A stretch of 64,000 nucleotides of DNA, taken from Hyphomicrobiales bacterium (GTDB lineage: Bacteria > Pseudomonadota > Alphaproteobacteria > Rhizobiales > Rhizobiaceae). The notes below the pieces were generated by a model, which saw only the letters and a list, made by a program, of their open reading frames with translations, had not been told where the DNA came from and ran no database searches. Made by a program: the position numbers and the translations under genes. Numbering within the stretch: position 1 is the stretch's first letter; the number at the start of each line of letters is the position of its first letter. The DNA lies in assembly GCA_900472175.1 (NCBI GenBank), contig UCHD01000001.1:434001-498000 (forward strand), given 5' to 3'. Shown piece after piece: positions 1-64,000 of this stretch.

Positions 1-328
1 CCTGCGGCAGGCCGTCGATAAAGGCGAAGGCCTGCTCGATATGCGCGGGCTTGGCCGCATCGGGTTCATCGGGATCGGTGACATCGCCGAACAAAAGTTC
101 CAGGTGGCGCTCTGCCGGCAGATCGATCATCGACAGGAGCTTTGTCCCCGGCGCCCGGATCGAGATCAGATGGCTCGGCGCCCAGGCGGCCTTGTTATGC
201 CGCGCCTCGGTCTGTGAGGCGACGATCATCCGCACCGGCCAGCCGTTGGGATGGCCCGCATTTGTCTCAAGCAAAGGCGCATAGAGCGCTTCCGCCTGCT
301 TCTCCTGCCTTTCCGCCGCCAGTGCCAT
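1..328 (-). CDS. Tyrosine phosphatase-like protein (3' part missing)
   Basis: The gene runs off the left edge of the window, so only about 109 N-terminal residues are visible. Translation of the complement from the ATG at 328 contains HLISIRAPGT followed by an LFGDVTDPDEP segment. This resembles the N-terminal half of the small tyrosine/dual-specificity phosphatase-like proteins common in rhizobia, whose Cys-x5-Arg active site lies further downstream and is not in this window. An internal ATG (MIVAS, about residue 34) could be the true start, because the first 33 residues are charged and poorly structured. The family assignment rests on recall of related sequences and the active site cannot be checked here. 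Confidence 0.55.
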   Translation of the reverse strand, partial: MALAAERQEKQAEALYAPLLETNAGHPNGWPVRMIVASQTEARHNKAAWAPSHLISIRAPGTKLLSMIDLPAERHLELLFGDVTDPDEPDAAKPAHIEQAFAFIDGLPQ

Positions 329-379
329 GGATCGCCTCGTGATTCCGTTGCCGTGAGGCTCGAAAATATCAGCGAGAGC

Positions 380-389
380 GGGGGGGGGG
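380..389. repeat. G10 homopolymer
   Basis: Ten consecutive G residues lie just upstream of the start of the phosphatase-like gene (start codon at 328). Such a tract can vary in length by slippage or be a sequencing-length error. It is outside any recognised coding region. Confidence 0.8.
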
Positions 390-477
390 AAGAGGGTTTC
401 TGTATGGCTGATGTCCGGATTGCACCGGGCGTATCGCGCCAGCCTGGCTCTACCCGGGAATTTGGCCGTGACGGCCG

Positions 478-693
478 TTATTTCTTCTTCTTCACCGCAG
501 CCTTCTTCACCGGTTTTTCCTCGTCCGGTTCTTGGGCAAGCCTGAGTGCCTTCAGCATCGCCGTCTTCTTGTTGCGTGCCACCAGTTCCGCGTTGATGAT
601 GTGCAAGGCAGCAGCCGTCGTTTCGTCCGGGCTTCGCCGTACGGTTGGCTTGGCGGCAGTCTTGGTGTCGTTTTTGCTGGTCAATCGATGCAC
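478..693 (-). CDS. Small lysine-rich basic protein, unknown function
   Basis: A 71-residue basic protein with a likely GTG start at 693. The C-terminal tail is strongly lysine-rich (KKAAVKKKK), and the middle (DETTAAALHIINAELVARNKKTAMLKAL) looks helical. I see no known domain. A poly-lysine tail of this kind is common in small nucleic-acid-binding proteins, but that is only an inference. No strong Shine-Dalgarno sequence precedes the GTG. It lies on the same strand as the small membrane protein at 785-952, about 90 bp downstream of it. Confidence 0.6.
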   Translation of the reverse strand: MHRLTSKNDTKTAAKPTVRRSPDETTAAALHIINAELVARNKKTAMLKALRLAQEPDEEKPVKKAAVKKKK

Positions 694-784
694 TCACTTT
701 GCAAGTCGGAACAGGGCAAGCCGGAAAGGGGCAAATCTGAACGGGTATTCCGAAGGGCTGACGAGAGATTACTCTCCCGTACCG

Positions 785-952
785 CTAGAAGACCGCGAGA
801 TATTTGAGCAGCGAAATAATGCCGATGATGATCACGATAATCTGGACGATCTGCTTGGCGCGGCCATCGATCGGCAGGCGCGCAACGAGATACAGGACAA
901 GTACGATAACGAGAAACGTGATCAGAATACTGATCAGCATGGATGACGCCAT
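785..952 (-). CDS. Small two-helix membrane protein
   Basis: A 55-residue protein too short for many gene finders. It starts MASSMLISILITFLVI and has two hydrophobic helices (about residues 5-24 and 35-53) joined by the short basic linker ARLPIDGRAKQ. This matches the small Thivi_2564-type membrane proteins found singly in many proteobacteria, whose role is unknown. The reading frame is clean from ATG 952 to TAG 785 and the hydrophobic pattern makes chance coding unlikely. It probably sits in the inner membrane. Confidence 0.7.
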   Translation of the reverse strand: MASSMLISILITFLVIVLVLYLVARLPIDGRAKQIVQIIVIIIGIISLLKYLAVF

Positions 953-1090
953 TTATTCCACTCCCAAAAACAACGCTGCATTGCGCTTCCAGAGTGGAAA
1001 TAGGGCGGCTTCGTCTCAAGGGAAGCCGTATTTTAGAGAATATCCCGTCCGCAGGCACAGCCTGATGGGCTCTGCCTGCGGTGCTCTTCG

Positions 1091-2131
1091 TCAGAAGCGC
1101 GTGATGACGCTGATGCCGAGGTCCTGCGCCGTGTCCATCGTCATCAACGCCGGCACCGCTTCCTCCAGGCTGATATGGCGGCCGATCAGTTTTTGCGGGT
1201 TGAGCTTGCCGGTTTCGAGCATCGCCATCATCTCCTGGTAGCGCCAGGCCTGCATGCCGTGGCTGCCATAGATCTCCAGCTCATGGCCGATCACCTGGCT
1301 CATCGGGATCTGCGGGCTGGCATGGTCGCCGAGCATCAGGCCGACCTGGACATGGCGGCCGCGGCGGCGCAGGTTCTTGATCGAGTTGAAGCAGGTGACG
1401 GGCGAACCGAGCGCGTCGACCGACACATGCGCGCCGCCCTTGGTGATCTCGCGCACAGCTTCGGCCACGTCGCCGGTGACGCTGCCGTCGATCGTGGCGA
1501 CGGCGCCGATCTCGCGGGCAAAGGAGAGTTTCGTCTCGGAAATATCAATGGCGATGACATTGGCGCCGAGCGCGGTGGCGATCATGATGGCCGACAGGCC
1601 GACGCCGCCGCAGCCATGCACCGCCACCCATTCGCCGCCACGCACCCGGCCCTGGTCGACGATGGCGCGGAACGACGTGGCAAACCGGCAGCCTAGGCTG
1701 GCCGCCGTCGCATAGTCGAGATTGTCCGGCAGATGCACGAGGTTCTGGTCGGCAAAATCGATGGCGACATATTCGGCAAACGAGCCCCAATGGGTAAAGC
1801 CCGGCTGAAACTGGTTGGCGCAGACCTGCTGGTTGCCAGAATGGCACTCCCCGCAGCGGCCGCAGCCGGAGACGAAGGGGACGGTGACCCGGTCGCCGAT
1901 CTTGTAGCGCAGCACACCCTTACCGGTGGCGGCAACGGTGCCGGCGAGCTCATGGCCCGGCACATGCGGCAGGGCGATATCCGGATCATGCCCCATCCAG
2001 CCGTGCCAGTCGCTGCGGCAAAGCCCGGTCGCCTCGACCTTGATGACGACGCCGTCGGCGCTCGGTGTCGGGTCCGGCAGCACGCGGATATCGGGCGTTT
2101 TGCCAAAGGCGTCGTAATACATGGCTTTCAT
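1091..2131 (-). CDS. Zinc-dependent alcohol dehydrogenase family protein
   Basis: A 346-residue medium-chain dehydrogenase/reductase of typical family length. Catalytic zinc ligands are visible at Cys38 ([10 protein letters not shown]) and the His60-Glu61 pair (GHE). The structural zinc site is Cys90, Cys93, Cys96 and Cys104 (CGRCGEC plus a later Cys). The Rossmann nucleotide-binding motif is [10 protein letters not shown] near residue 170. It should oxidise an alcohol or reduce an aldehyde with NAD(P) in the cytoplasm; the substrate cannot be read from the sequence. It is transcribed divergently from the aminotransferase at 2285, with about 150 bp between them that must carry both promoters. 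Confidence 0.9.
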
Positions 2132-2284
2132 CGGGCGGGTCCTTTTGCTTCTGGCAACAGACTAGGTGAGCGGAACTTTGCGATCCAGATTGGACGGCAT
2201 GACTTTTTTTGATGTACCTATTTACCCCACTTGTCGATTTTCCGGTTATGCCGGGTAAAACCAAGAGACCAACAGGAGATCATT

Positions 2285-3172
2285 ATGGCCGTCGATACAT
2301 CCCCGCGCAGCACCACCTGGACTTATGTCGATGGCGAGTGGCTTTCCGGTAACCCGCCGCTGATCGGTCCGACCTCGCATGCCATGTGGCTGGGCTCGAC
2401 AGTATTCGACGGCGCCCGCTGGTTTGACGGCATCGCCCCGGATCTCGACCTGCATTGCCAGCGCGTCAACCGCTCGGCCTTAGCGCTCGGCCTGAAGCCG
2501 GTGGTAACCGCTGAAGATATCGAGGCTTTGGCCTGGGAAGGCGTCAAGAAATTCGATGGCAAGACCGCCATCTACATCAAGCCGATGTATTGGGGTGAAC
2601 ATGGCATGCCCGGCAGCGTCGTGGCCGTCGATCCCGATTCCACCCGGTTTGCGCTCTGCCTGTTCGAGGCGCCGATGGGCGAAGGCCCGGGCGGCCAGTC
2701 GCTGACCGTTTCACCGTTCCGCCGCCCGACGATCGAGTGCATGCCGACCGATGCCAAGGCCGGCTGCCTCTATCCCAACAATGGCCGCATCCTGATCGAG
2801 GCCCGCAAGCGCGGCTTCTCCAATGCGCTGGTGCGCGACATGCTCGGCAATATCGCCGAAACCGGCTCGTCCAACGTCTTCATGGTCAAGGACGGCGTCG
2901 TCTTCACGCCGGCTTCCAACAAGACCTTCCTCGCCGGCATCACCCGCTTCCGCGTCATCGGCCTGTTGCGCGACGCCGGCTTCGACGTGGTCGAGACGAC
3001 ACTGACGCTCGCCGATTTCGAGACCGCCGACGAGATCTTCACCTCCGGCAATTACTCTAAGGTCGTCCCTGTCACCAAACTCGAAGACCGCGACCTCCAG
3101 CCAGGCCCCATCGCCGCCAAGGCCAAGGACCTGTATATGGACTGGGCACATTCGTCGGCGTCGGATTTGTAA
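2285..3172 (+). CDS. Branched-chain amino acid aminotransferase (class IV PLP enzyme)
   Basis: A 295-residue fold-type IV aminotransferase. The start at 2285 is chosen because an AGGAG ribosome site lies 6 bases upstream; an upstream in-frame start would add 18 residues without a ribosome site. The PLP lysine is probably Lys158 in PTDAKAGCLYPNN, followed by the ETGSSNVF and GITR motifs that bind cofactor phosphate in this family. The expected reaction is transamination between branched-chain 2-oxo acids and glutamate. Related class IV members (D-amino acid aminotransferase, aminodeoxychorismate lyase) are less likely given the overall pattern. The gene stands alone, so a catabolic or accessory role beside a main ilvE is possible. 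Confidence 0.85.
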   Translation: MAVDTSPRSTTWTYVDGEWLSGNPPLIGPTSHAMWLGSTVFDGARWFDGIAPDLDLHCQRVNRSALALGLKPVVTAEDIEALAWEGVKKFDGKTAIYIKPMYWGEHGMPGSVVAVDPDSTRFALCLFEAPMGEGPGGQSLTVSPFRRPTIECMPTDAKAGCLYPNNGRILIEARKRGFSNALVRDMLGNIAETGSSNVFMVKDGVVFTPASNKTFLAGITRFRVIGLLRDAGFDVVETTLTLADFETADEIFTSGNYSKVVPVTKLEDRDLQPGPIAAKAKDLYMDWAHSSASDL

Positions 3173-3185
3173 GAAGACCGCAGTT

Positions 3186-3214
3186 CAGCCATCCGCCGGC
3201 AGGGTGGATGGCTG
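3186..3214 (+). terminator. Stem-loop after the aminotransferase gene
   Basis: Perfect 9-bp arms CAGCCATCC and GGATGGCTG are separated by 11 bases and start 13 bases after the stop codon. Only a weak T-rich tail follows (TTGGCTT), so it may be a weak terminator or an RNA-stabilising hairpin. Confidence 0.4.
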
Positions 3215-3382
3215 TTGGCTTGACTGTGGCTGCAGGCGAAGTCCAAGCGTTAGCCAAAATGGCCTGCGTTTAACATCCTCGCGGATACGATGCGCCAAAA
3301 CACAGGCTTGAGATGCTGCGCCGCAATGGCTATCTGGTGCGTCTGAAGAAAACCTTTGCAGCACAACAAGGCGTATCCCCGC

Positions 3383-4333
3383 ATGACCCCAGACTTTCTC
3401 GTCACCCATTCCGGTGGCTTCCATGCTGATGAGCTTTTGTCGAGCGTCATCCTGACCCGGCTCTTTCCGCAGGCACGCATCGTGCGCAGCCGGGCGCCGG
3501 AGTGGATCACGCCGGCTGCAGACCGGGTCATCTATGACGTCGGCGGTGCCTATGATGCCGAAGCCCGCATCTTCGATCACCACCAGCGCGGCGCGCCGAT
3601 GCGCGAAGACGGCCAGCCATACAGTTCGTTCGGCCTGATCTGGAAGCATTTTGGCCGCGATTATCTCGCAGCCTTCGGTGTTTCCGAAGCTCATGTCGAA
3701 ACCGTGCATGCCTCGTTCGATGCGAGCTTCGTTCTGCCGGTCGACCTGGTTGACAATGGCGCGCTCAGCCCGTCGGTTGCCGGGCCATTGGGTGGGCTGA
3801 CCCTGCCGGTGCTGCTGGAAACCCTCAAACCGGTTTTCGACGAGACGGACCCGGATGCCGACGATCGCGCCTTCCACAATGCTCTGGCCATTGCCCGCGC
3901 GTTCGTCGAGGCGCGGATCGCCAAGAGCGCTGCAAAATTGCGGGCGGAAGCGCTGGTGCATCAGGCGATCGTCGATGCGGGCGAGGGGCGCATTCTGGAA
4001 TTGCCGATGGGTATGCCGTTCCGGCCCGCCATCGTCAAGGCGGGTGCCGATCACCTGCTGTTCGTCGTCCATCCGCGCGACAAGGACTGGTGCCTGACCA
4101 CCATCCGCCGGGCCGACGAAGGTTTTGAAGTTCGCGCAGACCTGCCTGCCGCCTGGGCGGGCCTGACCAATGGCGACCTGGAAGCGGCTTCCGGGGTGAA
4201 GGGTGCCAGCTTCTGCCACAATGGCCGCTTCGTTGCCGCAGCCAAGACCCGCGAGGCAGCGCTTGCCATGGCGGAGCTTGCGGTGAAGGAAGCGATTGCC
4301 AGCGGCCTTTCGCAAGTGCAGGCGGCTGAGTAA
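3383..4333 (+). CDS. MYG1/UPF0160 family metal-dependent hydrolase
   Basis: A 316-residue protein of the MYG1 family. The DHH-superfamily metal site is visible: THSGGFHADE (His9, His14, Asp16), YDVGG (Asp52) and DHHQRG (Asp65-His66-His67). Human MYG1 is a 3'-5' RNA exonuclease, and bacterial members are assumed to be related phosphoesterases. The start is placed at the ATG that puts the HSGGFHADE motif near the N-terminus, as in other family members; nine upstream in-frame residues have no support. It is convergent with the membrane protein gene at 4401-4907. Cytoplasmic. Confidence 0.85.
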   Translation: MTPDFLVTHSGGFHADELLSSVILTRLFPQARIVRSRAPEWITPAADRVIYDVGGAYDAEARIFDHHQRGAPMREDGQPYSSFGLIWKHFGRDYLAAFGVSEAHVETVHASFDASFVLPVDLVDNGALSPSVAGPLGGLTLPVLLETLKPVFDETDPDADDRAFHNALAIARAFVEARIAKSAAKLRAEALVHQAIVDAGEGRILELPMGMPFRPAIVKAGADHLLFVVHPRDKDWCLTTIRRADEGFEVRADLPAAWAGLTNGDLEAASGVKGASFCHNGRFVAAAKTREAALAMAELAVKEAIASGLSQVQAAE

Positions 4334-4342
4334 GAAACACGG

Positions 4343-4370
4343 CCAGCGTCATCGGACCTGATGACGCTGG
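4343..4370. terminator. Perfect hairpin between convergent genes
   Basis: Arms CCAGCGTCATC and GATGACGCTGG (11 bp) with loop GGACCT lie between the MYG1 gene and the convergent membrane protein gene. There is no U-tract on either strand, so it may work as a Rho-assisted or stabilising hairpin rather than a classical intrinsic terminator. Confidence 0.45.
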
Positions 4371-4400
4371 AAGACCGGTCCGCTGCGCCGCTCGCTGCCG

Positions 4401-4907
4401 TCAGGCGGGCAGGGCGCCCGGCCCGGAGCGGCGGTGCATCAGCCACGCCTGAAGACATATGCCGAGCAGGAAGATCACGGCCCAGATGGCGGTGACCGTC
4501 TGAACCGGCGGTGAATCCGGACCATTGCCGATCGGGCTTGAGGGCGGCAGGCGCGACAGGGTTTCGTTGATGCCGGGGATCATCAAAAGGAAAAAGGTGA
4601 ACGACATCGACAGCGCCTGCAGGTAGCGGTTGAGGCGGCCGAACCAGCCGAGCTGGCCGATGACGATGGAAAAGATCACCGCCAGCATGGCGATGATGCC
4701 GATCGCATGGCCGGCATTGAAACCGCCTGTGCTCGACAGGCCGAACGCGGTGATCGCCGACAGGAACAGCGTGATGATGTAGATCCGGCCGGAATTGGAT
4801 TTCGGCAGGATGGCGGCATATTTCGAAAAGGAATAGAGCCCTGCGATAATCGGCACGACGCTGATGACGGTATGGACGATGCCGAGCGTCGACAATGGAT
4901 TAGCCAT
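4401..4907 (-). CDS. Four-helix inner membrane protein, unknown function
   Basis: A 168-residue hydrophobic protein with about four or five membrane segments, including STLGIVHTVISVVPIIAGLYSF, IYIITLFLSAITAFGL, HAIGIIAMLAVIFSIVIGQL, SMSFTFFLLMIPG and AIWAVIFLLGICLQAWL. The start at 4907 is preceded by an AGGGGGA ribosome site. An upstream ATG extension (MITIIQDHSGGFF) merely translates the ribosome site. Conserved His residues (VHTV, GHAIG) on membrane helices recall heme- or quinone-binding membrane families such as DUF2306, but I cannot assign it. It is monocistronic, as far as visible. Confidence 0.7.
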   Translation of the reverse strand: MANPLSTLGIVHTVISVVPIIAGLYSFSKYAAILPKSNSGRIYIITLFLSAITAFGLSSTGGFNAGHAIGIIAMLAVIFSIVIGQLGWFGRLNRYLQALSMSFTFFLLMIPGINETLSRLPPSSPIGNGPDSPPVQTVTAIWAVIFLLGICLQAWLMHRRSGPGALPA

Positions 4908-5151
4908 GAAAAATCCCCCTGAGTGATCTTGAATGATTGTGATCAATGCGCAGAAAAATCAGCCGGTTTGCCGTCAGGTGCCGCCGGACTGAATGCGCCG
5001 GGCGGCCACGGGCCTATGGGATTTTGATATGTTCATAGGGCGGGCGCAATCGAAATCCTATGCCGGTTCGACCTAAAACGGTGCTGCGCCCGCTGCTTTT
5101 GCCTCTGATGCGAAGCGGCGGCGAAAACGGTCAACCAGAAGGAAGTTTTCA

Positions 5152-5337
5152 ATGCTCTATGGTCGTGGCGCGGTTCTTTCACATCAGTATCAACGGGCGC
5201 GCGAAACCAGAGCCGCCGATCACCTTGTCGCGGCGGAAACAACGGGGCGGCAAGACGTCGCCATGCTTTTGCGGTTGTGCGTCGTGGCGCTCCTGGCGAT
5301 CAGCGCCACCGCTGCCGTCCTTACATTTGCCCAGTAG
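5152..5337 (+). CDS. Small C-terminal-anchored membrane protein
   Basis: A 61-residue protein with a polar, arginine-rich N-terminal half and one hydrophobic segment at the C-terminus (LLRLCVVALLAISATAAVLTF). This pattern suggests a tail-anchored inner membrane protein. An AGAAGGAAG ribosome site lies 6 bases upstream of the ATG. No homologous family is recognised. It is convergent with the aldolase gene ending at 5374. Confidence 0.55.
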   Translation: MLYGRGAVLSHQYQRARETRAADHLVAAETTGRQDVAMLLRLCVVALLAISATAAVLTFAQ

Positions 5338-5373
5338 GGCTTGAATGGCAGGCGGGCCGGCCGCAGCGGCTGG

Positions 5374-6264
5374 TTATACCGCCGCCAAAACGTCGAGCGC
5401 AGCCTTCACCCTCAGCTGGTCTTGCTGCGATAGTGGCAGGGTCGGGCGTGGTGGATCGTGAGGGCTGAGGTCCAGAAGATTGGCGATCGCGTGAACGGTG
5501 CGGTAGCTGCTGAGTTCTCGAAACAGCGCCCAGAGCGGTTCAAACAGCCCATTGATGCGCGCGACCTCGGGACGATTGCCGGCCTGTGCCGCCCGCATCA
5601 GCTTGACGGATGGCTCCGGCAGTGTGCCTGCGACAACGCTATACCAGGTGGCACCGCCGGCGAGGATGGCGTCGGCGGCCAGCCAGTCGCCGCTGTAACC
5701 GACGGAAAAACCATCGGGAACGGCCGATACAGCCGCCTCGTGGGCAGCGCCGATATCGGCGGCGGGCAAGCCCGGGTTTTTTACGGCGGCGATATTGGGG
5801 ATGGCCGAAAGTCGCGACAGCAGCGTCTGGCTGATCGAAAAATGCGTCGTGCCCGGATTGTTGTAGATGCAGAGCGGCAGCTGCGTGGCGGCGGCAACGG
5901 CGGAGAAATGCGCAAACACCTCATCATCGCCAAGCGGCGTATAGGAGACCGGCGCCAGAAGCAGTCCCTGCGCGCCCGCATCCTGCGCATCGCGGGCCAA
6001 TGCCACTGCCTCATCGGTGCGCAATGCCCCGACGCCGGCGATGACCGGCGTGCTGCCGCCAAGGCAATATGAGGCGGTCTCGATGGCGCGGCGTTTTTCC
6101 GCCCGGCTGAGATACATGTAGGAGCCGGTGCTTCCCAAAAGGCCGATGGAATCGGCGCCCGCCGTATCGATGCGCTTCAGAAGCTTGCTCAGCGCACCGG
6201 TATCGACGCGGCCGTCCGCGTCGCAAGGGGTGATCGGGAAGGCGGACAGGCCATGAAACAGCAT
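5374..6264 (-). CDS. Dihydrodipicolinate synthase family aldolase
   Basis: A 296-residue class I aldolase of the DapA/NanA family. Visible motifs are LGSTGSYMYLS (the GxxGE-like phosphate/carboxylate loop), YNNPGTTHF with the conserved Tyr, and AAVKNPG with the Schiff-base Lys. True DapA normally has GTTGE in the first motif; here the Glu is replaced, so a role in sugar-acid or hydroxyproline-type catabolism, or another retro-aldol reaction, is as likely as lysine synthesis. The start at 6264 gives standard family length; an upstream in-frame ATG adds ten residues and has no ribosome site. It follows the small secreted protein gene (6339-6665) on the same strand after 74 bp. Confidence 0.8.
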   Translation of the reverse strand: MLFHGLSAFPITPCDADGRVDTGALSKLLKRIDTAGADSIGLLGSTGSYMYLSRAEKRRAIETASYCLGGSTPVIAGVGALRTDEAVALARDAQDAGAQGLLLAPVSYTPLGDDEVFAHFSAVAAATQLPLCIYNNPGTTHFSISQTLLSRLSAIPNIAAVKNPGLPAADIGAAHEAAVSAVPDGFSVGYSGDWLAADAILAGGATWYSVVAGTLPEPSVKLMRAAQAGNRPEVARINGLFEPLWALFRELSSYRTVHAIANLLDLSPHDPPRPTLPLSQQDQLRVKAALDVLAAV

Positions 6265-6338
6265 AACGGGTCTCTGTGCTGGAGGGTGCATTTCACAAAA
6301 TGTGACCGTCCTGCCGTGAGAGGTCAATGCCCGGGTTG

Positions 6339-6665
6339 TTACTTGGCAGGCGACTTCAACATCTGCTCGGTCAGTTCGCCACCAAGTTCGACGGTCTTGG
6401 TCTGCTTGTTGTAGACGCAGATCTGGGTGATCTTGCCCTTGGCACCCTTTGGCTTGCCGCTGACCAGCGCAAGGCCGAAGCTCTCGGAGCCGAACGGGTC
6501 GACGACCGCCTTCGGCTTTTCGATCGATCCCGCCGCCGCCTTGAGGCACTTGGCAGAAACGTCGGTCCGCATCGCGGCCCAGGCGTCATCCGACGATGCG
6601 GTAGCGGCCGATGGCAAAAGGCCGGCGAGAACGGCGATCACGACGGTACGATGGTGAAAAGACAT
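6339..6665 (-). CDS. Small exported protein, unknown function
   Basis: A 108-residue protein with a clear Sec signal peptide (MSFHHRTVVIAVLAGLLPSAATA, cleavage near residue 24). The mature part has two cysteines (KCLKAA and QICVYN) that could form a disulfide in the periplasm. The start at 6665 has an AAGGAA ribosome site; a long in-frame N-terminal extension lacks any signal and was rejected. No domain family is recognised. The layout suggests co-transcription with the downstream aldolase, but the 74-bp gap leaves this open. Confidence 0.65.
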   Translation of the reverse strand: MSFHHRTVVIAVLAGLLPSAATASSDDAWAAMRTDVSAKCLKAAAGSIEKPKAVVDPFGSESFGLALVSGKPKGAKGKITQICVYNKQTKTVELGGELTEQMLKSPAK

Positions 6666-6910
6666 CTGATTTCCTTGGTTTATGGATCGGCTGGTTCGCG
6701 GCCAGCCTGTCGAAGGATCGTGTCCATTCTGTGCCCGTTTCATCGCTGTGGAACATTCTGGCGGTGAAAGTATTTTCCATTGCTGGAGCGAAATTTGGCA
6801 TGGCGGCGGTTGCCTGTTGCAGCAGTGGTCCCTATGTTCCGGCTCACAGATTTCTTTCATGAATTCCAACCCGGCTTTCATGGATCCCGCCAAGAAGAGG
6901 AGATACCATC

Positions 6911-7510
6911 ATGGCTTTCGAATTGCCGAACCTGCCTTACGACTACGACGCGCTCGCCCCTTACATGTCGCGCGAAACGCTCGAGTATCATCACGACAAG
7001 CATCACCTGGCTTACGTGACCAACGGCAACAAACTGGCTGACGAAGCCGGTCTCTCCGCTCTGTCGCTGGAAGAAATCGTCAAGAAGTCCTACGGCACCA
7101 ACCAGCCGCTGTTCAACAATGCCGGTCAGCATTACAACCACCTTCACTTCTGGAAGTGGATGAAGAAGGGCGGCGGCGGCACGCAGCTGCCGGCCAAGCT
7201 GGATGCGGCCATCAAGTCCGATCTCGGTGGCTACGACAAGTTCCGCGCCGATTTCATCGCGGCTGGCGCTGGCCAGTTCGGTTCGGGCTGGGCATGGCTC
7301 TCCGTCAAGGGCGGCAAGCTTGAAATCTCGAAAACCCCGAACGGCGAAAACCCGCTGGTTCATGGCGCATCGCCGATCCTCGGCGTCGATGTCTGGGAAC
7401 ATTCCTATTACATCGACTACCGCAATGCTCGTCCGAAGTACCTCGAAGCCTTCGTCGACAGCCTGATCAACTGGGATTACGTGCTCGAGCTTTACGAAGC
7501 TGCTGCATAA
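6911..7510 (+). CDS. sodB: Iron/manganese superoxide dismutase
   Basis: A 199-residue Fe/Mn superoxide dismutase of normal length, cytoplasmic, converting superoxide to oxygen and hydrogen peroxide. Metal ligands are His27 (YHHDKHH), His77 (AGQHYNHLHFW) and the Asp/His pair in DVWEHSYYIDY. GGGGTQLP and GSGWAWL are typical Fe-SOD segments. The start has a purine-rich AAGAGGAG ribosome site. About 245 bp of non-coding sequence precedes it and holds the promoter. A rho-independent terminator follows directly, so the gene is a single-gene unit. Metal preference (Fe or cambialistic) cannot be settled from the sequence alone. Confidence 0.95.
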   Translation: MAFELPNLPYDYDALAPYMSRETLEYHHDKHHLAYVTNGNKLADEAGLSALSLEEIVKKSYGTNQPLFNNAGQHYNHLHFWKWMKKGGGGTQLPAKLDAAIKSDLGGYDKFRADFIAAGAGQFGSGWAWLSVKGGKLEISKTPNGENPLVHGASPILGVDVWEHSYYIDYRNARPKYLEAFVDSLINWDYVLELYEAAA

Positions 7511-7538
7511 GCAACCCGCTTATCGAATTGCAGAATGG

Positions 7539-7567
7539 CACCCGGCGTCGAAAGCGCCGGGTGTTTT
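7539..7567 (+). terminator. Rho-independent terminator of sodB
   Basis: Perfect 9-bp arms CACCCGGCG (7539-7547) and CGCCGGGTG (7555-7563) with a 7-base loop are followed by TTTT, 29 bases after the sodB stop codon. Confidence 0.85.
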
Positions 7568-7657
7568 CGTTCCGGCGACGTCGGTGCCATCTTGCCACGG
7601 GCGATCTTCATGCGCACATGTCATGCGGCTGTCACAGGCCGGTTTTAGGCAGGCGCC

Positions 7658-8512
7658 ATGCAAACCAACACAGAAACACCCATTCTCCGCTTCGGCATCG
7701 TCGCCGACCCGCAATATGCCGATATCGCGCCGCATGAGGCGATGAACCGGCATTATGCCCAAAGCCTCGCCAAGCTTGCCGACGCCATAACGGTGTTCAA
7801 TGCGGCCGATCTCGATTTCGTCATGACGCTCGGCGATATCATCGATCGCGATTGGGACAGTTTTGACGATATCCTGCCGGTCTATGAGGCGCTGCGCCAC
7901 AAGGCGCTGTTCCTGCTCGGCAATCATGATTTTGCAGTGGCGCCGGAGCATCTCGGCCATGTGGCGGAACGGCTCGGCATGCCCGCCCGCTATTATGATT
8001 TCGCCATCGGCAAGTGGCGCTTCGCCGTGCTGGATGGCAGCGACGTCAGCGCGTTTTCCGCAGCGCCGGACGATCCGCGCACCGCGCTTGCCAACGAGCG
8101 GCTGGCGGCACTGGTAGCGCAGGGCGCCATCAACGCCCAGACCTGGAACGGGTCGCTGAGCGACGAACAATTCGAATGGCTGAAGCGGGTGATGGAAAAG
8201 GCCGAGACCAACGGCGAAACCGTTCTCGTCCTTGGCCACTATCCGGTCTTCCCGCCCAACAGCCACAATATGTGGGACAGCCAGCGCATCATCGATCTTC
8301 TTACTGGCTTTTCCTGCTTCCGCGGCTATTTCTGCGGCCACAACCATGAAGGCAATTTCGGCGAGGTCGATGGCCGTCCGTTCGTGACGTTCAAGGGCAT
8401 GGTCGATACGCTGGATGAAAACACGTTTGCGATCGTCGCGGTCTTTCAGGACCGGATCGAGATCGAAGGGTTTGGGCGGGAAGAGAGCCGGGTGATGTAT
8501 TTCGGCGTTTGA
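7658..8512 (+). CDS. Metallophosphoesterase, ADP-ribose/CDP-alcohol diphosphatase-like
   Basis: A 284-residue calcineurin-like phosphoesterase with all dinuclear metal motifs in order: ADPQYADI, LGDIIDRDWDSF, LLGNHDF, LGHYPVFP and CGHNHEG. The DPQYAD start motif is typical of the ADPRM subgroup (Mn-dependent ADP-ribose/CDP-alcohol diphosphatase), which cleaves ADP-ribose, CDP-choline or related dinucleotides. No signal peptide is seen, so it is cytoplasmic. It follows the sodB terminator and probably has its own promoter. The substrate is inferred from subgroup resemblance only. Confidence 0.85.
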   Translation: MQTNTETPILRFGIVADPQYADIAPHEAMNRHYAQSLAKLADAITVFNAADLDFVMTLGDIIDRDWDSFDDILPVYEALRHKALFLLGNHDFAVAPEHLGHVAERLGMPARYYDFAIGKWRFAVLDGSDVSAFSAAPDDPRTALANERLAALVAQGAINAQTWNGSLSDEQFEWLKRVMEKAETNGETVLVLGHYPVFPPNSHNMWDSQRIIDLLTGFSCFRGYFCGHNHEGNFGEVDGRPFVTFKGMVDTLDENTFAIVAVFQDRIEIEGFGREESRVMYFGV

Positions 8513-8598
8513 AACGCTGGAAGAAAATCTGCCGGTGCATGAGCCGATTTGCCAAGTCGTGCGTTTACCTCTGGTTCAATCAAGCCGAGGAGACGACT

Positions 8599-8829
8599 AT
8601 GGCGACGACCTTTGATCTATCCGACCTGTCCGAAGGGGAACTGACCGCACTCATCGATGAAGCGGTCAGCCTGCGCGAGACGTTGCGCACCAGCCGCGAA
8701 CGCGAACGGACAACCGCCGCCGATGGTTCGAAAGGACAGGATGTGCACGATCCGGATCACGGCGTTATTACTGCGCCGACGCCGCGGCAGGTGAAGGAAG
8801 AAGGCCCGGCGCACGGGGCGACGAAATAA
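8599..8829 (+). CDS. Small charged protein, unknown function
   Basis: A 76-residue hydrophilic protein. The start at 8599 is chosen because a GAGGAG ribosome site lies just upstream; the longer in-frame TTG version begins inside the phosphoesterase stop region. The N-terminal half (LSDLSEGELTALIDEAVSLRETLRTSRERER) is predicted helical and the C-terminal part is polar and proline-rich (ITAPTPRQVKEEGP). No family is recognised. It is convergent with the WYL regulator gene ending at 8839. Confidence 0.5.
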   Translation: MATTFDLSDLSEGELTALIDEAVSLRETLRTSRERERTTAADGSKGQDVHDPDHGVITAPTPRQVKEEGPAHGATK

Positions 8830-8838
8830 GTGCATTGT

Positions 8839-9549
8839 TCAGGCGGTCGCTGGTTCAAGGGCCGGTGGACCGGTCCGCCACCCCTTGATCCACATATCCC
8901 GCAGGCCGTCGCCTTCACCGCGAAAATGCTCGCTGGCCTCTTCGCAATACTCCACCCGGTCGGCGCGGAAATTGCGGATGGCTTGGCGCAGTTCGCACCA
9001 GGCGACGACGACGGCGGTGGCGGAGTAATAGATCAGCGCCAGAGGCCGGATGGTTCTTTCGCTGGCGCGGCCGAATTCGTCACGATAATCGAGCGTCAGT
9101 TTTTGCTCGTCGCGGATCGCCCGGCGCACCAGCGCCAGATCGAGCCCTGACGGCGGCGGTGCGATCGTGCCCCAGGCATGCAGGGCCTTGGACTGCAATG
9201 TCTGGCGCAGCGGCGCCGGTATCGCGCCGGCAATCTTCTGGTTGACCCGCCGGGCAGCGTCTTTCAGTTCGGCGTCGCCGGTGCGCTCGAGCAGCGCCAA
9301 GGCCAGCACGATCGCCTCGGTTTCCTCGATCGAAAACATCAGTGGCGGCAGGTCGAAGCCGGGCCGCATGATATAGCCGATGCCGCGCCCGCCCTCGATC
9401 GGCATCCGCATCGCCTGAAGGGCGGCGATATCCCGGTAGATCGAGCGGACCGTCACTTCCAGCGTTTCGGCGATCTCAGCCGCCGTCACCGGCCGGGTGG
9501 CAAGCCGCAGAATCTGGATGATCTCGAACAGGCGCGATGCCTTGCGCAT
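8839..9549 (-). CDS. YafY-family HTH/WYL transcriptional regulator
   Basis: A 236-residue regulator with an N-terminal winged HTH (about residues 1-60, ILRLATRPVTAAEIAETLEVTVRSIYRDIAAL) and a WYL-type ligand domain in the middle (LTLDYRDEFGRASERTIRPLALIYYSATAVVVAWCELR). The family senses small ligands or nucleic-acid fragments and usually controls neighbouring genes. It is divergent from the LysE exporter at 9688. The 138-bp gap contains a perfect palindrome that is the obvious operator candidate, so it may control the exporter and itself. Confidence 0.88.
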   Translation of the reverse strand: MRKASRLFEIIQILRLATRPVTAAEIAETLEVTVRSIYRDIAALQAMRMPIEGGRGIGYIMRPGFDLPPLMFSIEETEAIVLALALLERTGDAELKDAARRVNQKIAGAIPAPLRQTLQSKALHAWGTIAPPPSGLDLALVRRAIRDEQKLTLDYRDEFGRASERTIRPLALIYYSATAVVVAWCELRQAIRNFRADRVEYCEEASEHFRGEGDGLRDMWIKGWRTGPPALEPATA

Positions 9550-9582
9550 GGGTCACCTTTTCTTGCATCAGGCGAAACGCTC

Positions 9583-9600
9583 CTGACAGAACCCTGTCAG
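9583..9600. promoter_or_regulatory. Candidate operator between WYL regulator and LysE gene
   Basis: CTGACAG-AACC-CTGTCAG is a perfect 7-bp inverted repeat with a 4-bp spacer in the divergent intergenic region. Related half-sites TGTCAG (9619-9624) and CTGACA (9683-9688) lie nearby, the latter over the LysE start. The arrangement suggests binding by a dimeric regulator, most likely the adjacent WYL protein. Confidence 0.55.
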
Positions 9601-9687
9601 TTGGGTGAGGGTATAGTATGTCAGTAAGCGCTTGAAAAACAAGCGTTGTGCAAAACACACCTCTCCCTCAATCGACGGATAACTGAC

Positions 9688-10326
9688 ATGACCTACGCGG
9701 AAAATCTCTGGCTGTTCTTCACGCTTTTCTTCGGCATCATCATCGTGCCCGGCATGGATATGGTCTTCGTCATGGCCAATGCTTTGACGGGCGGCCGGGC
9801 ATCCGGTTTGACGGCGACGGCCGGGATCATGGCGGGCGGCGTCTTCCATACGCTCTATGCAGCGCTCGGCGTCGGCTTCCTGCTGCACCTGGTGCCGGAG
9901 CTTTTCAATGTGCTGCTGCTGGCGGGGGCCGCCTATATCGCCTGGATCGGTTTTTCGCTGGCCCGCAGCAGCATCGCGATTGCCTCGGTCGAGCCTGGTG
10001 CCCGCCTGTCGCCGTGGACCAGCTTTCGCCGCGGTGCCTTGACAAGTATCCTCAATCCCAAGGCCTACCTGTTCATGCTCGCGGTCTATCCGCAGTTCCT
10101 CAAGCCCCAATTCGGGCCGGTGTGGTCGCAGGCGCTGATCATGGCGATCATGATTTCGCTGACCCAGCTGGCCGTCTATGGCAGCCTGGCGCTGGCGGCT
10201 GGCCGCAGCCGTGATGTCATCGTCTCCAGCCCGCGCGCCACCGCGATCATCGGCAAGACCGTCGGCGTCGTGCTGATCGCGGTTGCCGCCTTGACCGCGT
10301 GGCACGGGTGGGTATCGCAAGGGTAA
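9688..10326 (+). CDS. LysE/RhtB-family amino acid exporter
   Basis: A 212-residue inner membrane protein with about six hydrophobic segments. It carries LysE/RhtB hallmarks: an N-terminal FGIIIVPGMDMVFVMANALTG segment (the PGP-like loop, here PGMD), GVFHTLYAALGVGFLL and the SILNPKAYLFMLAVYPQF motif. The family exports amino acids or related metabolites using the proton motive force. The start at 9688 places the first helix correctly. The divergent WYL regulator and the palindrome in between suggest ligand-induced expression. The substrate is unknown. Confidence 0.85.
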   Translation: MTYAENLWLFFTLFFGIIIVPGMDMVFVMANALTGGRASGLTATAGIMAGGVFHTLYAALGVGFLLHLVPELFNVLLLAGAAYIAWIGFSLARSSIAIASVEPGARLSPWTSFRRGALTSILNPKAYLFMLAVYPQFLKPQFGPVWSQALIMAIMISLTQLAVYGSLALAAGRSRDVIVSSPRATAIIGKTVGVVLIAVAALTAWHGWVSQG

Positions 10327-10508
10327 CGGACAGATAATATGAGTAAAATACTCCTGTTAAATCAAGCCGTTGCGATGGCGCCTGATAAACTCGATTTCAA
10401 AAAAATGTTACTTCCTTCGTGATCGCAACATGTAATCATGCCGGCGCATCGATTGAGAGAGCCCGCTTCGTCAGTCCGGGCGGCGTCTCGCCAGAGCTGG
10501 AGACCTGA

Positions 10509-10946
10509 ATGAAACTGAAAATGATACTGACGGCCCTCGTGGTTGCAGGTTGCGGCGTCAGCGCCGTCATCGCTGCGGATGATCCGGTCAAGGTCCGCGA
10601 AGGACTGATGAAGCAGATCGGCGGATCGATGGGTGCGCTTGCCGGGATCGCCAAGGGCGAAAAGCCCTATGACGCCGATGTCGTCAAGACATCGCTGACG
10701 ACGATCAGCACCAATATCAAGGCTTTCCCGGACCAGTTCCCGGCCGGCTCCGAAGCCAACTCGGAAGCCAGCCCGAAAATCTGGGAGAATATGGACGACT
10801 TCAAGGCGCATGCCGCCAAGCTCGGCGATGCCGCCGAAGTGGCGCTCGCCCAGTTGCCGGCGGACCAGGCGGGCGTTGGCGCAGCGCTTGGTGTTATCGG
10901 CAAAAGCTGCGGCGAATGTCATCAGGCCTACCGCATCAAGAAATGA
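10509..10946 (+). CDS. Cytochrome c' (class II c-type cytochrome)
   Basis: A 145-residue periplasmic cytochrome with a signal peptide (MKLKMILTALVVAGCGVSAVIA-AD) and a single C-terminal heme-binding motif, Cys134-Gly-Glu-Cys137-His138, followed by QAYRIKK. The four-helix bundle layout with the heme at the end is diagnostic of class II cytochromes. Cytochrome c' proteins bind NO or act as electron carriers. It lies 92 bp upstream of the di-heme cytochrome gene on the same strand, a pairing that suggests a shared electron-transfer role. A strong hairpin sits between the two genes. Confidence 0.92.
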   Translation: MKLKMILTALVVAGCGVSAVIAADDPVKVREGLMKQIGGSMGALAGIAKGEKPYDADVVKTSLTTISTNIKAFPDQFPAGSEANSEASPKIWENMDDFKAHAAKLGDAAEVALAQLPADQAGVGAALGVIGKSCGECHQAYRIKK

Positions 10947-10978
10947 TGCGGCGGGCCTTGTCCCTCTAAATTGCGATT

Positions 10979-11006
10979 TTTGGCGCGCCCGTCCCGGCGC
11001 GCCAAA
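10979..11006 (+). terminator. Intercistronic hairpin between cytochrome genes
   Basis: Perfect 11-bp arms TTTGGCGCGCC and GGCGCGCCAAA with loop CGTCCC lie 33 bp upstream of the next start codon. A short T-rich stretch (TGTGTTTT) follows. It could end part of the cytochrome c' transcripts and so lower di-heme cytochrome expression. Confidence 0.6.
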
Positions 11007-11038
11007 TGTGTTTTCTGGATAAGGCAAGTGGAGTGGCA

Positions 11039-11956
11039 ATGGGCACGCGGGTTCGAAAACTGGTGTCGGCGGTGGTTTTCTTCGGCCTGCTCGCCGGTGG
11101 CGCCGCCTGGTTCCTGACCAAGCCCGAACCATGGCCTGCATCGCATTGGAATGGTCTCGGCGAACCGGATCTCGCCAATGGCGAACAGATGTTCTGGGCG
11201 GACGGCTGCACCAGCTGCCATGCGGCGCCGAAATCCGAGGGTGACGCCAAGCTGGTTCTATCAGGCGGATTGCCGCTGAAAAGTCCGTTCGGCACTTTTC
11301 ATGTGCCCAACATCTCGCCGGACGAAACGGCAGGCATCGGCAGCTGGACGCTGGCGGAATTCGGTGACGCCATGACACGCGGTGTCGGCGCTAAGGGCGA
11401 GCATCTCTATCCATCTTTCCCCTATGGCTCCTACGCCCGGATGACCCCGAAGGATATCAATGATCTCTGGGGCTTTTTGAAAACACTGCCGAAGAGCGCC
11501 AATGTGGCGCCGCCGCACGACCTGCCGTTTCCGTTCAACATCCGGTTGGCGGTTGGCGGCTGGAAGCTTTTGTTCTTCACGGACAAGCCGCGTGTCACCG
11601 TTGATACCAGCAATCTGAAGATCGCCCGTGGCCAGTACCTCGTCGAAGGCCCCGGCCATTGCGGCGAATGCCACACGCCGCGCAATGGCTTAGGCGGTTT
11701 CGAGGCCGCGCAATGGCTGGCTGGCGCACCCAATCCGGAAGGTGAGGGCCGCATCCCGAATATCACGCCGGGCTCGAAAAGCATCGGCTCCTGGAGCGAA
11801 GGCGATATCGTCAACTACCTCGAAACCGGCTTCACGCCCGAATTCGATTCGGCCGGCGGCTCGATGGTCGAGGTCCAGAAGAATATGGCCAAGCTGCCGG
11901 CATCCGACCGCGAGGCTATTGCGGCGTATCTGAAGGCGGTGCCGGCGGTGGAATAG
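11039..11956 (+). CDS. Membrane-anchored di-heme c-type cytochrome
   Basis: A 305-residue protein with an uncleaved or cleavable N-terminal hydrophobic helix (VRKLVSAVVFFGLLAGGAAWFL) and two class I heme sites: CTSCH near residue 59 and CGECH near residue 206. Each heme domain has a Met-containing loop expected for the sixth ligand. It resembles cytochrome subunits that take electrons from periplasmic dehydrogenases (alcohol/gluconate dehydrogenase cytochrome subunits). The start at 11039 is supported by a GGAG site. No partner dehydrogenase lies next to it; the PQQ glucose dehydrogenase at 17493 is of the quinone-linked type and does not need it. Confidence 0.88.
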   Translation: MGTRVRKLVSAVVFFGLLAGGAAWFLTKPEPWPASHWNGLGEPDLANGEQMFWADGCTSCHAAPKSEGDAKLVLSGGLPLKSPFGTFHVPNISPDETAGIGSWTLAEFGDAMTRGVGAKGEHLYPSFPYGSYARMTPKDINDLWGFLKTLPKSANVAPPHDLPFPFNIRLAVGGWKLLFFTDKPRVTVDTSNLKIARGQYLVEGPGHCGECHTPRNGLGGFEAAQWLAGAPNPEGEGRIPNITPGSKSIGSWSEGDIVNYLETGFTPEFDSAGGSMVEVQKNMAKLPASDREAIAAYLKAVPAVE

Positions 11957-11970
11957 AGTGCTTGCATAAA

Positions 11971-11998
11971 GTGCTAGTGGACAATAGAATGCTAGCAT
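11971..11998 (+). promoter_or_regulatory. Candidate HicAB operator
   Basis: TGCTAG occurs at 11972-11977 and again at 11990-11995, exactly 18 bp apart. The second copy lies in a perfect palindrome ATGCTAGCAT (11989-11998) that overlaps the first two bases of the hicA start codon. Binding of the HicB antitoxin here would block translation-proximal transcription, fitting autoregulation of toxin-antitoxin operons. Confidence 0.5.
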
Positions 11999-12251
11999 GA
12001 ACAGCAAGCAGAGGAAAACGCTTGCCGCGATCTTCAAGGAGCCTGTGTCCGGAACGATCGATTGGGCTGATATCGAAAGCCTGCTTTTGGCGGCTGGGTG
12101 TACACTGATCGAAGGTAACGGTTCGCGCGTCAGGTTTTCTTTCGCAAACGAGGTGGAGAGCTTCCATCGTCCGCATCCGGCGAAAGAAGCAAAGCGCTAT
12201 CAGGTTCGGGCGGCGAGGGACTTTCTGCTGCGTCTAGGAGTAAGACCATGA
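11997..12251 (+). CDS. hicA: HicA-family toxin
   Basis: An 84-residue basic protein of the HicA mRNA interferase family: WADIESLLLAAGCTLIEGNGSRVRFSF, then HRPHPAKE and a C-terminal helix. Classical HicA has GSH in the central strand, where the His is catalytic. Here the position reads GSR, as in a subgroup I recall from alphaproteobacteria; the nearby HRPH could supply the His. The protein is expected to cleave mRNA and stop translation when free of HicB. Its stop codon overlaps the hicB start by 4 bp (ATGA), so the two are translationally coupled. Confidence 0.85.
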   Translation: MNSKQRKTLAAIFKEPVSGTIDWADIESLLLAAGCTLIEGNGSRVRFSFANEVESFHRPHPAKEAKRYQVRAARDFLLRLGVRP

Positions 12252-12589
12252 ACAGCATGTCCTACAAGGGTTACGCAGCGCGGATCGATTACGATGCGGA
12301 AGACGAGATCTTTTTCGGCCGGATCGCAGGCATTACCGACGGTGTCGGTTTTCATGCTGATACGGTTGCCGATCTGAAGGCGGCGTTCCACGAGGCGGTC
12401 GACGACTATATCGAAACCTGCGCGAAGATCGGCAAGGATCCGCAAAAATCCTATTCCGGCAAGATGATGTTCCGTGTCGATCCGGATGTGCATGCCCAAG
12501 CCGCTAAGGCGGCAGAACTGTCGGGCAAGAGCCTCAACCAATGGGCAGCCGAAGTGCTGGCTAAAGCAGCGGCTGCAAAAGCGGCATAA
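12248..12589 (+). CDS. hicB: HicB-family antitoxin
   Basis: A 113-residue antitoxin. The N-terminal part (YAARIDYDAEDEIFFGRIAGITDGVGFHADTVADLKAAFHEAVDDYI) is the partly degraded RNase H-like HicB fold that binds the toxin. The C-terminal part (FRVDPDVHAQAAKAAELSGKSLNQWAAEVL) is a ribbon-helix-helix DNA-binding domain. The start overlaps the hicA stop. The TGCTAG repeats ahead of hicA are the likely binding site. The pair appears intact. Confidence 0.9.
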   Translation: MNSMSYKGYAARIDYDAEDEIFFGRIAGITDGVGFHADTVADLKAAFHEAVDDYIETCAKIGKDPQKSYSGKMMFRVDPDVHAQAAKAAELSGKSLNQWAAEVLAKAAAAKAA

Positions 12590-12674
12590 CGGATGTTTCC
12601 ACCATCCCGAGCAGCCAGGCGCGCCCTTGCGAACGCGCCCATCGCCATAATGCTGCTGCCTTGAAATTCCGCCC

Positions 12675-13172
12675 TCAGGCGAGGGTCTGCAGATAACGCA
12701 TGCCGGTCACCGGACCGGGGGTGAAGTTTTCCGATTCATAGAAGCGGTGCGCCTGGAAATTGCCGGTGGCGGCACTGACCGAGAGATAGGTGGCGCCGGC
12801 CATGCGGGCCTGCTCGCGGGCCTTGGCGACCAGATGGCGGCCGATGCCGGTGCCGCGATGGGCGGGGCGGACATAGAGATGGTGCAGTTCCATGCCGCGC
12901 ACACCCTGCTGGGCGCGGTAGAGTGGCACGAGAATGGCGTAGCCGATCAGTTCGCCGGCGGCCTCGGCGACCAGCGCCGTGATCCAGGGCATGCGGCCGA
13001 ACAAGTCGCGCTCGAGATTTTCCGGGGTGACGGCAGCGGCATCGCCATGATGGGCGGCAAGCTCGGTGATCAGTTCGCGCAGGGCAGGCAGGTCGCGCTG
13101 CTTGGCGGTACGGATGGTCACCATCGGCGCGCGCGTGGCGGGATGGAGTGTCGGGGTGGCGGTCTGCAGCAT
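12675..13172 (-). CDS. GNAT-family N-acetyltransferase behind an attenuator
   Basis: A 165-residue GNAT acetyltransferase. The acetyl-CoA pyrophosphate loop is RPAHRGTGIGRHL (about residues 102-114), preceded by the ELHHLYV strand and followed by the SVSAATGNFQAHRFYES segment typical of this fold. The overall pattern is close to small-molecule acetyltransferases of the diamine/amino-acid type; the acceptor is unknown. The ATG at 13172 has an AAGGAA ribosome site. Directly upstream lie a terminator (13214-13241) and a 16-codon leader peptide with Trp-Tyr-Phe codons, suggesting that expression rises when aromatic aminoacyl-tRNAs are short. Confidence 0.88.
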   Translation of the reverse strand: MLQTATPTLHPATRAPMVTIRTAKQRDLPALRELITELAAHHGDAAAVTPENLERDLFGRMPWITALVAEAAGELIGYAILVPLYRAQQGVRGMELHHLYVRPAHRGTGIGRHLVAKAREQARMAGATYLSVSAATGNFQAHRFYESENFTPGPVTGMRYLQTLA

Positions 13173-13213
13173 TTCAAGGTTCCTTATGGCTTTTGCGCCA
13201 TCAGGTGCCGTCC

Positions 13214-13241
13214 AAAAACAAAAGCCGCCTGATGGCGGCTT
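13214..13241 (-). terminator. Attenuator terminator ahead of the GNAT gene
   Basis: On the minus strand, AAGCCGCC-ATCA-GGCGGCTT forms an 8-bp stem with a 4-base loop, followed by TTGTTTTT. This is a textbook intrinsic terminator placed about 40 bases before the GNAT start codon, in the leader. The upstream segment GTGCGGCT (complement of 13259-13266) can pair with the 5' arm over six bases and act as antiterminator. Confidence 0.85.
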
Positions 13242-13258
13242 GTTGAACGAAATCAGAC

Positions 13259-13266
13259 AGCCGCAC
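13259..13266 (-). promoter_or_regulatory. Candidate antiterminator arm
   Basis: GTGCGGCT on the minus strand immediately follows the leader-peptide stop codon. Its GCGGCT can pair with AGCCGC in the 5' arm of the terminator. A ribosome finishing the leader would cover it, while one stalled at the Trp-Tyr-Phe codons would leave it free. Confidence 0.5.
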
Positions 13267-13317
13267 CTATGGGAGCAGCGTAAAATACCAACGGGCGATG
13301 TTCGCGGTTCTGATCAT
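13267..13317 (-). CDS. Attenuator leader peptide with Trp-Tyr-Phe codons
   Basis: A 16-residue ORF, MIRTANIARWYFTLLP, ending in TAG one base before the antiterminator arm. Its codons 10-12 are TGG TAT TTT, so translation speed would report the charging of tRNA-Trp, tRNA-Tyr and tRNA-Phe. No Shine-Dalgarno sequence lies just before the ATG. A TTGACA element at 13347-13352 with a poor -10 (GACATT) would place the transcript start at or near the ATG, so the message may be leaderless. Leaderless translation is known for trpL in Sinorhizobium meliloti. The reading as an attenuation peptide is inference from arrangement. Confidence 0.7.
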   Translation of the reverse strand: MIRTANIARWYFTLLP

Positions 13318-13324
13318 GGCGGGC

Positions 13325-13352
13325 AATGTCGCCTTTTCCAAAGAAATGTCAA
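13325..13352 (-). promoter_or_regulatory. Candidate promoter for the leader and GNAT gene
   Basis: On the minus strand a perfect TTGACA (-35) at 13352-13347 is followed after 16 bp by GACATT as a weak -10. Transcription would begin about at 13317, the A of the leader-peptide ATG. Confidence 0.5.
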
Positions 13353-13547
13353 CGGGAATTCTTGGTGCTGTTAATTTATGCGGCTGAAACAAGATTCTGA
13401 ACAGCCATGTTTCCGGCCAAGACCGGCCACATTCGCTGCCTACGCATTATCCCCAGCGTGCAGCATGTGGTTGAGTTGTTGCTAATATTATCTATTGCGA
13501 TCAACGTGTTGCGCCGCAGCGCCGTCATCAAAGGGAGAACCCATCGC

Positions 13548-14432
13548 ATGTCGTTCACGTTCAATCGCCGCTCGTTCATCATCGGCTCCGGCCTGCTTCT
13601 GCCAACGGTCGGCTTTGCGCCGAATCTGGTCTTCGCCGCCGCCGATGACATCGAAAAGCAGCTGGCGGCGCTGGAAAAGCGCACCGGTGGCCGTCTTGGC
13701 GTCTATGTCCTCGATACGAAAACCAAGGTGACGTTCGCCCATCGGCCGGACGAGCGCTTTGCCATGTGCTCGACCTTCAAGGCGCTGGCGGCGGCTTTCG
13801 TGCTGGCGCGCGTCGACAAGGGCGAGGAAAAGCTCGACCGGCGGATACCGATTTCGAAGAAGCACCTTCTCTCCTATTCGCCGGTGGTTGAGAAACATGT
13901 CGGCAGCGGCATGACGGTGGGTGAACTCTGCGCCGCCACCGTCACGTATAGCGACAATGCCGCCGGAAACCTGCTCTTGGCGAGTTTCGGTGGTCCGAAG
14001 GGCTTGACGGACTGGCTGCGCTCGGTCGGCGACGAAACGACCCGCCTCGACCGCATTGAACCGGAACTCAACGAAGCGAAAATCGGCGATCCGCGCGACA
14101 CGACGTCGCCGAAGGCGATGACGGAAACGCTGGGCAAGCTGTTGCTGGAAGACGTTCTTTCACCCGCATCGCGCGATCAGTTTTCCGCCTGGCTCGTCGC
14201 CAATACGACCGGCGACCGGCGCCTGCGGGCAGGGCTTCCAAAAGGCTGGATCATCGGCGAAAAGACCGGCACCAGCGGCCGCGGCGAAGCCGGCGACATC
14301 GGCTTCATGCGTCCTGCCGAAGGACATACGATCCTTGCCTCGGTCTATATTGCCGAGGGCAAGAAGAAGACCAAGGAGCTTGAGCCGGTGTTTGCCGAGG
14401 TGGGCAAGCTGATCGCCGGGATGGTCGGTTAA
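13548..14432 (+). CDS. Class A beta-lactamase, Tat-exported
   Basis: A 294-residue serine beta-lactamase with all class A motifs: STFK (active-site Ser and Lys), SDN in TYSDNAAGNLLL, the omega-loop EPELNEA with the general-base Glu, and KTGTSGRGEAGD. The N-terminus has a twin-arginine motif (FNRRSFIIGSGLLL), so export by the Tat pathway to the periplasm is likely. It hydrolyses penicillins and perhaps cephalosporins; the spectrum cannot be inferred. The start at 13548 has an AAGGGAGAA ribosome site; a longer in-frame version from 13407 would bury the signal peptide. No ampR-like regulator is adjacent, so it is probably a resident chromosomal gene. Confidence 0.93.
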   Translation: MSFTFNRRSFIIGSGLLLPTVGFAPNLVFAAADDIEKQLAALEKRTGGRLGVYVLDTKTKVTFAHRPDERFAMCSTFKALAAAFVLARVDKGEEKLDRRIPISKKHLLSYSPVVEKHVGSGMTVGELCAATVTYSDNAAGNLLLASFGGPKGLTDWLRSVGDETTRLDRIEPELNEAKIGDPRDTTSPKAMTETLGKLLLEDVLSPASRDQFSAWLVANTTGDRRLRAGLPKGWIIGEKTGTSGRGEAGDIGFMRPAEGHTILASVYIAEGKKKTKELEPVFAEVGKLIAGMVG

Positions 14433-14457
14433 AACGGTAACGCTATGCGGCGGCCGC

Positions 14458-15834
14458 TCAGGCCGCCGTTTTCTCAGGCGTCTGTTCGGCCGCTTTCTCC
14501 AGCTTCTCCATGGCCCTCGTCAGCGCCGCAAAACAGCGCATGTCGAGCGCGGTGCCGACATCGCGGGCCATGATGGCCAATGCCTGTGAGACCGGCATGG
14601 CCGCCCGGTAAGGGCGGTCGGCCGTCAATGCGTCGAAGATGTCGGCCGCTGTAACGATCCGAGTTTCCAGGCAGATATCATCGCCGCTGATGCCGCGCGG
14701 ATAACCCTTGCCGTCGAGCCGCTCGTGATGCGCGCCGGCAATGCGCGAAAGGTCCCTGAAGGCGGTAATTTTCGAGAGGATCAGTTCGCTCAGCGCCGGA
14801 TGGCTGCGGATCGATTGCCATTCCGCCTCGTCGGGCTTACCGGGCTTGTCGAGGATCTGGTTGGAAACGCCAAGCTTGCCGATATCGTGCAACAGTGCCA
14901 CCCGCTTCAGATAGCGGCGCTGCTGTTCGTCGATCCCCATCTCCTCGGCGATCATGTCGGTGAACAAGGCAACGCGCTTGCTGTGGCCGCTGGTAAACGG
15001 GCTCTTGGAATCCACCACTTCGGCAAAGGCTGCGGCAACGTCGTCGAGATAGTCGTCATCGACATCGTCGCTTGCATCATGTGCCGCCATCGCGATGACG
15101 GTTTCCTTGAGATCGGGGGCTGCAAGCGTTGCCCAAAACGCCGGGTCCTTGGCGATCACACCGAACACCTTGACCAGTTCCGGATCGAACCAAGTGCCCG
15201 CCCGCCGTGCCACTTCCTTCTGCGCGCTGGCCGTCCCGGCGCTGGTGTGAAAAACATCCACCACCTGTGCAATCAGGCCAATACGGGCGCTGAGCGCGAT
15301 CTCGGTTCCCTTCAACCCCACCGGCTTGCCCTTGCCGTTCCAGTATTCGTCGAGATCGAGGATGCCCGACGCCACACGCTCTGAAAACCGCATCATCCGG
15401 ACGATCTCGGCGCCGCGCTGACAGCGCGTCTCGATCAGTTCGCGGGCGATGGTGCCGCCGGTGGTGAAGATGGTAACGAGCGAGCGAAAACGTTCCGAAA
15501 GCCCGGCCTTGAGACCGGTGTGAGACAGAACGAAACGCAGTACTTGCGGCAGGCTCTCGTCGAGCAGCTTGGCGTCGCGTTTGAATTCCAGGTCGTCGGT
15601 CAGATAGAGCTGGCAGATGCGCGCCGCATTGCTGGAGCAGCCGATGTCCTTCAAAAGCAGCGTATAATAGAGGTCGTTGAGTTCCTCACCCGCAAGGCCC
15701 ATCGCCCGGCCGATATTCATGCCGATCCAGCAGCAGCGCACCCCATGTCCCTCCGGCTGCCCCTCGGTCAGATCCAGTGCATAGCTGAGCGCGCTCAAAA
15801 GCTCGGCTTTGCCGACATGCAACTCGGAACCCAT
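14458..15834 (-). CDS. Tandem HD-GYP domain protein (first domain degenerate)
   Basis: A 458-residue protein with two HD-GYP-like halves. The C-terminal half is canonical: HSKRVALFTD, LLHDIGKLGV, SHPALSE and HHERLDGKGYPRGI, the signature of cyclic-di-GMP phosphodiesterases. The N-terminal half keeps the outline but lacks the metal ligands: LLKDIGC replaces the HD motif and EYWNGKGKPVGL replaces HHExxDGxGYP. The first half may therefore be a sensory or dimerisation domain. The ATG at 15834 is preferred over an upstream GTG at 15915 that lacks a ribosome site. No signal peptide or membrane segment is visible. It is divergent from dmeR. Confidence 0.88.
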   Translation of the reverse strand: MGSELHVGKAELLSALSYALDLTEGQPEGHGVRCCWIGMNIGRAMGLAGEELNDLYYTLLLKDIGCSSNAARICQLYLTDDLEFKRDAKLLDESLPQVLRFVLSHTGLKAGLSERFRSLVTIFTTGGTIARELIETRCQRGAEIVRMMRFSERVASGILDLDEYWNGKGKPVGLKGTEIALSARIGLIAQVVDVFHTSAGTASAQKEVARRAGTWFDPELVKVFGVIAKDPAFWATLAAPDLKETVIAMAAHDASDDVDDDYLDDVAAAFAEVVDSKSPFTSGHSKRVALFTDMIAEEMGIDEQQRRYLKRVALLHDIGKLGVSNQILDKPGKPDEAEWQSIRSHPALSELILSKITAFRDLSRIAGAHHERLDGKGYPRGISGDDICLETRIVTAADIFDALTADRPYRAAMPVSQALAIMARDVGTALDMRCFAALTRAMEKLEKAAEQTPEKTAA

Positions 15835-15977
15835 GGCGCAGCTCTCAGTATCGTATAGCGTGTAGTCTGGTCGGTCGCGATTGTATCCCGGCTTTCTAAA
15901 GGAAGTGTCTAGCACAGGGAGACTTTTCTGCCGGTTGGGAAAGCCTATCGGTGTCAGGTACTTTTCAACGCGCTCAA

Positions 15978-16004
15978 TATAGTATACCCCCCTATCCTAT
16001 AGTG
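15978..16004. promoter_or_regulatory. Candidate DmeR operator
   Basis: A run of six C residues (15987-15992) is flanked by AT-rich sequences TATAGTATA and TATCCTATAG, directly before the dmeR start. RcnR/CsoR-family repressors bind G/C tracts flanked by AT-rich inverted repeats, so this fits metal-relieved autorepression of dmeRF. Confidence 0.6.
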
Positions 16005-16012
16005 AGGTAACG

Positions 16013-16285
16013 ATGTCCCATACCGTCCGTGAGAAAAACAAACTGCTGGCGCGGGTGCGCCGCCTGAAGGGGCAGCTCGAAGCTGTCGAGCGGGCGTTGG
16101 AGGTGGAGACGCCCTGCGGTGAAATTCTGCAGCTGCTCTCGTCCATTCGCGGCGCCTTGAACGGGCTGACGGGCGAGGTGATGGAAGATCACCTGCGCGA
16201 ACATGTGCTTCTGGCGGAAAGCGATGCCGAGCGCGCCCGGGCCGTCGATGAACTGTCCGCCGTGCTGCGGACCTATGTGCGCTAA
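16013..16285 (+). CDS. dmeR: Ni/Co-responsive repressor, RcnR/FrmR family
   Basis: A 90-residue all-helical repressor of the CsoR/RcnR/FrmR family. Metal ligands match the RcnR pattern: His3, Cys35, His60 and His64, which in RcnR bind Ni or Co and release DNA. It is followed 35 bp later by a cation diffusion facilitator with a His-rich loop, the arrangement of the dmeRF operon described in Rhizobium leguminosarum. A C-tract operator candidate sits just upstream. An FrmR-type formaldehyde sensor is excluded by the downstream exporter and the His3/His64 pair. Confidence 0.88.
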   Translation: MSHTVREKNKLLARVRRLKGQLEAVERALEVETPCGEILQLLSSIRGALNGLTGEVMEDHLREHVLLAESDAERARAVDELSAVLRTYVR

Positions 16286-16320
16286 AATCCTGATACGCCA
16301 ATCTTGAGAGGAATGGCTTG

Positions 16321-17364
16321 ATGCCAACAGAAAACCTGGTTCATGAACACGTCTTTCTCGGCGCCGGTCATCGGCGCAACGAGCGCCGCGTCTGGCTGGT
16401 CATTGCGCTGACCGCAACGATGATGGCGGCGGAAATTGTCGCCGGCAATCTCTACGGATCGATGGCGCTGGTCGCCGATGGCTGGCACATGTCCACCCAT
16501 GCGGGCGCCATGCTGATCACCGCGCTCGCCTATCTCTACGCACGGCGTCAGGCCCGCAATCCGCGCTTCACGTTCGGTACCGGCAAGCTTGGCGATCTCG
16601 CCGGTTTCGCCAGCGCCATTGTGCTTGCGCTGATCGCCCTGCTGATCGGCTGGGAGAGCCTGCTGCGCCTCGCCAACCCCGTCCAGATCAGCTTTTCGCA
16701 GGCGATCGCCGTGGCGGTAATCGGCCTCGCGGTCAATCTCGTCTCGGCTTTTCTGCTCAAGGATGACCACGATCATCTGGGACACTCGCATGGCGGACAT
16801 TCCCATGGTGGTCACGCGCATGGGGCTCATTCGCACCATCATGAAGCCCAACCGGCGGACGGACACCACGATCATCCTCACAGCCATTCTGGCCATAGCC
16901 ACGAGGGGCATGCCCACCATGGCCATGCAGCGCCCGGCACCGACAACAATCTGCGATCCGCTTATCTGCATGTGATGGCCGACGCGTTGACCTCGGTGCT
17001 TGCCATTCTCGCCCTTCTGGCGGGCAGCATCTATGGCTGGCTCTGGCTCGATCCGGCCATGGGCATTGTCGGCGCGCTGGTTATCGCCCGCTGGTCCTAT
17101 GGCCTCATCCGCCAGACCGGCCTCATTCTTATCGACGCGACCGATACGGTGACGGAACTGCAGAGCGAAATCCGTGAACGGATCGAGACGCCGCAGGAAA
17201 AAATCACAGATCTGCATGTCTGGCAGGTCGGCCCCGGCCACAACGCCGCCATCGTCGCCATCGCCACGGCCAACCCGCACCCGCCGGCCTTCTACAAGGA
17301 AAAGCTCGCCAAACTCACCGGCCTGTCGCATCTGACCGTCGAGGTGACACCGGTCGCGGCATAG
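16321..17364 (+). CDS. dmeF: Ni/Co cation diffusion facilitator
   Basis: A 347-residue inner membrane CDF exporter. Six membrane helices flank a very His-rich cytoplasmic loop (about residues 145-205) with repeated HSHGGH and HxH units that gather metal. Transport-site residues are visible in ALVADGWHMSTHAG (helix 2) and LHVMADALTSVLA (helix 5). A C-terminal cytoplasmic domain follows (DLHVWQVGPGH). It should export Co(II) and Ni(II) in exchange for protons. An AGAGGA ribosome site precedes both a TTG (16318) and the ATG (16321); ATG is chosen. It forms an operon with dmeR. Confidence 0.9.
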   Translation: MPTENLVHEHVFLGAGHRRNERRVWLVIALTATMMAAEIVAGNLYGSMALVADGWHMSTHAGAMLITALAYLYARRQARNPRFTFGTGKLGDLAGFASAIVLALIALLIGWESLLRLANPVQISFSQAIAVAVIGLAVNLVSAFLLKDDHDHLGHSHGGHSHGGHAHGAHSHHHEAQPADGHHDHPHSHSGHSHEGHAHHGHAAPGTDNNLRSAYLHVMADALTSVLAILALLAGSIYGWLWLDPAMGIVGALVIARWSYGLIRQTGLILIDATDTVTELQSEIRERIETPQEKITDLHVWQVGPGHNAAIVAIATANPHPPAFYKEKLAKLTGLSHLTVEVTPVAA

Positions 17365-17443
17365 GGTTTTATCTTTGTGGAGACCGTGAACCGCCGCCCA
17401 AGGCGGTTCGCTGCAGAATCGTTTTGCAGCTCTGATCATACAA

Positions 17444-17473
17444 AAAAGCCGGCAGGTCGCCCCGCCGGCTTTT
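17444..17473. terminator. Bidirectional terminator between dmeF and the glucose dehydrogenase gene
   Basis: Arms AAAAGCCGGC (17444-17453) and GCCGGCTTTT (17464-17473) with a 10-base loop give a U-tract on both strands. It lies between two convergent genes and can end both. Confidence 0.85.
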
Positions 17474-17492
17474 CCATGTGTTGAAGACTGGC

Positions 17493-19835
17493 CTACTTCG
17501 CCAGTTTGTACGCGATCACGTAATCCCCGGGCTTCGTCCCCACCGAGCCATGGCCGCCGGCGACGATCAGCACGAACTGCGTGCCGTCGTCGGTGGCATA
17601 GCTCATCGGTGTCGACTGGCCACCGGCCGGAAGACGGCCTTCCCAGAGCACCTTGCCGGTCGTCAAATCATAGGCGCGGATAAAATTGTCGACGGCCGCA
17701 CCGAGGAAGGCGACGCCGCCCTTGGTGATCATCGGGCCGCCGATACCGGGCACGCCGACCTTGAAGGGCAGGGGAAGCGGCGTCATGTCCTGCACGGTGC
17801 CATTCCGGTGCTTGTAGGCGATCTTGCCGGTCTTCAAATCCGCACCGGCGACATAGCCCCATGGCGGCGCCTGGCAGGGAATGCCGAGCGGCCCGAGGAA
17901 CGGCCCCATGAAGACGCCGTAAGGTGCGCCGTCATTGCGGTTGAGGCCCTGCTCGGACCCTTTCTCGTCCTGGCCCTTGGCAGGGATCTGGTCGCGCGGC
18001 ACCAGTCTCGACGTGAAGGCCAGATAGGTCGGCATGCCGAACATCACCTGCCGTTCCGGATCGACCGCAACGGAGCCCCAGTTGAAGGTGCCGAAATTAC
18101 CGGGATAGATCAGGCTGCCTTCCAGCGATGGCGGCGTGTAGCGGCCTTCATATTTCAGCCGCTTGAAGTCGATCCGGCAGGCGAGCTGGTCGAACATCGT
18201 CACGCCCCACATGTTCTTGTCCGTCAAAGGCGGCGGCGAGAAGGTGAGGTCGGAGATCGGCTGGGTCGGTGCGGTAAAGTCCTCCGGGATGGCGCCGCTC
18301 GGCGCCGGGATTTCCTTGACAGGGATGATGGGCTCGCCGGTACGCCGGTCAAGCACGTAGATATCGCCCTGCTTGGTCGGGCCGACAAGCGCCGGAACCG
18401 GTTGGCCGTCCTTGCCGGTAATGTCGAGCAGCACCGGCTGGGCGGGAACGTCCATGTCCCAGAGGTCATGATGCACGGTCTGGCGCACCCAGCGGACTGC
18501 GCCGGTGGTGATATCCAGCGCCACGATCGACGACGAGTATTTCTCGACATGCTCCGAACGGCCCATGCCGAGCTGGTCGGGCACCTGGTTGCCGAGCGGG
18601 ATATAAACGAGGTTCAGCTTGTCGTCATAGCTGAACACCGACCAACTGTTGGGCGAATTGGTCGTGTAGGTCTGGCCCTCCGGCAGCGGCGTCGTCACGT
18701 CCGGGTTGCCACTGTCCCAATTCCAGACCAGGGCGCCGGTATTGACGTCGAAGGCGCGGATGACGCCCGACTGTTCCTGCGTCGAATAGTTGTCGTTGAC
18801 GGCGCCGCCGATGATGATCTTGCCCTGCGTGATCACCGGTGGCGAGGTCGAGTAATAATAGCCGGCCGGATTGTATTTCATGCCGGTTTCCAGATGCAGC
18901 GTGCCCTTGTCGGCAAAGTTTTCGCAAACCTTTCCATCGGCCGCATCGAGCGCGATCAGCCGCGCATCTGCCGTCGGCAGATAGACCCGCTCGGCGCAAG
19001 GGCTGCCTTGAGCTGCTGCCGGATCGGCGTAGTAGCTGACGCCACGGCAGGTCTGGTGCTGCCTGTCCGGGTTCATGCCGGAATTGGCGTCGAACTTCCA
19101 TTTTTCCTTGCCGGTCGCGGCATCAAGCGCGATGGCCAGATTATGCGGGGTGCACATGTAGAGTGTGTCGCGGATTTTCAGCGGCGTCACCTGATAGGTG
19201 GTTTCGCCAATATCATCCGGCCGTTTCACGTCGCCGGTCTGATATTGCCAGGCAACCTGCAGCGTCCCGACATTCTCGGGCGTGATCTGCGCCAGCGGCG
19301 AGTAGCGCTGGCCATAGGGCGTGCGGCCATACTGATGCCATTCGCCCTCCGGCACATTGCCACCGAGATCGACCGCGGCCGTTGTGGTGCCGACTGGCAG
19401 TTCGCCAGCAAGATCAAGCGGGTCCTGTGTCATCGAATATCCGGCAACAACAATCGAGGCGAGAACAGCGAGACCGAGCGGTAGGGCGCTGGCCGGATAG
19501 GCCTCGCCTGTCGGGCTGGCAAAGCCGAGGCCACGGCGGATGCCCGGTAGTAACAGCCATAGGCCAAGCAGGATGATGACGCCGCCGCGCGGGCCGAGCT
19601 GCCACCAGTCGAAGCCGACCTCCCAGATCGCCCAGGCGAGCGTACCGATGATCAGCAGCGCATAGACGGTAAGTGCGGCACCCCGCCGTGCAAACAAAAG
19701 GAAAGCGGTGATGAGGAAGCCGAGACCGGCAATGGCATAATACCAGCTGCCGCCGAGCAGGATGAGCCAGAGCCCGCCGCCGCCGAGCCCAAGCCCGATC
19801 AGCGCGAAGACGATGGCCGTCAACAAAATCAACAT
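17493..19835 (-). CDS. gcd: Membrane-bound PQQ-dependent glucose dehydrogenase
   Basis: A 780-residue quinoprotein. The N-terminal about 140 residues hold five hydrophobic segments that anchor it in the inner membrane and bind ubiquinone. The rest is the eight-bladed PQQ propeller in the periplasm, with repeats such as YGRTPYGQRYSPLAQITPENVGTLQVAWQYQTGD and signature segments HQTCRGVSYY, NYSTQEQSGVIRAFD and TVHHDLWDMDVPAQPVLLDI. It oxidises glucose to gluconolactone and passes electrons to ubiquinone. Length and domain order match Gcd. No PQQ biosynthesis genes are in the window. It is convergent with dmeF. Confidence 0.94.
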   Translation of the reverse strand: MLILLTAIVFALIGLGLGGGGLWLILLGGSWYYAIAGLGFLITAFLLFARRGAALTVYALLIIGTLAWAIWEVGFDWWQLGPRGGVIILLGLWLLLPGIRRGLGFASPTGEAYPASALPLGLAVLASIVVAGYSMTQDPLDLAGELPVGTTTAAVDLGGNVPEGEWHQYGRTPYGQRYSPLAQITPENVGTLQVAWQYQTGDVKRPDDIGETTYQVTPLKIRDTLYMCTPHNLAIALDAATGKEKWKFDANSGMNPDRQHQTCRGVSYYADPAAAQGSPCAERVYLPTADARLIALDAADGKVCENFADKGTLHLETGMKYNPAGYYYSTSPPVITQGKIIIGGAVNDNYSTQEQSGVIRAFDVNTGALVWNWDSGNPDVTTPLPEGQTYTTNSPNSWSVFSYDDKLNLVYIPLGNQVPDQLGMGRSEHVEKYSSSIVALDITTGAVRWVRQTVHHDLWDMDVPAQPVLLDITGKDGQPVPALVGPTKQGDIYVLDRRTGEPIIPVKEIPAPSGAIPEDFTAPTQPISDLTFSPPPLTDKNMWGVTMFDQLACRIDFKRLKYEGRYTPPSLEGSLIYPGNFGTFNWGSVAVDPERQVMFGMPTYLAFTSRLVPRDQIPAKGQDEKGSEQGLNRNDGAPYGVFMGPFLGPLGIPCQAPPWGYVAGADLKTGKIAYKHRNGTVQDMTPLPLPFKVGVPGIGGPMITKGGVAFLGAAVDNFIRAYDLTTGKVLWEGRLPAGGQSTPMSYATDDGTQFVLIVAGGHGSVGTKPGDYVIAYKLAK

Positions 19836-20191
19836 GGATATCTCCCGTTATGGAAAGCCGCGCCGCGCGGCAAGTGCCGCTTGAGGCAGGCATTGGGTCC
19901 AACGCCTCTGGGAAAAGGCATTCCGGTCTCAAGGTTGGCCATCGCGCCGGAGGGAATTTGCGCGGTGATCCTCTGTCGGGTGCGCGGCGGAAAGAGTTTC
20001 AATTCGCGCGCGTATCCTGAACATAACGCGGTGCCCCTGCCTTTCAATGGCCACATTTCGGCACAGCCATCAAAATTCGACGTGGCGGCGGGCGGATGAC
20101 TCACAGCATCCCGCGGGATTTCAAAAGGATTTCGGCACGGCCGGGAAATAGGCTAGGTCAACGGCAATGTTGATTCACAACGAGGGTCGAA
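19836..20191. other. Intergenic region between two divergent genes
   Basis: These 356 bases separate the glucose dehydrogenase start from the small exported protein gene. They must carry both promoters, but I see no convincing operator, terminator or small gene. Short ORFs in it look like chance. Confidence 0.5.
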
Positions 20192-20431
20192 ATGAAGAAA
20201 CTGCTGATGGTTCTCTTGGTTATGGTGGTGGCCGTGGTGGGGGTGATCGGCGGCCGCTGGCTGCTCTATGTTACCAACACAAACGACCCGCTGGACGAAG
20301 TTGGCATCGAGCTCAATAGCCGGATGCCGGAGCCGTTGCGCAAATGGGGCTGCGCCCAGCTGAAAGCCCATTTCGAAAATCGCCTGCCGCCGTATGGATG
20401 TGCAGCAACCGGTGGAACCGGCTGGGAATGA
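20192..20431 (+). CDS. Small exported or membrane-anchored protein
   Basis: A 79-residue protein with an N-terminal hydrophobic segment (MKKLLMVLLVMVVAVVGVIGGRWLLY) that is either a signal anchor or a signal peptide. The polar remainder has two cysteines (KWGCAQLK and PYGCAAT) that could form a periplasmic disulfide. No family is recognised. It is convergent with the selO gene ending at 20457. Confidence 0.6.
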   Translation: MKKLLMVLLVMVVAVVGVIGGRWLLYVTNTNDPLDEVGIELNSRMPEPLRKWGCAQLKAHFENRLPPYGCAATGGTGWE

Positions 20432-20456
20432 GACCTGCCGATTAAGAGTCAGTTGC

Positions 20457-21968
20457 TCACGTCCCGCAGAACGTCTTCAATACTTCTTCCTCCGGCGCCG
20501 GTGGCGCCGCATAGGCTGCAAACGCCGGCTGATCCTCATAGGGCCTGGCCAGAACGTCGTTCAATGCCTCGAACAGCGAGAAATCGCCGTCGTCTTCCGC
20601 CGCGCGGATCGCTTGTTCGATGCGGTGGTTGCGGGGAATGAAGGCTGGGTTGACGGCACGCATCGCCGCTGCCGTCTGCGCATCGGATAGCGGTTCGCGT
20701 CCCGTCCGTTCGCGCCAGGCAAGCAGCCAGGCGTCGATATCAGCGGGATTGGCGAAGAGGTCGCGCAGCGGTCCGTCATGGGCGCTGCTTTCGGCTGCAT
20801 CGCATAGCTTGCGGAAGGTCAGCGTGAAATCGGCCTCGTTGCGGTGCATGGCGCTCAGCAGCCCCTGGACGAGATCGAGGTCGCCGTCTTCCTCCGTCTG
20901 TATGCCGATCTTCGCCTTCATGCCCGCAAGCCAGTGGGTCTGGAACCGCGCCCCATAGCCACCGATTGCATCATTGGCGAGATTGACGGCCTCGGACGCT
21001 TCGGGATCCAGCAGCGGTAAAAGCGTCTCGGCAAAGCGCGCCATGTTCCACTGGCCGATCGCGGGCTGGCTGGCATAGGCATAACGGCTGCCCCGGTCGA
21101 TCGAGGAGAAAACCTTGGCCGGATCATAGGCATCGAGAAAGGCGCAGGGACCGAAATCGATTGTCTCGCCGGAAATCGCGCAATTGTCGGTGTTCATTAC
21201 ACCATGGATGAAGCCGACTGAGAGCCAGCCGGCAATCAGCGAGGCCTGCCGCTCGATCACGGCTTCCAGCAGCGCCAGATAGGGCCGGTCGTGGCCTTTG
21301 ATCTCAGGATAGTGCCGGTCGATGACATAGTCCGCCAGCGCCTTCAGGCCTTCATTGTCACCGCGCGCGGCGAGAAACTGGAAGGTGCCGACGCGGATGT
21401 GGCTCGCCGCCACGCGGGTAAAGACCGCGCCCGGCAGAACCCGCTCACGGTAGACCGGCTCGCCGGTGACGACGGCTGCAAGTGCTCGCGTCGCCGGAAT
21501 GCCGAGCGCAAACATCGCCTCGCTGACGATATATTCGCGCAGCACCGGCCCGAGCGCCGCCCGCCCGTCGCCGCGCCGCGAATAGGGCGTCTTGCCCGCA
21601 CCCTTCAGCTGGATGTCGCGGCGTGTTCCATGCGTATCGATGACCTCGCCGAGCAGGATCGCCCGCCCGTCGCCGAGCAGCGGTACGAACTGGCCGAACT
21701 GGTGCCCGGCATAGGCCATGCCGAGCGGCTCGGCTCCCTGCGGAACCGTGTTGCCGGAAAAGATCGCCGCTCCGTCGCGCTCCAGCACATCGGCATCGAG
21801 ACCAAGTTCCAGCGCCAGCGGCCGGTTGAACTTGATCAGCCACGGTTCGGTGACAGGTGTTGGCGCAGCTGCTGAATGGAAATGTGCCGGCAGCCGGGCA
21901 TAGCTGTTGTCGAAGGCGATCGGTGCGGCGGCGGTGGTTCCGAGCGGTTTCGTCTGGCTATGGTCCAT
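20457..21968 (-). CDS. selO: SelO-family protein adenylyltransferase
   Basis: A 503-residue pseudokinase-fold enzyme (former YdiU/UPF0061). Conserved segments include GMAYAGHQFGQFVPLLGDGRA, the nucleotide-binding KGAGKTPYSRRGDGRA, and GVMNTDNCAISGETIDFGPCAFLD with the metal-binding Asn and Asp. SelO transfers AMP to Ser, Thr or Tyr of target proteins and is linked to redox stress. The penultimate region ends TFCGT, with the conserved C-terminal Cys that is selenocysteine in eukaryotes. The ATG at 21968 is chosen; 33 further in-frame residues upstream lack family similarity. Confidence 0.93.
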   Translation of the reverse strand: MDHSQTKPLGTTAAAPIAFDNSYARLPAHFHSAAAPTPVTEPWLIKFNRPLALELGLDADVLERDGAAIFSGNTVPQGAEPLGMAYAGHQFGQFVPLLGDGRAILLGEVIDTHGTRRDIQLKGAGKTPYSRRGDGRAALGPVLREYIVSEAMFALGIPATRALAAVVTGEPVYRERVLPGAVFTRVAASHIRVGTFQFLAARGDNEGLKALADYVIDRHYPEIKGHDRPYLALLEAVIERQASLIAGWLSVGFIHGVMNTDNCAISGETIDFGPCAFLDAYDPAKVFSSIDRGSRYAYASQPAIGQWNMARFAETLLPLLDPEASEAVNLANDAIGGYGARFQTHWLAGMKAKIGIQTEEDGDLDLVQGLLSAMHRNEADFTLTFRKLCDAAESSAHDGPLRDLFANPADIDAWLLAWRERTGREPLSDAQTAAAMRAVNPAFIPRNHRIEQAIRAAEDDGDFSLFEALNDVLARPYEDQPAFAAYAAPPAPEEEVLKTFCGT

Positions 21969-22118
21969 GATGTGCTGATCTCCATCGAAGGCAACGTACC
22001 CGCGCATGATATCGCATCCGCGTGCCGCGTGTGAGCCGGATATTGTGGCAGACGGCCTGCATTGCAAGCCCTGTTTGCAGGGCGGCTGGGGAGATGGCCA
22101 GCCGCCGGAGCTTCCGGT

Positions 22119-23066
22119 TCACGCCGTGGCGGTGATGCAAGCGTCGCAGATCGCCTGAACGTGCCGGTGATCGGTGCCACAGCAGCCGCCGAGAACCCGC
22201 ACCTGCGGCAGGAAGCGCGTCAGATGGCGGTACCACTCGCCAAGGTCGGCGGGATCACCATCATCAAGCCTTTCGCTCTCGTCGAGCTGCTGATGGCTCA
22301 TCGTCGATGCATTGGCGCGGATGCCGCCGATCCGCTTCAGCCACGCCGCGTTGCCCAGCAGCACCGTGTCGAAATGGCTCGGATGAGCGCAGTTGATCAT
22401 GTAGTAATGCGGATAGGCGCCGGTTGCCGCATCCACGGTTTCGATGGCCTCCTGCAATGTCTTGCCGGTCACCAGCTTGCCGTCGGTTTCGACGGTGAAG
22501 GAAATGGCGCAGGGCATGTTCATCCGTTTGGCGGCGCGGCTAATGCCGATCGCCTCGCCAATACCAGTGAGCGTGAAGGCCGTCACCATATCGGCCTCCG
22601 TGCCGGCAAAGGTTTCGATCTGCGCGGCGTGATAGGCCTCTGCCTCATCGGCATCCATGTTGCCGGCCTTGTAGCCATCGCCCCGCGGGCCGAGCGTGCC
22701 ACTGATGACGATCGGCATGCCGGGCCGCTCATATGCGGTACGAAGGTCACTCAGCAGGTCGATTGCGTCCCGGTTAACCGCCTTCAGCGCCTCTGCGTCA
22801 TGACCGGTCTTTTCGCCCCAGTCGGCATTGGCGCGCCAGGTCGCGGTGTCGAGCACGAAGCCGGTGCGGCTGCGGGCGGCGATATCGAGATAGCGGGTAT
22901 AATAGTCCTTCAGCTGCCGGCGCCCCGTGGGCTCGGCCAAAAGCACGAAGGAGGCGAAATGCGGCAGCTCAATGCCTTCATGAAAGATCAGCGTCGTTTC
23001 CATGCCGCCGTCGGTCAGGAATGCACCGCCCTTCAATTGCGGCAGATCGTTTCGGTACCGGCTCAT
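22119..23066 (-). CDS. Homocysteine S-methyltransferase family protein
   Basis: A 315-residue protein of the homocysteine methyltransferase (Pfam S-methyl_trans) family. The zinc-binding cysteines are in INCAHPSHF and GGCCGTDHRH, and the start DGGMETTLIF matches the family N-terminus. It probably transfers a methyl group from a donor such as S-methylmethionine or betaine to homocysteine to make methionine; the donor is not identifiable. The ATG at 23066 follows a GAGGGGG ribosome site, favoured over an in-frame start ten codons upstream. Cytoplasmic; no operon partner is evident. Confidence 0.87.
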   Translation of the reverse strand: MSRYRNDLPQLKGGAFLTDGGMETTLIFHEGIELPHFASFVLLAEPTGRRQLKDYYTRYLDIAARSRTGFVLDTATWRANADWGEKTGHDAEALKAVNRDAIDLLSDLRTAYERPGMPIVISGTLGPRGDGYKAGNMDADEAEAYHAAQIETFAGTEADMVTAFTLTGIGEAIGISRAAKRMNMPCAISFTVETDGKLVTGKTLQEAIETVDAATGAYPHYYMINCAHPSHFDTVLLGNAAWLKRIGGIRANASTMSHQQLDESERLDDGDPADLGEWYRHLTRFLPQVRVLGGCCGTDHRHVQAICDACITATA

Positions 23067-23371
23067 GTCGTTCACCCCCTCTGTCCTGTGAGACATGCTG
23101 GAGCGGGTGAGTGTAATATATTTTATTAGTTTCTAAAATAATGGACGTGCGGCCGATACCAAAGATGTTCAAGCAAGCTTCGCATCGTCTTGAACAGACT
23201 CTCGTTTTGGAAAGGCTACCCGATCCAGCCGGTGTCCAATCTCCGCCGCAAGCTCTGCCAGCTTTCGCATCGTGTTGAGATTGCGCGATGTCGCCTGTGT
23301 CAGTGCGGGGAGCTTGTGCCGCGCGCCGCATCTGCCAATCAGGTGCGACGCGGCAGCGCGCGTTGCGACGA
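23067..23371. other. Intergenic region without recognised feature
   Basis: These 305 bases lie upstream of the methyltransferase gene and hold an AT-rich stretch (23110-23150) that likely contains its promoter. I see no other element or credible gene. Confidence 0.5.
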
Positions 23372-23836
23372 TCAGATCGTCGCGTTGGATGCAGCTTCCG
23401 CCTGCGCCGTACCGCCGTCCTGCGGAATCTCCAGCTGGCGCTTGATCGCTTCCTTGATTTCCGCCTCGATAGCGGCGCGGGCATCCGCGTCCATGGCGGC
23501 AAGGTCTTCCTCCGTCAAATCCTTGTCGGCGAGAATCTGCGCCCGGATCTTTTCGGCCAGCGACATTTTCGACCAGTCCATGAATTCGTCAGCCGGGCTG
23601 TCTTTCGGCGCTGCGGTCACCGGGCCGGTTTCGCCTTCCAGCTTGTCGGCCATCGACAGCCAGAGCGCGGAAGACAAAGATGCGGAGGAACCGGATGAAC
23701 CGATCGAAACGGTCGGCGCCTGTGTGCGCTCATTGCCGCCGCCGCCATCGATGTTGAGCGCTAGGCCAGAGGACGCCGCGCCCTGGTTGCCGTTTTGCGG
23801 GCGGTAATAATTGCTGATGCTGTCGCCGATCTTCAT
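23372..23836 (-). CDS. Conserved hypothetical protein with coiled C-terminus
   Basis: A 154-residue soluble protein. The N-terminal 70 residues are Gly/Ser-rich and probably disordered. The C-terminal half (MSLAEKIRAQILADKDLTEEDLAAMDADARAAIEAEIKEAIKRQLE) is a charged helical region. No enzymatic motif is visible. It lies 80 bp downstream of the oligopeptidase B gene on the same strand. Its ribosome site AGGGAG is buried in a perfect hairpin (23841-23868), so translation is probably controlled. I do not recognise a family beyond similar proteins in rhizobia. Confidence 0.7.
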   Translation of the reverse strand: MKIGDSISNYYRPQNGNQGAASSGLALNIDGGGGNERTQAPTVSIGSSGSSASLSSALWLSMADKLEGETGPVTAAPKDSPADEFMDWSKMSLAEKIRAQILADKDLTEEDLAAMDADARAAIEAEIKEAIKRQLEIPQDGGTAQAEAASNATI

Positions 23837-23840
23837 GGCC

Positions 23841-23868
23841 AATCTCCCTGCAAGGTTGCAGGGAGATT
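23841..23868 (-). promoter_or_regulatory. Perfect hairpin sequestering a Shine-Dalgarno site
   Basis: AATCTCCCTGCAA and TTGCAGGGAGATT form 13-bp perfect arms separated by two bases. Read on the minus strand, the 3' arm contains AGGGAG, the ribosome site of the gene starting at 23836, and ends 4 bases before its ATG. There is no U-tract, so a switch on translation initiation fits better than a terminator. Confidence 0.65.
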
Positions 23869-23916
23869 TATCCTTCGGGGCATGTGCCGGGCTTGCCAAA
23901 GCCGCGGCGGGATGGG

Positions 23917-26010
23917 TTACATCTTCCCCGCCACCTTGATCGCGAACGCATATTCGAACGCGATTTCCTCCAGCCGCTGGAAGCGGCCCGACGCGCCGCC
24001 GTGGCCGGCATCCATGTTGGTCTTCATCAGGATCGGCTCGGAGCCGGTGGTTTTTTCGCGCAGCTTGGCCACCCATTTGGCCGGCTCCCAATAGGTGACG
24101 CGCGGGTCGGTGAGGCCGCCCAGCGCCAGGATCGCCGGATAGGGCTTTTCCGAGACGTTGTCGTAAGGGGAGTAGGCGGCCATGCGCTCATAGGCTTCCT
24201 TGGACTCGATCGGGTTGCCCCATTCCGGCCATTCGGGCGGCGTCAAGGGCAGCGTGTCGTCGAGCATGGTGTTGAGAACATCGACGAACGGCACGGCGGC
24301 GATCACGCCCTTGAATTTTTCGGGCGCCATGTTGGCAATCGCCCCCATCAGCATGCCGCCGGCCGAGCCGCCTTCGGCGACGATGTTGGCGTAGGAGGTG
24401 AACTTCTGTTGATTCAGATAGTCGGCCGCCGCGATGAAGTCCTTGAACGTATTGGTCTTCTTCTCCATCCTGCCGTCTTCGTACCATTGAAAACCCTTGT
24501 CCTTGCCGCCGCGGATATGGGCGATGGCATAGACGAAGCCCCGGTCCACCAGGGACAGGCAATTGGTGTTGAACGAGGCCGGAATGGCAATGCCATAGGC
24601 GCCGTAGCCATAGAGCAGGCAAGGCGCGGAACCGTCGAGCGGCGTATCCTTGCGGTAGAGCAGGGTGACCGGCACCTCGGCGCCATCCCAGGCCGGCGCC
24701 ATGACGCGGCGGGTGACGTAATCGTCGGGATTGTGGCCCGAAGGTACTTCCTGCGTTTTCAGGAGCGTGCGCTCGCGTGTCACCATGTTGTAGTCGTAGA
24801 GCTGGCTCGGCGTCGTCATCGAGGAATAGGAAAAGCGGATGACGTCGGTGTCGTATTCGGCGGCACCCTGCAGACCCAGCGAAAAAGCTTCCTCGGCAAA
24901 GGCGATCGCATGTTCCTCACCGGTGCGGCGGTCGCGGATCTTGATCTGCGGCAGGCCGGCCTCGCGCTCCAGCCAGACGAGGTGGCGGGCATAGGCGCCA
25001 TGCGAGATAATCAGCCGGCCGGCGGTGTGCGGCACCACGTCGGTCCAGTTCTCTCGATTCGGATTGTCAACCGGCGCCTGCATGATCTTGAAATCCTTGG
25101 CACCATCGGCATTGGTCAGGATGTAGAAGACATCGCCGCCCTCCGAGAGCGAATATTCGAGGCCGGTTTCGCGCGCAGCCACCAGCTTTGGTTTGCCGGT
25201 AAGATCGGAGGTCCGAAGCAGCCAGTATTCGCTGGTCTCGTGGTCGTGGATGTCGATGTAGATGAAGTCATCGAGCATCGAGCCGCCGACGCCCATGAAG
25301 AAGCCCGGATCCTCTTCCTCGTAGACCAGCCGGTCGTCGCTCTGCGGCGTGCCGATGATATGGTGGAAGATCTTCGACGGACGATGGTTGTCGTCAAGCA
25401 CGGTGTAGAAGAAGCTCTTGCCATCCGGCGCCCAGGCGCCGCCGCCGCCGGTGTTTTCGATGACATCGGCAAGGTCTTCGCCGGTCGAAAGGTCACGGAC
25501 GCGCAGCGTATAATATTCCGAGCCCTTGTCGTCATAGCTCCATAGGCCGCGGCTGTGATCGGTCGAGTGATCGACGCCGCCCAGCCGGAAATAGGCCTTG
25601 CCCTCGGCTTCCTTGTCGCCGTCGAGAAGCACGCTGCGTTCGCCGCCATCGCGCGGCGTGCGGAAGAACGACGGCTGCTCGCCGCCCGTCACATAGAAGG
25701 TACCGTAGGCAAACGGCCCATCTTTCATCGGAACCGAGCTGTCATCTTCCTTGATGCGGCCCTTCATCTCGGCAAACAGCGTCTTCTGCAGGGCTTCGGT
25801 ATCGGCCATCGCCGCCTTCATATAGGTATTCTCGGCCTCCAGGTGCTGGCGGATTTCCGGGTCGAGGATCGACGGGTCCTTGAACATCGCCTGCCAGTTA
25901 TCGGCGCGCAGCCACGCATAGTCGTCCGTCCGTGTGATGCCATGGCGGGTATCCGTGACAGGCTTTTTCGGCGCGGCGGGAGCAGGTGGCAGGTTCTTGA
26001 AGATGGACAA
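23917..26010 (-). CDS. ptrB: Oligopeptidase B (S9A serine peptidase)
   Basis: A 697-residue prolyl-oligopeptidase family enzyme of usual length. An N-terminal seven-bladed propeller (residues about 70-400) covers the C-terminal alpha/beta-hydrolase domain. The nucleophile is in EGGSAGGMLMG, the catalytic Asp in the LTDPRVTYWEPAKW region, and the His in DAGHGGASGRF. It cleaves short peptides after basic residues in the cytoplasm. No signal peptide is seen. It is followed by the hypothetical gene at 23372-23836. Confidence 0.92.
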   Translation of the reverse strand: MSIFKNLPPAPAAPKKPVTDTRHGITRTDDYAWLRADNWQAMFKDPSILDPEIRQHLEAENTYMKAAMADTEALQKTLFAEMKGRIKEDDSSVPMKDGPFAYGTFYVTGGEQPSFFRTPRDGGERSVLLDGDKEAEGKAYFRLGGVDHSTDHSRGLWSYDDKGSEYYTLRVRDLSTGEDLADVIENTGGGGAWAPDGKSFFYTVLDDNHRPSKIFHHIIGTPQSDDRLVYEEEDPGFFMGVGGSMLDDFIYIDIHDHETSEYWLLRTSDLTGKPKLVAARETGLEYSLSEGGDVFYILTNADGAKDFKIMQAPVDNPNRENWTDVVPHTAGRLIISHGAYARHLVWLEREAGLPQIKIRDRRTGEEHAIAFAEEAFSLGLQGAAEYDTDVIRFSYSSMTTPSQLYDYNMVTRERTLLKTQEVPSGHNPDDYVTRRVMAPAWDGAEVPVTLLYRKDTPLDGSAPCLLYGYGAYGIAIPASFNTNCLSLVDRGFVYAIAHIRGGKDKGFQWYEDGRMEKKTNTFKDFIAAADYLNQQKFTSYANIVAEGGSAGGMLMGAIANMAPEKFKGVIAAVPFVDVLNTMLDDTLPLTPPEWPEWGNPIESKEAYERMAAYSPYDNVSEKPYPAILALGGLTDPRVTYWEPAKWVAKLREKTTGSEPILMKTNMDAGHGGASGRFQRLEEIAFEYAFAIKVAGKM

Positions 26011-26341
26011 GCAAATCTCCGGGGGTGCGAGGGGTCTATGTCCGAGATAGAGGCCGGATGGGCAAGGTTCAAGCTGAAAGTCGCCCGGGGTAATCCAGTG
26101 GAAAGCAACTTCAGGTGGCGGACCCCCCCTCCCGGCGCGATTGTTGGCATTTTCGAGTGTCCTTGGACGTCTTGATTGCCAGCCTTAACTTACTGTTAGC
26201 GCAATTACCTCAGATTGCGCTACGGCGTGATGTGATTGCGCCCCGGCGCGATGTTCTTGCTGCGCTTTGCCAGAGGCATCATGCCTCGTTCCCGTCATTT
26301 TTCGATCAGCGCGCGGTCAGTTGCCCAGCCGGAGTTCCGAC
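26011..26341. other. Divergent promoter region with a small hairpin
   Basis: These 331 bases separate oligopeptidase B and the chemoreceptor gene. GCGCAAT and ATTGCGC (26199-26220) form a 7-bp inverted repeat with an 8-base spacer. Nothing else is recognised. Confidence 0.45.
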
Positions 26342-28255
26342 ATGAGTTTTCGCAATCTCTCCATTCTCCAGAAGATCAGCCTTGTGGTTTTCGTCATGGG
26401 CCTGTCCTGTCTGGTCATCGCGTCGGTTGGCGCTCGTGGTATTTCGGCTTTGGAAACCGCCATCGTCTCGGTCGGCGCCAAGGAGGAGGTCGCCCGCGAA
26501 GCCATGGATCTGCGCGTCGATATCATCGCCATCAGCCGCATGACCTACCAGCTGGCAGCGCAACCGGAAAAGGCAGCGGACTACCGCGCCGAGACCGACA
26601 AGCGCGCCAAGGAAATGCTGGAACGGCTGCCGAAGATCGCGGCCGCCGCAGACGAAACCGAGCTGAAACAGCTGCAGGCCATCCGGGCCACGCTTGAAGC
26701 CTATTTCGGCGAAATCCACGCCATGGTCGGTATTGCCGAAGCCAGCCCGCAGGATGCCGCCGCCATCAAGACCGGTCTCGACAAGGCGCTCGATGCGCAG
26801 AAGATCGTCACCAGCACCGTCAAGGTCTACAGCACCTATTCGGGCGAGGCACTGGCTGCAGCCCGTGCCGAGGCCTTGCAGTCCTCGTCGGTCGCACTCG
26901 CCATTGCCGTCTTCGCGGCTGCCGGCTGTATCGTCGTCGGCGCCGTCGTCAGCCTGCTGGTTGCCCGTCGCGGTATTTCCGCGCCGGTTCGCGATCTGAC
27001 GGCCGCAATGAGCCGTCTTGCTGAAGGCAATCTCGACAGCACTGGCACAGACGCCACCCGCAAGGACGAGATCGGCGAAATGGCCCGTGCCGTTGAAGTG
27101 TTCCGCCGCAATGCGCTGGTGATGCGCGACATGAAAGCCCAGGAAGCGGCCTTGCATGCGCTCAGCAGCGATCTCCAGTCGAGCATCAGCGCGGTCGTTG
27201 CCGCAGCCGTTGCCGGTGATTTCACCGGCCGTATCGGCAAGGATTACCAGAACGACGACCTCAACCGCTTTGCAGGCAGCGTCAACGAACTGGTCGGCAG
27301 CGTCGATCTTGCCGTCACCGAAGTGCGCCGCGTCATCGCAGCGCTTGCCGATGCCGATCTGTCGGAAAGCATGGAAGGCCATTTCAACGGCGCCTTCGCC
27401 GAACTGCAGCAGAACGTCAACGCCACAATGGTGACGCTGCGCTCGACCATGAACAATGTGCGCGGCGCGGCCGGCACGATCAAGGACAGCTCGGCCGAAC
27501 TGAGTTCGGCCGCCAACGACCTGTCGAAGCGCACGGAGCAGCAGGCGGCAGCGCTTGAGGAAACCGCCGCCGCCCTCGACGAAATCACCGCGACCGTCCG
27601 CACTTCGTCGGCCCGCGCCAACGAGGCCCGCGACATGGTTCGCGAGACCAAGGAAAGCGCCGGAAAGTCCGGCGAGATCGTCCGCAACGCCGTCACTGCG
27701 ATGAGCCGGATCGAAGGTTCGTCCAGCCGCATCAGCCAGATCATCGGCGTCATCGACGAGATCGCCTTCCAGACCAATCTCCTGGCGCTGAACGCCGGCG
27801 TCGAAGCGGCACGCGCAGGGGAGGCGGGACGCGGTTTTGCCGTCGTTGCCCAGGAAGTTCGTGAACTGGCACAGCGCTCCGCCAATGCCGCCAAGGAGAT
27901 CAAGGCGCTGATCAGCGCGTCTACCTCCGAAGTCGAGGGCGGTGTCTCGCTGGTACGGGCGACCGGCGATGCGCTGGTCGAGATTGAAAAACTGGTGCTG
28001 CGCGTCAACGATCACGTCGAGAGCATCGCCACGGCGGCGCGCGAACAGTCGACGGCGCTGGCCGAGATCAACACGTCGGTAAACCACATGGACCAGATGA
28101 CCCAGAAGAATGCTGCCATGGTTGAAGAAACCACGGCCGCCAGCGAGACGCTCGCCGACGAAAGCCGCCAGCTGCAGAGCCTGCTTGCGCGCTTCAAGCT
28201 GGAAGAAACCAGCCGTTCGCAGCCGATGCAGCAGCGCACCCGCTACGCGGCCTGA
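26342..28255 (+). CDS. Transmembrane methyl-accepting chemotaxis protein
   Basis: A 637-residue chemoreceptor. A membrane helix (about 10-33), a helical periplasmic sensor (about 34-185), a second membrane helix (about 186-210), a HAMP domain and a second HAMP-like linker are followed by the cytoplasmic signalling hairpin with the tip [28 protein letters not shown] near residue 473. The C-terminus lacks a CheR-binding NWETF pentapeptide. It senses an unknown ligand and controls CheA. The start at 26342 removes 25 non-membrane residues from a longer ORF. It is a single-gene unit with a terminator-like hairpin after it. Confidence 0.92.
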
Positions 28256-28277
28256 TATCAGGTCCACATGGATGATG

Positions 28278-28318
28278 AAAAAGGGGGAGGGCAGCGATGT
28301 CCTCCTCCTCTTTATTTT
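28278..28318 (+). terminator. Terminator after the chemoreceptor gene
   Basis: AAAAAGGGGGAGG (28278-28290) and CCTCCTCCTCTTT (28301-28313) form an imperfect purine/pyrimidine stem over a 10-base loop, followed by a T-rich tail (TATTTTA). Confidence 0.6.
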
Positions 28319-28406
28319 AGATATTACTTAAAAATAGACGGAACTGCCTTCACGCCGTAGAATGCAACCTTGCAATAGGTGCAGGGCTCGGGGCGGGAGC
28401 GCGTCA

Positions 28407-29231
28407 ATGCCTATTTTCATGGACCGGCATGAACTGACGGGAACCACGGCGGCAGACGTTGCCGAGGCGCATCGCAGGGACCTCGACATTCAGGATCAGT
28501 ACGGCGTCAAATTCCTCACCTACTGGTTCGACCAGCGGCGCGGGACGGCATTTTGCCTGATGGACGCACCGGACGCCGAAACGGCGCAATGTGTGCACCG
28601 CGAGGCGCACGGGCTGGTTTCCGGCGAGGTTGTCGAAGTCGCGCTGTCGGCGGTCGAGGCATTTCTTGGCCGGATACACGACCCCGAACCGCTGCCGGGC
28701 CAATCCTCGGCCAAAATGGATTCCGGCCACCGGGCGATCCTGTTCACCGATATCGTCGGCTCCACCGCGATGACGTCGCGGCTTGGCGATCGCATGGCGG
28801 CCGAACTGGTGAGGGCGCATGACGCTGTGGTGCGCCGGTGCCTCGAGCATTTTTCCGGCCGCGAAGTGAAGCACACCGGCGACGGCGTCATGGCGACATT
28901 TGCCTCGATAACCGCAGCCGTCGATTGCGCCAGGGCAATCCAGCAGGAGTTTGCACGCTACAATCTCGGCAATGCCGAGCCGCTTCATATCCGTATCGGG
29001 CTGGATTGCGGCGAACCCGTCGAAGACAGCAACGATCTGTTCGGGTCCACCGTGCAGCTGGCAGCCCGCCTTTGCGATGCCGCCAATGGCGATCAGATCC
29101 TCGTGTCGGAAAACATCTTCCGGGAATACGGTGCCGCCGATCTGTTCACGGCGGCAAAGCGCCGCCGGCTGAAGGGGTTTTCAAAACCCATCCTGGCGTT
29201 TCGATGCGAATGGGTGGGCGCCGGCGCATAG
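28407..29231 (+). CDS. DUF4242 - class III nucleotide cyclase fusion
   Basis: A 274-residue protein. The first about 85 residues (MPIFMDRHELTGTTAADVAEAHRRDLDIQDQYGVKFLTYWFD...) match DUF4242, a ferredoxin-like fold linked to nickel binding in SCO4226. From residue about 108 a class III cyclase domain follows: AILFTDIVGSTAMTSRLGD with the metal-binding Asp, HTGDGVMATF with the second Asp, and HIRIGLDCGEPVEDSNDLFGSTVQLAARLCD. It should make cAMP, since the substrate-determining region is adenylate-like. The start at 28407 follows GGGAG. Soluble; the sensory input is presumably the DUF4242 part. Confidence 0.85.
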   Translation: MPIFMDRHELTGTTAADVAEAHRRDLDIQDQYGVKFLTYWFDQRRGTAFCLMDAPDAETAQCVHREAHGLVSGEVVEVALSAVEAFLGRIHDPEPLPGQSSAKMDSGHRAILFTDIVGSTAMTSRLGDRMAAELVRAHDAVVRRCLEHFSGREVKHTGDGVMATFASITAAVDCARAIQQEFARYNLGNAEPLHIRIGLDCGEPVEDSNDLFGSTVQLAARLCDAANGDQILVSENIFREYGAADLFTAAKRRRLKGFSKPILAFRCEWVGAGA

Positions 29232-29263
29232 TGCCGCGGGCGAGTTTATGCTCGGGCGGCGCT
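29230..29263 (+). terminator. Possible terminator after the cyclase gene
   Basis: AGTGCCGC pairs with GCGGCGCT (one G-T wobble) and CGAG with CTCG around a TTTATG loop, with a 3-versus-1 internal loop between. A short TTTC tail follows the stop codon region. Confidence 0.4.
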
Positions 29264-29277
29264 TTCGTGGCAAACCG

Positions 29278-29943
29278 TCAACGGCGTGCGACGGTCAGAA
29301 ACTGCCAGATTTCCCTGCAATCGGCCACCACGGTCCAGTTTTCCGTGTAGTTCCTGTCGAGTTGCAGGCGGCGAAAATAATGGCCGTCCATGCCGCTGCT
29401 CAGGCGGTAGCCGATCAGGCCCGGGCGCGATTTGATATAGTAGGACGTGTTCGACCCGTATCGCTCGATCTCCCGCATCGTCAAGGACGAGGGGCCGACA
29501 ATGCTCATGTCGCCACGCAGCACGTTGAAGAGCTGCGGCAGCCCATCCAGGCCCAGTTGCTGAAGGACGGCGCCAAGCGGTGGAAGCGACACGTCGGGTT
29601 GATGTTTGCGTGTCCACAGCGTTTCCGCCGTTACCGCCAGATTCTGGGTTGCCAGATGCTGGGCGAAGTCCGCCCCGCCTGACGGCGACGAGGTGCGAAA
29701 CTTCAGGCGATCGAGGGATACGCCATCATAGCCGATCTCGGCATGGCCGCAAATGACCGATCCTGTCGTCGACAGTTTCACCAGTGCGGCGATCATCAGG
29801 ATAAGCGGCAGGAAGATCAGGATGATCGAAATGGAAATGAATATATCGATGAAACGCTTCGTGAATCCTCCAGTGGGCCTGTACTGGAGGTTGACGATAT
29901 GCAGGAGGGAAGACTTACCGTTTCTTGCTGCCGACGATACCAT
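29278..29943 (-). CDS. ExoY-like sugar-1-phosphate transferase with altered active site
   Basis: A 221-residue monotopic phosphoglycosyltransferase of the ExoY/WcaJ type that normally puts the first sugar phosphate on undecaprenyl phosphate. The N-terminal membrane helix (FTKRFIDIFISISIILIFLPLILMIAALVKL) and the KFRT and LPQLFNVLRGDMSIVGP segments are clear. The catalytic Asp-Glu dyad, normally LDELPQ, reads LDGLPQ (Asp133-Gly134, codon GGG), and the conserved GPRP reads GPSS. Both changes hit key residues, so it may be inactive or specialised. The start at 29943 is uncertain; an upstream ATG at 30060 overlaps the glycosyltransferase gene. Confidence 0.8.
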   Translation of the reverse strand: MVSSAARNGKSSLLHIVNLQYRPTGGFTKRFIDIFISISIILIFLPLILMIAALVKLSTTGSVICGHAEIGYDGVSLDRLKFRTSSPSGGADFAQHLATQNLAVTAETLWTRKHQPDVSLPPLGAVLQQLGLDGLPQLFNVLRGDMSIVGPSSLTMREIERYGSNTSYYIKSRPGLIGYRLSSGMDGHYFRRLQLDRNYTENWTVVADCREIWQFLTVARR

Positions 29944-30040
29944 GTTGCGCTCGAAATATTTTGGATTGTCACAAGACCTGCTTTGCAGTCCAGGCCGGAA
30001 AGCCTGGAACGTCAGCGCGGCGCCACTGCAGTCAAGGTAA

Positions 30041-31078
30041 CTATGCGGCCAGGTCCGCATTAGGGACGTTTTTTACCGCAGTCACATCCGTCATCACTTT
30101 GCGGTTCATGATGAAGAACACGAAGTTGGCAGGGCTGCGCAGCAGAAATGCCGGATGCTGCGATACCAGCTTGGTGAAGACCTTGGGGTCCGGCAGAAAC
30201 CTCTTCGCCGCCCCGCGCAGCAACGCATAGACATAGGCGCCCTCGTAAAGCCTCTGCCTGAAGGCGATCGTCTCGGCATCCATGGAATAGATGCGGGCAT
30301 TGTTGCGCATGTAATTGTACTGAATGGCAAGGCAGCCCTGGATGCTGATCGACTTCGGGCTCTCCCAGGAGACGTTCGACCAGTAGAGGTTCAGGCCTTC
30401 GCCGCAGCTGACATTGACGCGCATATCCACCGCGGTTGCATTGTCGATCGACAGCTCGATCCAGAAGATGTGATCCTCGCCGGCGCTTCTCAGCGACGTA
30501 TTGAAGCGAAGATTCGGGTTTTTGCGGAAATTGTAGAGGACCGTCGATGTCTGCGGCGGGCACTCGCGTATCATCGTGCGGGTGAGTTCTCCGGCCGTAA
30601 AAACCTTGACCATCTGGGAATGCCCGGCGCTGCGGTTTTGGCTGAGCGCCTGCCAGGTTTCGGGCAGGCAGCGGAAATAATCGCCGTAGTGCTTGCTCCT
30701 CACATGATTGCAGAAGAAGAAATCGCTTTTCCGCAGCGCCGACATGGCCCTTTGGATGTGCAGCGGTGTCCATATGTCGTCGGAGTCCAGAAACGAGACA
30801 AAATCGATCTCTTCGCCAGCGAGACTGTCCAGACCGGTGTTGCGGGCACCGGCAGGCCCGGAATTGGCCTGGGTGATGACGTTGAGCGCATGGCTGGGCT
30901 TGAACGAGAACCCTTCGAGTTCCTTGCTGGCAGGGTGCGGCGAGGCGTCATCGACGATAACGACTTTCAGCTTAACCCCGGCCGGTAGCTGTTGCAGTGC
31001 AACAGATTCAAGCGCCCGGCGCAAAATTCCGTCTTCTGCCTGATAGAACGGTATTATGACAGCGATATTGGTCGTCAT
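30041..31078 (-). CDS. ExoW-like family 2 glycosyltransferase
   Basis: A 345-residue GT-A glycosyltransferase. The nucleotide-sugar site is IAVIIPFYQAEDGILRRALESV, then VVIVDDASPH, NSGPAGARNTGLD and the metal-binding DXD-like FLDSDDIW. The opening resembles ExoW and ExoO, which add glucose in succinoglycan synthesis. It likely extends a lipid-linked oligosaccharide at the cytoplasmic face. The sugar-transferase gene follows on the same strand, so the two form a small polysaccharide operon. No polymerase or flippase gene is present in the window. Confidence 0.85.
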   Translation of the reverse strand: MTTNIAVIIPFYQAEDGILRRALESVALQQLPAGVKLKVVIVDDASPHPASKELEGFSFKPSHALNVITQANSGPAGARNTGLDSLAGEEIDFVSFLDSDDIWTPLHIQRAMSALRKSDFFFCNHVRSKHYGDYFRCLPETWQALSQNRSAGHSQMVKVFTAGELTRTMIRECPPQTSTVLYNFRKNPNLRFNTSLRSAGEDHIFWIELSIDNATAVDMRVNVSCGEGLNLYWSNVSWESPKSISIQGCLAIQYNYMRNNARIYSMDAETIAFRQRLYEGAYVYALLRGAAKRFLPDPKVFTKLVSQHPAFLLRSPANFVFFIMNRKVMTDVTAVKNVPNADLAA

Positions 31079-31650
31079 CTCAAGCCCCACACTATAGTTA
31101 CGGTTAGACTTTCTACCGGGAGTTGTTTTGTGCTTTATGAATTTTTATTTGTGTAAAGAGTTGGAATAAACAAAAATACTGTGCAGTTCGCCTAAAATTC
31201 GAGCAGGAAAAGCGGCGAATTTGTGACGAAATGATGAAATTTTGTCTTGGTAATCAAATTGTAACGCAGTTTTAATCTTACTATTCTGTGCGTACACCAG
31301 TTATTATGGATGATCAATAGTAGTTGACGCGAATGTACCCGCAGCGCTTTGACCTTTATTGGGGTGGAATCGGCGCAAGCGCTGAGGCGGGGAGCCTCGG
31401 ATCAGGCCAGGTCATTGATGTTGCATTGCAATATCGGGCGAGTTGTGCTGCCCGATGGAATATCCCGCGTCGTCCCTTAAATCGGATTTGTTGCGCCGGC
31501 TGACCGGTGTTTCTCCATGTCTGAAAATGTGCGGCTGCCCACCCTCGACACCGCCAAATGCCATGGGCCGCATTTTCCATCTGGACAACGGGATTGTAAC
31601 TTTATAACAGATAACCGTTACGTTATTACATAATTATTTTAGGAGAAACC
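31079..31650. other. AT-rich intergenic region
   Basis: These 572 bases lie between the divergent glycosyltransferase and aztD-like genes. The first 250 bases are clearly richer in A+T than the surroundings, and the last 60 hold the Zur-like box of the aztD-like gene. AT-rich upstream regions of polysaccharide genes are typical MucR targets in rhizobia. I see no credible gene here. Confidence 0.55.
31596..31621 (+). promoter_or_regulatory. Candidate Zur box ahead of the aztD-like gene
   Basis: GTAACTTTATAAC (31596-31608) matches 11 of 13 positions of GTAATGTTATAAC, the half of the alphaproteobacterial Zur site I recall. GTTAC at 31617-31621 closes an outer inverted repeat. It lies about 50 bp before the start codon of a zinc-chaperone-like gene, which fits zinc-regulated expression. 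Confidence 0.5.
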
Positions 31651-32880
31651 ATGCCGATCCATCCAGGCAAACCAATGCAGGCCGCTGCCATTCTGGCGCT
31701 GACGGCGCTGTCTCCCCTTCCGGCTTTCGCCGACGATCATCAAGAAACATGGCGGCTGTTCGTCGCCGATCACACCCAGCCGGTGGTGCGGGCGCTCGAT
31801 GTGACCAGTGGCAAGGAGCTGGGCCGGTTCGATCTTGGCGGTTACGCCGCACTGTCCTTGAGCGACAGCGGCAAGACAGTTTTTGCGGTGCAGGGCGACA
31901 AGGACACGGTGCAGGTCATCGCATCCGGCATTGCGCTGTCCGATCATGGCGAGCATCGGGATATCGAGATTTCCGATCCGAAACTGCTGCCCGGCGGCAT
32001 CACCGGCAAGAAGCCGGGCCATGTGGTCACCCATGGCGACGATGTGGCGGTCTTTTACGATCGCGGCGGCAAGGTCGATCTGTTTCAGGAAAGCGCGCTG
32101 CTCGAAGGCAAGGGGATTGCCGCAAGTGTCGATACCACTGCCGCGCATCACGGTGTCGCCGTGCCGATGGGCAAGCATATCCTCGTTTCCGTGCCCAATA
32201 TGACGACGGAAGTGAAGCCTGACGAGCTTCCGCCACGGCTTGGCCTGCGCATCGTCGACCGGGAAGGCAAGCAGGTCGGTGATGTCGCCACATGCACGGG
32301 CCTGCATGGCGAAGCGTCGTCGGCGCGGCTGGTCGCCTTCGGTTGCGCGGAAGGGGTGCTGGTTGCCCGGCCGAGCGGGCTCGACGGCCCGAAGCTGGAA
32401 ATGGTCGCCTATGGCAGCGATCTGCCGGAGGGCAAGGTATCGACCCTGCTCGGCGGCCGGTCGATGCAGTTCTTTCTCGGCAATTACGGTGAAGACAAGG
32501 TTGTGCTGATCGATCCGGACGCCGCGTCACCCTATCGCTTGGTCGAACTTCCCACCCGCCGTGTCGATTTCATCCTCGATCCGGCCAATGTTCGCAACGC
32601 CTATATCCTGACGGAAGATGGCAAGCTGCATGTGCTGGATGTCGTCAGCGGCGAGATCGTCCGGTCCGCTGGCGTCACCGAGCCCTATAGCAAGGATGGC
32701 CATTGGCGCGATCCGCGTCCGCGGCTTGCGGTTGCCGGCGACAGCATCGCCATCACCGACCCGCGCCACAGCCTGGTGCGGATGATCAACAACGAAACGT
32801 TGAAGCAAACCGCGACCATTTCCGTCGAAGGCATGCCCTTCGCGATCGTCGCGGCCGGTGGCTCCGGTGCGACGCACTGA
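31651..32880 (+). CDS. AztD-like periplasmic zinc metallochaperone
   Basis: A 409-residue secreted protein: signal peptide (MPIHPGKPMQAAAILALTALSPLPAFA) followed by a beta-propeller built of about seven repeats. His-rich segments such as TTAAHHGVAVPMGKH, KPGHVVTHGDD and SKDGHWRD, and a Cys pair (TCTGLHGE, AFGCAEG), match AztD. AztD is a zinc chaperone that hands zinc to the AztC solute-binding protein of the aztABCD importer in Paracoccus. Here no aztA, aztB or aztC is adjacent. The ribosome site is AGGAG and a Zur-like box lies upstream. Confidence 0.82.
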   Translation: MPIHPGKPMQAAAILALTALSPLPAFADDHQETWRLFVADHTQPVVRALDVTSGKELGRFDLGGYAALSLSDSGKTVFAVQGDKDTVQVIASGIALSDHGEHRDIEISDPKLLPGGITGKKPGHVVTHGDDVAVFYDRGGKVDLFQESALLEGKGIAASVDTTAAHHGVAVPMGKHILVSVPNMTTEVKPDELPPRLGLRIVDREGKQVGDVATCTGLHGEASSARLVAFGCAEGVLVARPSGLDGPKLEMVAYGSDLPEGKVSTLLGGRSMQFFLGNYGEDKVVLIDPDAASPYRLVELPTRRVDFILDPANVRNAYILTEDGKLHVLDVVSGEIVRSAGVTEPYSKDGHWRDPRPRLAVAGDSIAITDPRHSLVRMINNETLKQTATISVEGMPFAIVAAGGSGATH

Positions 32881-32937
32881 TTGGTGCCAGAGGATTGAAA
32901 GCGCGCGTGTCGAAAACGCCGTGGGCTTGAAATGAAA

Positions 32938-32968
32938 ATGGCCCGCACCCCATGCAGGTGCGGGCCAT
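32938..32968. terminator. Terminator between the convergent aztD-like and beta-helix genes
   Basis: Arms ATGGCCCGCACC and GGTGCGGGCCAT with a 7-base loop. On the minus strand it is followed by TTTCATTTC, so it mainly ends the beta-helix gene transcript and probably also blocks the convergent one. Confidence 0.7.
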
Positions 32969-32989
32969 CGTTACTATTATCCTCGCTGA

Positions 32990-35149
32990 TTATTTGCAGC
33001 GGCTGGCAAAGTTTGACTGGCCAAGGACGCTGCCGTTGAGCGCCAGAACCTTGCCGGGCGCCTGCGTCAGTGACGCGCCGCTCCACCCGGTATCGACCTT
33101 GCAATCGCTTGGGGTGTTGCTGACCGTGACATTGCCGGCCAGGTCCTCCGACGGGCCGCTGAAATACAGCCCGGCGGTGCCTGCCCTGTCGATCGTAACA
33201 TTGTCAAAAGTCACGTTACCGACCGGCCCAGACCAATCACTCCCGTAAAGATACGCGCCGTAAGTTCCGGCATTGGTGATTTTCACGTTCTTGAGATTGA
33301 TGCCGGAAACCGGATTGAAGAAGATACCGGCATTGCGGGTGCCATCGATGGTCAGGCCGTTGACATTGATGTTGGTGGTGACGGCATCCTCCGGCATGTT
33401 GCTGGATGTGACCAGCATCAGGCCGTTGATCCCGCCCTTCAACGCCATGTCGGTGATTGTCACGTCACGCGTACCTTGCAGCACGACGAGATCCATGTCG
33501 CGGTCTTGCCGCGAATTGTCGATGGTTACCTTGTTAAGGTTCACGTTGTTTGCTCCGACAAACAACAGTCCTTCGCGGCGGGAACGCGAGATCGTCACGT
33601 TGTCCATTGTGATGTTGCTGGCGGCTTCGGTAATCGTCGGCACCCAATCGATTTCCTGGATCGCGCTACCGGCGAACAGACCGTAGGTCACATTGTCGAT
33701 TGTGGTATCGCGCACCGTCAGATTCTTGGTTCCATGTGCACTGATGGCAGCGTAAGGCGCGACGTTCGGTTTAAACACCGAGAATTCGCACTTCGTGCTG
33801 TTTTCGCAGATGTACAGATCGTGGATGCTCGAATTCTGGATGACGGCGCCATTGACGCCACTGAACCGGATGCCGTCATGGCTGGTTCCGGATATGTCGA
33901 CGCGGTCGATCATCAGGTTGGATGCGCCGGTACTGCCGATGCCGGCCAGGCCGCCCTTGATGAGCAAGGTCGAGATGGCGCTGTTTGAGGCCATGGTGAC
34001 AACGTCCTGAGCTGGATTGTAGCCGGTCAATGTCGTGGCCGTACCCTGGTTCTGGAGCCAGCCTTCGCCACCGCTGGAGGCACCGCGCAGGCCGAGCACG
34101 CCGCCGCCGCCGAGCAGCACCTGGCCGTTGTTCAGTGTCAGCGACTGGTTGAGCCCGATAGTGCCATTGGCAAGGATCAGGGCGTTGTCGCCGGCGGCAT
34201 CAATGGCGGCATTGATTGCGGCTGCATCGCCATTGGCAGCCGAGATGTCGATGACATTACCGGCCGTCTGGCCGTTCAGGGTAATGACGGCCTTCTCGAG
34301 ATCGCCGGTGGCACCCCGATGGGTCTCGATGGTGCGATTGCGCTCGACGCGCTGCGTCAGCGGGTCGAACGGATCGGCCGGACCGGTGGACGAGGAGGCA
34401 CCGAGCGGCACGCGCAGCCGCGCCATCGCCGCACCCTTGAAGTGGTCTTCGTTGTCGTAGGAACCCGAAGCGCCGATCGTCACCGTCGATCCGCCGGGAA
34501 GGCCGGGCAGGTCGGCAAAGGACAGTTCGGCACGCAGTTTTGCACCCAGCTTGTCGTCGAGATTGTCGCCGCCATAGAAATAGCTGCCGGCAAACACCTT
34601 CAACTGCATCTTGTCGCTGGCGCTCGACAGCGGCACGCGAACACCGGCCTCGACATCGCCGCCGCGGCGGGCACGTTCCATGCCCTCGCGGAACATCAGC
34701 TTACCGCCGCTGACTTCGCCGCGGCCCATGCCGGCGAGCGTATGATCGTCGCCGAGCGGCAGGTAGATGTTGGCGCGCGTTTCAAACACAGGTCCGAGCG
34801 CTTCCACGCCGAAGGACAGCTGGTTGAAGGAATTGTCATAGGCGCTGTTCAGGTAGTCGTAATAGCCGTAGACGCCGACCACCCAGTCGTCGCTGGCACG
34901 CATGCGATAGCCGGCACCGATCGACCCGCGCTGCACACCGCCCTCGATGAAAGCGCCTTGCGTATCGATGAACAGCGCATTGCCCGAATCAAGCAGGATC
35001 GGCAGGAAGAAACCGCCCCCGGCGCTCGATTGGCCGCTGCGCCAGGTGCCATCGATTTCCACCGTAGGGCGCCAATCGGCTGCATGCAAAGGCAACGGCG
35101 CAGCGCTCGCTGTGGCGAGTGCGTATACAAGAATTCTCTTATTTTTCAA
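32990..35149 (-). CDS. Inverse-autotransporter-like surface protein with beta-helix passenger
   Basis: A 719-residue protein with a TTG start and signal peptide (MKNKRILVYALATASAAPLPLHA). Residues about 30-260 resemble the intimin/invasin-type outer membrane barrel: SIGAGYRMRASDDWVVGVYGYYDYLN, FGVEALGPVFETRANIYLPLGD, KVFAGSYFYGG. Residues about 330-690 are right-handed parallel beta-helix repeats with many NVTI and GI/GLxF units. The passenger thus follows the barrel, the type V-e order. It probably exposes the helix on the cell surface, for adhesion or polysaccharide binding. A single Cys pair (YICENSTKCEF) may form a loop disulfide. No Ig-like domain or lectin domain is seen. Confidence 0.78.
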   Translation of the reverse strand: MKNKRILVYALATASAAPLPLHAADWRPTVEIDGTWRSGQSSAGGGFFLPILLDSGNALFIDTQGAFIEGGVQRGSIGAGYRMRASDDWVVGVYGYYDYLNSAYDNSFNQLSFGVEALGPVFETRANIYLPLGDDHTLAGMGRGEVSGGKLMFREGMERARRGGDVEAGVRVPLSSASDKMQLKVFAGSYFYGGDNLDDKLGAKLRAELSFADLPGLPGGSTVTIGASGSYDNEDHFKGAAMARLRVPLGASSSTGPADPFDPLTQRVERNRTIETHRGATGDLEKAVITLNGQTAGNVIDISAANGDAAAINAAIDAAGDNALILANGTIGLNQSLTLNNGQVLLGGGGVLGLRGASSGGEGWLQNQGTATTLTGYNPAQDVVTMASNSAISTLLIKGGLAGIGSTGASNLMIDRVDISGTSHDGIRFSGVNGAVIQNSSIHDLYICENSTKCEFSVFKPNVAPYAAISAHGTKNLTVRDTTIDNVTYGLFAGSAIQEIDWVPTITEAASNITMDNVTISRSRREGLLFVGANNVNLNKVTIDNSRQDRDMDLVVLQGTRDVTITDMALKGGINGLMLVTSSNMPEDAVTTNINVNGLTIDGTRNAGIFFNPVSGINLKNVKITNAGTYGAYLYGSDWSGPVGNVTFDNVTIDRAGTAGLYFSGPSEDLAGNVTVSNTPSDCKVDTGWSGASLTQAPGKVLALNGSVLGQSNFASRCK

Positions 35150-35255
35150 AATACTAACCCCTAGACTTACGTCCGCCTGAACGGATATCGGGGCGAGTTA
35201 GAATACTTGAGTATAATAGTCAATTTTAAGAGCTGCGTTGGTACAATCCGTCGCA

Positions 35256-35289
35256 GGCACCCTGTTGAAAACTCTTTTTGCAGGGTGCC
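35256..35289 (-). terminator. Hairpin after the dioxygenase-like gene
   Basis: GGCACCCTG and CAGGGTGCC form perfect 9-bp arms around 16 bases whose AAAA and TTTT can pair further. It starts 10 bases after the stop codon at 35300. There is no U-tract outside the stem. Confidence 0.5.
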
Positions 35290-35299
35290 GGCGGCGGCG

Positions 35300-36259
35300 T
35301 CAGCCGGCCAGTTTCAGGCCGATGCCCCAGGGATCGATCAGCGAGACGGTATCACCGTTTCGCGTTACCGGGATTTCCAGTTCGTCGAGCTTGGCAATAG
35401 CGTTCTGCAGCTTGGCCGGATCGTTGAAATGCACGGTGTAGTCGGACAGGCCGGTCATGTTGGCCTGGCGCTTTGGTGCGCCGCGCGAGTTCCAGATATT
35501 GGCGCCGACATGGTGATGATATTTGCCCGAGGCAAAGAAGCTGGCGCCGGGATAGCTGGCCATCAGGTCAAGGCCGAGCACATCGCCGAAGAACGCGTTG
35601 GCCTGCGGAATATCCGAAACCTGTAGATGGATATGGCCGATAGCGGTTCCATCCGCCATGCCGTCCCATTTGTCCTTCGGGACTTCGTCGTAGAGCGCTT
35701 GCAGGTCGAGCGGCAGCGTCGCCATCTTCACCATGCCGTCCTGCAGATAATTCCATTCGCCGCGCGGCCGGTCGCGGTAGACCTCGATGCCGTTGCCTTC
35801 CGGATCACCGAGATAGATGGCTTCCGAAACCAGATGGTCGGAGGCGCCCTGAAGCGGCACGTTGTTATGGGCGATATGGGCGAGCCAGCGGCCAAGCTCG
35901 GTGCGATCCGGCATCAGGAAGGCAGTGTGGAACAGGCCCGGCGCATTGTGCGGCGCGACGGCCGCGTTGCCTTGCGTCGTCAGGGTCAGAAGCGGACGGC
36001 CGGCAACGCCGAGCGTCTCGCCGCTCGCGGTCTTCTCGATCGGCTTCAAGCCCATGATGGCTTGGTACCAGGACGACACCATCGGCAGGTCGCGTACGAC
36101 CAGATGCGAATGATCGACATAGGCAGGCATGCGGACGGCGTGGTCTTCGGCTTGAACGGTCATAGGCGTGCTTCCTGCCTTGGCTGCGGTGACGGCGGTA
36201 CTTGTGACCAATGCGGTGGCCGAAAACTTCATGAAGGTGCGTCGGTTGAAGCTGGTCAT
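35300..36259 (-). CDS. Tat-exported VOC-family (glyoxalase/extradiol dioxygenase) protein
   Basis: A 319-residue protein. The N-terminus carries a twin-arginine motif (MTSFNRRTFMKFSATALVTSTAVTAAKA), which predicts Tat export of a folded, metal-loaded enzyme. The mature part has two vicinal-oxygen-chelate modules: HSHLVVRDLPMVSSWYQAIMGL and GHIHLQVSDIPQANAFFGDVLGL, with DPEGNGIEVY closing the first. It resembles the CatE catechol-2,3-dioxygenase group. Metal ligands appear present (His in each GHIHL/HSHLV and Glu in GIEVY). The ATG at 36259 follows a GGGGAC site. Substrate unknown. Confidence 0.85.
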   Translation of the reverse strand: MTSFNRRTFMKFSATALVTSTAVTAAKAGSTPMTVQAEDHAVRMPAYVDHSHLVVRDLPMVSSWYQAIMGLKPIEKTASGETLGVAGRPLLTLTTQGNAAVAPHNAPGLFHTAFLMPDRTELGRWLAHIAHNNVPLQGASDHLVSEAIYLGDPEGNGIEVYRDRPRGEWNYLQDGMVKMATLPLDLQALYDEVPKDKWDGMADGTAIGHIHLQVSDIPQANAFFGDVLGLDLMASYPGASFFASGKYHHHVGANIWNSRGAPKRQANMTGLSDYTVHFNDPAKLQNAIAKLDELEIPVTRNGDTVSLIDPWGIGLKLAG

Positions 36260-36503
36260 TGGTCTGTCCCCGTCCATTGTCATGCAAAGCTATATGACGC
36301 GCGCGCGGCGTTGACGGAAGATACTGACTTGACGATGTACTGTTCTCAACCTGTTGACAATTGCCTGCGACGGTATGGCGGGTTGTGACTTTTGCCGCCG
36401 CACACCTATATTGAATCTATCCGCGTAATGCGGCGAGGATGACGGCCTTGCAAAGCCTGTCATCATGCGCTGCGGCCGGCGCGGCGAACCCGAGGAGACC
36501 GTC

Positions 36504-36929
36504 ATGTATTCGAGAATTATCGTTCCGATTGCCATGGACCAGCTGGAGCACGGCGAGAAGGTCCTGGAGCGCGCCCAGTCGCTGCTCGACGAGGGCGGCG
36601 AGATCATCCTGCTCAACGTCGTCGAGGATCTGAACGCCTATGCCCAGGGCTACATGATCGTCGATTTCCCGCTGGAACTGATCGAGGCGTCACGCGACCA
36701 TGCCAAGAAGACGCTGAACGACCTCATGGTAAAACATGGGGTTACGAACGGCCGTGTGGAAATCCGCATCGGCGGTGCCGCCGGCGTCATCAACAATTTC
36801 GCCGAAGAGGCGGAGGGCGATCTGGTGATCATCGCCTCGCACCGGCCGGGTCTGATCGATTATTTCATCGGCTCGACTGCCAGCCGCGTTGCCAGCCATT
36901 GCCGCTGCGCGGTGCTGATCGACCGGTAG
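36504..36929 (+). CDS. Universal stress protein (UspA family)
   Basis: A 141-residue single-domain universal stress protein. It opens MYSRIIVPIAMD and ends with GSTASRVASHCRCAVLIDR, the GSxxxxVxxxxxCPVLVV-type segment. The ATP-binding glycine pattern G-2x-G-9x-G(S/T) is partly kept (GGAAGVINNF ... HRPGLIDYFIGSTAS). The start at 36504 is supported by GAGGAG; an in-frame upstream ATG lacks it. It is a single gene, cytoplasmic, of unknown specific role in stress survival. Confidence 0.88.
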   Translation: MYSRIIVPIAMDQLEHGEKVLERAQSLLDEGGEIILLNVVEDLNAYAQGYMIVDFPLELIEASRDHAKKTLNDLMVKHGVTNGRVEIRIGGAAGVINNFAEEAEGDLVIIASHRPGLIDYFIGSTASRVASHCRCAVLIDR

Positions 36930-36999
36930 GCGTCTGCGCTCAGATTGGTCTTGCAGTAAGCGGCGGCAGTCTTGCCCGACTGCCGCCGTGTGCAACTGT

Positions 37000-38004
<1,005 letters not shown>

Positions 38005-38400
38005 TTATGCCTGATATTGCTCTTCGGTGACGTGTTCCATCCAGTCGACGACCTTGCCATCCAGCGCTTCGGCAATGGCGACATGGGTCATGGCTGTGGT
38101 TGGCGATGCGCCGTGCCAGTGTTTTTCGCCCGGCTCGAACCAGACGGTATCGCCCGGCCGGATCTCCTCGATCGGGCCGCCAAGCCGCTGCACCCGCCCA
38201 AACCCGGAGACGACAATGAGCGTCTGGCCGAGCGGATGGGTGTGCCATGCGGTGCGTGCACCCGGCTCGAACGTCACGGTCGCGCCGCTGACGCGGGCAG
38301 GGGCCGTTCCCTGAAACGGTGCATCGATGCGGACTGTTCCGGTGAAATAGTCTGCGGGGCCCTTGGCGGATGGGGCAGAGCCATTGCGCTTGATGTTCAT
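38005..38400 (-). CDS. Small cupin-domain protein
   Basis: A 131-residue single cupin. The first motif is [22 protein letters not shown] and the second [17 protein letters not shown], with the His residues and Gln positions that bind a metal. This is the size of carboxymuconolactone-type or quercetinase-like detoxification cupins that accompany aldo/keto reductases. The ATG at 38400 follows AAAGGA; the longer form from 38433 is less likely. First gene of the operon with the reductase. Confidence 0.85.
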
Positions 38401-38465
38401 CAGATGTCCTTTCCAAACAGGCTGGCCGGTCATGGCCGATGATGATGCAAGTGATGGTCCTGTAT

Positions 38466-38509
38466 TTAGCGCGTGCGATTACCCACGATTAGGTGCTAGA
38501 ACGCGCTAA
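38466..38509. promoter_or_regulatory. Candidate LysR-type operator
   Basis: TTAGCGCGT (38466-38474) and ACGCGCTAA (38501-38509) form a perfect 9-bp inverted repeat separated by 26 bp, in the divergent region between the cupin operon and the LysR gene. A shorter repeat CGATTA occurs twice inside (38476-38481 and 38486-38491). The spacing suits a tetrameric LysR protein with two contact sites. Confidence 0.6.
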
Positions 38510-38531
38510 GCCTCATGAGGAGAATTCATGA

Positions 38532-39425
38532 ATGCCGCGTCAGCCGATCAACGATCTCGTAGCCTTCATCGCGGTAGCCCGCGAACAGAGCTTTACAAAG
38601 GCGGCAGCGAGGCTGGGTGTGTCACAATCGGCGCTCAGCCACACGATTACCGGGCTGGAAAAGCGGCTGGGCCTGCGCCTGCTCAACCGTAATACCCGCA
38701 GCGTTTCGCCGACGCCGGCCGGAGCCCGGCTGCTCGATACCGCCGGCCCGCGCATGGACGAGATCGAAAGCGAGCTGGCGGCGCTCAGCGAATTGCGCGA
38801 CAAGCCGGCCGGCACCATCCGCATCACCGCAGGCGAGCATGCGGCCGAAGCGGTGCTGTGGCCAGCGCTTGCAAGACTGCTGCCGGATTACCCCGATATC
38901 AATGCCGAGGTCATCGTCGACTATGGCCTGACCGATATCGTTGCCGAGCGTTATGATGCCGGTGTCAGGCTCGGCGAGCAGGTGGCAAAGGACATGATCG
39001 CGGTCAGGATCGCGCCCGACATGCGCATGGCGGCCGTCGGCTCCCCCGCCTATTTCGCGACCCGGCAAAAGCCGCAGACGCCGCACGACCTGACCGGCCA
39101 TCCCTGCATCAACATGCGGCTGCCGACCTATGGCGGCATCTATGTCTGGGAGTTCGAAAAGGATGGGCACGAGTTGCGGGTGCGGGTCGAGGGGCGGCTC
39201 GTCTTCAACAATATCGCGTTGCGGGTCAATGCGGCGCTCGAAGGACTGGGGCTGGCCTACCTGCCGGAAGACGTCGTCCGGCCGCATATTGCCGATGGCC
39301 GCCTGATCCGCGTTCTCGACGACTGGTGCCCGCCGTTTTCCGGCTATCACCTCTATTATCCCAGCCGCAAACAGCCGTCCGCTGCCTTCACTCTGCTGGT
39401 GAATGCGCTGCGCTATCGCAGCTGA
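38532..39425 (+). CDS. LysR-family transcriptional regulator
   Basis: A 297-residue LysR regulator. The winged HTH is at residues 1-60 (FIAVAREQSFTKAAARLGVSQSALSHTITGLEKRLGLRLLNRNTRSVSPTPAG) and the periplasmic-binding-like effector domain follows (from about 90). It is divergent from the cupin/aldo-keto reductase operon, the classic arrangement for LysR control of a neighbour, and a 44-bp inverted repeat lies between. GAGGAG lies upstream of the ATG. The inducer is unknown, but a reactive carbonyl or quinone would fit the targets. Confidence 0.92.
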   Translation: MPRQPINDLVAFIAVAREQSFTKAAARLGVSQSALSHTITGLEKRLGLRLLNRNTRSVSPTPAGARLLDTAGPRMDEIESELAALSELRDKPAGTIRITAGEHAAEAVLWPALARLLPDYPDINAEVIVDYGLTDIVAERYDAGVRLGEQVAKDMIAVRIAPDMRMAAVGSPAYFATRQKPQTPHDLTGHPCINMRLPTYGGIYVWEFEKDGHELRVRVEGRLVFNNIALRVNAALEGLGLAYLPEDVVRPHIADGRLIRVLDDWCPPFSGYHLYYPSRKQPSAAFTLLVNALRYRS

Positions 39426-39432
39426 AAAACGC

Positions 39433-40815
39433 TTATTGGCGCCCGAAAATTCCGTCGATCGCCGCCTGCGTCTGCGGCCCGAAGCCGCCATCGACCGGTC
39501 CGGAATAGAGCTTTTGGCCGGCAAGCCGTTGCTGCAGCGCCTTGCGGAAGGAAAGCGACCAGGTATCGGCGTTGTCGCGCATCTGGTCCCGGCTGAAAGT
39601 GACCCCGGCCCTCAGCGCCTTTTCCATCCATTCGGCGGCAAGCGCCGGATCGGCGTTTACGGAAAGACCCTTGTCATAGAAGTTGGCGATATTGTTGAAG
39701 GCGATGGAATCGCCAGCCTCTGCGGCCCGGCGATAGAAACTCATGGCTTCTGCGAGGTTTTTCGTCTCGCCTTCGCCGGTCTCGTAGGCATAGCCAATAT
39801 TGGTCAGTGCGGTGGCGTTGCCGCCGTCAGCGGCCTTATGGTAGAGGCGCATCCCTTCGGCCATGTCCTTGTCCACGCCAATGCCGGAATAGAGCATGTT
39901 GCCAAGGCCGTTCATGGCATCGGCATTGCCCGCGTCCACGGCCTTGCGGTACCAGTCCAGTGCCTGTTGCGTATCGGCAGGGCCGCCGGTGCCGTTGACA
40001 AGAAAGTTGGCGGCATTGGTCATGCCAACGGCACTTCCGGCCTCCGCCGAGCGGATATACCAGCGGCGGGCTTCCTCGACATTGCGCGGCACGGTGTTGC
40101 TGGTCTCCAGGAGAAAACCCGCATCGTTCATGGCGCGTGCATTTCCGCCAGCGGCGCTTTTGATGTACCAATCGAGTGCTGCCGCATCGTCCTCGGCCAC
40201 GCCCCGGCCGGAATCATAGAAATAGCCGAGATTGAACATTGCAAAGGCGTTGTTGCGCTGGGCGGCATCGAGATACCAGCGCATCGCCTCGGTTTCGTCC
40301 TGAGCCACGCCCTCGCCATTGTCATAGGCATAACCGATGGCTGCAAATGCTGCCGGATAGCCCCGGCGCGCCGCCTTGCGGTAGAGATCGAGCGCCCCGG
40401 TGTAGTTCTTCTGCTTTTCACGGGCGCGGGCAGATTGATAGATGAAACGAAGGATATTGGGTGCTTCAGCGCTCGCCGCATCGCAGGCCGTCTGAGCCGC
40501 TGGGCCGTCGAGCGCATCGAATTCCACTGCCGGCACGTCCTTGACCCTGTCATGATCAAGGGGATCGGCGGCCAGCCGGTCGCAGGCGCTGCCACCGCCG
40601 TTTCCAGCCGCGGGCTTCACCGTTTCCACGGTGCCGATCGAGGCAGCGTCGCGGGTATTGGCCGCTGGCGGCGCCATTCGTGGTGGCATGGCATAGCCGG
40701 TTGGCGTTTTCGGTGTTGTTTGTGCCGCCGCTGGCAGGGCGCAGATGGACAGAGCGGCGATGGGCAGCAGACGCGCAAGCTGTGAGCGCAACAGGGAACG
40801 CCTTGTCGATGTCAT
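39433..40815 (-). CDS. Secreted SEL1-repeat protein with peptidoglycan-binding-like tail
   Basis: A 460-residue exported protein. The signal peptide (RSLLRSQLARLLPIAALSICALPAAA) is followed by a proline-rich linker and at least seven SEL1-type repeats of about 36 residues (for example AAFAAIGYAYDNGEGVAQDETEAMRWY and AMFNLGYFYDSGRGVAEDDAAALDWY). The last 35 residues (QRLAGQKLYSGPVDGGFGPQTQAAIDGIFGR) match a peptidoglycan-binding fold. SEL1 proteins act as scaffolds; in rhizobia ExoR and others regulate envelope functions. It is convergent with the LysR gene. Periplasmic. Confidence 0.88.
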   Translation of the reverse strand: MTSTRRSLLRSQLARLLPIAALSICALPAAAQTTPKTPTGYAMPPRMAPPAANTRDAASIGTVETVKPAAGNGGGSACDRLAADPLDHDRVKDVPAVEFDALDGPAAQTACDAASAEAPNILRFIYQSARAREKQKNYTGALDLYRKAARRGYPAAFAAIGYAYDNGEGVAQDETEAMRWYLDAAQRNNAFAMFNLGYFYDSGRGVAEDDAAALDWYIKSAAGGNARAMNDAGFLLETSNTVPRNVEEARRWYIRSAEAGSAVGMTNAANFLVNGTGGPADTQQALDWYRKAVDAGNADAMNGLGNMLYSGIGVDKDMAEGMRLYHKAADGGNATALTNIGYAYETGEGETKNLAEAMSFYRRAAEAGDSIAFNNIANFYDKGLSVNADPALAAEWMEKALRAGVTFSRDQMRDNADTWSLSFRKALQQRLAGQKLYSGPVDGGFGPQTQAAIDGIFGRQ

Positions 40816-41074
40816 CTCTGCTGCCTCCGGGGAACATCATCAGTTAGCGCATTCTGGCGAAAAGTGCCGTGTTCGCAAGTCACCCGGGGAACAGCGCTTC
40901 AGATGTCGGCCTGTCGCAAATGTTGATCCGGGCGGCCCTGTTCCAGCCTTTAACTGCCTGTCAAATTGTTATGGTTATCTGGCTTGCCGTATGGGTATGT
41001 TGACGGCAAACTGCAAAGATCATCGCGGAAAACGATGATGAAGCCGGTCCGGGATCGAGTGTTGAGAGGCGTGC

Positions 41075-41734
41075 ATGGAAATCAAGGGCATCAAGTGGAA
41101 CTACGATCGCTCTGAACTGATCGCCGACGGCGTTGTTCATGGTGTCGGGCTTGCCTTTGCGCTGATCGGCGTCACGGCGATGATCTTTTATGCCAGCGTC
41201 TGGAGCACGTCGGGACAGCTGGTCGCCGCCTGGATCTACGGGGCAGGGCTGGTAGCGACGCTGTCGATTTCCTTCCTCTACAACCTCTATCCGGTATCGC
41301 AGACCAAGTGGTTCCTGCGCCGTTTCGATCACTCGTCGATCTTCATCCTGATCGCCGCCACCTATACGCCGTTCCTGCAGCGCGGCTGGGACGATCCCTA
41401 TCTGTTCGGCATGCTAATCGGCATCTGGTCGATCGCCATTGTCGGCGTGCTGATCAAATGTGTCTTTCCCGGCCGCTTCGACAGGCTGGCGATCCTGCTT
41501 TACCTGGCCATGGGCTGGAGCGGCGTTTTTGCTGCCGGTCCGTTATTGTCGCAACTCACCGAAACGACAATGATCCTCATTGTGGCGGGCGGCATCATCT
41601 ATTCGCTGGGGGTGATTTTCCATGTCTGGGAAAAGCTGCGCTTCCAGAACGCCATCTGGCACGGCTTCGTCGTCACCGCTGCCGCCGTACATTATTCGGC
41701 CGTCCTCACCTGCATCAGCAGTGCTACGAGCTGA
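41075..41734 (+). CDS. Hemolysin III / TrhA (PAQR-like) membrane protein
   Basis: A 219-residue integral membrane protein with seven hydrophobic segments. The family signatures are ELIADGVVHGVGL, FDHSSIFILIAATYTPF and IWHGFVVTAAAVHYSAV, which hold the conserved Asp and His residues of the PAQR metal site. Bacterial members are called hemolysin III or TrhA and influence membrane energetics and lipid metabolism; haemolysis is not established for most. It stands alone between the SEL1 gene and the DUF4118 gene. Confidence 0.9.
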   Translation: MEIKGIKWNYDRSELIADGVVHGVGLAFALIGVTAMIFYASVWSTSGQLVAAWIYGAGLVATLSISFLYNLYPVSQTKWFLRRFDHSSIFILIAATYTPFLQRGWDDPYLFGMLIGIWSIAIVGVLIKCVFPGRFDRLAILLYLAMGWSGVFAAGPLLSQLTETTMILIVAGGIIYSLGVIFHVWEKLRFQNAIWHGFVVTAAAVHYSAVLTCISSATS

Positions 41735-41764
41735 GTCCATATCAGCTCGGCATGCGCAGCCTGC

Positions 41765-42631
41765 TCAGGTCGCCGCAGCGCCACGCACTGCCCGCAAACG
41801 CTGATTATCGAGCGCCAGGCCCAAAATCCGCGCGATGATATCGACGGATGCCTCGGATGACGAAGGCCGCTCGCCGGGCGCAAATGCAAGCCCGATGACG
41901 GCGCTCTGGCCTGCCGTTGATGTCACCGGCCAAAAATCGAAACGCGACGCCGCAGCCGGATAGACGCCGGCCCGCGCCACTGTTCCCATCACCAGCGCTG
42001 CCCGTGCAGCCTCCAGATCGGCCGCCTGAAGCTCAGGACCACCGGTGCTGTTGACGGAGGTAACGTCACTCCCGCTCAGCAGGATCACCACGGCGGGAAC
42101 GTCGAACAGGGCTGCCAGCGTCTTGCCGGTCATGGAGACAACCGCCTTGGTGTCCGTGGCTGCCCCGATGTCACGGCTATAGGCTTGCAGCGCGGTGGCC
42201 TGTCGTGTCAGCAATGCCGCATTGATCGCCCGGCGGCGGGAGGTAAAGGCAACGCTGCTGACGATCAGCCCGACGAACAGCAGCAGGCCGATCGCCCAGA
42301 CATTGGCGGGGTCGTTGACAGTCAGCGTATAACGCGGCTCGGTCAGGAAGAAATTGTAGGCGAGCGCGCCAAGCACGGCCGAACAGACGGAAGCCCCGAA
42401 CCCGAAGGAAACGCCGGCGATGATCACCGGTATGACGAAGACGAGCGAAACATTCGGGATGCTCATGCCGCTATCGATCCCCAGGGCCACGACCGTGGCG
42501 GCGGCCGTCATTGCGACCGCCGCAAAGTAACCCGTCAGAGCCGGGGCTTGCGACGGTGCCTCGACCAGAAACGGATCGGCCGTCCGCAGGGGGGCAATCT
42601 CCCTGTCCAGACCGGATTCAACCTGTGTCAT
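41765..42631 (-). CDS. DUF4118-GAF membrane protein (KdpD-like sensor part without kinase)
   Basis: A 288-residue protein. Residues about 35-130 contain four membrane helices of the DUF4118 type found in KdpD (including FVIPVIIAGVSFGFGASVCSAVLGALAYNFF). Residues about 140-280 are a GAF-like domain. Unlike KdpD there is no histidine kinase or Usp domain, so it could sense and pass a signal to a partner. The ribosome site GGGAG is clear. Its role is unknown; potassium or turgor sensing is only a suggestion from KdpD. Confidence 0.75.
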   Translation of the reverse strand: MTQVESGLDREIAPLRTADPFLVEAPSQAPALTGYFAAVAMTAAATVVALGIDSGMSIPNVSLVFVIPVIIAGVSFGFGASVCSAVLGALAYNFFLTEPRYTLTVNDPANVWAIGLLLFVGLIVSSVAFTSRRRAINAALLTRQATALQAYSRDIGAATDTKAVVSMTGKTLAALFDVPAVVILLSGSDVTSVNSTGGPELQAADLEAARAALVMGTVARAGVYPAAASRFDFWPVTSTAGQSAVIGLAFAPGERPSSSEASVDIIARILGLALDNQRLRAVRGAAAT

Positions 42632-42805
42632 TGTTCAACTCCCGCCACGGTTATGCGGTCCTGCCGCCCGAGCGGCGGACGCAGCTGCGATAGACGGCTG
42701 CAGTATACACCCGGCGCCATTCGGGCGTGAGTGAAACGTGAGGGGAATTCCGGTGGCTGCCGGACAACCGGATTGGCGATCCCGAATGTTCTGCGGCAGC
42801 CGGTG

Positions 42806-43321
42806 TCAGTTCGGCGCAGCCGCGGGGGCGGCCGTTGGTGCCTGGTTACATCCTTCGGCTGGGCGCAGGGATTTGATCATCCGGCCGACGAGCTTGTCGT
42901 AAGCCTTCAGCGCCGATCGTGGATATTCCAGCTGGAAATAAGCAGCGCTGCCGTCGCAAAGCGCCACGCTGCGCACGTAGAGAACGTTGGCGGACCGGGA
43001 GCCGGAATAGCTTGCCCAGCCCGGCGTCACCTTTTGGTAAGTTATCGCCCAGCCCTTTTCCTCGTCCCAGGCGATGCGCTGGCGGATGTCGGCGGCAAAG
43101 GCGGCGTCCCCGGCAAAAGCTCCGAAAATCAATAGCCTGGCACCGTCCCTTGAATCAAACGTTGCGCCGTCGCCATTGTCGCTTTCCTGCGTCAGCGCAA
43201 AGCCAGGCGGTACCGCAGCGCTGTAGCCGAACCGCGGATTTGAGTAACGGGTCCAGCCGTCGGCCGCCAGAACGGGGAATGCGGTGCAAAGGGTCACAAT
43301 CAGCAGCCACGCAGTTCTCAA
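42806..43321 (-). CDS. Secreted protein of unknown function
   Basis: A 171-residue protein with a TTG start and a GGAG site, opening with a signal peptide (MRTAWLLIVTLCTAFPVLA). The mature part (WTRYSNPRFGYSAAVPPGFALTQESDNGDGATFDS) looks like a small secreted domain with a beta-rich start, as seen in periplasmic proteins of unknown function. Two Cys (ALCDGSAAYF and AEGCNQ) may form a disulfide. It follows msrB by 13 bp, so the two probably share a transcript; this hints at a periplasmic redox-related role, by inference only. Confidence 0.65.
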   Translation of the reverse strand: MRTAWLLIVTLCTAFPVLAADGWTRYSNPRFGYSAAVPPGFALTQESDNGDGATFDSRDGARLLIFGAFAGDAAFAADIRQRIAWDEEKGWAITYQKVTPGWASYSGSRSANVLYVRSVALCDGSAAYFQLEYPRSALKAYDKLVGRMIKSLRPAEGCNQAPTAAPAAAPN

Positions 43322-43334
43322 GACTGTTTCTCCA

Positions 43335-43742
43335 TCAGCCGCTTTCGAATGTCAAAGCAGCACCATTCATGCAATAGCGCAAGCCCGTCGGTGGCGGGCC
43401 GTCGGGAAAGACATGGCCGAGATGGGCATCACAATCGGCGCAGCGGATTGCGGTCCGGCTGAGGCCATAGGAGTTGTCATGATGCTCTGTCACGGCATCC
43501 ACAGAGATCGGCCCGGAAAAACTTGGCCAGCCCGTGCCGGAATCGAATTTGGTTTGCGAATGATAAAGCGGCCGGTTGCAGCAGACGCAATGATAGCTGC
43601 CGGTTTTGTCCGGCTCGAAATCGGGGCTTGAAAACGCTCGTTCCGTGCCGTGCTGGCGGGTGATCCGGTATTGGTCCGGCGTCAGTTGCGTCCGCCATTC
43701 CGCATCTGTTTTTTCAATTTTGAGGATGTTTCTCGTATTCAT
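43335..43742 (-). CDS. msrB: Peptide methionine-R-sulfoxide reductase
   Basis: A 135-residue MsrB. The zinc ligands are Cys52, Cys55, Cys101 and Cys104 (CVCC and CADC) and the catalytic Cys124 is in [11 protein letters not shown]. It reduces methionine-R-sulfoxide in proteins using thioredoxin. No signal peptide is seen, so it is cytoplasmic. A GGAG ribosome site lies 6 bases before the ATG. It is divergent from the mrp operon and precedes the small secreted protein gene. Confidence 0.94.
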
Positions 43743-44002
43743 CGGCTGCTCCGTGACGTTATGGCGCAGGACATAGGACGAACTTTGGCCGCGGCAATCG
43801 CTCCCATAGGCGGTCGCATGAAAATCGGCAGGGGAGAGAAGCGGGCGTTTTTGGCCGCAACCGGGGAGGAAACCCCTGTATATCCTGCCATAACCTTGAG
43901 TTTACCCACCGCTTGCCTTATTCCCAAAGCTTGACCTTGCGGCACCCGTCGCCGCCATCCCGGCATGCCGCCACTCGATCCACGAAAGGACCCTGCTGAC
44001 CC

Positions 44003-46363
44003 ATGAATGTCACGGACCTGACATTTCTGGCCCTCTGCCTTCCCTTTCTGGGCGCGCTTGCTGCGCCTTTCCTGACGCGAATGCTTGGCCATAATGCCGC
44101 CTGGGTTCTGGCCCTGATTCCTGCAGCGATCTTTGTTCACTTTGCCGGTTTTGCGGCCGGGATTGCTGAGGGTACGGCGGTCACCGGTGGCTACACCTGG
44201 GTGCCGTCCTTCGATGTCCGCTTTTCCTGGTTGATCGATGGCCTGTCGCTGAGTTTCATCCTGCTGATTTCCGGCATCGGCGCGCTGATCGTGCTGTATG
44301 CCGGTGGCTATCTGAAGGGTCATCCGCATCAGGGCCGGTTCTTCTCGTTCCTCTTGATGTTCATGGGATCGATGCTGGGGCTGGTGGCCTCCGACAGTTT
44401 CCTGATGCTGTTCGTCTTCTGGGAACTGACGTCGATCACCTCGTTCCTCTTGATCGGCTTTGATCATCATCGCGAGGCCGCGCGGCGCGCCGCGTTTCAG
44501 GCACTGGTCGTCACCGGTGGCGGCGGTCTGTTCCTGCTCGCCGGCCTGATCGTGCTGTGGAACATCTCCGGCGTCACGCAGTTCTCGGCGCTCGCATCGC
44601 TCGGCCCGATGGTCAAAGCCAGCCCGCTTTATCTGGCAGCGCTCTTGCTGGTGCTTGGCGGCGCTTTCACCAAGTCGGCGCAGTTTCCGTTTCACTTCTG
44701 GCTACCGAATGCCATGGAAGCGCCGACCCCAGTCTCGGCCTACCTGCATTCGGCCACCATGGTGAAGGCCGGTGTCTATCTGTTGATGCGGCTCAATCCC
44801 GTGCTCGGCGGAACGCCGGAATGGCAGCTCATCCTGCCGGTATTCGGTGCTGCGACACTGGTGATCGGCGCGCTTTTGGCCGTGCGCCAGACCGATCTGA
44901 AGCTGATGCTCGCCTACACGACGATGTCGTCGCTCGGGCTTCTGGTCATGCTCACGGGTTTCGGTGCGCCCTATGCCATCGAGGCGGCAGTCCTCTATCT
45001 CGTCGCCCACTCTCTGTTCAAGGGCGCTCTGTTCATGGTCGCTGGCATCATTGATCACGAGACCGGCACCCGCGATGTGACGCGCCTCGGCGGGCTGCGT
45101 TCGGCCATGCCGCTGACCTTTGCGATTGCGCTCGCGGCCGCCATCTCGATGGGCGGCCTGCCGCCATTCTTCGGCTTCCTCGCCAAGGAAGAGGTCTATG
45201 CCGCGCTGTCGTCGTCCGACCTACGCTCGATCGTTTTTGCGGTCCTTGCCATCATCGGCAACGCACTGATGTTTGCCATCGCCTTTGCCGTGGCGCTGAA
45301 GCCATTCGTCGGAAAACCGGTGCCAACGCCCCGGCATGCGCATGAAGCACCAATTCTGCTCTGGCTCGGACCTGCGGTTCTGGCCTTGGCCGGGCTTGCC
45401 GCCGCCGTGCTGTCGGGCACCGTCCATGCGATGATCTCCACGCCGATGGCCTCCGCAATCGCCGGTGTCCCGCGCGTGGTCGCCATCTCGCTTGTGCCGC
45501 ATATCGGCGTGCCGCTGGCGCTGTCTGCCCTGACGGTCGTGGTCGGTATTGCGCTTTACATTGGCCTTGCGCGGGTGAGGGCAGGTGTTGCCTCGGCTCT
45601 CGCCTGGATCGGCTGGGGGCCGGACCGGGGCTTTGATCAGGCCATTTCCGGCCTTGTCCGCCTGTCCTTCGCCATCACACGCCGCCTGCAGAACGGCAGG
45701 CTGGACAGTTATATGACCATGACCTTCGTGGCGATTGCCGTGGTTCTGCTGGTGCCGCCATTCGTGTTCGGCGAACTGGCGCTGGCGCCGGTCTTCCCGT
45801 CCATTCCGCTGCATGAACTGGCAATCATGATCATTGCGGTGATCGGCCTGTTTGCCGTCGTTCTGGCCAAGGACCGGCTGACGGCGATCGTCTCGCTCGG
45901 CATTCAGGGCTTTTCGGTGGCGGTGATCTTCCTGCTGTACGGTGCGCCGGATCTGGCCTTCACCCAGTTCATGATCGAAACGCTGGCGGTGGTCATTCTG
46001 GCGCTGGTGATGACACGGCTGAGGCTATCGCCATCCGATCACCGGCCGTTCCGCCAGACCCTGCCGGACGCCGCCATTGCGCTCGCCTGCGGGCTTGGCG
46101 CCGGGCTTTTGCTGCTCAAGGTGACGCAGGTGCCGTTCGATACGGCGCTCTCCGATTTCTTCGCGCAATATTCGAAAACCATTGCTCACGGCGCCAATAT
46201 CGTCAACGTCATCATCGTCGACTTCCGCGGCACGGATACGCTGGGCGAGATCGCCGTGGTCATGATCGCCGGGCTGGCCATTCTGTCGCTGGTGCGCCTG
46301 CGGGCCGGATCGCTGCGCCGCATCGCCGACAATGATCCCGATGCGGAGGAGGCTGGCCGATGA
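44003..46363 (+). CDS. mrpA: Mrp/Pha antiporter subunit A
   Basis: A 786-residue membrane protein with about 20 hydrophobic segments. The N-terminal part is the proton-pumping module related to NuoL ([39 protein letters not shown]), and the C-terminal part contains the MrpB-like DUF4040 segment ([46 protein letters not shown]). It is the largest subunit of a seven-part cation/proton antiporter (Na or K efflux, alkaline pH tolerance). In rhizobia the pha operon is required for potassium efflux in symbiosis. It starts a tightly coupled operon; its stop overlaps the mrpB start by 4 bp (ATGA). Confidence 0.93.
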
Positions 46364-46779
46364 AATCGCTGATCTTCCGAACCATCACCCCGGTCATCGT
46401 CAGCGTCATGGTGCTGTTTTCGATCTTCGTGCTGCTGCGCGGCCATAACGAGCCGGGCGGCGGCTTTATCGGCGGCCTGATCGCCGTCGCCGCCCTGTCG
46501 ATCTATGGCATTGCCTTCGGTGTCGAGACGGTCCGGCGGGCGATCGTCTTTCATCCGCTGTCGATCGCTGGTGCCGGCTTGCTGTTGGCGACACTGGCCG
46601 GGCTGTTGTCCATGGTCTTCCAGGTGCCGTTCATGACCGGGCTCTGGGTCTATCCGGTGGTCCTTGGTGAAGAAATCCCGCTGTCGAGCGTCATGGCGTT
46701 CGATATCGGCGTCTATCTGGTGGTGGTCGGCGCGGTTACTTCGATTGCCCTCTCGCTCGAGGAAAGGGGGGAAGACTGA
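46360..46779 (+). CDS. mrpB: Mrp/Pha antiporter subunit B
   Basis: A 139-residue membrane protein with four helices. The [14 protein letters not shown] loop is the family hallmark. The N-terminus overlaps the end of mrpA by 4 bp and the stop overlaps the next start by one base (TGATG). A subunit of the same cation/proton antiporter. Confidence 0.93.
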
Positions 46780-47156
46780 TGGAACCCGTTCTCGCGCTTC
46801 TGACCGGCATTTTCCTGGCCGTTGCCGTCTACCTGCTTCTGTCGAAATCGATCATCCGCATGCTGCTGGGCGTTGCCATTCTCGGCAATGCGGTCAACCT
46901 GCTGCTCTTTACCAGCGGCCGCATCCTGCGTGAGGTGCCGCCGGTGATCGGGGCGGGGCTCGACGTGCCGGCCGGTGCGACCGCCAATCCGTTGCCGCAG
47001 GCGCTGATCCTGACGGCAATCGTCATTTCCTTCTCGTTCTTTGCCTTCCTGCTGGTGCTCTCGTGGCGCGCCTACAGCAGCCTTGGAACGGACAATACCG
47101 ATGCGATGCGCGTGGCCGAGCCGGACGATGTCCAGCCGCCGCCGCTGGGATACTGA
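46779..47156 (+). CDS. mrpC: Mrp/Pha antiporter subunit C
   Basis: A 125-residue NuoK-like membrane subunit with three helices (LTGIFLAVAVYLLL, VAILGNAVNLLLFTSGR, ALILTAIVISFSFFAFLLVL). GNAVNLL and PLPQALILTAIVIS are typical for MnhC. Translation is coupled to mrpB. Confidence 0.93.
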   Translation: MEPVLALLTGIFLAVAVYLLLSKSIIRMLLGVAILGNAVNLLLFTSGRILREVPPVIGAGLDVPAGATANPLPQALILTAIVISFSFFAFLLVLSWRAYSSLGTDNTDAMRVAEPDDVQPPPLGY

Positions 47157-47161
47157 CAGAC

Positions 47162-48721
47162 ATGGCCGTTTCCTCCTCTCCCGCCGATCTCTCCGCAGCC
47201 CTGGTTCTTCAACCGGTGGCCGCGCTCGACTGGCTGGTCATCCTGCCGGTCGCCTGGTGTCTTGCCATCGGTGCCATCCTGCTGATGATCCGCCACAAGG
47301 GTGCGGCCCAGCCGCTGGTTGCGATTGCAGCGCTCGCCGTTCTCGTCGCGCTCGATTCAGCGCTGCTCTGGCATGTCGTGCAGAGCGGGCCGGTGACGAT
47401 GGTGATGGGCCGCTGGTTGCCGCCTTTTGGCATCGCCTTTACGGTGGACCTGACCGGCGCGCTGTTTGCACTGACATCGGCCGTTGTGGCGCTGGTGGGT
47501 GCGGTTGCCGCCATCGATGACGTCAATGCCGGTGGCCGGCGTTATGGCTTCTATCCCTTCCTGATGCTGCTGATGGCAGGCGTCAGCGGCGCGTTTCTGA
47601 CCGGCGACGTCTTCAACCTCTATGTCTGGTTCGAGGTTCTGCTGATCTCGTCCTTTGGCCTGCTGGTGCTCGGCTCCGAACGCGAGCAGATCGACGGGGC
47701 GGTGAAATACGGCTTTCTCAATCTCGTTGCGACGACGCTGTTCCTGATCACCACCGGTTATCTCTACGGCATCTTCGGCACGCTCAACATGGCCGATATC
47801 GCCCGTAAGGCTCCCGGCCTGCAATCGGTCGCGCCGCTGGTGACATTGACGGCGCTCTATACCCTGGCCTTTGCGATGAAGGCGGCGGCATTCCCGGTGA
47901 ACTTTTGGCTTCCTGCCTCCTACCATACGCCGCGCATCGTCGTTTCGGCGCTGTTTGCCGGGCTGCTCACCAAGGTCGGCATCTATGCGCTGATCCGCAT
48001 CGGCGTCATGCTGTTTCCGGCCGAGCGCGAACAACTCGGCCAGGTGTTGGCGATCGTCGCGGCGCTGACCATGATCACCGGTTCGCTCGGTGCGCTGGCG
48101 CAGACCGATACCCGCCGCCTGCTCGGCTATCTCGTCATCTCCGGCATCGGCGCCATGCTGGCCGGTATCGCGATTGGCGGGCCGGATGCGATCTCCGGGG
48201 TGATTTTCTATGCCGTTCATTCGATGCTGGTGATGACGGCGCTCTACCTGGCGGCCGGTCTCGCCGCCCGGCTTGGCGGTGGTTTTTCGCTTGGCTCCGC
48301 CGGTGGGCTCTACCGCCACCACCTGCTGTTCACGGCATTGTCGCTGATGCTGTTCTTCTCGGTCTCCGGCCTGCCGCCATTCTCCGGTTTTTGGCCGAAG
48401 GTGATGCTGGTCAAGGCCGCGATCAATGGCGATGCGTCCTGGCTGGCGGCTATTCTGCTTCTGTCCGGTTTCCTGACCATGATTGCCACCGGCCGCGTCT
48501 TCCTGCTTGCCTATTGGCGCCCGGCTGAAGCCCAGCCGGCGGCCGCGGCCGAGCCGTTGGCGATCACGGCCCTGTTGCCGGTGCTGGCGCTGACGGCGCT
48601 GAGCATTCTGATCGGGCTGTTTCCCGAAACCCTGTTGAACCTTGCCCAGCAGGCGGCATCAACGCTTGCCGAGCCGTCCGCCTATCTCCACTCTGTCTTC
48701 CCGGCAGGAGGTGCGCCATGA
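47162..48721 (+). CDS. mrpD: Mrp/Pha antiporter subunit D
   Basis: A 519-residue proton-pumping module related to NuoL/NuoM/NuoN. The core motifs are NLYVWFEVLLISSFGLLVL, AFAMKAAAFPVNFWLPASYHTPRIVVSALFAGLLTKVGIYAL and GLPPFSGFWPKVMLVK. The ATG at 47162 is chosen; a longer ORF extends back into mrpC in another frame. The stop overlaps the mrpE start (ATGA). Confidence 0.94.
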   Translation: MAVSSSPADLSAALVLQPVAALDWLVILPVAWCLAIGAILLMIRHKGAAQPLVAIAALAVLVALDSALLWHVVQSGPVTMVMGRWLPPFGIAFTVDLTGALFALTSAVVALVGAVAAIDDVNAGGRRYGFYPFLMLLMAGVSGAFLTGDVFNLYVWFEVLLISSFGLLVLGSEREQIDGAVKYGFLNLVATTLFLITTGYLYGIFGTLNMADIARKAPGLQSVAPLVTLTALYTLAFAMKAAAFPVNFWLPASYHTPRIVVSALFAGLLTKVGIYALIRIGVMLFPAEREQLGQVLAIVAALTMITGSLGALAQTDTRRLLGYLVISGIGAMLAGIAIGGPDAISGVIFYAVHSMLVMTALYLAAGLAARLGGGFSLGSAGGLYRHHLLFTALSLMLFFSVSGLPPFSGFWPKVMLVKAAINGDASWLAAILLLSGFLTMIATGRVFLLAYWRPAEAQPAAAAEPLAITALLPVLALTALSILIGLFPETLLNLAQQAASTLAEPSAYLHSVFPAGGAP

Positions 48722-49194
48722 CATTCCTCGCCGTCAATCTGCTGTTGATGCTGACCTGGGCGGCTGTGTCGGGCAGCTTCACTCTTCATAACCTGCTGCT
48801 CGGCCTTGCCGTCGGGGCGCTGTCGCTGTGGTTGGTGCGCGAACAATTTGCCGCCGCCCGCCACCGCGTCAATCTTGTCAAGCTTCTGGTCCTGACCGCT
48901 GTTTTCTTCAAGGAGCTGTCGCTCTCGGCGATCAAGGTGGCGCTTCTCGTCATACGGCCGAACATGCAGCTGCGGCCGGGCATTTTTGCCTTTCCGCTGA
49001 CGCTGACGCGCGATTTCGAAATCACGCTGCTCGCCAACCTGATCACGCTGACACCCGGCACATTGTCGGTCGATGTTTCGGACGACCGCAAGACCCTTTA
49101 TGTCCACGCGCTCGATTGCCATGATCCGGCCGCAGAGAAGCGGGCAATCTCCACCGGCTTCGAACGCCGCATCCGGGAGGCCTTTCCGCTATGA
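48718..49194 (+). CDS. mrpE: Mrp/Pha antiporter subunit E
   Basis: A 158-residue subunit with about three N-terminal helices and a C-terminal cytoplasmic part. The segment [28 protein letters not shown] is typical of MnhE. It is coupled by 4-bp overlaps to mrpD and mrpF. Confidence 0.92.
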
Positions 49195-49565
49195 GCGCCG
49201 CCGCCATCCTGTCTTCCTCGATTTATTTCGCGCTCGCCATGCTGTCACTCGGCCTGTTGCTGACGGTGCTGCGCATCCTGCGTGGACCGACCTTGCCCGA
49301 CCGCGTGCTTGCCCTCGACATGCTGGTGGCGATTGCCATCGGCCTGATCGCCGTTCTTGCCATCAAGAGCGGCTTCAATCTCTATATCGATATCGCCATC
49401 GCGCTTAGCCTCGTCGGCTTCCTGGCAACGGTGGCCTTTGCCCGCTTCGTCCTGGCGCGCGGGCTTTCTCCGGAAAAGGACAGCGGCGCAGGGCGCCCAC
49501 TTCCAACGGCGCAGAAGACGAAGCACGGCAAGCCTGCGCGCCGCAATAAAAAGGGAGTCCGCTGA
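49191..49565 (+). CDS. mrpF: Mrp/Pha antiporter subunit F
   Basis: A 124-residue subunit with three helices and the family segment [28 protein letters not shown]. The C-terminal 35 residues are basic and extend beyond the usual length of about 90, a Lys/Arg-rich tail that may be cytoplasmic. Overlaps mrpE by 4 bp and mrpG by one base. Confidence 0.92.
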
Positions 49566-49927
49566 TGACAGATGATCCCGACATGCTGACGGCCGTTGCG
49601 GTCAGTGCACTTCTGGTGATCGGTTCGCTGTTCAGCGTGCTGGCGGCCCTTGGACTGCTGCGTTTCCCCGATCTCTATACGCGCATGCACGCAGCCTCCA
49701 AGGCCGGCACGATCGGTTCCGGGCTGCTGCTGCTGGCTGCCGGCATCCACGCAATGGATATCGCCATCCTCTTGCGCGCCCTGGCCGGTTTTGCCTTCTT
49801 CGTGCTGACCGCGCCGCTTTCGGCCCATCTGCTGGCCAAGGCCGCGCATCAGGCGGGTTACCGGCTGACCAATCTGTCGGTGACCGACCAGTTGCCGCAG
49901 CCTCAGCCGAAATCCCGGCCCCACTGA
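49565..49927 (+). CDS. mrpG: Mrp/Pha antiporter subunit G
   Basis: A 120-residue subunit with three helices and the [29 protein letters not shown] signature. It ends the seven-gene operon. The start overlaps the mrpF stop (TGATG). Confidence 0.92.
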
Positions 49928-50536
49928 CACATTTGCCTTTAATCGACCGCATTCTGCCGCGATGCATGCGCGGCGCGAATCTCATCGAGCGCAACTGTCT
50001 TCATTGCGCCGGCCGCGCGCGTTTCTCCTTAGAATGTCCGGTGGATGGATTCTGGTATTGCTGGAAACAGTGTGGTTAACGGCAAGTAAACTGGCTGTTA
50101 CTTGAAAAGCCGTACAGCCTCTGCGGCAAAGTGTATCGTAATGTTTCTGATCACGCGTCGTTATGCGTTGGCTTTCAAGATCAATAGGCTAAATTTCGCA
50201 TAAATTATGATTGGACTTTTGCCCGATCGATGTTAATCGAGTAACGGCAAAGTGTCCATTTCCGTATTACTTCATTCTGAAATTCCAGCATGGGTTGTGA
50301 TTATTGATTGTTGCTTTGAGGCGCAGGGTTGTCCCAGCGCTTTGGTAATGGTTTCCAGCCCGAGGGAATTGGGAGTATTATACGGTTGTCGTGGTTTTCT
50401 GTCGTTTCCAGGTGTAAAATACATCCGGTCCGGCGGGTATCGTGGTGTCCGGGCACTTTCTCAAGATGGTTTGGTTGTGTTCGCGATAAACCCGTCGCGG
50501 CCACGTTTGAAGTGATTCCGATAGGAGAAAGAAAAA
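49928..50536 (+). other. Long non-coding leader before mucR
   Basis: The 609 bases before mucR hold no credible gene; small ORFs here lack ribosome sites. The stretch from 50040 to 50420 is AT-rich compared with the flanking genes and contains TTAAC-type elements (for example at 50075 and 50232), the kind of sequence bound by MucR or CtrA proteins. Long AT-rich upstream regions with autoregulation are known for rhizobial mucR/rosR. The mrp operon end also lies here, without an obvious intrinsic terminator. Confidence 0.55.
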
Positions 50537-50968
50537 ATGACAGATCTACCGCTTGGCTCGGGTCATGATCTACTGGTCGAATTGACCGCAGAGATCGTTG
50601 CCGCTTATGTCAGCAATCATGTCGTACCGGTCGCCGAACTCTCGACGCTGATCGGTGACGTGCATGCGGCGCTGAACAACACGAGCAGCCCGGCACCTGT
50701 CGCTGTTGTCATCGAAAAGCCGAAGCCGGCCGTTTCGGTGCGCAAGTCCGTCCAGGACGACCAGATCACGTGTCTGGAATGCGGCGGCACGTTCAAGTCT
50801 CTGAAGCGCCACCTGATGACCCATCATACCCTGTCGCCTGAAGAATACCGCGAAAAGTGGGATCTGCCGGCTGACTATCCGATGGTTGCCCCGGCCTATG
50901 CAGAAGCGCGCTCACGCCTTGCCAAGGAAATGGGCCTCGGCCAGCGCCGCAAGCGCCGCGCCAAGTAA
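50537..50968 (+). CDS. mucR: MucR/Ros zinc-finger transcriptional regulator
   Basis: A 143-residue member of the alphaproteobacterial MucR/Ros family. The single Cys2His2 finger is Cys79-x2-Cys82 with His92 and His96/97 ([19 protein letters not shown]), flanked by basic helices; the N-terminal about 50 residues form the oligomerisation domain. The protein represses AT-rich promoters and, in rhizobia, controls exopolysaccharide synthesis, motility and cell-cycle genes. The ribosome site is AGGAG. A strong terminator follows. Confidence 0.95.
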
Positions 50969-50998
50969 GCCAGGCGCGATTTCTTAGATCATACTTTC

Positions 50999-51031
50999 AA
51001 GCCGGTCTGGCTCCCACAGACCGGCTTTTTT
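50999..51031 (+). terminator. Rho-independent terminator of mucR
   Basis: Arms AAGCCGGTCTG and CAGACCGGCTT with a 7-base loop are followed by a run of six T residues, 30 bases after the mucR stop. Confidence 0.88.
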
Positions 51032-51200
51032 GTGCCTACCGCACGGGCATAAAACGAAGCCGAGGAAAATATACCTAATTTTTTTCTCAAAAATCCTGAA
51101 AATCATGGAAAAACAACAGTTATCTTTTGTTGCTCGCTTCCAATCATCCCCGTCATTGCACTAAGGTGTATGAATTAATTCCTATCAAAAGGAGTGAGCC

Positions 51201-51665
51201 ATGCATCTCAGCAATTTTCTCCATCGGCCCCCGCCCGCAAGACAGTCCCTGCCGGCGCCAAGAGTGCGCGTGGTCACGCAGTCCATCTTGCCGCCCGGTT
51301 CAGGCACGCTAGACGATCCATGGGGGGCTGTCCTGTCCGTTGGCGCCCACCACCGGTGCCGCCTTGTGCGGCAGGTGACGGCGGAGATGGTCATGATGGT
51401 CGGCGAGCGCGTGCCACTCAGGCGCGACCGCCGCCGGACCAGCTGCCATGTCCGGCAGATCTCCATGTATGTCTGCCATGTCGTGCTGCAGATTTCGCTG
51501 ACCGATATCGGTTATTCCTTCGGGCGTGACCGGACCACCGTCAGCCATGCCTGCAACATGGTCGAAGACCGGCGCGACGACCAGGCCTTTGACGATTTCA
51601 TCGCCGCGCTGGAGCGCGTCGTCACCTGCTTCTTCGGTGCGCCTGGAGGACGCGATCATGGATGA
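51201..51665 (+). CDS. Protein with a lone DnaA domain IV (DnaA-box-binding HTH)
   Basis: A 154-residue protein lacking the AAA+ ATPase of DnaA. Its C-terminal half matches the DnaA DNA-binding domain: RQISMYVCHVVLQISLTDIGYSFGRDRTTVSHACNMVEDRR, close to the GRDHTTVLHACRKIE signature, including the Thr-Thr-Val-x-His-Ala contacts to the DnaA box. The N-terminal 60 residues are proline/arginine-rich without known fold. It could compete with DnaA for DnaA boxes or act as a dedicated regulator; the role is inferred. An AAAAGGAG ribosome site lies 6 bases upstream. The gene overlaps the DUF6456 gene by 8 bp. Confidence 0.8.
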   Translation: MHLSNFLHRPPPARQSLPAPRVRVVTQSILPPGSGTLDDPWGAVLSVGAHHRCRLVRQVTAEMVMMVGERVPLRRDRRRTSCHVRQISMYVCHVVLQISLTDIGYSFGRDRTTVSHACNMVEDRRDDQAFDDFIAALERVVTCFFGAPGGRDHG

Positions 51666-52491
51666 AATCACCGCAAAGGCTGCGCGCGCCGCGCAAAAGG
51701 ATCTCGTCCGCTTCGTCCGTTCCGTTGTTAGCCATGCGCCGGTCCGGATCGAGCTGGGTGAGGCGGCCGGCACGATCCGGCTGAAGGGTGGCATGCCGTC
51801 GCGGACGGTCGTTCAAGCCACGGTGGCACAGGCTGTGTCCCTCGGGCTGGTAATCCGTGACGGCGATATCGTCCGGGCAACGCCGCAGGCGCTGCCGTTC
51901 CTGCGCCGCGCCCTTGTGTCGCCGGACGAGGCATTTCAGGAACAGCACCGCGAGATCGAAACCGCGACGGTAGCCGTCGATGGCGTGCGTCAGGCCGTCC
52001 GGCTCAACCAGCTGGAATCGCCGTTGGGCGCCGCCGCCCGCCTGAAGGAAAAATCCGGTCAGCCTTTCCTGCCGCCGCAAGCGATTACGGCGGGGGAGAG
52101 GCTGCATGCCGATTTTACCCGCGCGAATTTGCAGCCAAGGCTGACCATGGCCTACGAGCCGCGGCTGTCGACAAAGACCAGGGGCGGTGCGGGTGGCGCT
52201 GCCGATCTCTCCGATTCAGCCATGTCCGCCCGGTTTCGGGTCGGCAAGGCGATGGAGGCGATCGGCCCGGAACTCTGCGGCGTGGCGCTGGATGTCTGCT
52301 GCTTCCAGAAGGGCCTTGAAATCGTCGAGCGCGAGCGGCAATGGCCGGCCCGTTCGGCCAAGCTGATGCTGCGCACCGCCCTGATGGCGCTCGCCCGCCA
52401 TTATGCACCACCACCACCGGCGGCAACACGGAAAAATCATGCCTGGGGGGCGGACGGTTACCGGCCGGAGGCGGGCGATATCGTCCTTTAG
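51658..52491 (+). CDS. DUF6456 protein
   Basis: A 277-residue soluble protein. The C-terminal part (SARFRVGKAMEAIGPELCGVALDVCCFQKGLEIVERERQWPARSAKLMLRTALMALARHY) is the DUF6456 core found in alphaproteobacteria. The N-terminal part (AARAAQKDLVRFVRSVVSHAPVRIELGEAAGTIRLKGGMPSRTVVQATVAQAVSLGLVIRDGDIV) looks like a winged-helix DNA-binding fold. It overlaps the lone-DnaA-domain gene by 8 bp with its own GGAGG site, so the two are translated together. A role in DNA-linked regulation is plausible but not established. It ends in a 4-bp convergent overlap with sufE. Confidence 0.82.
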   Translation: MDEITAKAARAAQKDLVRFVRSVVSHAPVRIELGEAAGTIRLKGGMPSRTVVQATVAQAVSLGLVIRDGDIVRATPQALPFLRRALVSPDEAFQEQHREIETATVAVDGVRQAVRLNQLESPLGAAARLKEKSGQPFLPPQAITAGERLHADFTRANLQPRLTMAYEPRLSTKTRGGAGGAADLSDSAMSARFRVGKAMEAIGPELCGVALDVCCFQKGLEIVERERQWPARSAKLMLRTALMALARHYAPPPPAATRKNHAWGADGYRPEAGDIVL

Positions 52492-52934
52492 CCAGCCAGC
52501 TGCTGGGCGGCCTCGTCCTTGATGCGCTTGATCATCGAGCGCAGGCCGTTGGCGCGCTGTGCCGTTAGGTACTCGATCAGTCCCATGCGGCCGAACAGGT
52601 CGATCGCATCGGTCTTGATAATATCGGAGGCGTGCTGCCCGGAAAAAATCGACAAGACGATGGCAACAAGGCCGCGCACGATATGCGCGTCCGATTCGCC
52701 CTCGAAGGTGAGGATCGGGTCGCTCGCCGCGGGTCTGGCATGGGTGACCAGCCAGACCTGGCTTGCACATCCCTGCACCTTGTTCTCGGAAGTACGCTTA
52801 TCTTCCGGCATCTCCGGCAGTTTGCGGCCAAGCTCGATGACATAGCTCATCCGGTCCTGCCAATCGTCCAGATAGGCGCAATTGTCGATGATTTCGGCAA
52901 GCGGGGTGATCGGCGATGTATTGGTCTGGTCCAT
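52488..52934 (-). CDS. sufE: SufE family cysteine desulfuration protein
   Basis: A 148-residue SufE-like sulfur acceptor. The active-site Cys56 is in NKVQGCASQVWL; LDDWQDRMSYVIELGRKLPEMPEDKR matches the family N-terminus. It accepts sulfur from SufS and feeds the Suf iron-sulfur cluster machinery, which is not in this window. The start at 52934 gives normal length; an in-frame 25-residue extension is not typical. Its stop overlaps that of the convergent DUF6456 gene. Confidence 0.92.
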   Translation of the reverse strand: MDQTNTSPITPLAEIIDNCAYLDDWQDRMSYVIELGRKLPEMPEDKRTSENKVQGCASQVWLVTHARPAASDPILTFEGESDAHIVRGLVAIVLSIFSGQHASDIIKTDAIDLFGRMGLIEYLTAQRANGLRSMIKRIKDEAAQQLAG

Positions 52935-53067
52935 GCCGTTGATATAGGCGATGGACTGGCAAATGAGAACTGCAAAAAGAAAAAGCCGTGAGGGATGGGC
53001 GTTCCTCACGGCGGCCGTAAAATCGGCAGTTCAGGCAGTCGTAAAATCGTTACGGCTTTGATGCGCG

Positions 53068-53529
53068 TCAGCGCACAACCGAAGCCTTCGGTTCGATGCG
53101 CTTTTCCGGCACGGGGATCCTGTTGAAGATTGGTTCCGGCTGCGCTGCAACCTGTTCGGCGGTGGCGATATCGGCGGTGACGTCGACGGCGGGCTGCGGC
53201 GCGGCGGCAACGGTGCCGGTGGTCACGGCGTCGCTCGGTTCGGCAAACTGCTGGTCGAGAAACTGGTAGGCGATCTTGGCACCTTCACGGGCCCGGTGGC
53301 CGAGCGCCACGAATGTCTCGGTACCCTTGACGCAGACATCCGGCTTTTCCACGCAGATGGCGCTGATATAGCCGAAGGCTTCGGTTGCCGCCGAGACCGT
53401 ATCGCCGACATCGACCTTGGGGCCACGCTCCAGTGTCGAGGTGCTTGCCGGATCGAGAAACGGCAGGAGCACCAGCACCAGCGAAAACCAGAATGTTCCC
53501 TTGATCAGAAACCACATTGTCTTGCCCAT
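53068..53529 (-). CDS. DUF5330 membrane-anchored protein
   Basis: A 153-residue protein with an N-terminal membrane helix (MWFLIKGTFWFSLVLVLLPFLDP), the DUF5330 segment with a Cys pair (ISAICVEKPDVCVKGTETFVALGHRAREGAKIAYQFL) and a Pro/Ala-rich disordered tail. Probably inner-membrane anchored with the soluble part in the periplasm, where the Cys pair may be oxidised. Function unknown. It is 133 bp upstream of sufE on the same strand. Confidence 0.8.
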   Translation of the reverse strand: MGKTMWFLIKGTFWFSLVLVLLPFLDPASTSTLERGPKVDVGDTVSAATEAFGYISAICVEKPDVCVKGTETFVALGHRAREGAKIAYQFLDQQFAEPSDAVTTGTVAAAPQPAVDVTADIATAEQVAAQPEPIFNRIPVPEKRIEPKASVVR

Positions 53530-54069
53530 CCTTTGGTCAGGCGCTCAAACCTGCGTCCGGTCTCTGCCGGGTTCGCTCCCTTGGCGCCTTGTCATCACAC
53601 CTTAGGCAGGGATTCGGAACATGCCTTTGCCAAAACCGGTGGCATTTGCACTGTCTTTTCATAAAATTCGAATTATCGGCATTTGAATGGCATTTATCAC
53701 GCATTTTAACGGTCGCCATTAAGGTTCAAGGCGGGGCGGTTCCAGTCAAGCCCTGAAACGCGGGGGCTGGCGCCAGGCCGGGCTGCCACAGAGGTTAACG
53801 CGGGGGCGAAAACCGCCTGAAATCCGCCGCTTACGCCCCATTAACCACGAAAGATAAAGCCCCGGAGATTTGTCCCGGAATGGGACTTTGAGGGCCTTTC
53901 GCGGGATTTGTCGCAACTTCATTTATCCTTTCATTAAGCCGCCAGTGCGAAATTCGGATGTGCAAGATGATCGTTCAGATAAACCGTTTCCGGTCGTGTA
54001 TGATGACTTGCTTATAAAGAATGGAACCATGACGGGATCCGGAAAAGAACGAGCGTACAGGGTCAGACG
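53530..54069. other. Non-coding region between divergent genes
   Basis: These 540 bases lie between the DUF5330 gene and the histidine kinase gene. They contain several TTAA elements (for example 53707-53728 and 53841-53845) that recall CtrA-type half-sites, but no spacing matches the consensus exactly. Small ORFs here lack support. Confidence 0.4.
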
Positions 54070-55636
<1,567 letters not shown>

Positions 55637-55665
<29 letters not shown>

Positions 55666-56599
55666 GAAGAAAAAGAAGGCGCAGCGCGGCCTCGGTCTTG
55701 CGGCCGCTGGCCTGGCGATGCGCGGCCTGACCTTCATCGGCCGCCTGGCGTCGCGCAATCCGCGCGTCTTCGGCGGCTCGCTGGCGTTTGCCGTCGCCTT
55801 CAGCTTCGTCGCTGCCAATGCCATGTGGTACCAGCCGGGCGTCCATCCGTCGCCGTTCCTGCGCACGCGTATCCCCCTGAGCGACCCGCAGTCGGCCAAG
55901 GCCGGCTTCGAGGACGACAGCCTTGCACCGCGCAAGGTGACGACCTTCGTTATCCAGCGTGAAGGCGAGGAGGAGCAGACCGCCAGCACCGGGCAGCCGG
56001 AGGTCGCTGCGGACACAGTTTCCGAAATTATCCAGTCCGCACCCGCCGCCACGCCCGCAATTGATACGACGCTGGTAGCGAGCATCCAGAAGGAACTGGC
56101 ACGGCGCGGCTTCTACGACGGCCCGGCCGACGGCAAGACCGGCCCGAAAACCTCGGCGGCGATCCTGCGCTTTGAAAAACAGGTGGGCCGTGCGGAGACG
56201 GGATCGGCAAGCGACACGCTCTTGGCGGCCCTGCAGGATGCCAGCAGCCCGCAGCCGGCGCGCGGCAAGACGCTTGCCACGGCAAAGCCCGCACAGCGGC
56301 CCTATGAGAACGTCAAGGCCGGCAAGGGCGAACTCGATCCGGTGGCCGCGGCCATCCGCAATGCCGAGATCGATCCGCAATATATCCCCAAGGTCGATAT
56401 CCCCGCCTCCAGCGAACTGGTGATGAATATCCAGAAGGGCCTGACCAATCTTGCCTATAGCGACGTGTCGATCGACGGTGTCGCCGGTGAGCAGACCCGC
56501 ACCGCCATCCGCCATTTCGAAAAGCACTACCGCCTGCCCGAAACCGGCCAGCCAAGCGACAAGGTGCTGAAAAAAATGAAGGAAATCGGCGCGCTCTAA
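55637..56599 (+). CDS. Peptidoglycan-binding protein with two PG-binding domains
   Basis: A 320-residue protein: a basic cytoplasmic N-terminus (MTARKRKQPEKKKKAQRG), a membrane helix (about 48-68), then two peptidoglycan-binding_1 domains in the periplasm: SIQKELARRGFYDGPADGKTGPKTSAAILRFEKQVG and NIQKGLTNLAYSDVSIDGVAGEQTRTAIRHFEKHYR. It overlaps the histidine kinase gene by 29 bp, with its own GGGGG site, so it may be functionally linked to that sensor. Probably an inner-membrane protein that senses or anchors to the cell wall. Confidence 0.87.
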
Positions 56600-56692
56600 G
56601 TTCCCGTATCCGTTGCGGGCCTCCAAAATTCCCGTTTTTGCTTCGTTAACCATGTTCGCATAGGTTGTATCGGGGTTGAGGAGAGAATTGGG

Positions 56693-58144
56693 ATGGTGAC
56701 GACGGCTTTGCGCATACCTGTGCCCGGAATTGAGCGGGGCGGGGACGACAGCGATGCGGGCTCAAATGGCCTCGGGCGCGTCATCGCCGATCTGGCGCGT
56801 GAAGCGGCCGGTCTCGGCATCGACCTTGTCGATATAGCCGGCGCCATCCAGGATGCCGCGGCGCTGTCTGCCCGTCATGTCGATATCTTTTCCAGCGTCA
56901 CCGCCACCGCCCGCTCGATTGCCGCCGCCAATGGCGAGGTCGCCCGCTCGCTGCGTGAAACCGACGCGTCGGCCACCAGTGCCCGCACGGTGCTGGGTGA
57001 ACAGGGCCAGCGGCTGCAAGGTTCGTTAGCCGAAATCGACCACATGGTCGCGACGACGCGCGAAATCGGCACGGAAATCTCGTCTTTCTCTGGCGCATTG
57101 TCGGAAGTCGACCGGTTTGCCGGCGAGATCGGCACCATCGCCCGCCAGACCAACCTCCTGGCGCTGAACGCCGCGATCGAAGCGGCGCGGGCAGGCGACG
57201 CCGGCAAGGGCTTTGCCGTGGTTGCGGCCGAAGTGCGCGCCCTTGCGCTGCAGACATCGCAGACCACCGCCTCGATCCAGAAGACGCTTGGCGAACTGCG
57301 CAGCCGCATTATGCGGTTGACGTCTGCGGGCGAGCAGGCCTCGGCATCGGCCAGGGGCGTCAAGGAAAAGGCAGGCGAGATCCAGGGCTCCTTTGCCAGC
57401 ATGGAGCAGGTGATGTCGGCGATCCTCGACAGCGCCTCGTCTGTGACCGGAACGACCGATGCGGTTGACCGGCAATATGCCGCCTTTGCCGAGCAACTGA
57501 CGGATATCGCTGGCGAGATCCACACGTCGAGCAGCGCGCTGCAGGCGGCGTCGGCCCGCGTTGATGCCGTCGTTTCGGTTTCCGAAAAGATCATTCAGGT
57601 CACGGCAAGCGCCGGGCTGGAAACGCCTGACAGCCCGCATATCCGCACGGCCTGCGCTGTCGCCGCGACGATTTCAGAAGTGTTCGAGCGCCATGTCGCG
57701 TCCGGCAGTATCAGCATGGACGCCCTGTTCGACCGGCAATACCGGCAGATCGTCGGCAGCAATCCGGCCCAGATGACCACCCGCTTCACCGAGTTTACCG
57801 ATCGTGTTCTGCCGGACATTCTGGAGCCGGTCGCCACGTCCGACGAGCGCATCGCCTTCTGCGCGCCGATCGACGAGAATGGCTACCTGCCGACCCACAA
57901 CCGCAAATTCTCCCATCCGCAACGGCCTGGCGATAGTGTCTGGAATACCGCCAACTGCCGCAATCGCCGCATGTTCAACGATCGGGTCGGGCTTGCCGCG
58001 GGCCGCAGTATCGAACCTTTTCTGGTCCAGACTTACCGGCGTGACATGGGGGCAGGGAATTTTGTGCTGATGAAGGATATCTCTGCGCCGATCTTCGTCA
58101 ATGGCCGTCATTGGGGTGGGTTGCGGCTGGCGATCCGGGTTTAA
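56693..58144 (+). CDS. Soluble chemoreceptor with C-terminal sensor domain
   Basis: A 483-residue protein without a membrane segment. The chemoreceptor signalling hairpin is in the N-terminal part with the tip [38 protein letters not shown] near residue 160. The C-terminal 150 residues hold a different domain ([44 protein letters not shown] ... [19 protein letters not shown]) that occurs in alphaproteobacterial cytoplasmic receptors. This is the reverse of the usual order. It probably senses an internal signal and couples to CheA. Single gene. Confidence 0.88.
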
Positions 58145-58223
58145 GCCCGGTCCCTGAGTGCAGGAGAGAATAGCGGAACAGGGGGAATTTGCGCCCAGGC
58201 TCCGCCGGGTGTATCAGCCGTGC

Positions 58224-58571
58224 ATGCGCCTGAAATCCGAAATCTTCGTGTCTGCCCTTGTTCGCCGGACCTTTGGTCTTGGCGCCTATGCGGCCGTGTT
58301 GCGCAAGGGAGCAGACGAGGCCGGTGCGATCTTCATCCGGCAGCGGTCGCGTCTTGGCACTGAGACCTTGTATGCGCCGGCACCGCAGAGCTTTTTCGAT
58401 GATCCGGCGCCGGGGCGTTTGTTCGAAATCCGGCTGGACGCTGCCGACGCCGATGCGGTCGATCAGGCGATTGCCCGGGAAATCCGGTTCGATCCGGATT
58501 GCTGGGTGGTGGAGATCGAAGTGGATGCACGCGGCGATCTGTTCGATGTCGTGGCCGAAAAACCGAATTGA
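58224..58571 (+). CDS. DUF1491 protein
   Basis: A 115-residue protein of DUF1491: MRLKSEIFVSALVRRTFGLGAYAAVLRKGADEAGAIFIRQRSR ... DCWVVEIEV. The start is set at the ATG beginning MRLKSEIFV, the normal N-terminus of the family; a longer in-frame version adds 22 residues. A small cytoplasmic protein of unknown function, common in rhizobia. It is convergent with the DUF2336 gene. Confidence 0.85.
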   Translation: MRLKSEIFVSALVRRTFGLGAYAAVLRKGADEAGAIFIRQRSRLGTETLYAPAPQSFFDDPAPGRLFEIRLDAADADAVDQAIAREIRFDPDCWVVEIEVDARGDLFDVVAEKPN

Positions 58572-58583
58572 ACCTGTAAAAAC

Positions 58584-59600
58584 TCAGCGGCCGCGGCCGA
58601 AGGTCCGTTTCTGCTGGATATCGGCGGCAACGCGGGCTGGGTCCTGCCGCGACGATGTCTGGCGTGGATCGCTGCCGCGATCCGGTGACAGGTAGGCCTG
58701 ATGCCCGGATAGGCCGGCCGTATCCTTCTGATCCGACTGCAGCCAGGCCTGGACGCGGATGCGGCAGGTCTCAGATGTCAGCGAAGCGAGCAGCGCTTCG
58801 CCGCGCGTCGTGCCACCGAGACGCTCGGAAAGATCGGGATAGAAGGCGCAGAGCACGAAGAGACTGTCATCGGCGCGCATGTCCAGCGCCGTCAATGTGG
58901 TGGCGAGCTGCTGGCCGGATATGTCGAGCAGGATCCGCTCGCCGAGTTCTGCCGTCGACGACAGCGCCGCCGAGAGGCTTGCGGCAAAAAGATTGGCTTC
59001 ACCGGAGCGGGCGAAGCGAACGAGCAGCGCCTCATGCAGGGAATCCACCGGCTCGATGACCGGCAGTGCGGCGGTGGTTTTCTGGGGCGCCCGGGCCAGC
59101 GACTTCAGATCGTTGCGCAGCTTTTCTTCGCGCAGCAGTTTGGCCGCCGTCATCTCCTGTGCCGTCGCTTCCGGCTGGCGCTGCGCTTCGGCTGCGCGCG
59201 GGGCGGGCGAGGCAGGCAGGGCCGGTGCGGCTGTCTTGGCAGGGGCAGAGGCCGTCTGGCGGCGTTCGACGAGCGCATCGACCACATGAACCGAAAGATT
59301 ATCGCGCCGCGCAATCGCGGTGGCGTGCGCCTGTCCCTGGGAGCGGATGATTTGCAGCAGCGTTGCGTCATCGATCGAGGTGGAGCGGGTGAGGAAAATC
59401 GCGGCAATGGAAATCGGCGCATTGCCGATCTGCAATGCCACGGATGGCGGCACATTCTGGCACTGCGACAGGGCGGCGGCAGCCTGACGGCGGGCTTCGT
59501 CGCTGGAGGCGGAAAACAGCGGATCGAACAGTTCGGAGAATTGCTTGAGATCGGTCCGGCGGGGGCGGCGCAGTCCTTCAAAACCGGTCACGGTCGCCAT
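58584..59600 (-). CDS. DUF2336 protein
   Basis: A 338-residue soluble protein of DUF2336, rich in HEAT-like helical repeats (LKQFSELFDPLFSASSDEARRQAAAALSQCQNVPPSVALQIGNAPISIAAIFL). A Pro/Ala-rich linker (about 120-160) divides it. The ATG at 59600 has an AAGGA ribosome site; a GTG at 59675 would add 25 residues but has none. Members are implicated in alphaproteobacterial regulation, but the function is not established. Cytoplasmic. Confidence 0.8.
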   Translation of the reverse strand: MATVTGFEGLRRPRRTDLKQFSELFDPLFSASSDEARRQAAAALSQCQNVPPSVALQIGNAPISIAAIFLTRSTSIDDATLLQIIRSQGQAHATAIARRDNLSVHVVDALVERRQTASAPAKTAAPALPASPAPRAAEAQRQPEATAQEMTAAKLLREEKLRNDLKSLARAPQKTTAALPVIEPVDSLHEALLVRFARSGEANLFAASLSAALSSTAELGERILLDISGQQLATTLTALDMRADDSLFVLCAFYPDLSERLGGTTRGEALLASLTSETCRIRVQAWLQSDQKDTAGLSGHQAYLSPDRGSDPRQTSSRQDPARVAADIQQKRTFGRGR

Positions 59601-60034
59601 CAGGACCACGTCCTTCAGCCGCCCTGCCTGCGGTCTTTCCAACTCACGAAACCGGTCCGCCACGGATACACCCACTCATACGCACAACACATTGTCCCGA
59701 TTTCGGACATCCGGCATGGCCGCTTGTCCGAAAGGGTGGCGAGATTTCAGACATGGACGGCGGGAACGTCTGCGAACGCCGCTGGCGTTACCACTATCAT
59801 CGACGCGAAGGCGCTGAAAACATTGGTCCCGACGAGGCAATATTGCCCCTGCCGATCATGGCTGAATGATGATTGGAGAATAGGGCGACGTGGTTAACAT
59901 TCCGTTTACCCTGCCGCGGAAGCACGGTTATCCCCAAGCGATGGACGTGATTGTGCGGTCCACTGTCGCAACGTTGACTGGAAACATGAAAACGGGCGGC
60001 AATGCCGCCCGTTCTGTTGGCGTTTCGATCGAAC
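59601..60034. other. Intergenic region with terminator
   Basis: These 434 bases lie upstream of the DUF2336 gene and downstream of the SH3 gene. They contain the SH3 gene terminator near 60000. A TTAAC-like element lies at 59893-59897. No credible gene is seen; ORFs from 59890 have no ribosome site. Confidence 0.5.
59991..60013 (-). terminator. Terminator of the SH3 domain gene
   Basis: AACGGGCGGC and GCCGCCCGTT form 10-bp perfect arms around a 3-base loop. On the minus strand it is followed by TTCATGTTTCC, a partial U-tract. Confidence 0.75.
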
Positions 60035-60874
60035 TTAGTTGCTGCAATTCACATCGCGCGGGTGGCATCCTCCGAGGCCATCGCCGCGGAATCTGGGCTG
60101 GTTGTTCCCGGGTTCGGCCTGCGGCTGATTGCGTCGTTCGATCCGCTCCTGATTGTTGTTATTGCGCTCAATCTGCTGTTGCTGCTGATTGTTATTGCGC
60201 TCGATCTGCTGCTGGCTGTTATAATTGCGGCGCTCGTTGCGTTCACGGTCCCGTTCGCGCCGGTTGTTCTGTTCATTTTCGAACTGCCGGGCATTGTCGT
60301 CACGGCGGCGCTCGATGCGTTCCTGGTCACGGTCACGGTCACGCCGGGGGCGCTCGATGACAATACCACCGTCATTGTCGTAGCGCGGACGCTCATAGGT
60401 GTTGTAGTCGCGGCGCGGGCGGCGATCCGGGTTGTAACCGTCCCTATCGCGGTCGCGGCGGTAGTAGTCGCGTTGCCTATAGAAATCGCGGTTGCGATAG
60501 TTGCGGTCCCAATAGTTTCCAAGTTCGAACGTTACAAGCGGGATGCCGAGCGAGCCGTAATAATCCGGTTCGACATAGACGCGGCGTTGCTGGTACTGCG
60601 CCTGAACGTAGCGGCCTGCGACCCAGCCGCGACCATTATAGAAGGAGACGTCGCACCACGGCGTGTCGGCAAGGCAGCCGTGTATTTCGAGCTCGGTGCC
60701 GACCGGGATGACGGTGACGGCCGGATAGCGCGTGCTGGGGCCGGAGCGCATGTTGACGTTTGCGGTGGCAAACCCTTCCGCCGCCTGAGCAGCAGCCGGC
60801 AGTGCGAAGGCCGTAGCTGCTGCGGCTATCGCCAACAGCGCTGATTTCAATGAATATCGTCGCGGTGTCGTCAT
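60035..60874 (-). CDS. Secreted SH3 domain protein with Arg/Asn/Gln-rich tail
   Basis: A 279-residue protein. The signal peptide ends near AQAAEG, followed by a bacterial SH3 domain (ANVNMRSGPSTRYPAVTVIPVGTELEIHGCLADTPWCDVSFYNGRGWVAGRYVQ, residues about 40-95) with a disulfide-type Cys pair. The rest is low complexity: RDRDRD, RNRDFYRQRDYY and NNNQQQQQ runs, probably disordered and positively charged. Such proteins bind the cell wall or surface polysaccharide. The ATG at 60874 has a GGAAGACC-like site. An EcfG-type promoter lies about 130 bp upstream on the same strand, which suggests general-stress control. Confidence 0.82.
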   Translation of the reverse strand: MTTPRRYSLKSALLAIAAAATAFALPAAAQAAEGFATANVNMRSGPSTRYPAVTVIPVGTELEIHGCLADTPWCDVSFYNGRGWVAGRYVQAQYQQRRVYVEPDYYGSLGIPLVTFELGNYWDRNYRNRDFYRQRDYYRRDRDRDGYNPDRRPRRDYNTYERPRYDNDGGIVIERPRRDRDRDQERIERRRDDNARQFENEQNNRRERDRERNERRNYNSQQQIERNNNQQQQQIERNNNNQERIERRNQPQAEPGNNQPRFRGDGLGGCHPRDVNCSN

Positions 60875-61003
60875 CGGTCTTCCATCCCTATCCATCCGGA
60901 ATTACCCTCGCCGCTGCGGGCGCTTCGTTTGTCGCAAACACCGTTGTTTTTGTGTCTTTTTTGAGGTGGCTGGCGCGTCCGGTGGCGCTCTTGCGCAGAG
61001 ATA

Positions 61004-61029
61004 AACGCCAAGACAGGCCGCTTCGTTCC
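61004..61029 (-). promoter_or_regulatory. EcfG-type promoter for the SH3 gene
   Basis: GGAAC (complement of 61025-61029) and CGTT (complement of 61004-61007) are separated by 17 bases on the minus strand, which fits the GGAAC-N16/17-CGTT consensus of the general-stress sigma factor EcfG/RpoE2 of rhizobia. Confidence 0.6.
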
Positions 61030-61133
61030 GCCGGCGAAAGACAATATGAATGGCGCCGGAACAGAATGCACAATTCACAGCTTAATGACCGGAAAATCCA
61101 TTGAAGGAAACACGCTGCCAGCGGTTTTGTCGG

Positions 61134-61158
61134 GGAACCAAATCGGCGGTGACGCGTT
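61134..61158 (+). promoter_or_regulatory. EcfG-type promoter for the YqjD-like gene
   Basis: GGAAC at 61134-61138 and CGTT at 61155-61158 are separated by exactly 16 bases on the plus strand, 30 bp before the start codon at 61189. This matches the EcfG/RpoE2 consensus. Confidence 0.65.
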
Positions 61159-61188
61159 GTAGGGATCATTGAAACAGGAGCCTTGACC

Positions 61189-61479
61189 ATGGTCGAAAAG
61201 AAATTCGCAACTGTGCCGAACGATGCCAACGCCACTGCCGAGATCGATGCCAGCGCGGCGAAAGCCGATCTTGAAAACCAGCTGGCAGAATTGCGTGCCG
61301 AGATTGCCCGCCTGACCGAATCCGTGTCGGCGATCGGCAGCAGCGCCAAGGCGGTTGCGGCTTCCGAGGTCGAGGTGCTGACGGAACGCCTGCGCGACCG
61401 CATTCGCGAGGAGCCCGTTTCGACGCTGCTGGCGATTGCCGGCGTCTCCTTCGTCATCGGCCTTTTGGCGCGGCGATAG
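61189..61479 (+). CDS. YqjD/ElaB-like (DUF883) inner membrane protein
   Basis: A 96-residue protein with a helical coiled-coil N-terminal part (KADLENQLAELRAEIARLTESVSAIGSSAKAVAASEVEVLTERLRDRIREEP) and one C-terminal membrane helix (TLLAIAGVSFVIGLLARR). This is the layout of YqjD/ElaB/YgaM, small membrane-anchored stress proteins that can tether ribosomes in E. coli. A GGAG ribosome site lies upstream. An EcfG-type promoter predicts induction by general stress. Confidence 0.8.
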   Translation: MVEKKFATVPNDANATAEIDASAAKADLENQLAELRAEIARLTESVSAIGSSAKAVAASEVEVLTERLRDRIREEPVSTLLAIAGVSFVIGLLARR

Positions 61480-61862
61480 CCCGCTGCTCCGGCTGTTCCC
61501 AGCGAAACTTTCGAGCGTGGGTGTTCGTCTATTATGGTTCCTGCAAAGGCGGGAATGGTATCCGCTGCCGTGGCAGCGGATATGCCGGTTTAAGGGCTTG
61601 TGAAAGCGCATGAATTGGTTTTTGACCGTTAAGGAGCTGTTAACTATCGTGTGGCTCAATCTGACGGCGATTGGTGTCCCTGGATATCATCGGAGTTCTC
61701 GCAGGTGGAATGGCATAATATCCGGAATTCCCGGAAGAAGGAGCAACGAGAAAGGCGCAGATGCTCGAAGCCGAAAGGCAATGGGACGCGCCGGCCCGCA
61801 AAGCGGGCAGGGTGAAATCAGTACGGTAGTTCATCCGTCTCAACCATTTTTTGGAGACGAGC
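61480..61862. other. Intergenic region with a hairpin
   Basis: These 383 bases contain a perfect hairpin, TATCCGCTGCC and GGCAGCGGATA (61559-61582) with a 2-base loop, which may end the preceding transcript. A 22-codon ORF at 61761-61829 has no clear support. The rest shows nothing recognised. Confidence 0.5.
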
Positions 61863-62045
61863 ATGGCAGAAATTATCAGACTGGAGGACCGCCTTGTGCG
61901 GGCACCGCCAAAACCATCCATGGGGCCGATTGTCCCCAGCAAGGCATTGATCCTGTTGTTTACCGGCATCCGCTACGAGCGGCTGGATGGTCACCCGGAC
62001 AACACGCCGGCGAAACCAGCCCCCAGCCGGGCAAAGAAGCATTGA
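61863..62045 (+). CDS. Small rhizobial protein, unknown function
   Basis: A 60-residue basic protein: MAEIIRLEDRLVRAPPKPSM at the N-terminus, a short hydrophobic patch (ALILLFTGIRYERL) and a Pro/Lys-rich tail. I recall similar short proteins in other rhizobia that start MAEIIKFEDR and end near RYER; the function is unknown. The ATG at 61863 has a GGAG site 7 bases upstream. It could be cytoplasmic and interact with a larger partner. Confidence 0.65.
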   Translation: MAEIIRLEDRLVRAPPKPSMGPIVPSKALILLFTGIRYERLDGHPDNTPAKPAPSRAKKH

Positions 62046-62159
62046 TATTCTTTCCGGTTTGAAACCTCACGGTGAGGACCGGCGCCTGTTGGAATTATTT
62101 TTTGAAATTTCGTTGGTGAAGACCGTACGGCCGCGCCGCGCGGGGGCATTCTCCAAATA

Positions 62160-62705
62160 TTACCGCCGGAAGGGCTCGCAGCTTGATTCGGCCAGGAAGT
62201 TGCGCACGGTTTCCTCATAGCTGCCCGTGGGCGCCAAGGCGCGCAGGACGGCATATCCCTCCTCGTCCGGCATGGCCACCATGATCGACTGGGCGAGAGC
62301 GGGTGGCGGCGTCTTTCTGAGATCGACAAGCTGGATCGGCGTTGCCATGACCAGATCCAGGTTGCCGTTGACGGCCGTATGGTCGTTCATGCTGAAAATC
62401 TCGTTGGAATTGGCGTCATAGATCGCCAATGACCAGAAGGGGACGGCCCCCTTGGCGACGAACCGGGCTGGCCCGGCATCCACCGAAAATCCGCAGACAG
62501 CGACCCGCAGGAACGGATCGTCATTGGCAAGCCCCGTCGGGCCTGGCTCGCTGGTCAGCGGGAAGAAGCTATCCATCTCGTAGAGGCCGAGCACCCGGCT
62601 ATAGGCGTCCTTGCCGGTAAATTGCGGCAAGGCGAGAATGATGACGATGTGCAGCAGGGCCGCGCCGACCAGACCGACAAGGATGGCGAAAAATGCGCTA
62701 CGCAT
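62160..62705 (-). CDS. DUF1254-type protein (small, membrane-anchored)
   Basis: A 181-residue protein with an N-terminal membrane helix (MRSAFFAILVGLVGAALLHIVIILALPQ) and the DUF1254-like part (DAYSRVLGLYEMDSFFPLTSEPGP ... AVPFWSLAIYDANSNEIFSMNDHTAV). The start at 62705 makes it overlap the DUF1214 gene by 8 bp. The two domains occur together, separately or fused, in many proteobacteria. The physiological role is unknown. Its C-terminus ends with CEPFRR. Confidence 0.8.
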   Translation of the reverse strand: MRSAFFAILVGLVGAALLHIVIILALPQFTGKDAYSRVLGLYEMDSFFPLTSEPGPTGLANDDPFLRVAVCGFSVDAGPARFVAKGAVPFWSLAIYDANSNEIFSMNDHTAVNGNLDLVMATPIQLVDLRKTPPPALAQSIMVAMPDEEGYAVLRALAPTGSYEETVRNFLAESSCEPFRR

Positions 62706-63285
62706 TCGGGCACCCCGTCTTGATGATCTTCGGCATGGCGAGATCGATGACACCGGAGGAGCCGGCCGTCGGGGTGTCGAGCAGGGTCAGCACCAGTTTG
62801 AAGGCGCCGCTGCGGCGTATTGCCAGCCAGTTGTCGGGCTGGGCGACCGGCGAGACATGGATGACGAACGAACTGTCGGGCTGGCGCAGCACCGTCCAGG
62901 CGTTGATCGCGGACGGCAGTTCCGGGTCAGTCTTCATCGACTGGTCGTTGGCATTGGTGGCGTAGAGCGTCCAGAAACGGGCAGGCGGGGTGATGCCGGC
63001 GATATCATAGGTACAGCTGGAGGACAGCTTTTCCCCGGAACTGTCCATCGCCGCTGTGAACTGCAGGCCTTCCGCGCCGCCATAGAGCAGCTTGCCGGCC
63101 CGCGCCCGGTGCGCCTTGGCATAGGGATCGGTATTTTCCGTCTGCGCATCCGGGAAGGCCACCCATGGCCCAAGCGCAATCGCCCCGAAGCCGACCGTGG
63201 CTTTCAGAGCGGACACGCTCGAGACGATGCCGACGCCAAAGGCGACGGACAGGGCGAGGGCGACGAGGAGGGGGATGCGGAACAA
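62698..63285 (-). CDS. DUF1214-type protein
   Basis: A 195-residue protein with a TTG start (a stop codon just upstream leaves no other start) and a signal-anchor (MFRIPLLVALALSVAFGVGIVSSV). The DUF1214 body ends with MPKIIKTGCPNA. It precedes and overlaps the DUF1254 gene by 8 bp, so the pair is one translation-coupled operon. Probably periplasmic. Confidence 0.8.
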   Translation of the reverse strand: MFRIPLLVALALSVAFGVGIVSSVSALKATVGFGAIALGPWVAFPDAQTENTDPYAKAHRARAGKLLYGGAEGLQFTAAMDSSGEKLSSSCTYDIAGITPPARFWTLYATNANDQSMKTDPELPSAINAWTVLRQPDSSFVIHVSPVAQPDNWLAIRRSGAFKLVLTLLDTPTAGSSGVIDLAMPKIIKTGCPNA

Positions 63286-63351
63286 CGTGGACTACCGGTG
63301 ATTTGATGGGGTGTCGAGGGAAAAGAATGGTTTCGGGAGTTCGGCAAGATA

Positions 63352-63493
63352 CCCCCCTCTGTCACTCCGTGACATCTCCCCCGCAAGGGGGGAGATTGGT
63401 CGCGAGTTCAGTGCTGCACCCGTCAGGTGGCCTGCGAAATCTATGGTAATCTCCCCCCTTGTGGGGGAGATGTCCCGGAGGGACAGAGGGGGG
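63352..63493. repeat. Rhizobial palindromic intergenic element (RIME-like)
   Basis: Two 46-bp arms, 63352-63397 and 63448-63493, are inverted copies of each other with only three mismatches, separated by 50 bp. Each arm itself holds a hairpin with CTCCCCC and GGGGGAG. The outer ends are CCCCCCTCTGTC and GACAGAGGGGGG. Such elements, of the RIME/RPE type, occur in many copies between genes in rhizobial genomes. It lies downstream of the penicillin-binding protein gene and upstream of the DUF1214 gene. Confidence 0.85.
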
Positions 63494-63535
63494 CGACTGG
63501 GCCGGAGGGCTGCCATCGCCGCCGTGATGGAAACA

Positions 63536-64000
63536 TCACTGCCTCCCATCCCGGCCTCCCTTGACGATGGTGCCGGTCGGTTGCGGGTCGAGTTCGGCGA
63601 CTTTGCCGGGGATATCGGCCGGGACTTTCAGGTCAGGCGCCGTGTTGAATTTCTCGCCGAGCGATTTCAGCATCCGGGTGACATCCGAGGACAATGAACG
63701 GGGACGGACCAGCGGCGGCAGGGCGTTTTCGTCGGCGGGTTTGGCGGCTGCGGTCTCCGGCTGCTTCTTCTTTGTATCCGGGCCTGGCAGCGGGTTTTTG
63801 ATGCCGGGGATGGCCCGGTGCTCGATACCCTGCTCGGCATAGTCCATCAGCCGCTTGAAGGTCATGGCGGGGAGCGAGCCGCCGGTCATGTTGTTGGTCG
63901 AGGTATAGTCGTCGTTTCCGAACCAGACGGAGGTGGTGTAGTCGCCGGTGAAGCCGACGAACCAGGCGTCGCGATAGGCTTGCGTCGTGCCGGTCTTGCC
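63536..64000 (-). CDS. Class A penicillin-binding protein 1A, C-terminal part
   Basis: The 3' end of a gene that starts beyond the right edge. The visible about 154 residues begin with KTGTTQAYRDAWFVGFTGDYTTSVWFGNDDYTSTNNMTGGSLPAM, the KTG motif and end of the transpeptidase domain of a PBP1A-type glycosyltransferase/transpeptidase. A polar, proline-rich tail follows. It builds and cross-links peptidoglycan in the periplasm. The stop at 63536 is about 40 bp from the palindromic repeat. Confidence 0.9.
   Translation of the reverse strand, partial: GKTGTTQAYRDAWFVGFTGDYTTSVWFGNDDYTSTNNMTGGSLPAMTFKRLMDYAEQGIEHRAIPGIKNPLPGPDTKKKQPETAAAKPADENALPPLVRPRSLSSDVTRMLKSLGEKFNTAPDLKVPADIPGKVAELDPQPTGTIVKGGRDGRQ

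Follow-up and report, generated by a model that had tools for sequence, protein, structure and literature searches.

What does a leader peptide carrying adjacent Trp, Tyr and Phe codons control when the gene behind it encodes a GNAT-family acetyltransferase? This question is raised by a short minus-strand locus in the 64,000-nucleotide stretch of DNA analyzed here, hereafter called the window. Ribosome-mediated attenuation is in itself a known form of control; what is new in this locus is the set of codons predicted to be sensed, the target gene, and a second lock built on a shared RNA strand. Our main conclusion, which rests on sequence comparison and to which we assign a probability of roughly 0.8, is that the locus holds a ribosome-mediated attenuator in which Trp, Tyr and Phe are sensed jointly and the GNAT gene is controlled twice, in transcription and in translation.

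Layout of the element

The features of the element are collected in Table 1. Re-checking the minus-strand sequence recovered everything that the initial annotation had reported of the TTGACA box, the 16-residue leader with TGG TAT TTT at codons 10 to 12, and the terminator; the GNAT gene, said to start about 40 bases past the terminator, has its start codon 41 nt 3' of the T-run. One position had to be corrected: strand 2 does not lie one base past the leader stop codon but immediately adjoins it. A scan for sigma-70 promoters gave no hit at the leader, and the hexamer at the -10 place of the window is poor (GACATT), the -10 being weakly conserved across elements.

Table 1. Features of the proposed GNAT attenuator in the window
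Feature	Position	Strand	Basis
-35 element TTGACA	13352-13347	minus	sequence; 35 nt 5' of leader ATG
Leader ORF MIRTANIARWYFTLLP-stop, 16 codons	ATG 13317 to TAG 13267	minus	sequence and conservation
Regulatory codons TGG TAT TTT (Trp, Tyr, Phe), leader codons 10-12	13290-13282	minus	codon conservation
Strand 2 GTGCGGCT (antiterminator strand)	13266-13259	minus	2:3 pairing
Terminator hairpin 3:4, AAGCCGCC-ATCA-GGCGGCTT	13241-13222	minus	sequence, terminator scan
Terminator T-run TTGTTTTT	13221-13214	minus	sequence
Strand 3 with the terminator loop CGCCATCAGG, pairing with strand 5b	13237-13228	minus	3:5 covariation
Strand 5 GGCACCTGATGGCG; 5b pairs with 3 plus loop, 5a with Shine-Dalgarno region	13209-13196	minus	both pairings covary
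Strand 6, GNAT Shine-Dalgarno region GCCATAAGGAACC, in hairpin 5:6	13190-13178	minus	97-nt and 70-nt folds, trpE control
GNAT-family acetyltransferase gene, 165 aa	13172-12675	minus	Pfam PF00583 (Acetyltransf_1), E=4e-17

Conservation before orthologous GNAT genes

Orthologues of the GNAT gene (57-100% identity) were present in 29 of the 61 genomes searched, with 26 of 26 in the genus and 3 of 11 others in the family; the remaining GNAT matches, among those listed, did not exceed 39% identity. The initial annotation had proposed a search of rhizobial genomes for leader, terminator and GNAT in the same order, and this order was found at all 29 orthologous loci, each with a TTGACA 34-36 nt 5' of the leader ATG. 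It was found again, with Trp, Tyr and Phe codons in the leader, in a scan of named genomes, at each of the 80 GNAT loci retained as the best among 402 relatives; these lie in Rhizobium, Pararhizobium, Sinorhizobium (including Sinorhizobium meliloti), Ensifer, Agrobacterium, Neorhizobium, Xaviernesmea and others. Judged by the named loci that match it most closely, the window would belong to the Pararhizobium / Rhizobium giardinii group. Both sets were collected via the GNAT gene and not via the leader; the scan of the 80 loci accepted a leader only if it had at least two aromatic residues, and none was missed.

A covariance model built from 21 elements (R1) matched 112 of 394 genomes of the family at E <= 0.1, and 100 of the 394, from 22 of 109 genera, at E <= 2.5e-7. 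Forty loci were fetched from the R1 matches: 29 lie before GNAT, seven are of a Tyr-codon type described below, and four are false (L097, L107, L111, L112). A strict DNA pattern was too narrow, matching only 13 of 297 family genomes. The counts that follow refer, unless stated otherwise, to 86 elements, 79 distinct ones before GNAT and seven of the tyrS type, identical elements being counted once; besides the four false matches, a locus before a non-orthologous GNAT of 32% identity (L030) was left out.

A TTGACA box with at least five of six bases is present in 79 of the 86 elements, that is, in all 79 linked to GNAT and in none of the seven of the tyrS type, and its spacing to the leader is 34-36 nt in 75 of the 79. 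In 85 of the 86 elements, nothing resembling a Shine-Dalgarno (SD) sequence lies ahead of the leader ATG. The start is probably leaderless, with which the missing SD agrees, although it is no proof.

Codon placement, antiterminator and terminator

Loss of the aromatic codons or of the terminator among homologs had been named beforehand as what would refute an attenuator, and both are conserved: leader and terminator are in place at the 80 loci just mentioned, and Trp, Tyr and Phe all occur within the last nine codons of 78 of the 79 distinct GNAT leaders, which are 16-17 codons long. Tyr and Phe occur in all 79; the sole leader lacking Trp (L105) reads RYFTLFR. In 79 of 79 leaders the first aromatic codon lies 6-8 codons ahead of the stop codon and the CGG of strand 2 begins 0-4 nt past it (3-4 nt in 73 of 79). 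Given the usual ribosome footprint, a ribosome at the stop codon would therefore cover strand 2, and one at the Trp, Tyr or Phe codon would not.

The antiterminator pairing 2:3 is present in 85 of the 86 elements, with a median energy close to that of the terminator hairpin 3:4 (-14.3 versus -15.1 kcal/mol), and the two structures are mutually exclusive as computed. Covariation in the hairpin had been suggested as a check by the initial annotation; in an alignment of 21 sequences (A2), the 3:4 hairpin is 100% paired, but it is nearly invariant. Leader codons, competition between 2:3 and 3:4, and placement of the stop codon all agree, and at the level of sequence the assignment of the element to the trp/his-type ribosome-mediated attenuators is well supported.

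A further pairing appears in a 95-nt fold, in which the first bases of the leader, GAUCAGA (13315-13309, minus strand), pair with UCUGAUU (13257-13251) between strands 2 and 3; this could possibly be a protector state while the leader is untranslated.

A probable second lock on the GNAT Shine-Dalgarno

Control of translation was absent from the initial annotation. The 3' part of strand 5 is complementary to terminator arm 3 and the loop, and its 5' part to the SD region of GNAT. Comparison of the sequences supports a second, translational lock in which strand 5 would have two alternative partners, the terminator arm with its loop (3:5) and the SD region (5:6).

On A2, 97.1% of the cells of the 3:5 pairing are paired and the covariation score is 0.204, each value being reached by none of 500 shuffles; four pairs show changes in both partners, a number that 5 of 500 shuffles attain, and slid versions of the pairing are at most 51% paired. 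Exchanging partners between elements gave the same picture. For 3:5, the energy with the own partner was -20.28 against -16.47 (sd 0.64) over 16 loop classes (0 of 20,000 permutations), although 5 of these classes pair less strongly with their own partner than, on average, with those of the others; for 5:6, it was -9.41 against -6.89 (sd 0.30) over 49 classes (0 of 20,000). When a single element was taken from each of 23 genera and permuted 50,000 times, the values were -20.56 versus -17.07 for 3:5 and -9.53 versus -6.98 for 5:6, neither reached by any permutation, while the control pairings gave nothing (3-6, 6,636 of 50,000; 5a-spacer, 44,130 of 50,000). The own partner is the best in only 4 of the 23 genera for 3:5 and in 6 for 5:6. 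Counting 5:6 changes on A1, a mostly genus-level alignment, was uninformative. Weak 3:5 pairings were seen in L099, L105 and L113, and with -5.6 (-13.8 for the local fold) the window has itself a 5:6 duplex less stable than the majority.

In 80 of the 86 elements, three or more SD nucleotides are paired when the sequence is folded locally. Under nearly the same rule this holds for 1 of 30 trpE attenuators, a comparison with few independent cases since 26 of the 30 leaders come from one genus, the SD being unrecognised in one.

How would the two levels act together? With charged tRNAs, the ribosome would reach the stop codon and mask strand 2, 3:4 would form and transcription would stop; transcripts that leak through would retain 3:4, and strand 5 would shut on the SD. 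If, instead, one of the aromatic tRNAs lacks its amino acid, the ribosome would stall at the Trp, Tyr or Phe codon, 2:3 would form and RNA polymerase would continue. The terminator loop would then be exposed, strand 5 would take strand 3 instead of the SD, and the SD of the emerging GNAT message would be open. With 2:3 formed, the loop and the first bases of arm 4 are predicted to be single-stranded and could offer strand 5 a toehold; with 3:4 formed, they would be enclosed in a 4-nt loop. As a stall could occur at each of the three codons, a block of the shikimate route or the lack of a single amino acid should both elicit the response.

Computed barriers agree with this direction, the median from 2:3 to 3:5 being 4.6 kcal/mol and that from 3:4 to 3:5 being 19.3, with the former lower in 86 of 86 elements. 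Equilibrium energies favor the closed lock (medians -30.8 for 2:3 with 5:6 and -31.1 for 3:4 with 5:6, versus -17.1 for 3:5), and the computed barrier to re-closure from 3:5 has a median of only 3.9 kcal/mol to 2:3 with 5:6, that to 3:4 with 5:6 being 17.9. Moreover, folds of the window RNA with a ribosome masked in gave the same SD pairing at every ribosome position, even with 3:4 forbidden. The open state would thus need kinetics or fast ribosome loading, in other words a race.

These energies, which alone leave the SD closed, are what keeps alive a simpler explanation, namely that the Trp, Tyr and Phe codons govern transcription attenuation only and that the SD hairpin and 3:5 serve mRNA stability or processing outside the switch. 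The trpE attenuators of the same group, which do without such a lock, point the same way. We regard this explanation as possible but doubtful: the SD is paired in nearly all elements, covariation is seen for 3:5 as well as for 5:6, which have strand 5 in common, and since strand 5 is made only after polymerase has left the T-run, 3:5 would come too late to affect that termination event. Access to the SD is the likely purpose of 3:5.

Permuted codons and Tyr-codon relatives

The order of the aromatic codons differs between genera and the set is retained (RWYFTLLP, ATYFWLFR, CSYFWAYL, WFYYANLP). In seven genomes, second elements were found with leaders reading IYYATSP or similar, with two Tyr codons and no Trp. 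Six of the seven precede the gene of tyrosyl-tRNA synthetase (tyrS); the seventh (L078, 418-567) has no tyrS within the 2 kb retrieved behind it. The L078 element has a Tyr-type leader, a terminator and an SD hairpin, and the reading frame behind it stops after 15 codons.

Relatives also exist outside the family. An order-wide search with model R2 matched 118 of 397 genomes at E <= 0.01, many of the matches listed spanning terminator positions only. Seventeen R2 loci were read: nine lie before tyrS, three before the prephenate dehydrogenase gene (tyrA), one before trpE in the window's own genome, and four were unusable, L132 being decayed and L134, L135 and L141 not being leaders. Outside the family, leaders before tyrS read YYATLP, FVYFYYVTD or VYYYAPD and those before tyrA TYYRPLT, SYYRLSS or SYYRTNP, all lacking Trp. 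Leaders of tyrS or tyrA thus have Tyr codons, two or three of them, where Trp is missing, a codon swap that matches the gene, which in these relatives serves the amino acid presumably sensed.

These leaders, found before tyrS or tyrA in other families of Hyphomicrobiales and before tyrS in a few Rhizobiaceae, are cross-detected with the GNAT element by covariance models; a model built from 14 tyr-type leaders only (R3) picks up the window element at E=1.9e-10. They share with it the start, strand 2, the terminator and 3:5, and the SD hairpin is present in seven of seven tyrS-type elements of the 86 and in most of 12 further tyr leaders, no clear one being seen in the tyrA leaders L127 and L131. 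They differ in having YY, YYY or YFYY in place of Trp, Tyr and Phe, and in serving Tyr metabolism. Two variants may be recorded here. A long form of the tyrS leader (FVYFYYVTDIPAAA and similar; L128-L130, L133, L136, L143, L258-L261) has Tyr and Phe and no Trp, and its reading frame continues into a GGCGGCTGCG stretch before the stop codon. In addition, L132 (L263, genome G581) is a decayed tyr-type leader, with no leader start and no recognised gene behind it.

Permuted codon order and Tyr-codon relatives before tyrS and tyrA strengthen the reading of the element as an aromatic attenuator, an idea already present in the initial annotation. They also bear on a different sensor. As in arrest-peptide leaders such as TnaC and erm, and given that some GNATs are resistance enzymes, one could imagine a leader peptide that stalls the ribosome together with an antibiotic or a metabolite, the aromatic residues being part of the arrest motif. 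Within the window's genus this would fit, as RWYFTLL is retained in 26 of 26 leaders. Across genera, however, no fixed arrest residues were found among homologs, aromatic order and the residues that follow both varying (WYFTLLP, YFWLFR, YFWAYL, WFYYANLP), and the related tyr leaders retain only Tyr, or Tyr and Phe, codons. Since the codons track the gene, they fit sensing of tRNA and not a fixed arrest peptide, which we consider unlikely.

Comparison with known attenuators

None of 4,227 Rfam families, T-box models included, matched anywhere in the window at gathering score, and a permissive search of the GNAT element returned sub-threshold matches only. Phe_leader (RF01859) scored 14.5 bits against a gathering score of 55, and RcsR1 (RF02552), which we take to be rnTrpL, scored 11.9 bits and on the other strand only. 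The trpE attenuator of the same genome, MTNARNIAIWWWVR before the anthranilate synthase gene (L147, 1501-1658; L228), is by contrast an RcsR1 at 95.9 bits (gathering score 60), and model R2 finds it at only E=1.97.

Among established systems, the TRAP-controlled trp leader of Bacillus subtilis also acts twice, terminating transcription and, in read-through RNA, hiding the SD of trpE; there Trp is sensed by a protein, and not by a ribosome on a leader. The closest relative in design is trpL/rnTrpL of trpE(G) in Sinorhizobium and relatives, which shares with the GNAT element regulatory codons, competition of 2:3 with 3:4 and a GC-rich terminator, as well as a leaderless short leader, described for S. 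meliloti (PMC7298713). It differs in having no regulatory codons but Trp, in its biosynthetic target and in its SD, at least three nucleotides of which are paired in 1 of 30 trpE loci. The aroR leader of aroF in Corynebacterium glutamicum also mixes aromatic codons (Phe-Tyr-Phe); it belongs to an actinobacterium, its target is a DAHP synthase, the part of the source drawn on mentions no Trp codon, and Tyr availability is there reported as without effect (PMC11802643). In orf34-speF of Salmonella, translation of a leader ORF likewise affects termination as well as a structure hiding the ribosome binding site, but termination is Rho-dependent, the codons are for Arg, translation opens the binding site, and no strand shared between terminator and SD is described in the sections consulted (PMC6386406). 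Finally, uORFC-8-2 before cysS in Rhodobacterales is an alphaproteobacterial ribosome-mediated attenuator of a tRNA synthetase, with Cys codons, in another order and before another gene, an SD lock not being mentioned in the excerpt cited (PMC8632094). Among the literature matches listed, we recognised no GNAT, tyrS or tyrA leader of such a kind in rhizobia, and the words 'acetyltransferase' and 'GNAT' are absent from the main text of an S. meliloti ribosome profiling paper.

The rnTrpL precedent suggests another role. In S. meliloti this RNA is leaderless and acts in trans (PMC7298713, PMC10117765), and the terminated GNAT leader RNA might likewise be mainly a trans-acting small RNA or a source of peptide, in the manner of rnTrpL and peTrpL, with read-through into GNAT being incidental. 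The strength of the terminator would suit such a role. We nevertheless find it very unlikely, as the element stands directly before the same GNAT at each of the 80 loci kept out of 402, and covariation in cis joins strand 5 to the SD hairpin. As for a small ORF and a terminator that came together by chance, shuffles of the 7-kb region lead one to expect 6.9 terminator-like sites and 7 are present, no excess, so that the element taken alone is within chance, but the comparative data already refute this, conservation and covariation leaving it next to no probability and conservation marking the element as real.

Several consequences follow if an attenuator with two locks is the correct reading. 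The covariation would describe a ribosome-mediated attenuator in which a shared strand couples termination to SD access, with codon-swapped relatives before tyrS and tyrA. A conserved rhizobial and agrobacterial acetyltransferase would be tied to the supply of aromatic amino acids, which offers a route to its substrate. The presence of the element in S. meliloti, a species in which such RNAs and peptides of attenuators are already under study, makes tests practical.

The GNAT enzyme and neighboring genes

By sequence and fold, the nearest solved relatives of the GNAT are thialysine/diamine acetyltransferases and unnamed ones, the first two matches by fold having 30-32% identity; the structure model has a mean pLDDT of 75, with residues 134-158 under 50. 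No NCBIfam equivalog cut-off was reached, all matches being far under it; the best were the cyclophane-RiPP acetyltransferase HaaN, followed by aminoalkylphosphonate, RimI and arsinothricin acetyltransferases. Foldseek and sequence comparison named no substrate, and the GNAT is not known to have any link to aromatics.

Joint sensing of Trp, Tyr and Phe points to a block of their common route, hence our guess that the GNAT acts against an amino-acid-like inhibitor. A broader picture is more tentative: the element would be a strand-relay switch, in which a single stall at the Trp, Tyr or Phe codons would set the terminator first and the SD lock next, by toehold exchange through the terminator loop, keeping leaked transcripts silent. 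It would belong to a codon-swappable family of the Hyphomicrobiales, with Tyr codons for tyrS and tyrA and all three aromatics for this GNAT. The GNAT itself would be called for under a block of the entire aromatic route; at a guess, it might acetylate an inhibitor that resembles an amino acid and hits the shikimate pathway or the tRNA synthetases for aromatic amino acids.

Two ideas about the neighborhood were dropped. A GNAT toxin acting on aminoacyl-tRNA would be expected with an antitoxin, and no recognisable one adjoins on the same strand, hicA/hicB being convergent; a link to the neighboring beta-lactamase seems improbable as that gene is divergent. The beta-lactamase gene (13407-14432, plus strand), divergent from the GNAT leader, passes the NCBIfam class A equivalog cut-off, and its nearest specific families are PAD and BKC/GPC, under their cut-offs. 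Just 3' of GNAT and convergent with it lies a HicA-HicB-like toxin-antitoxin pair (11997-12589, plus strand).
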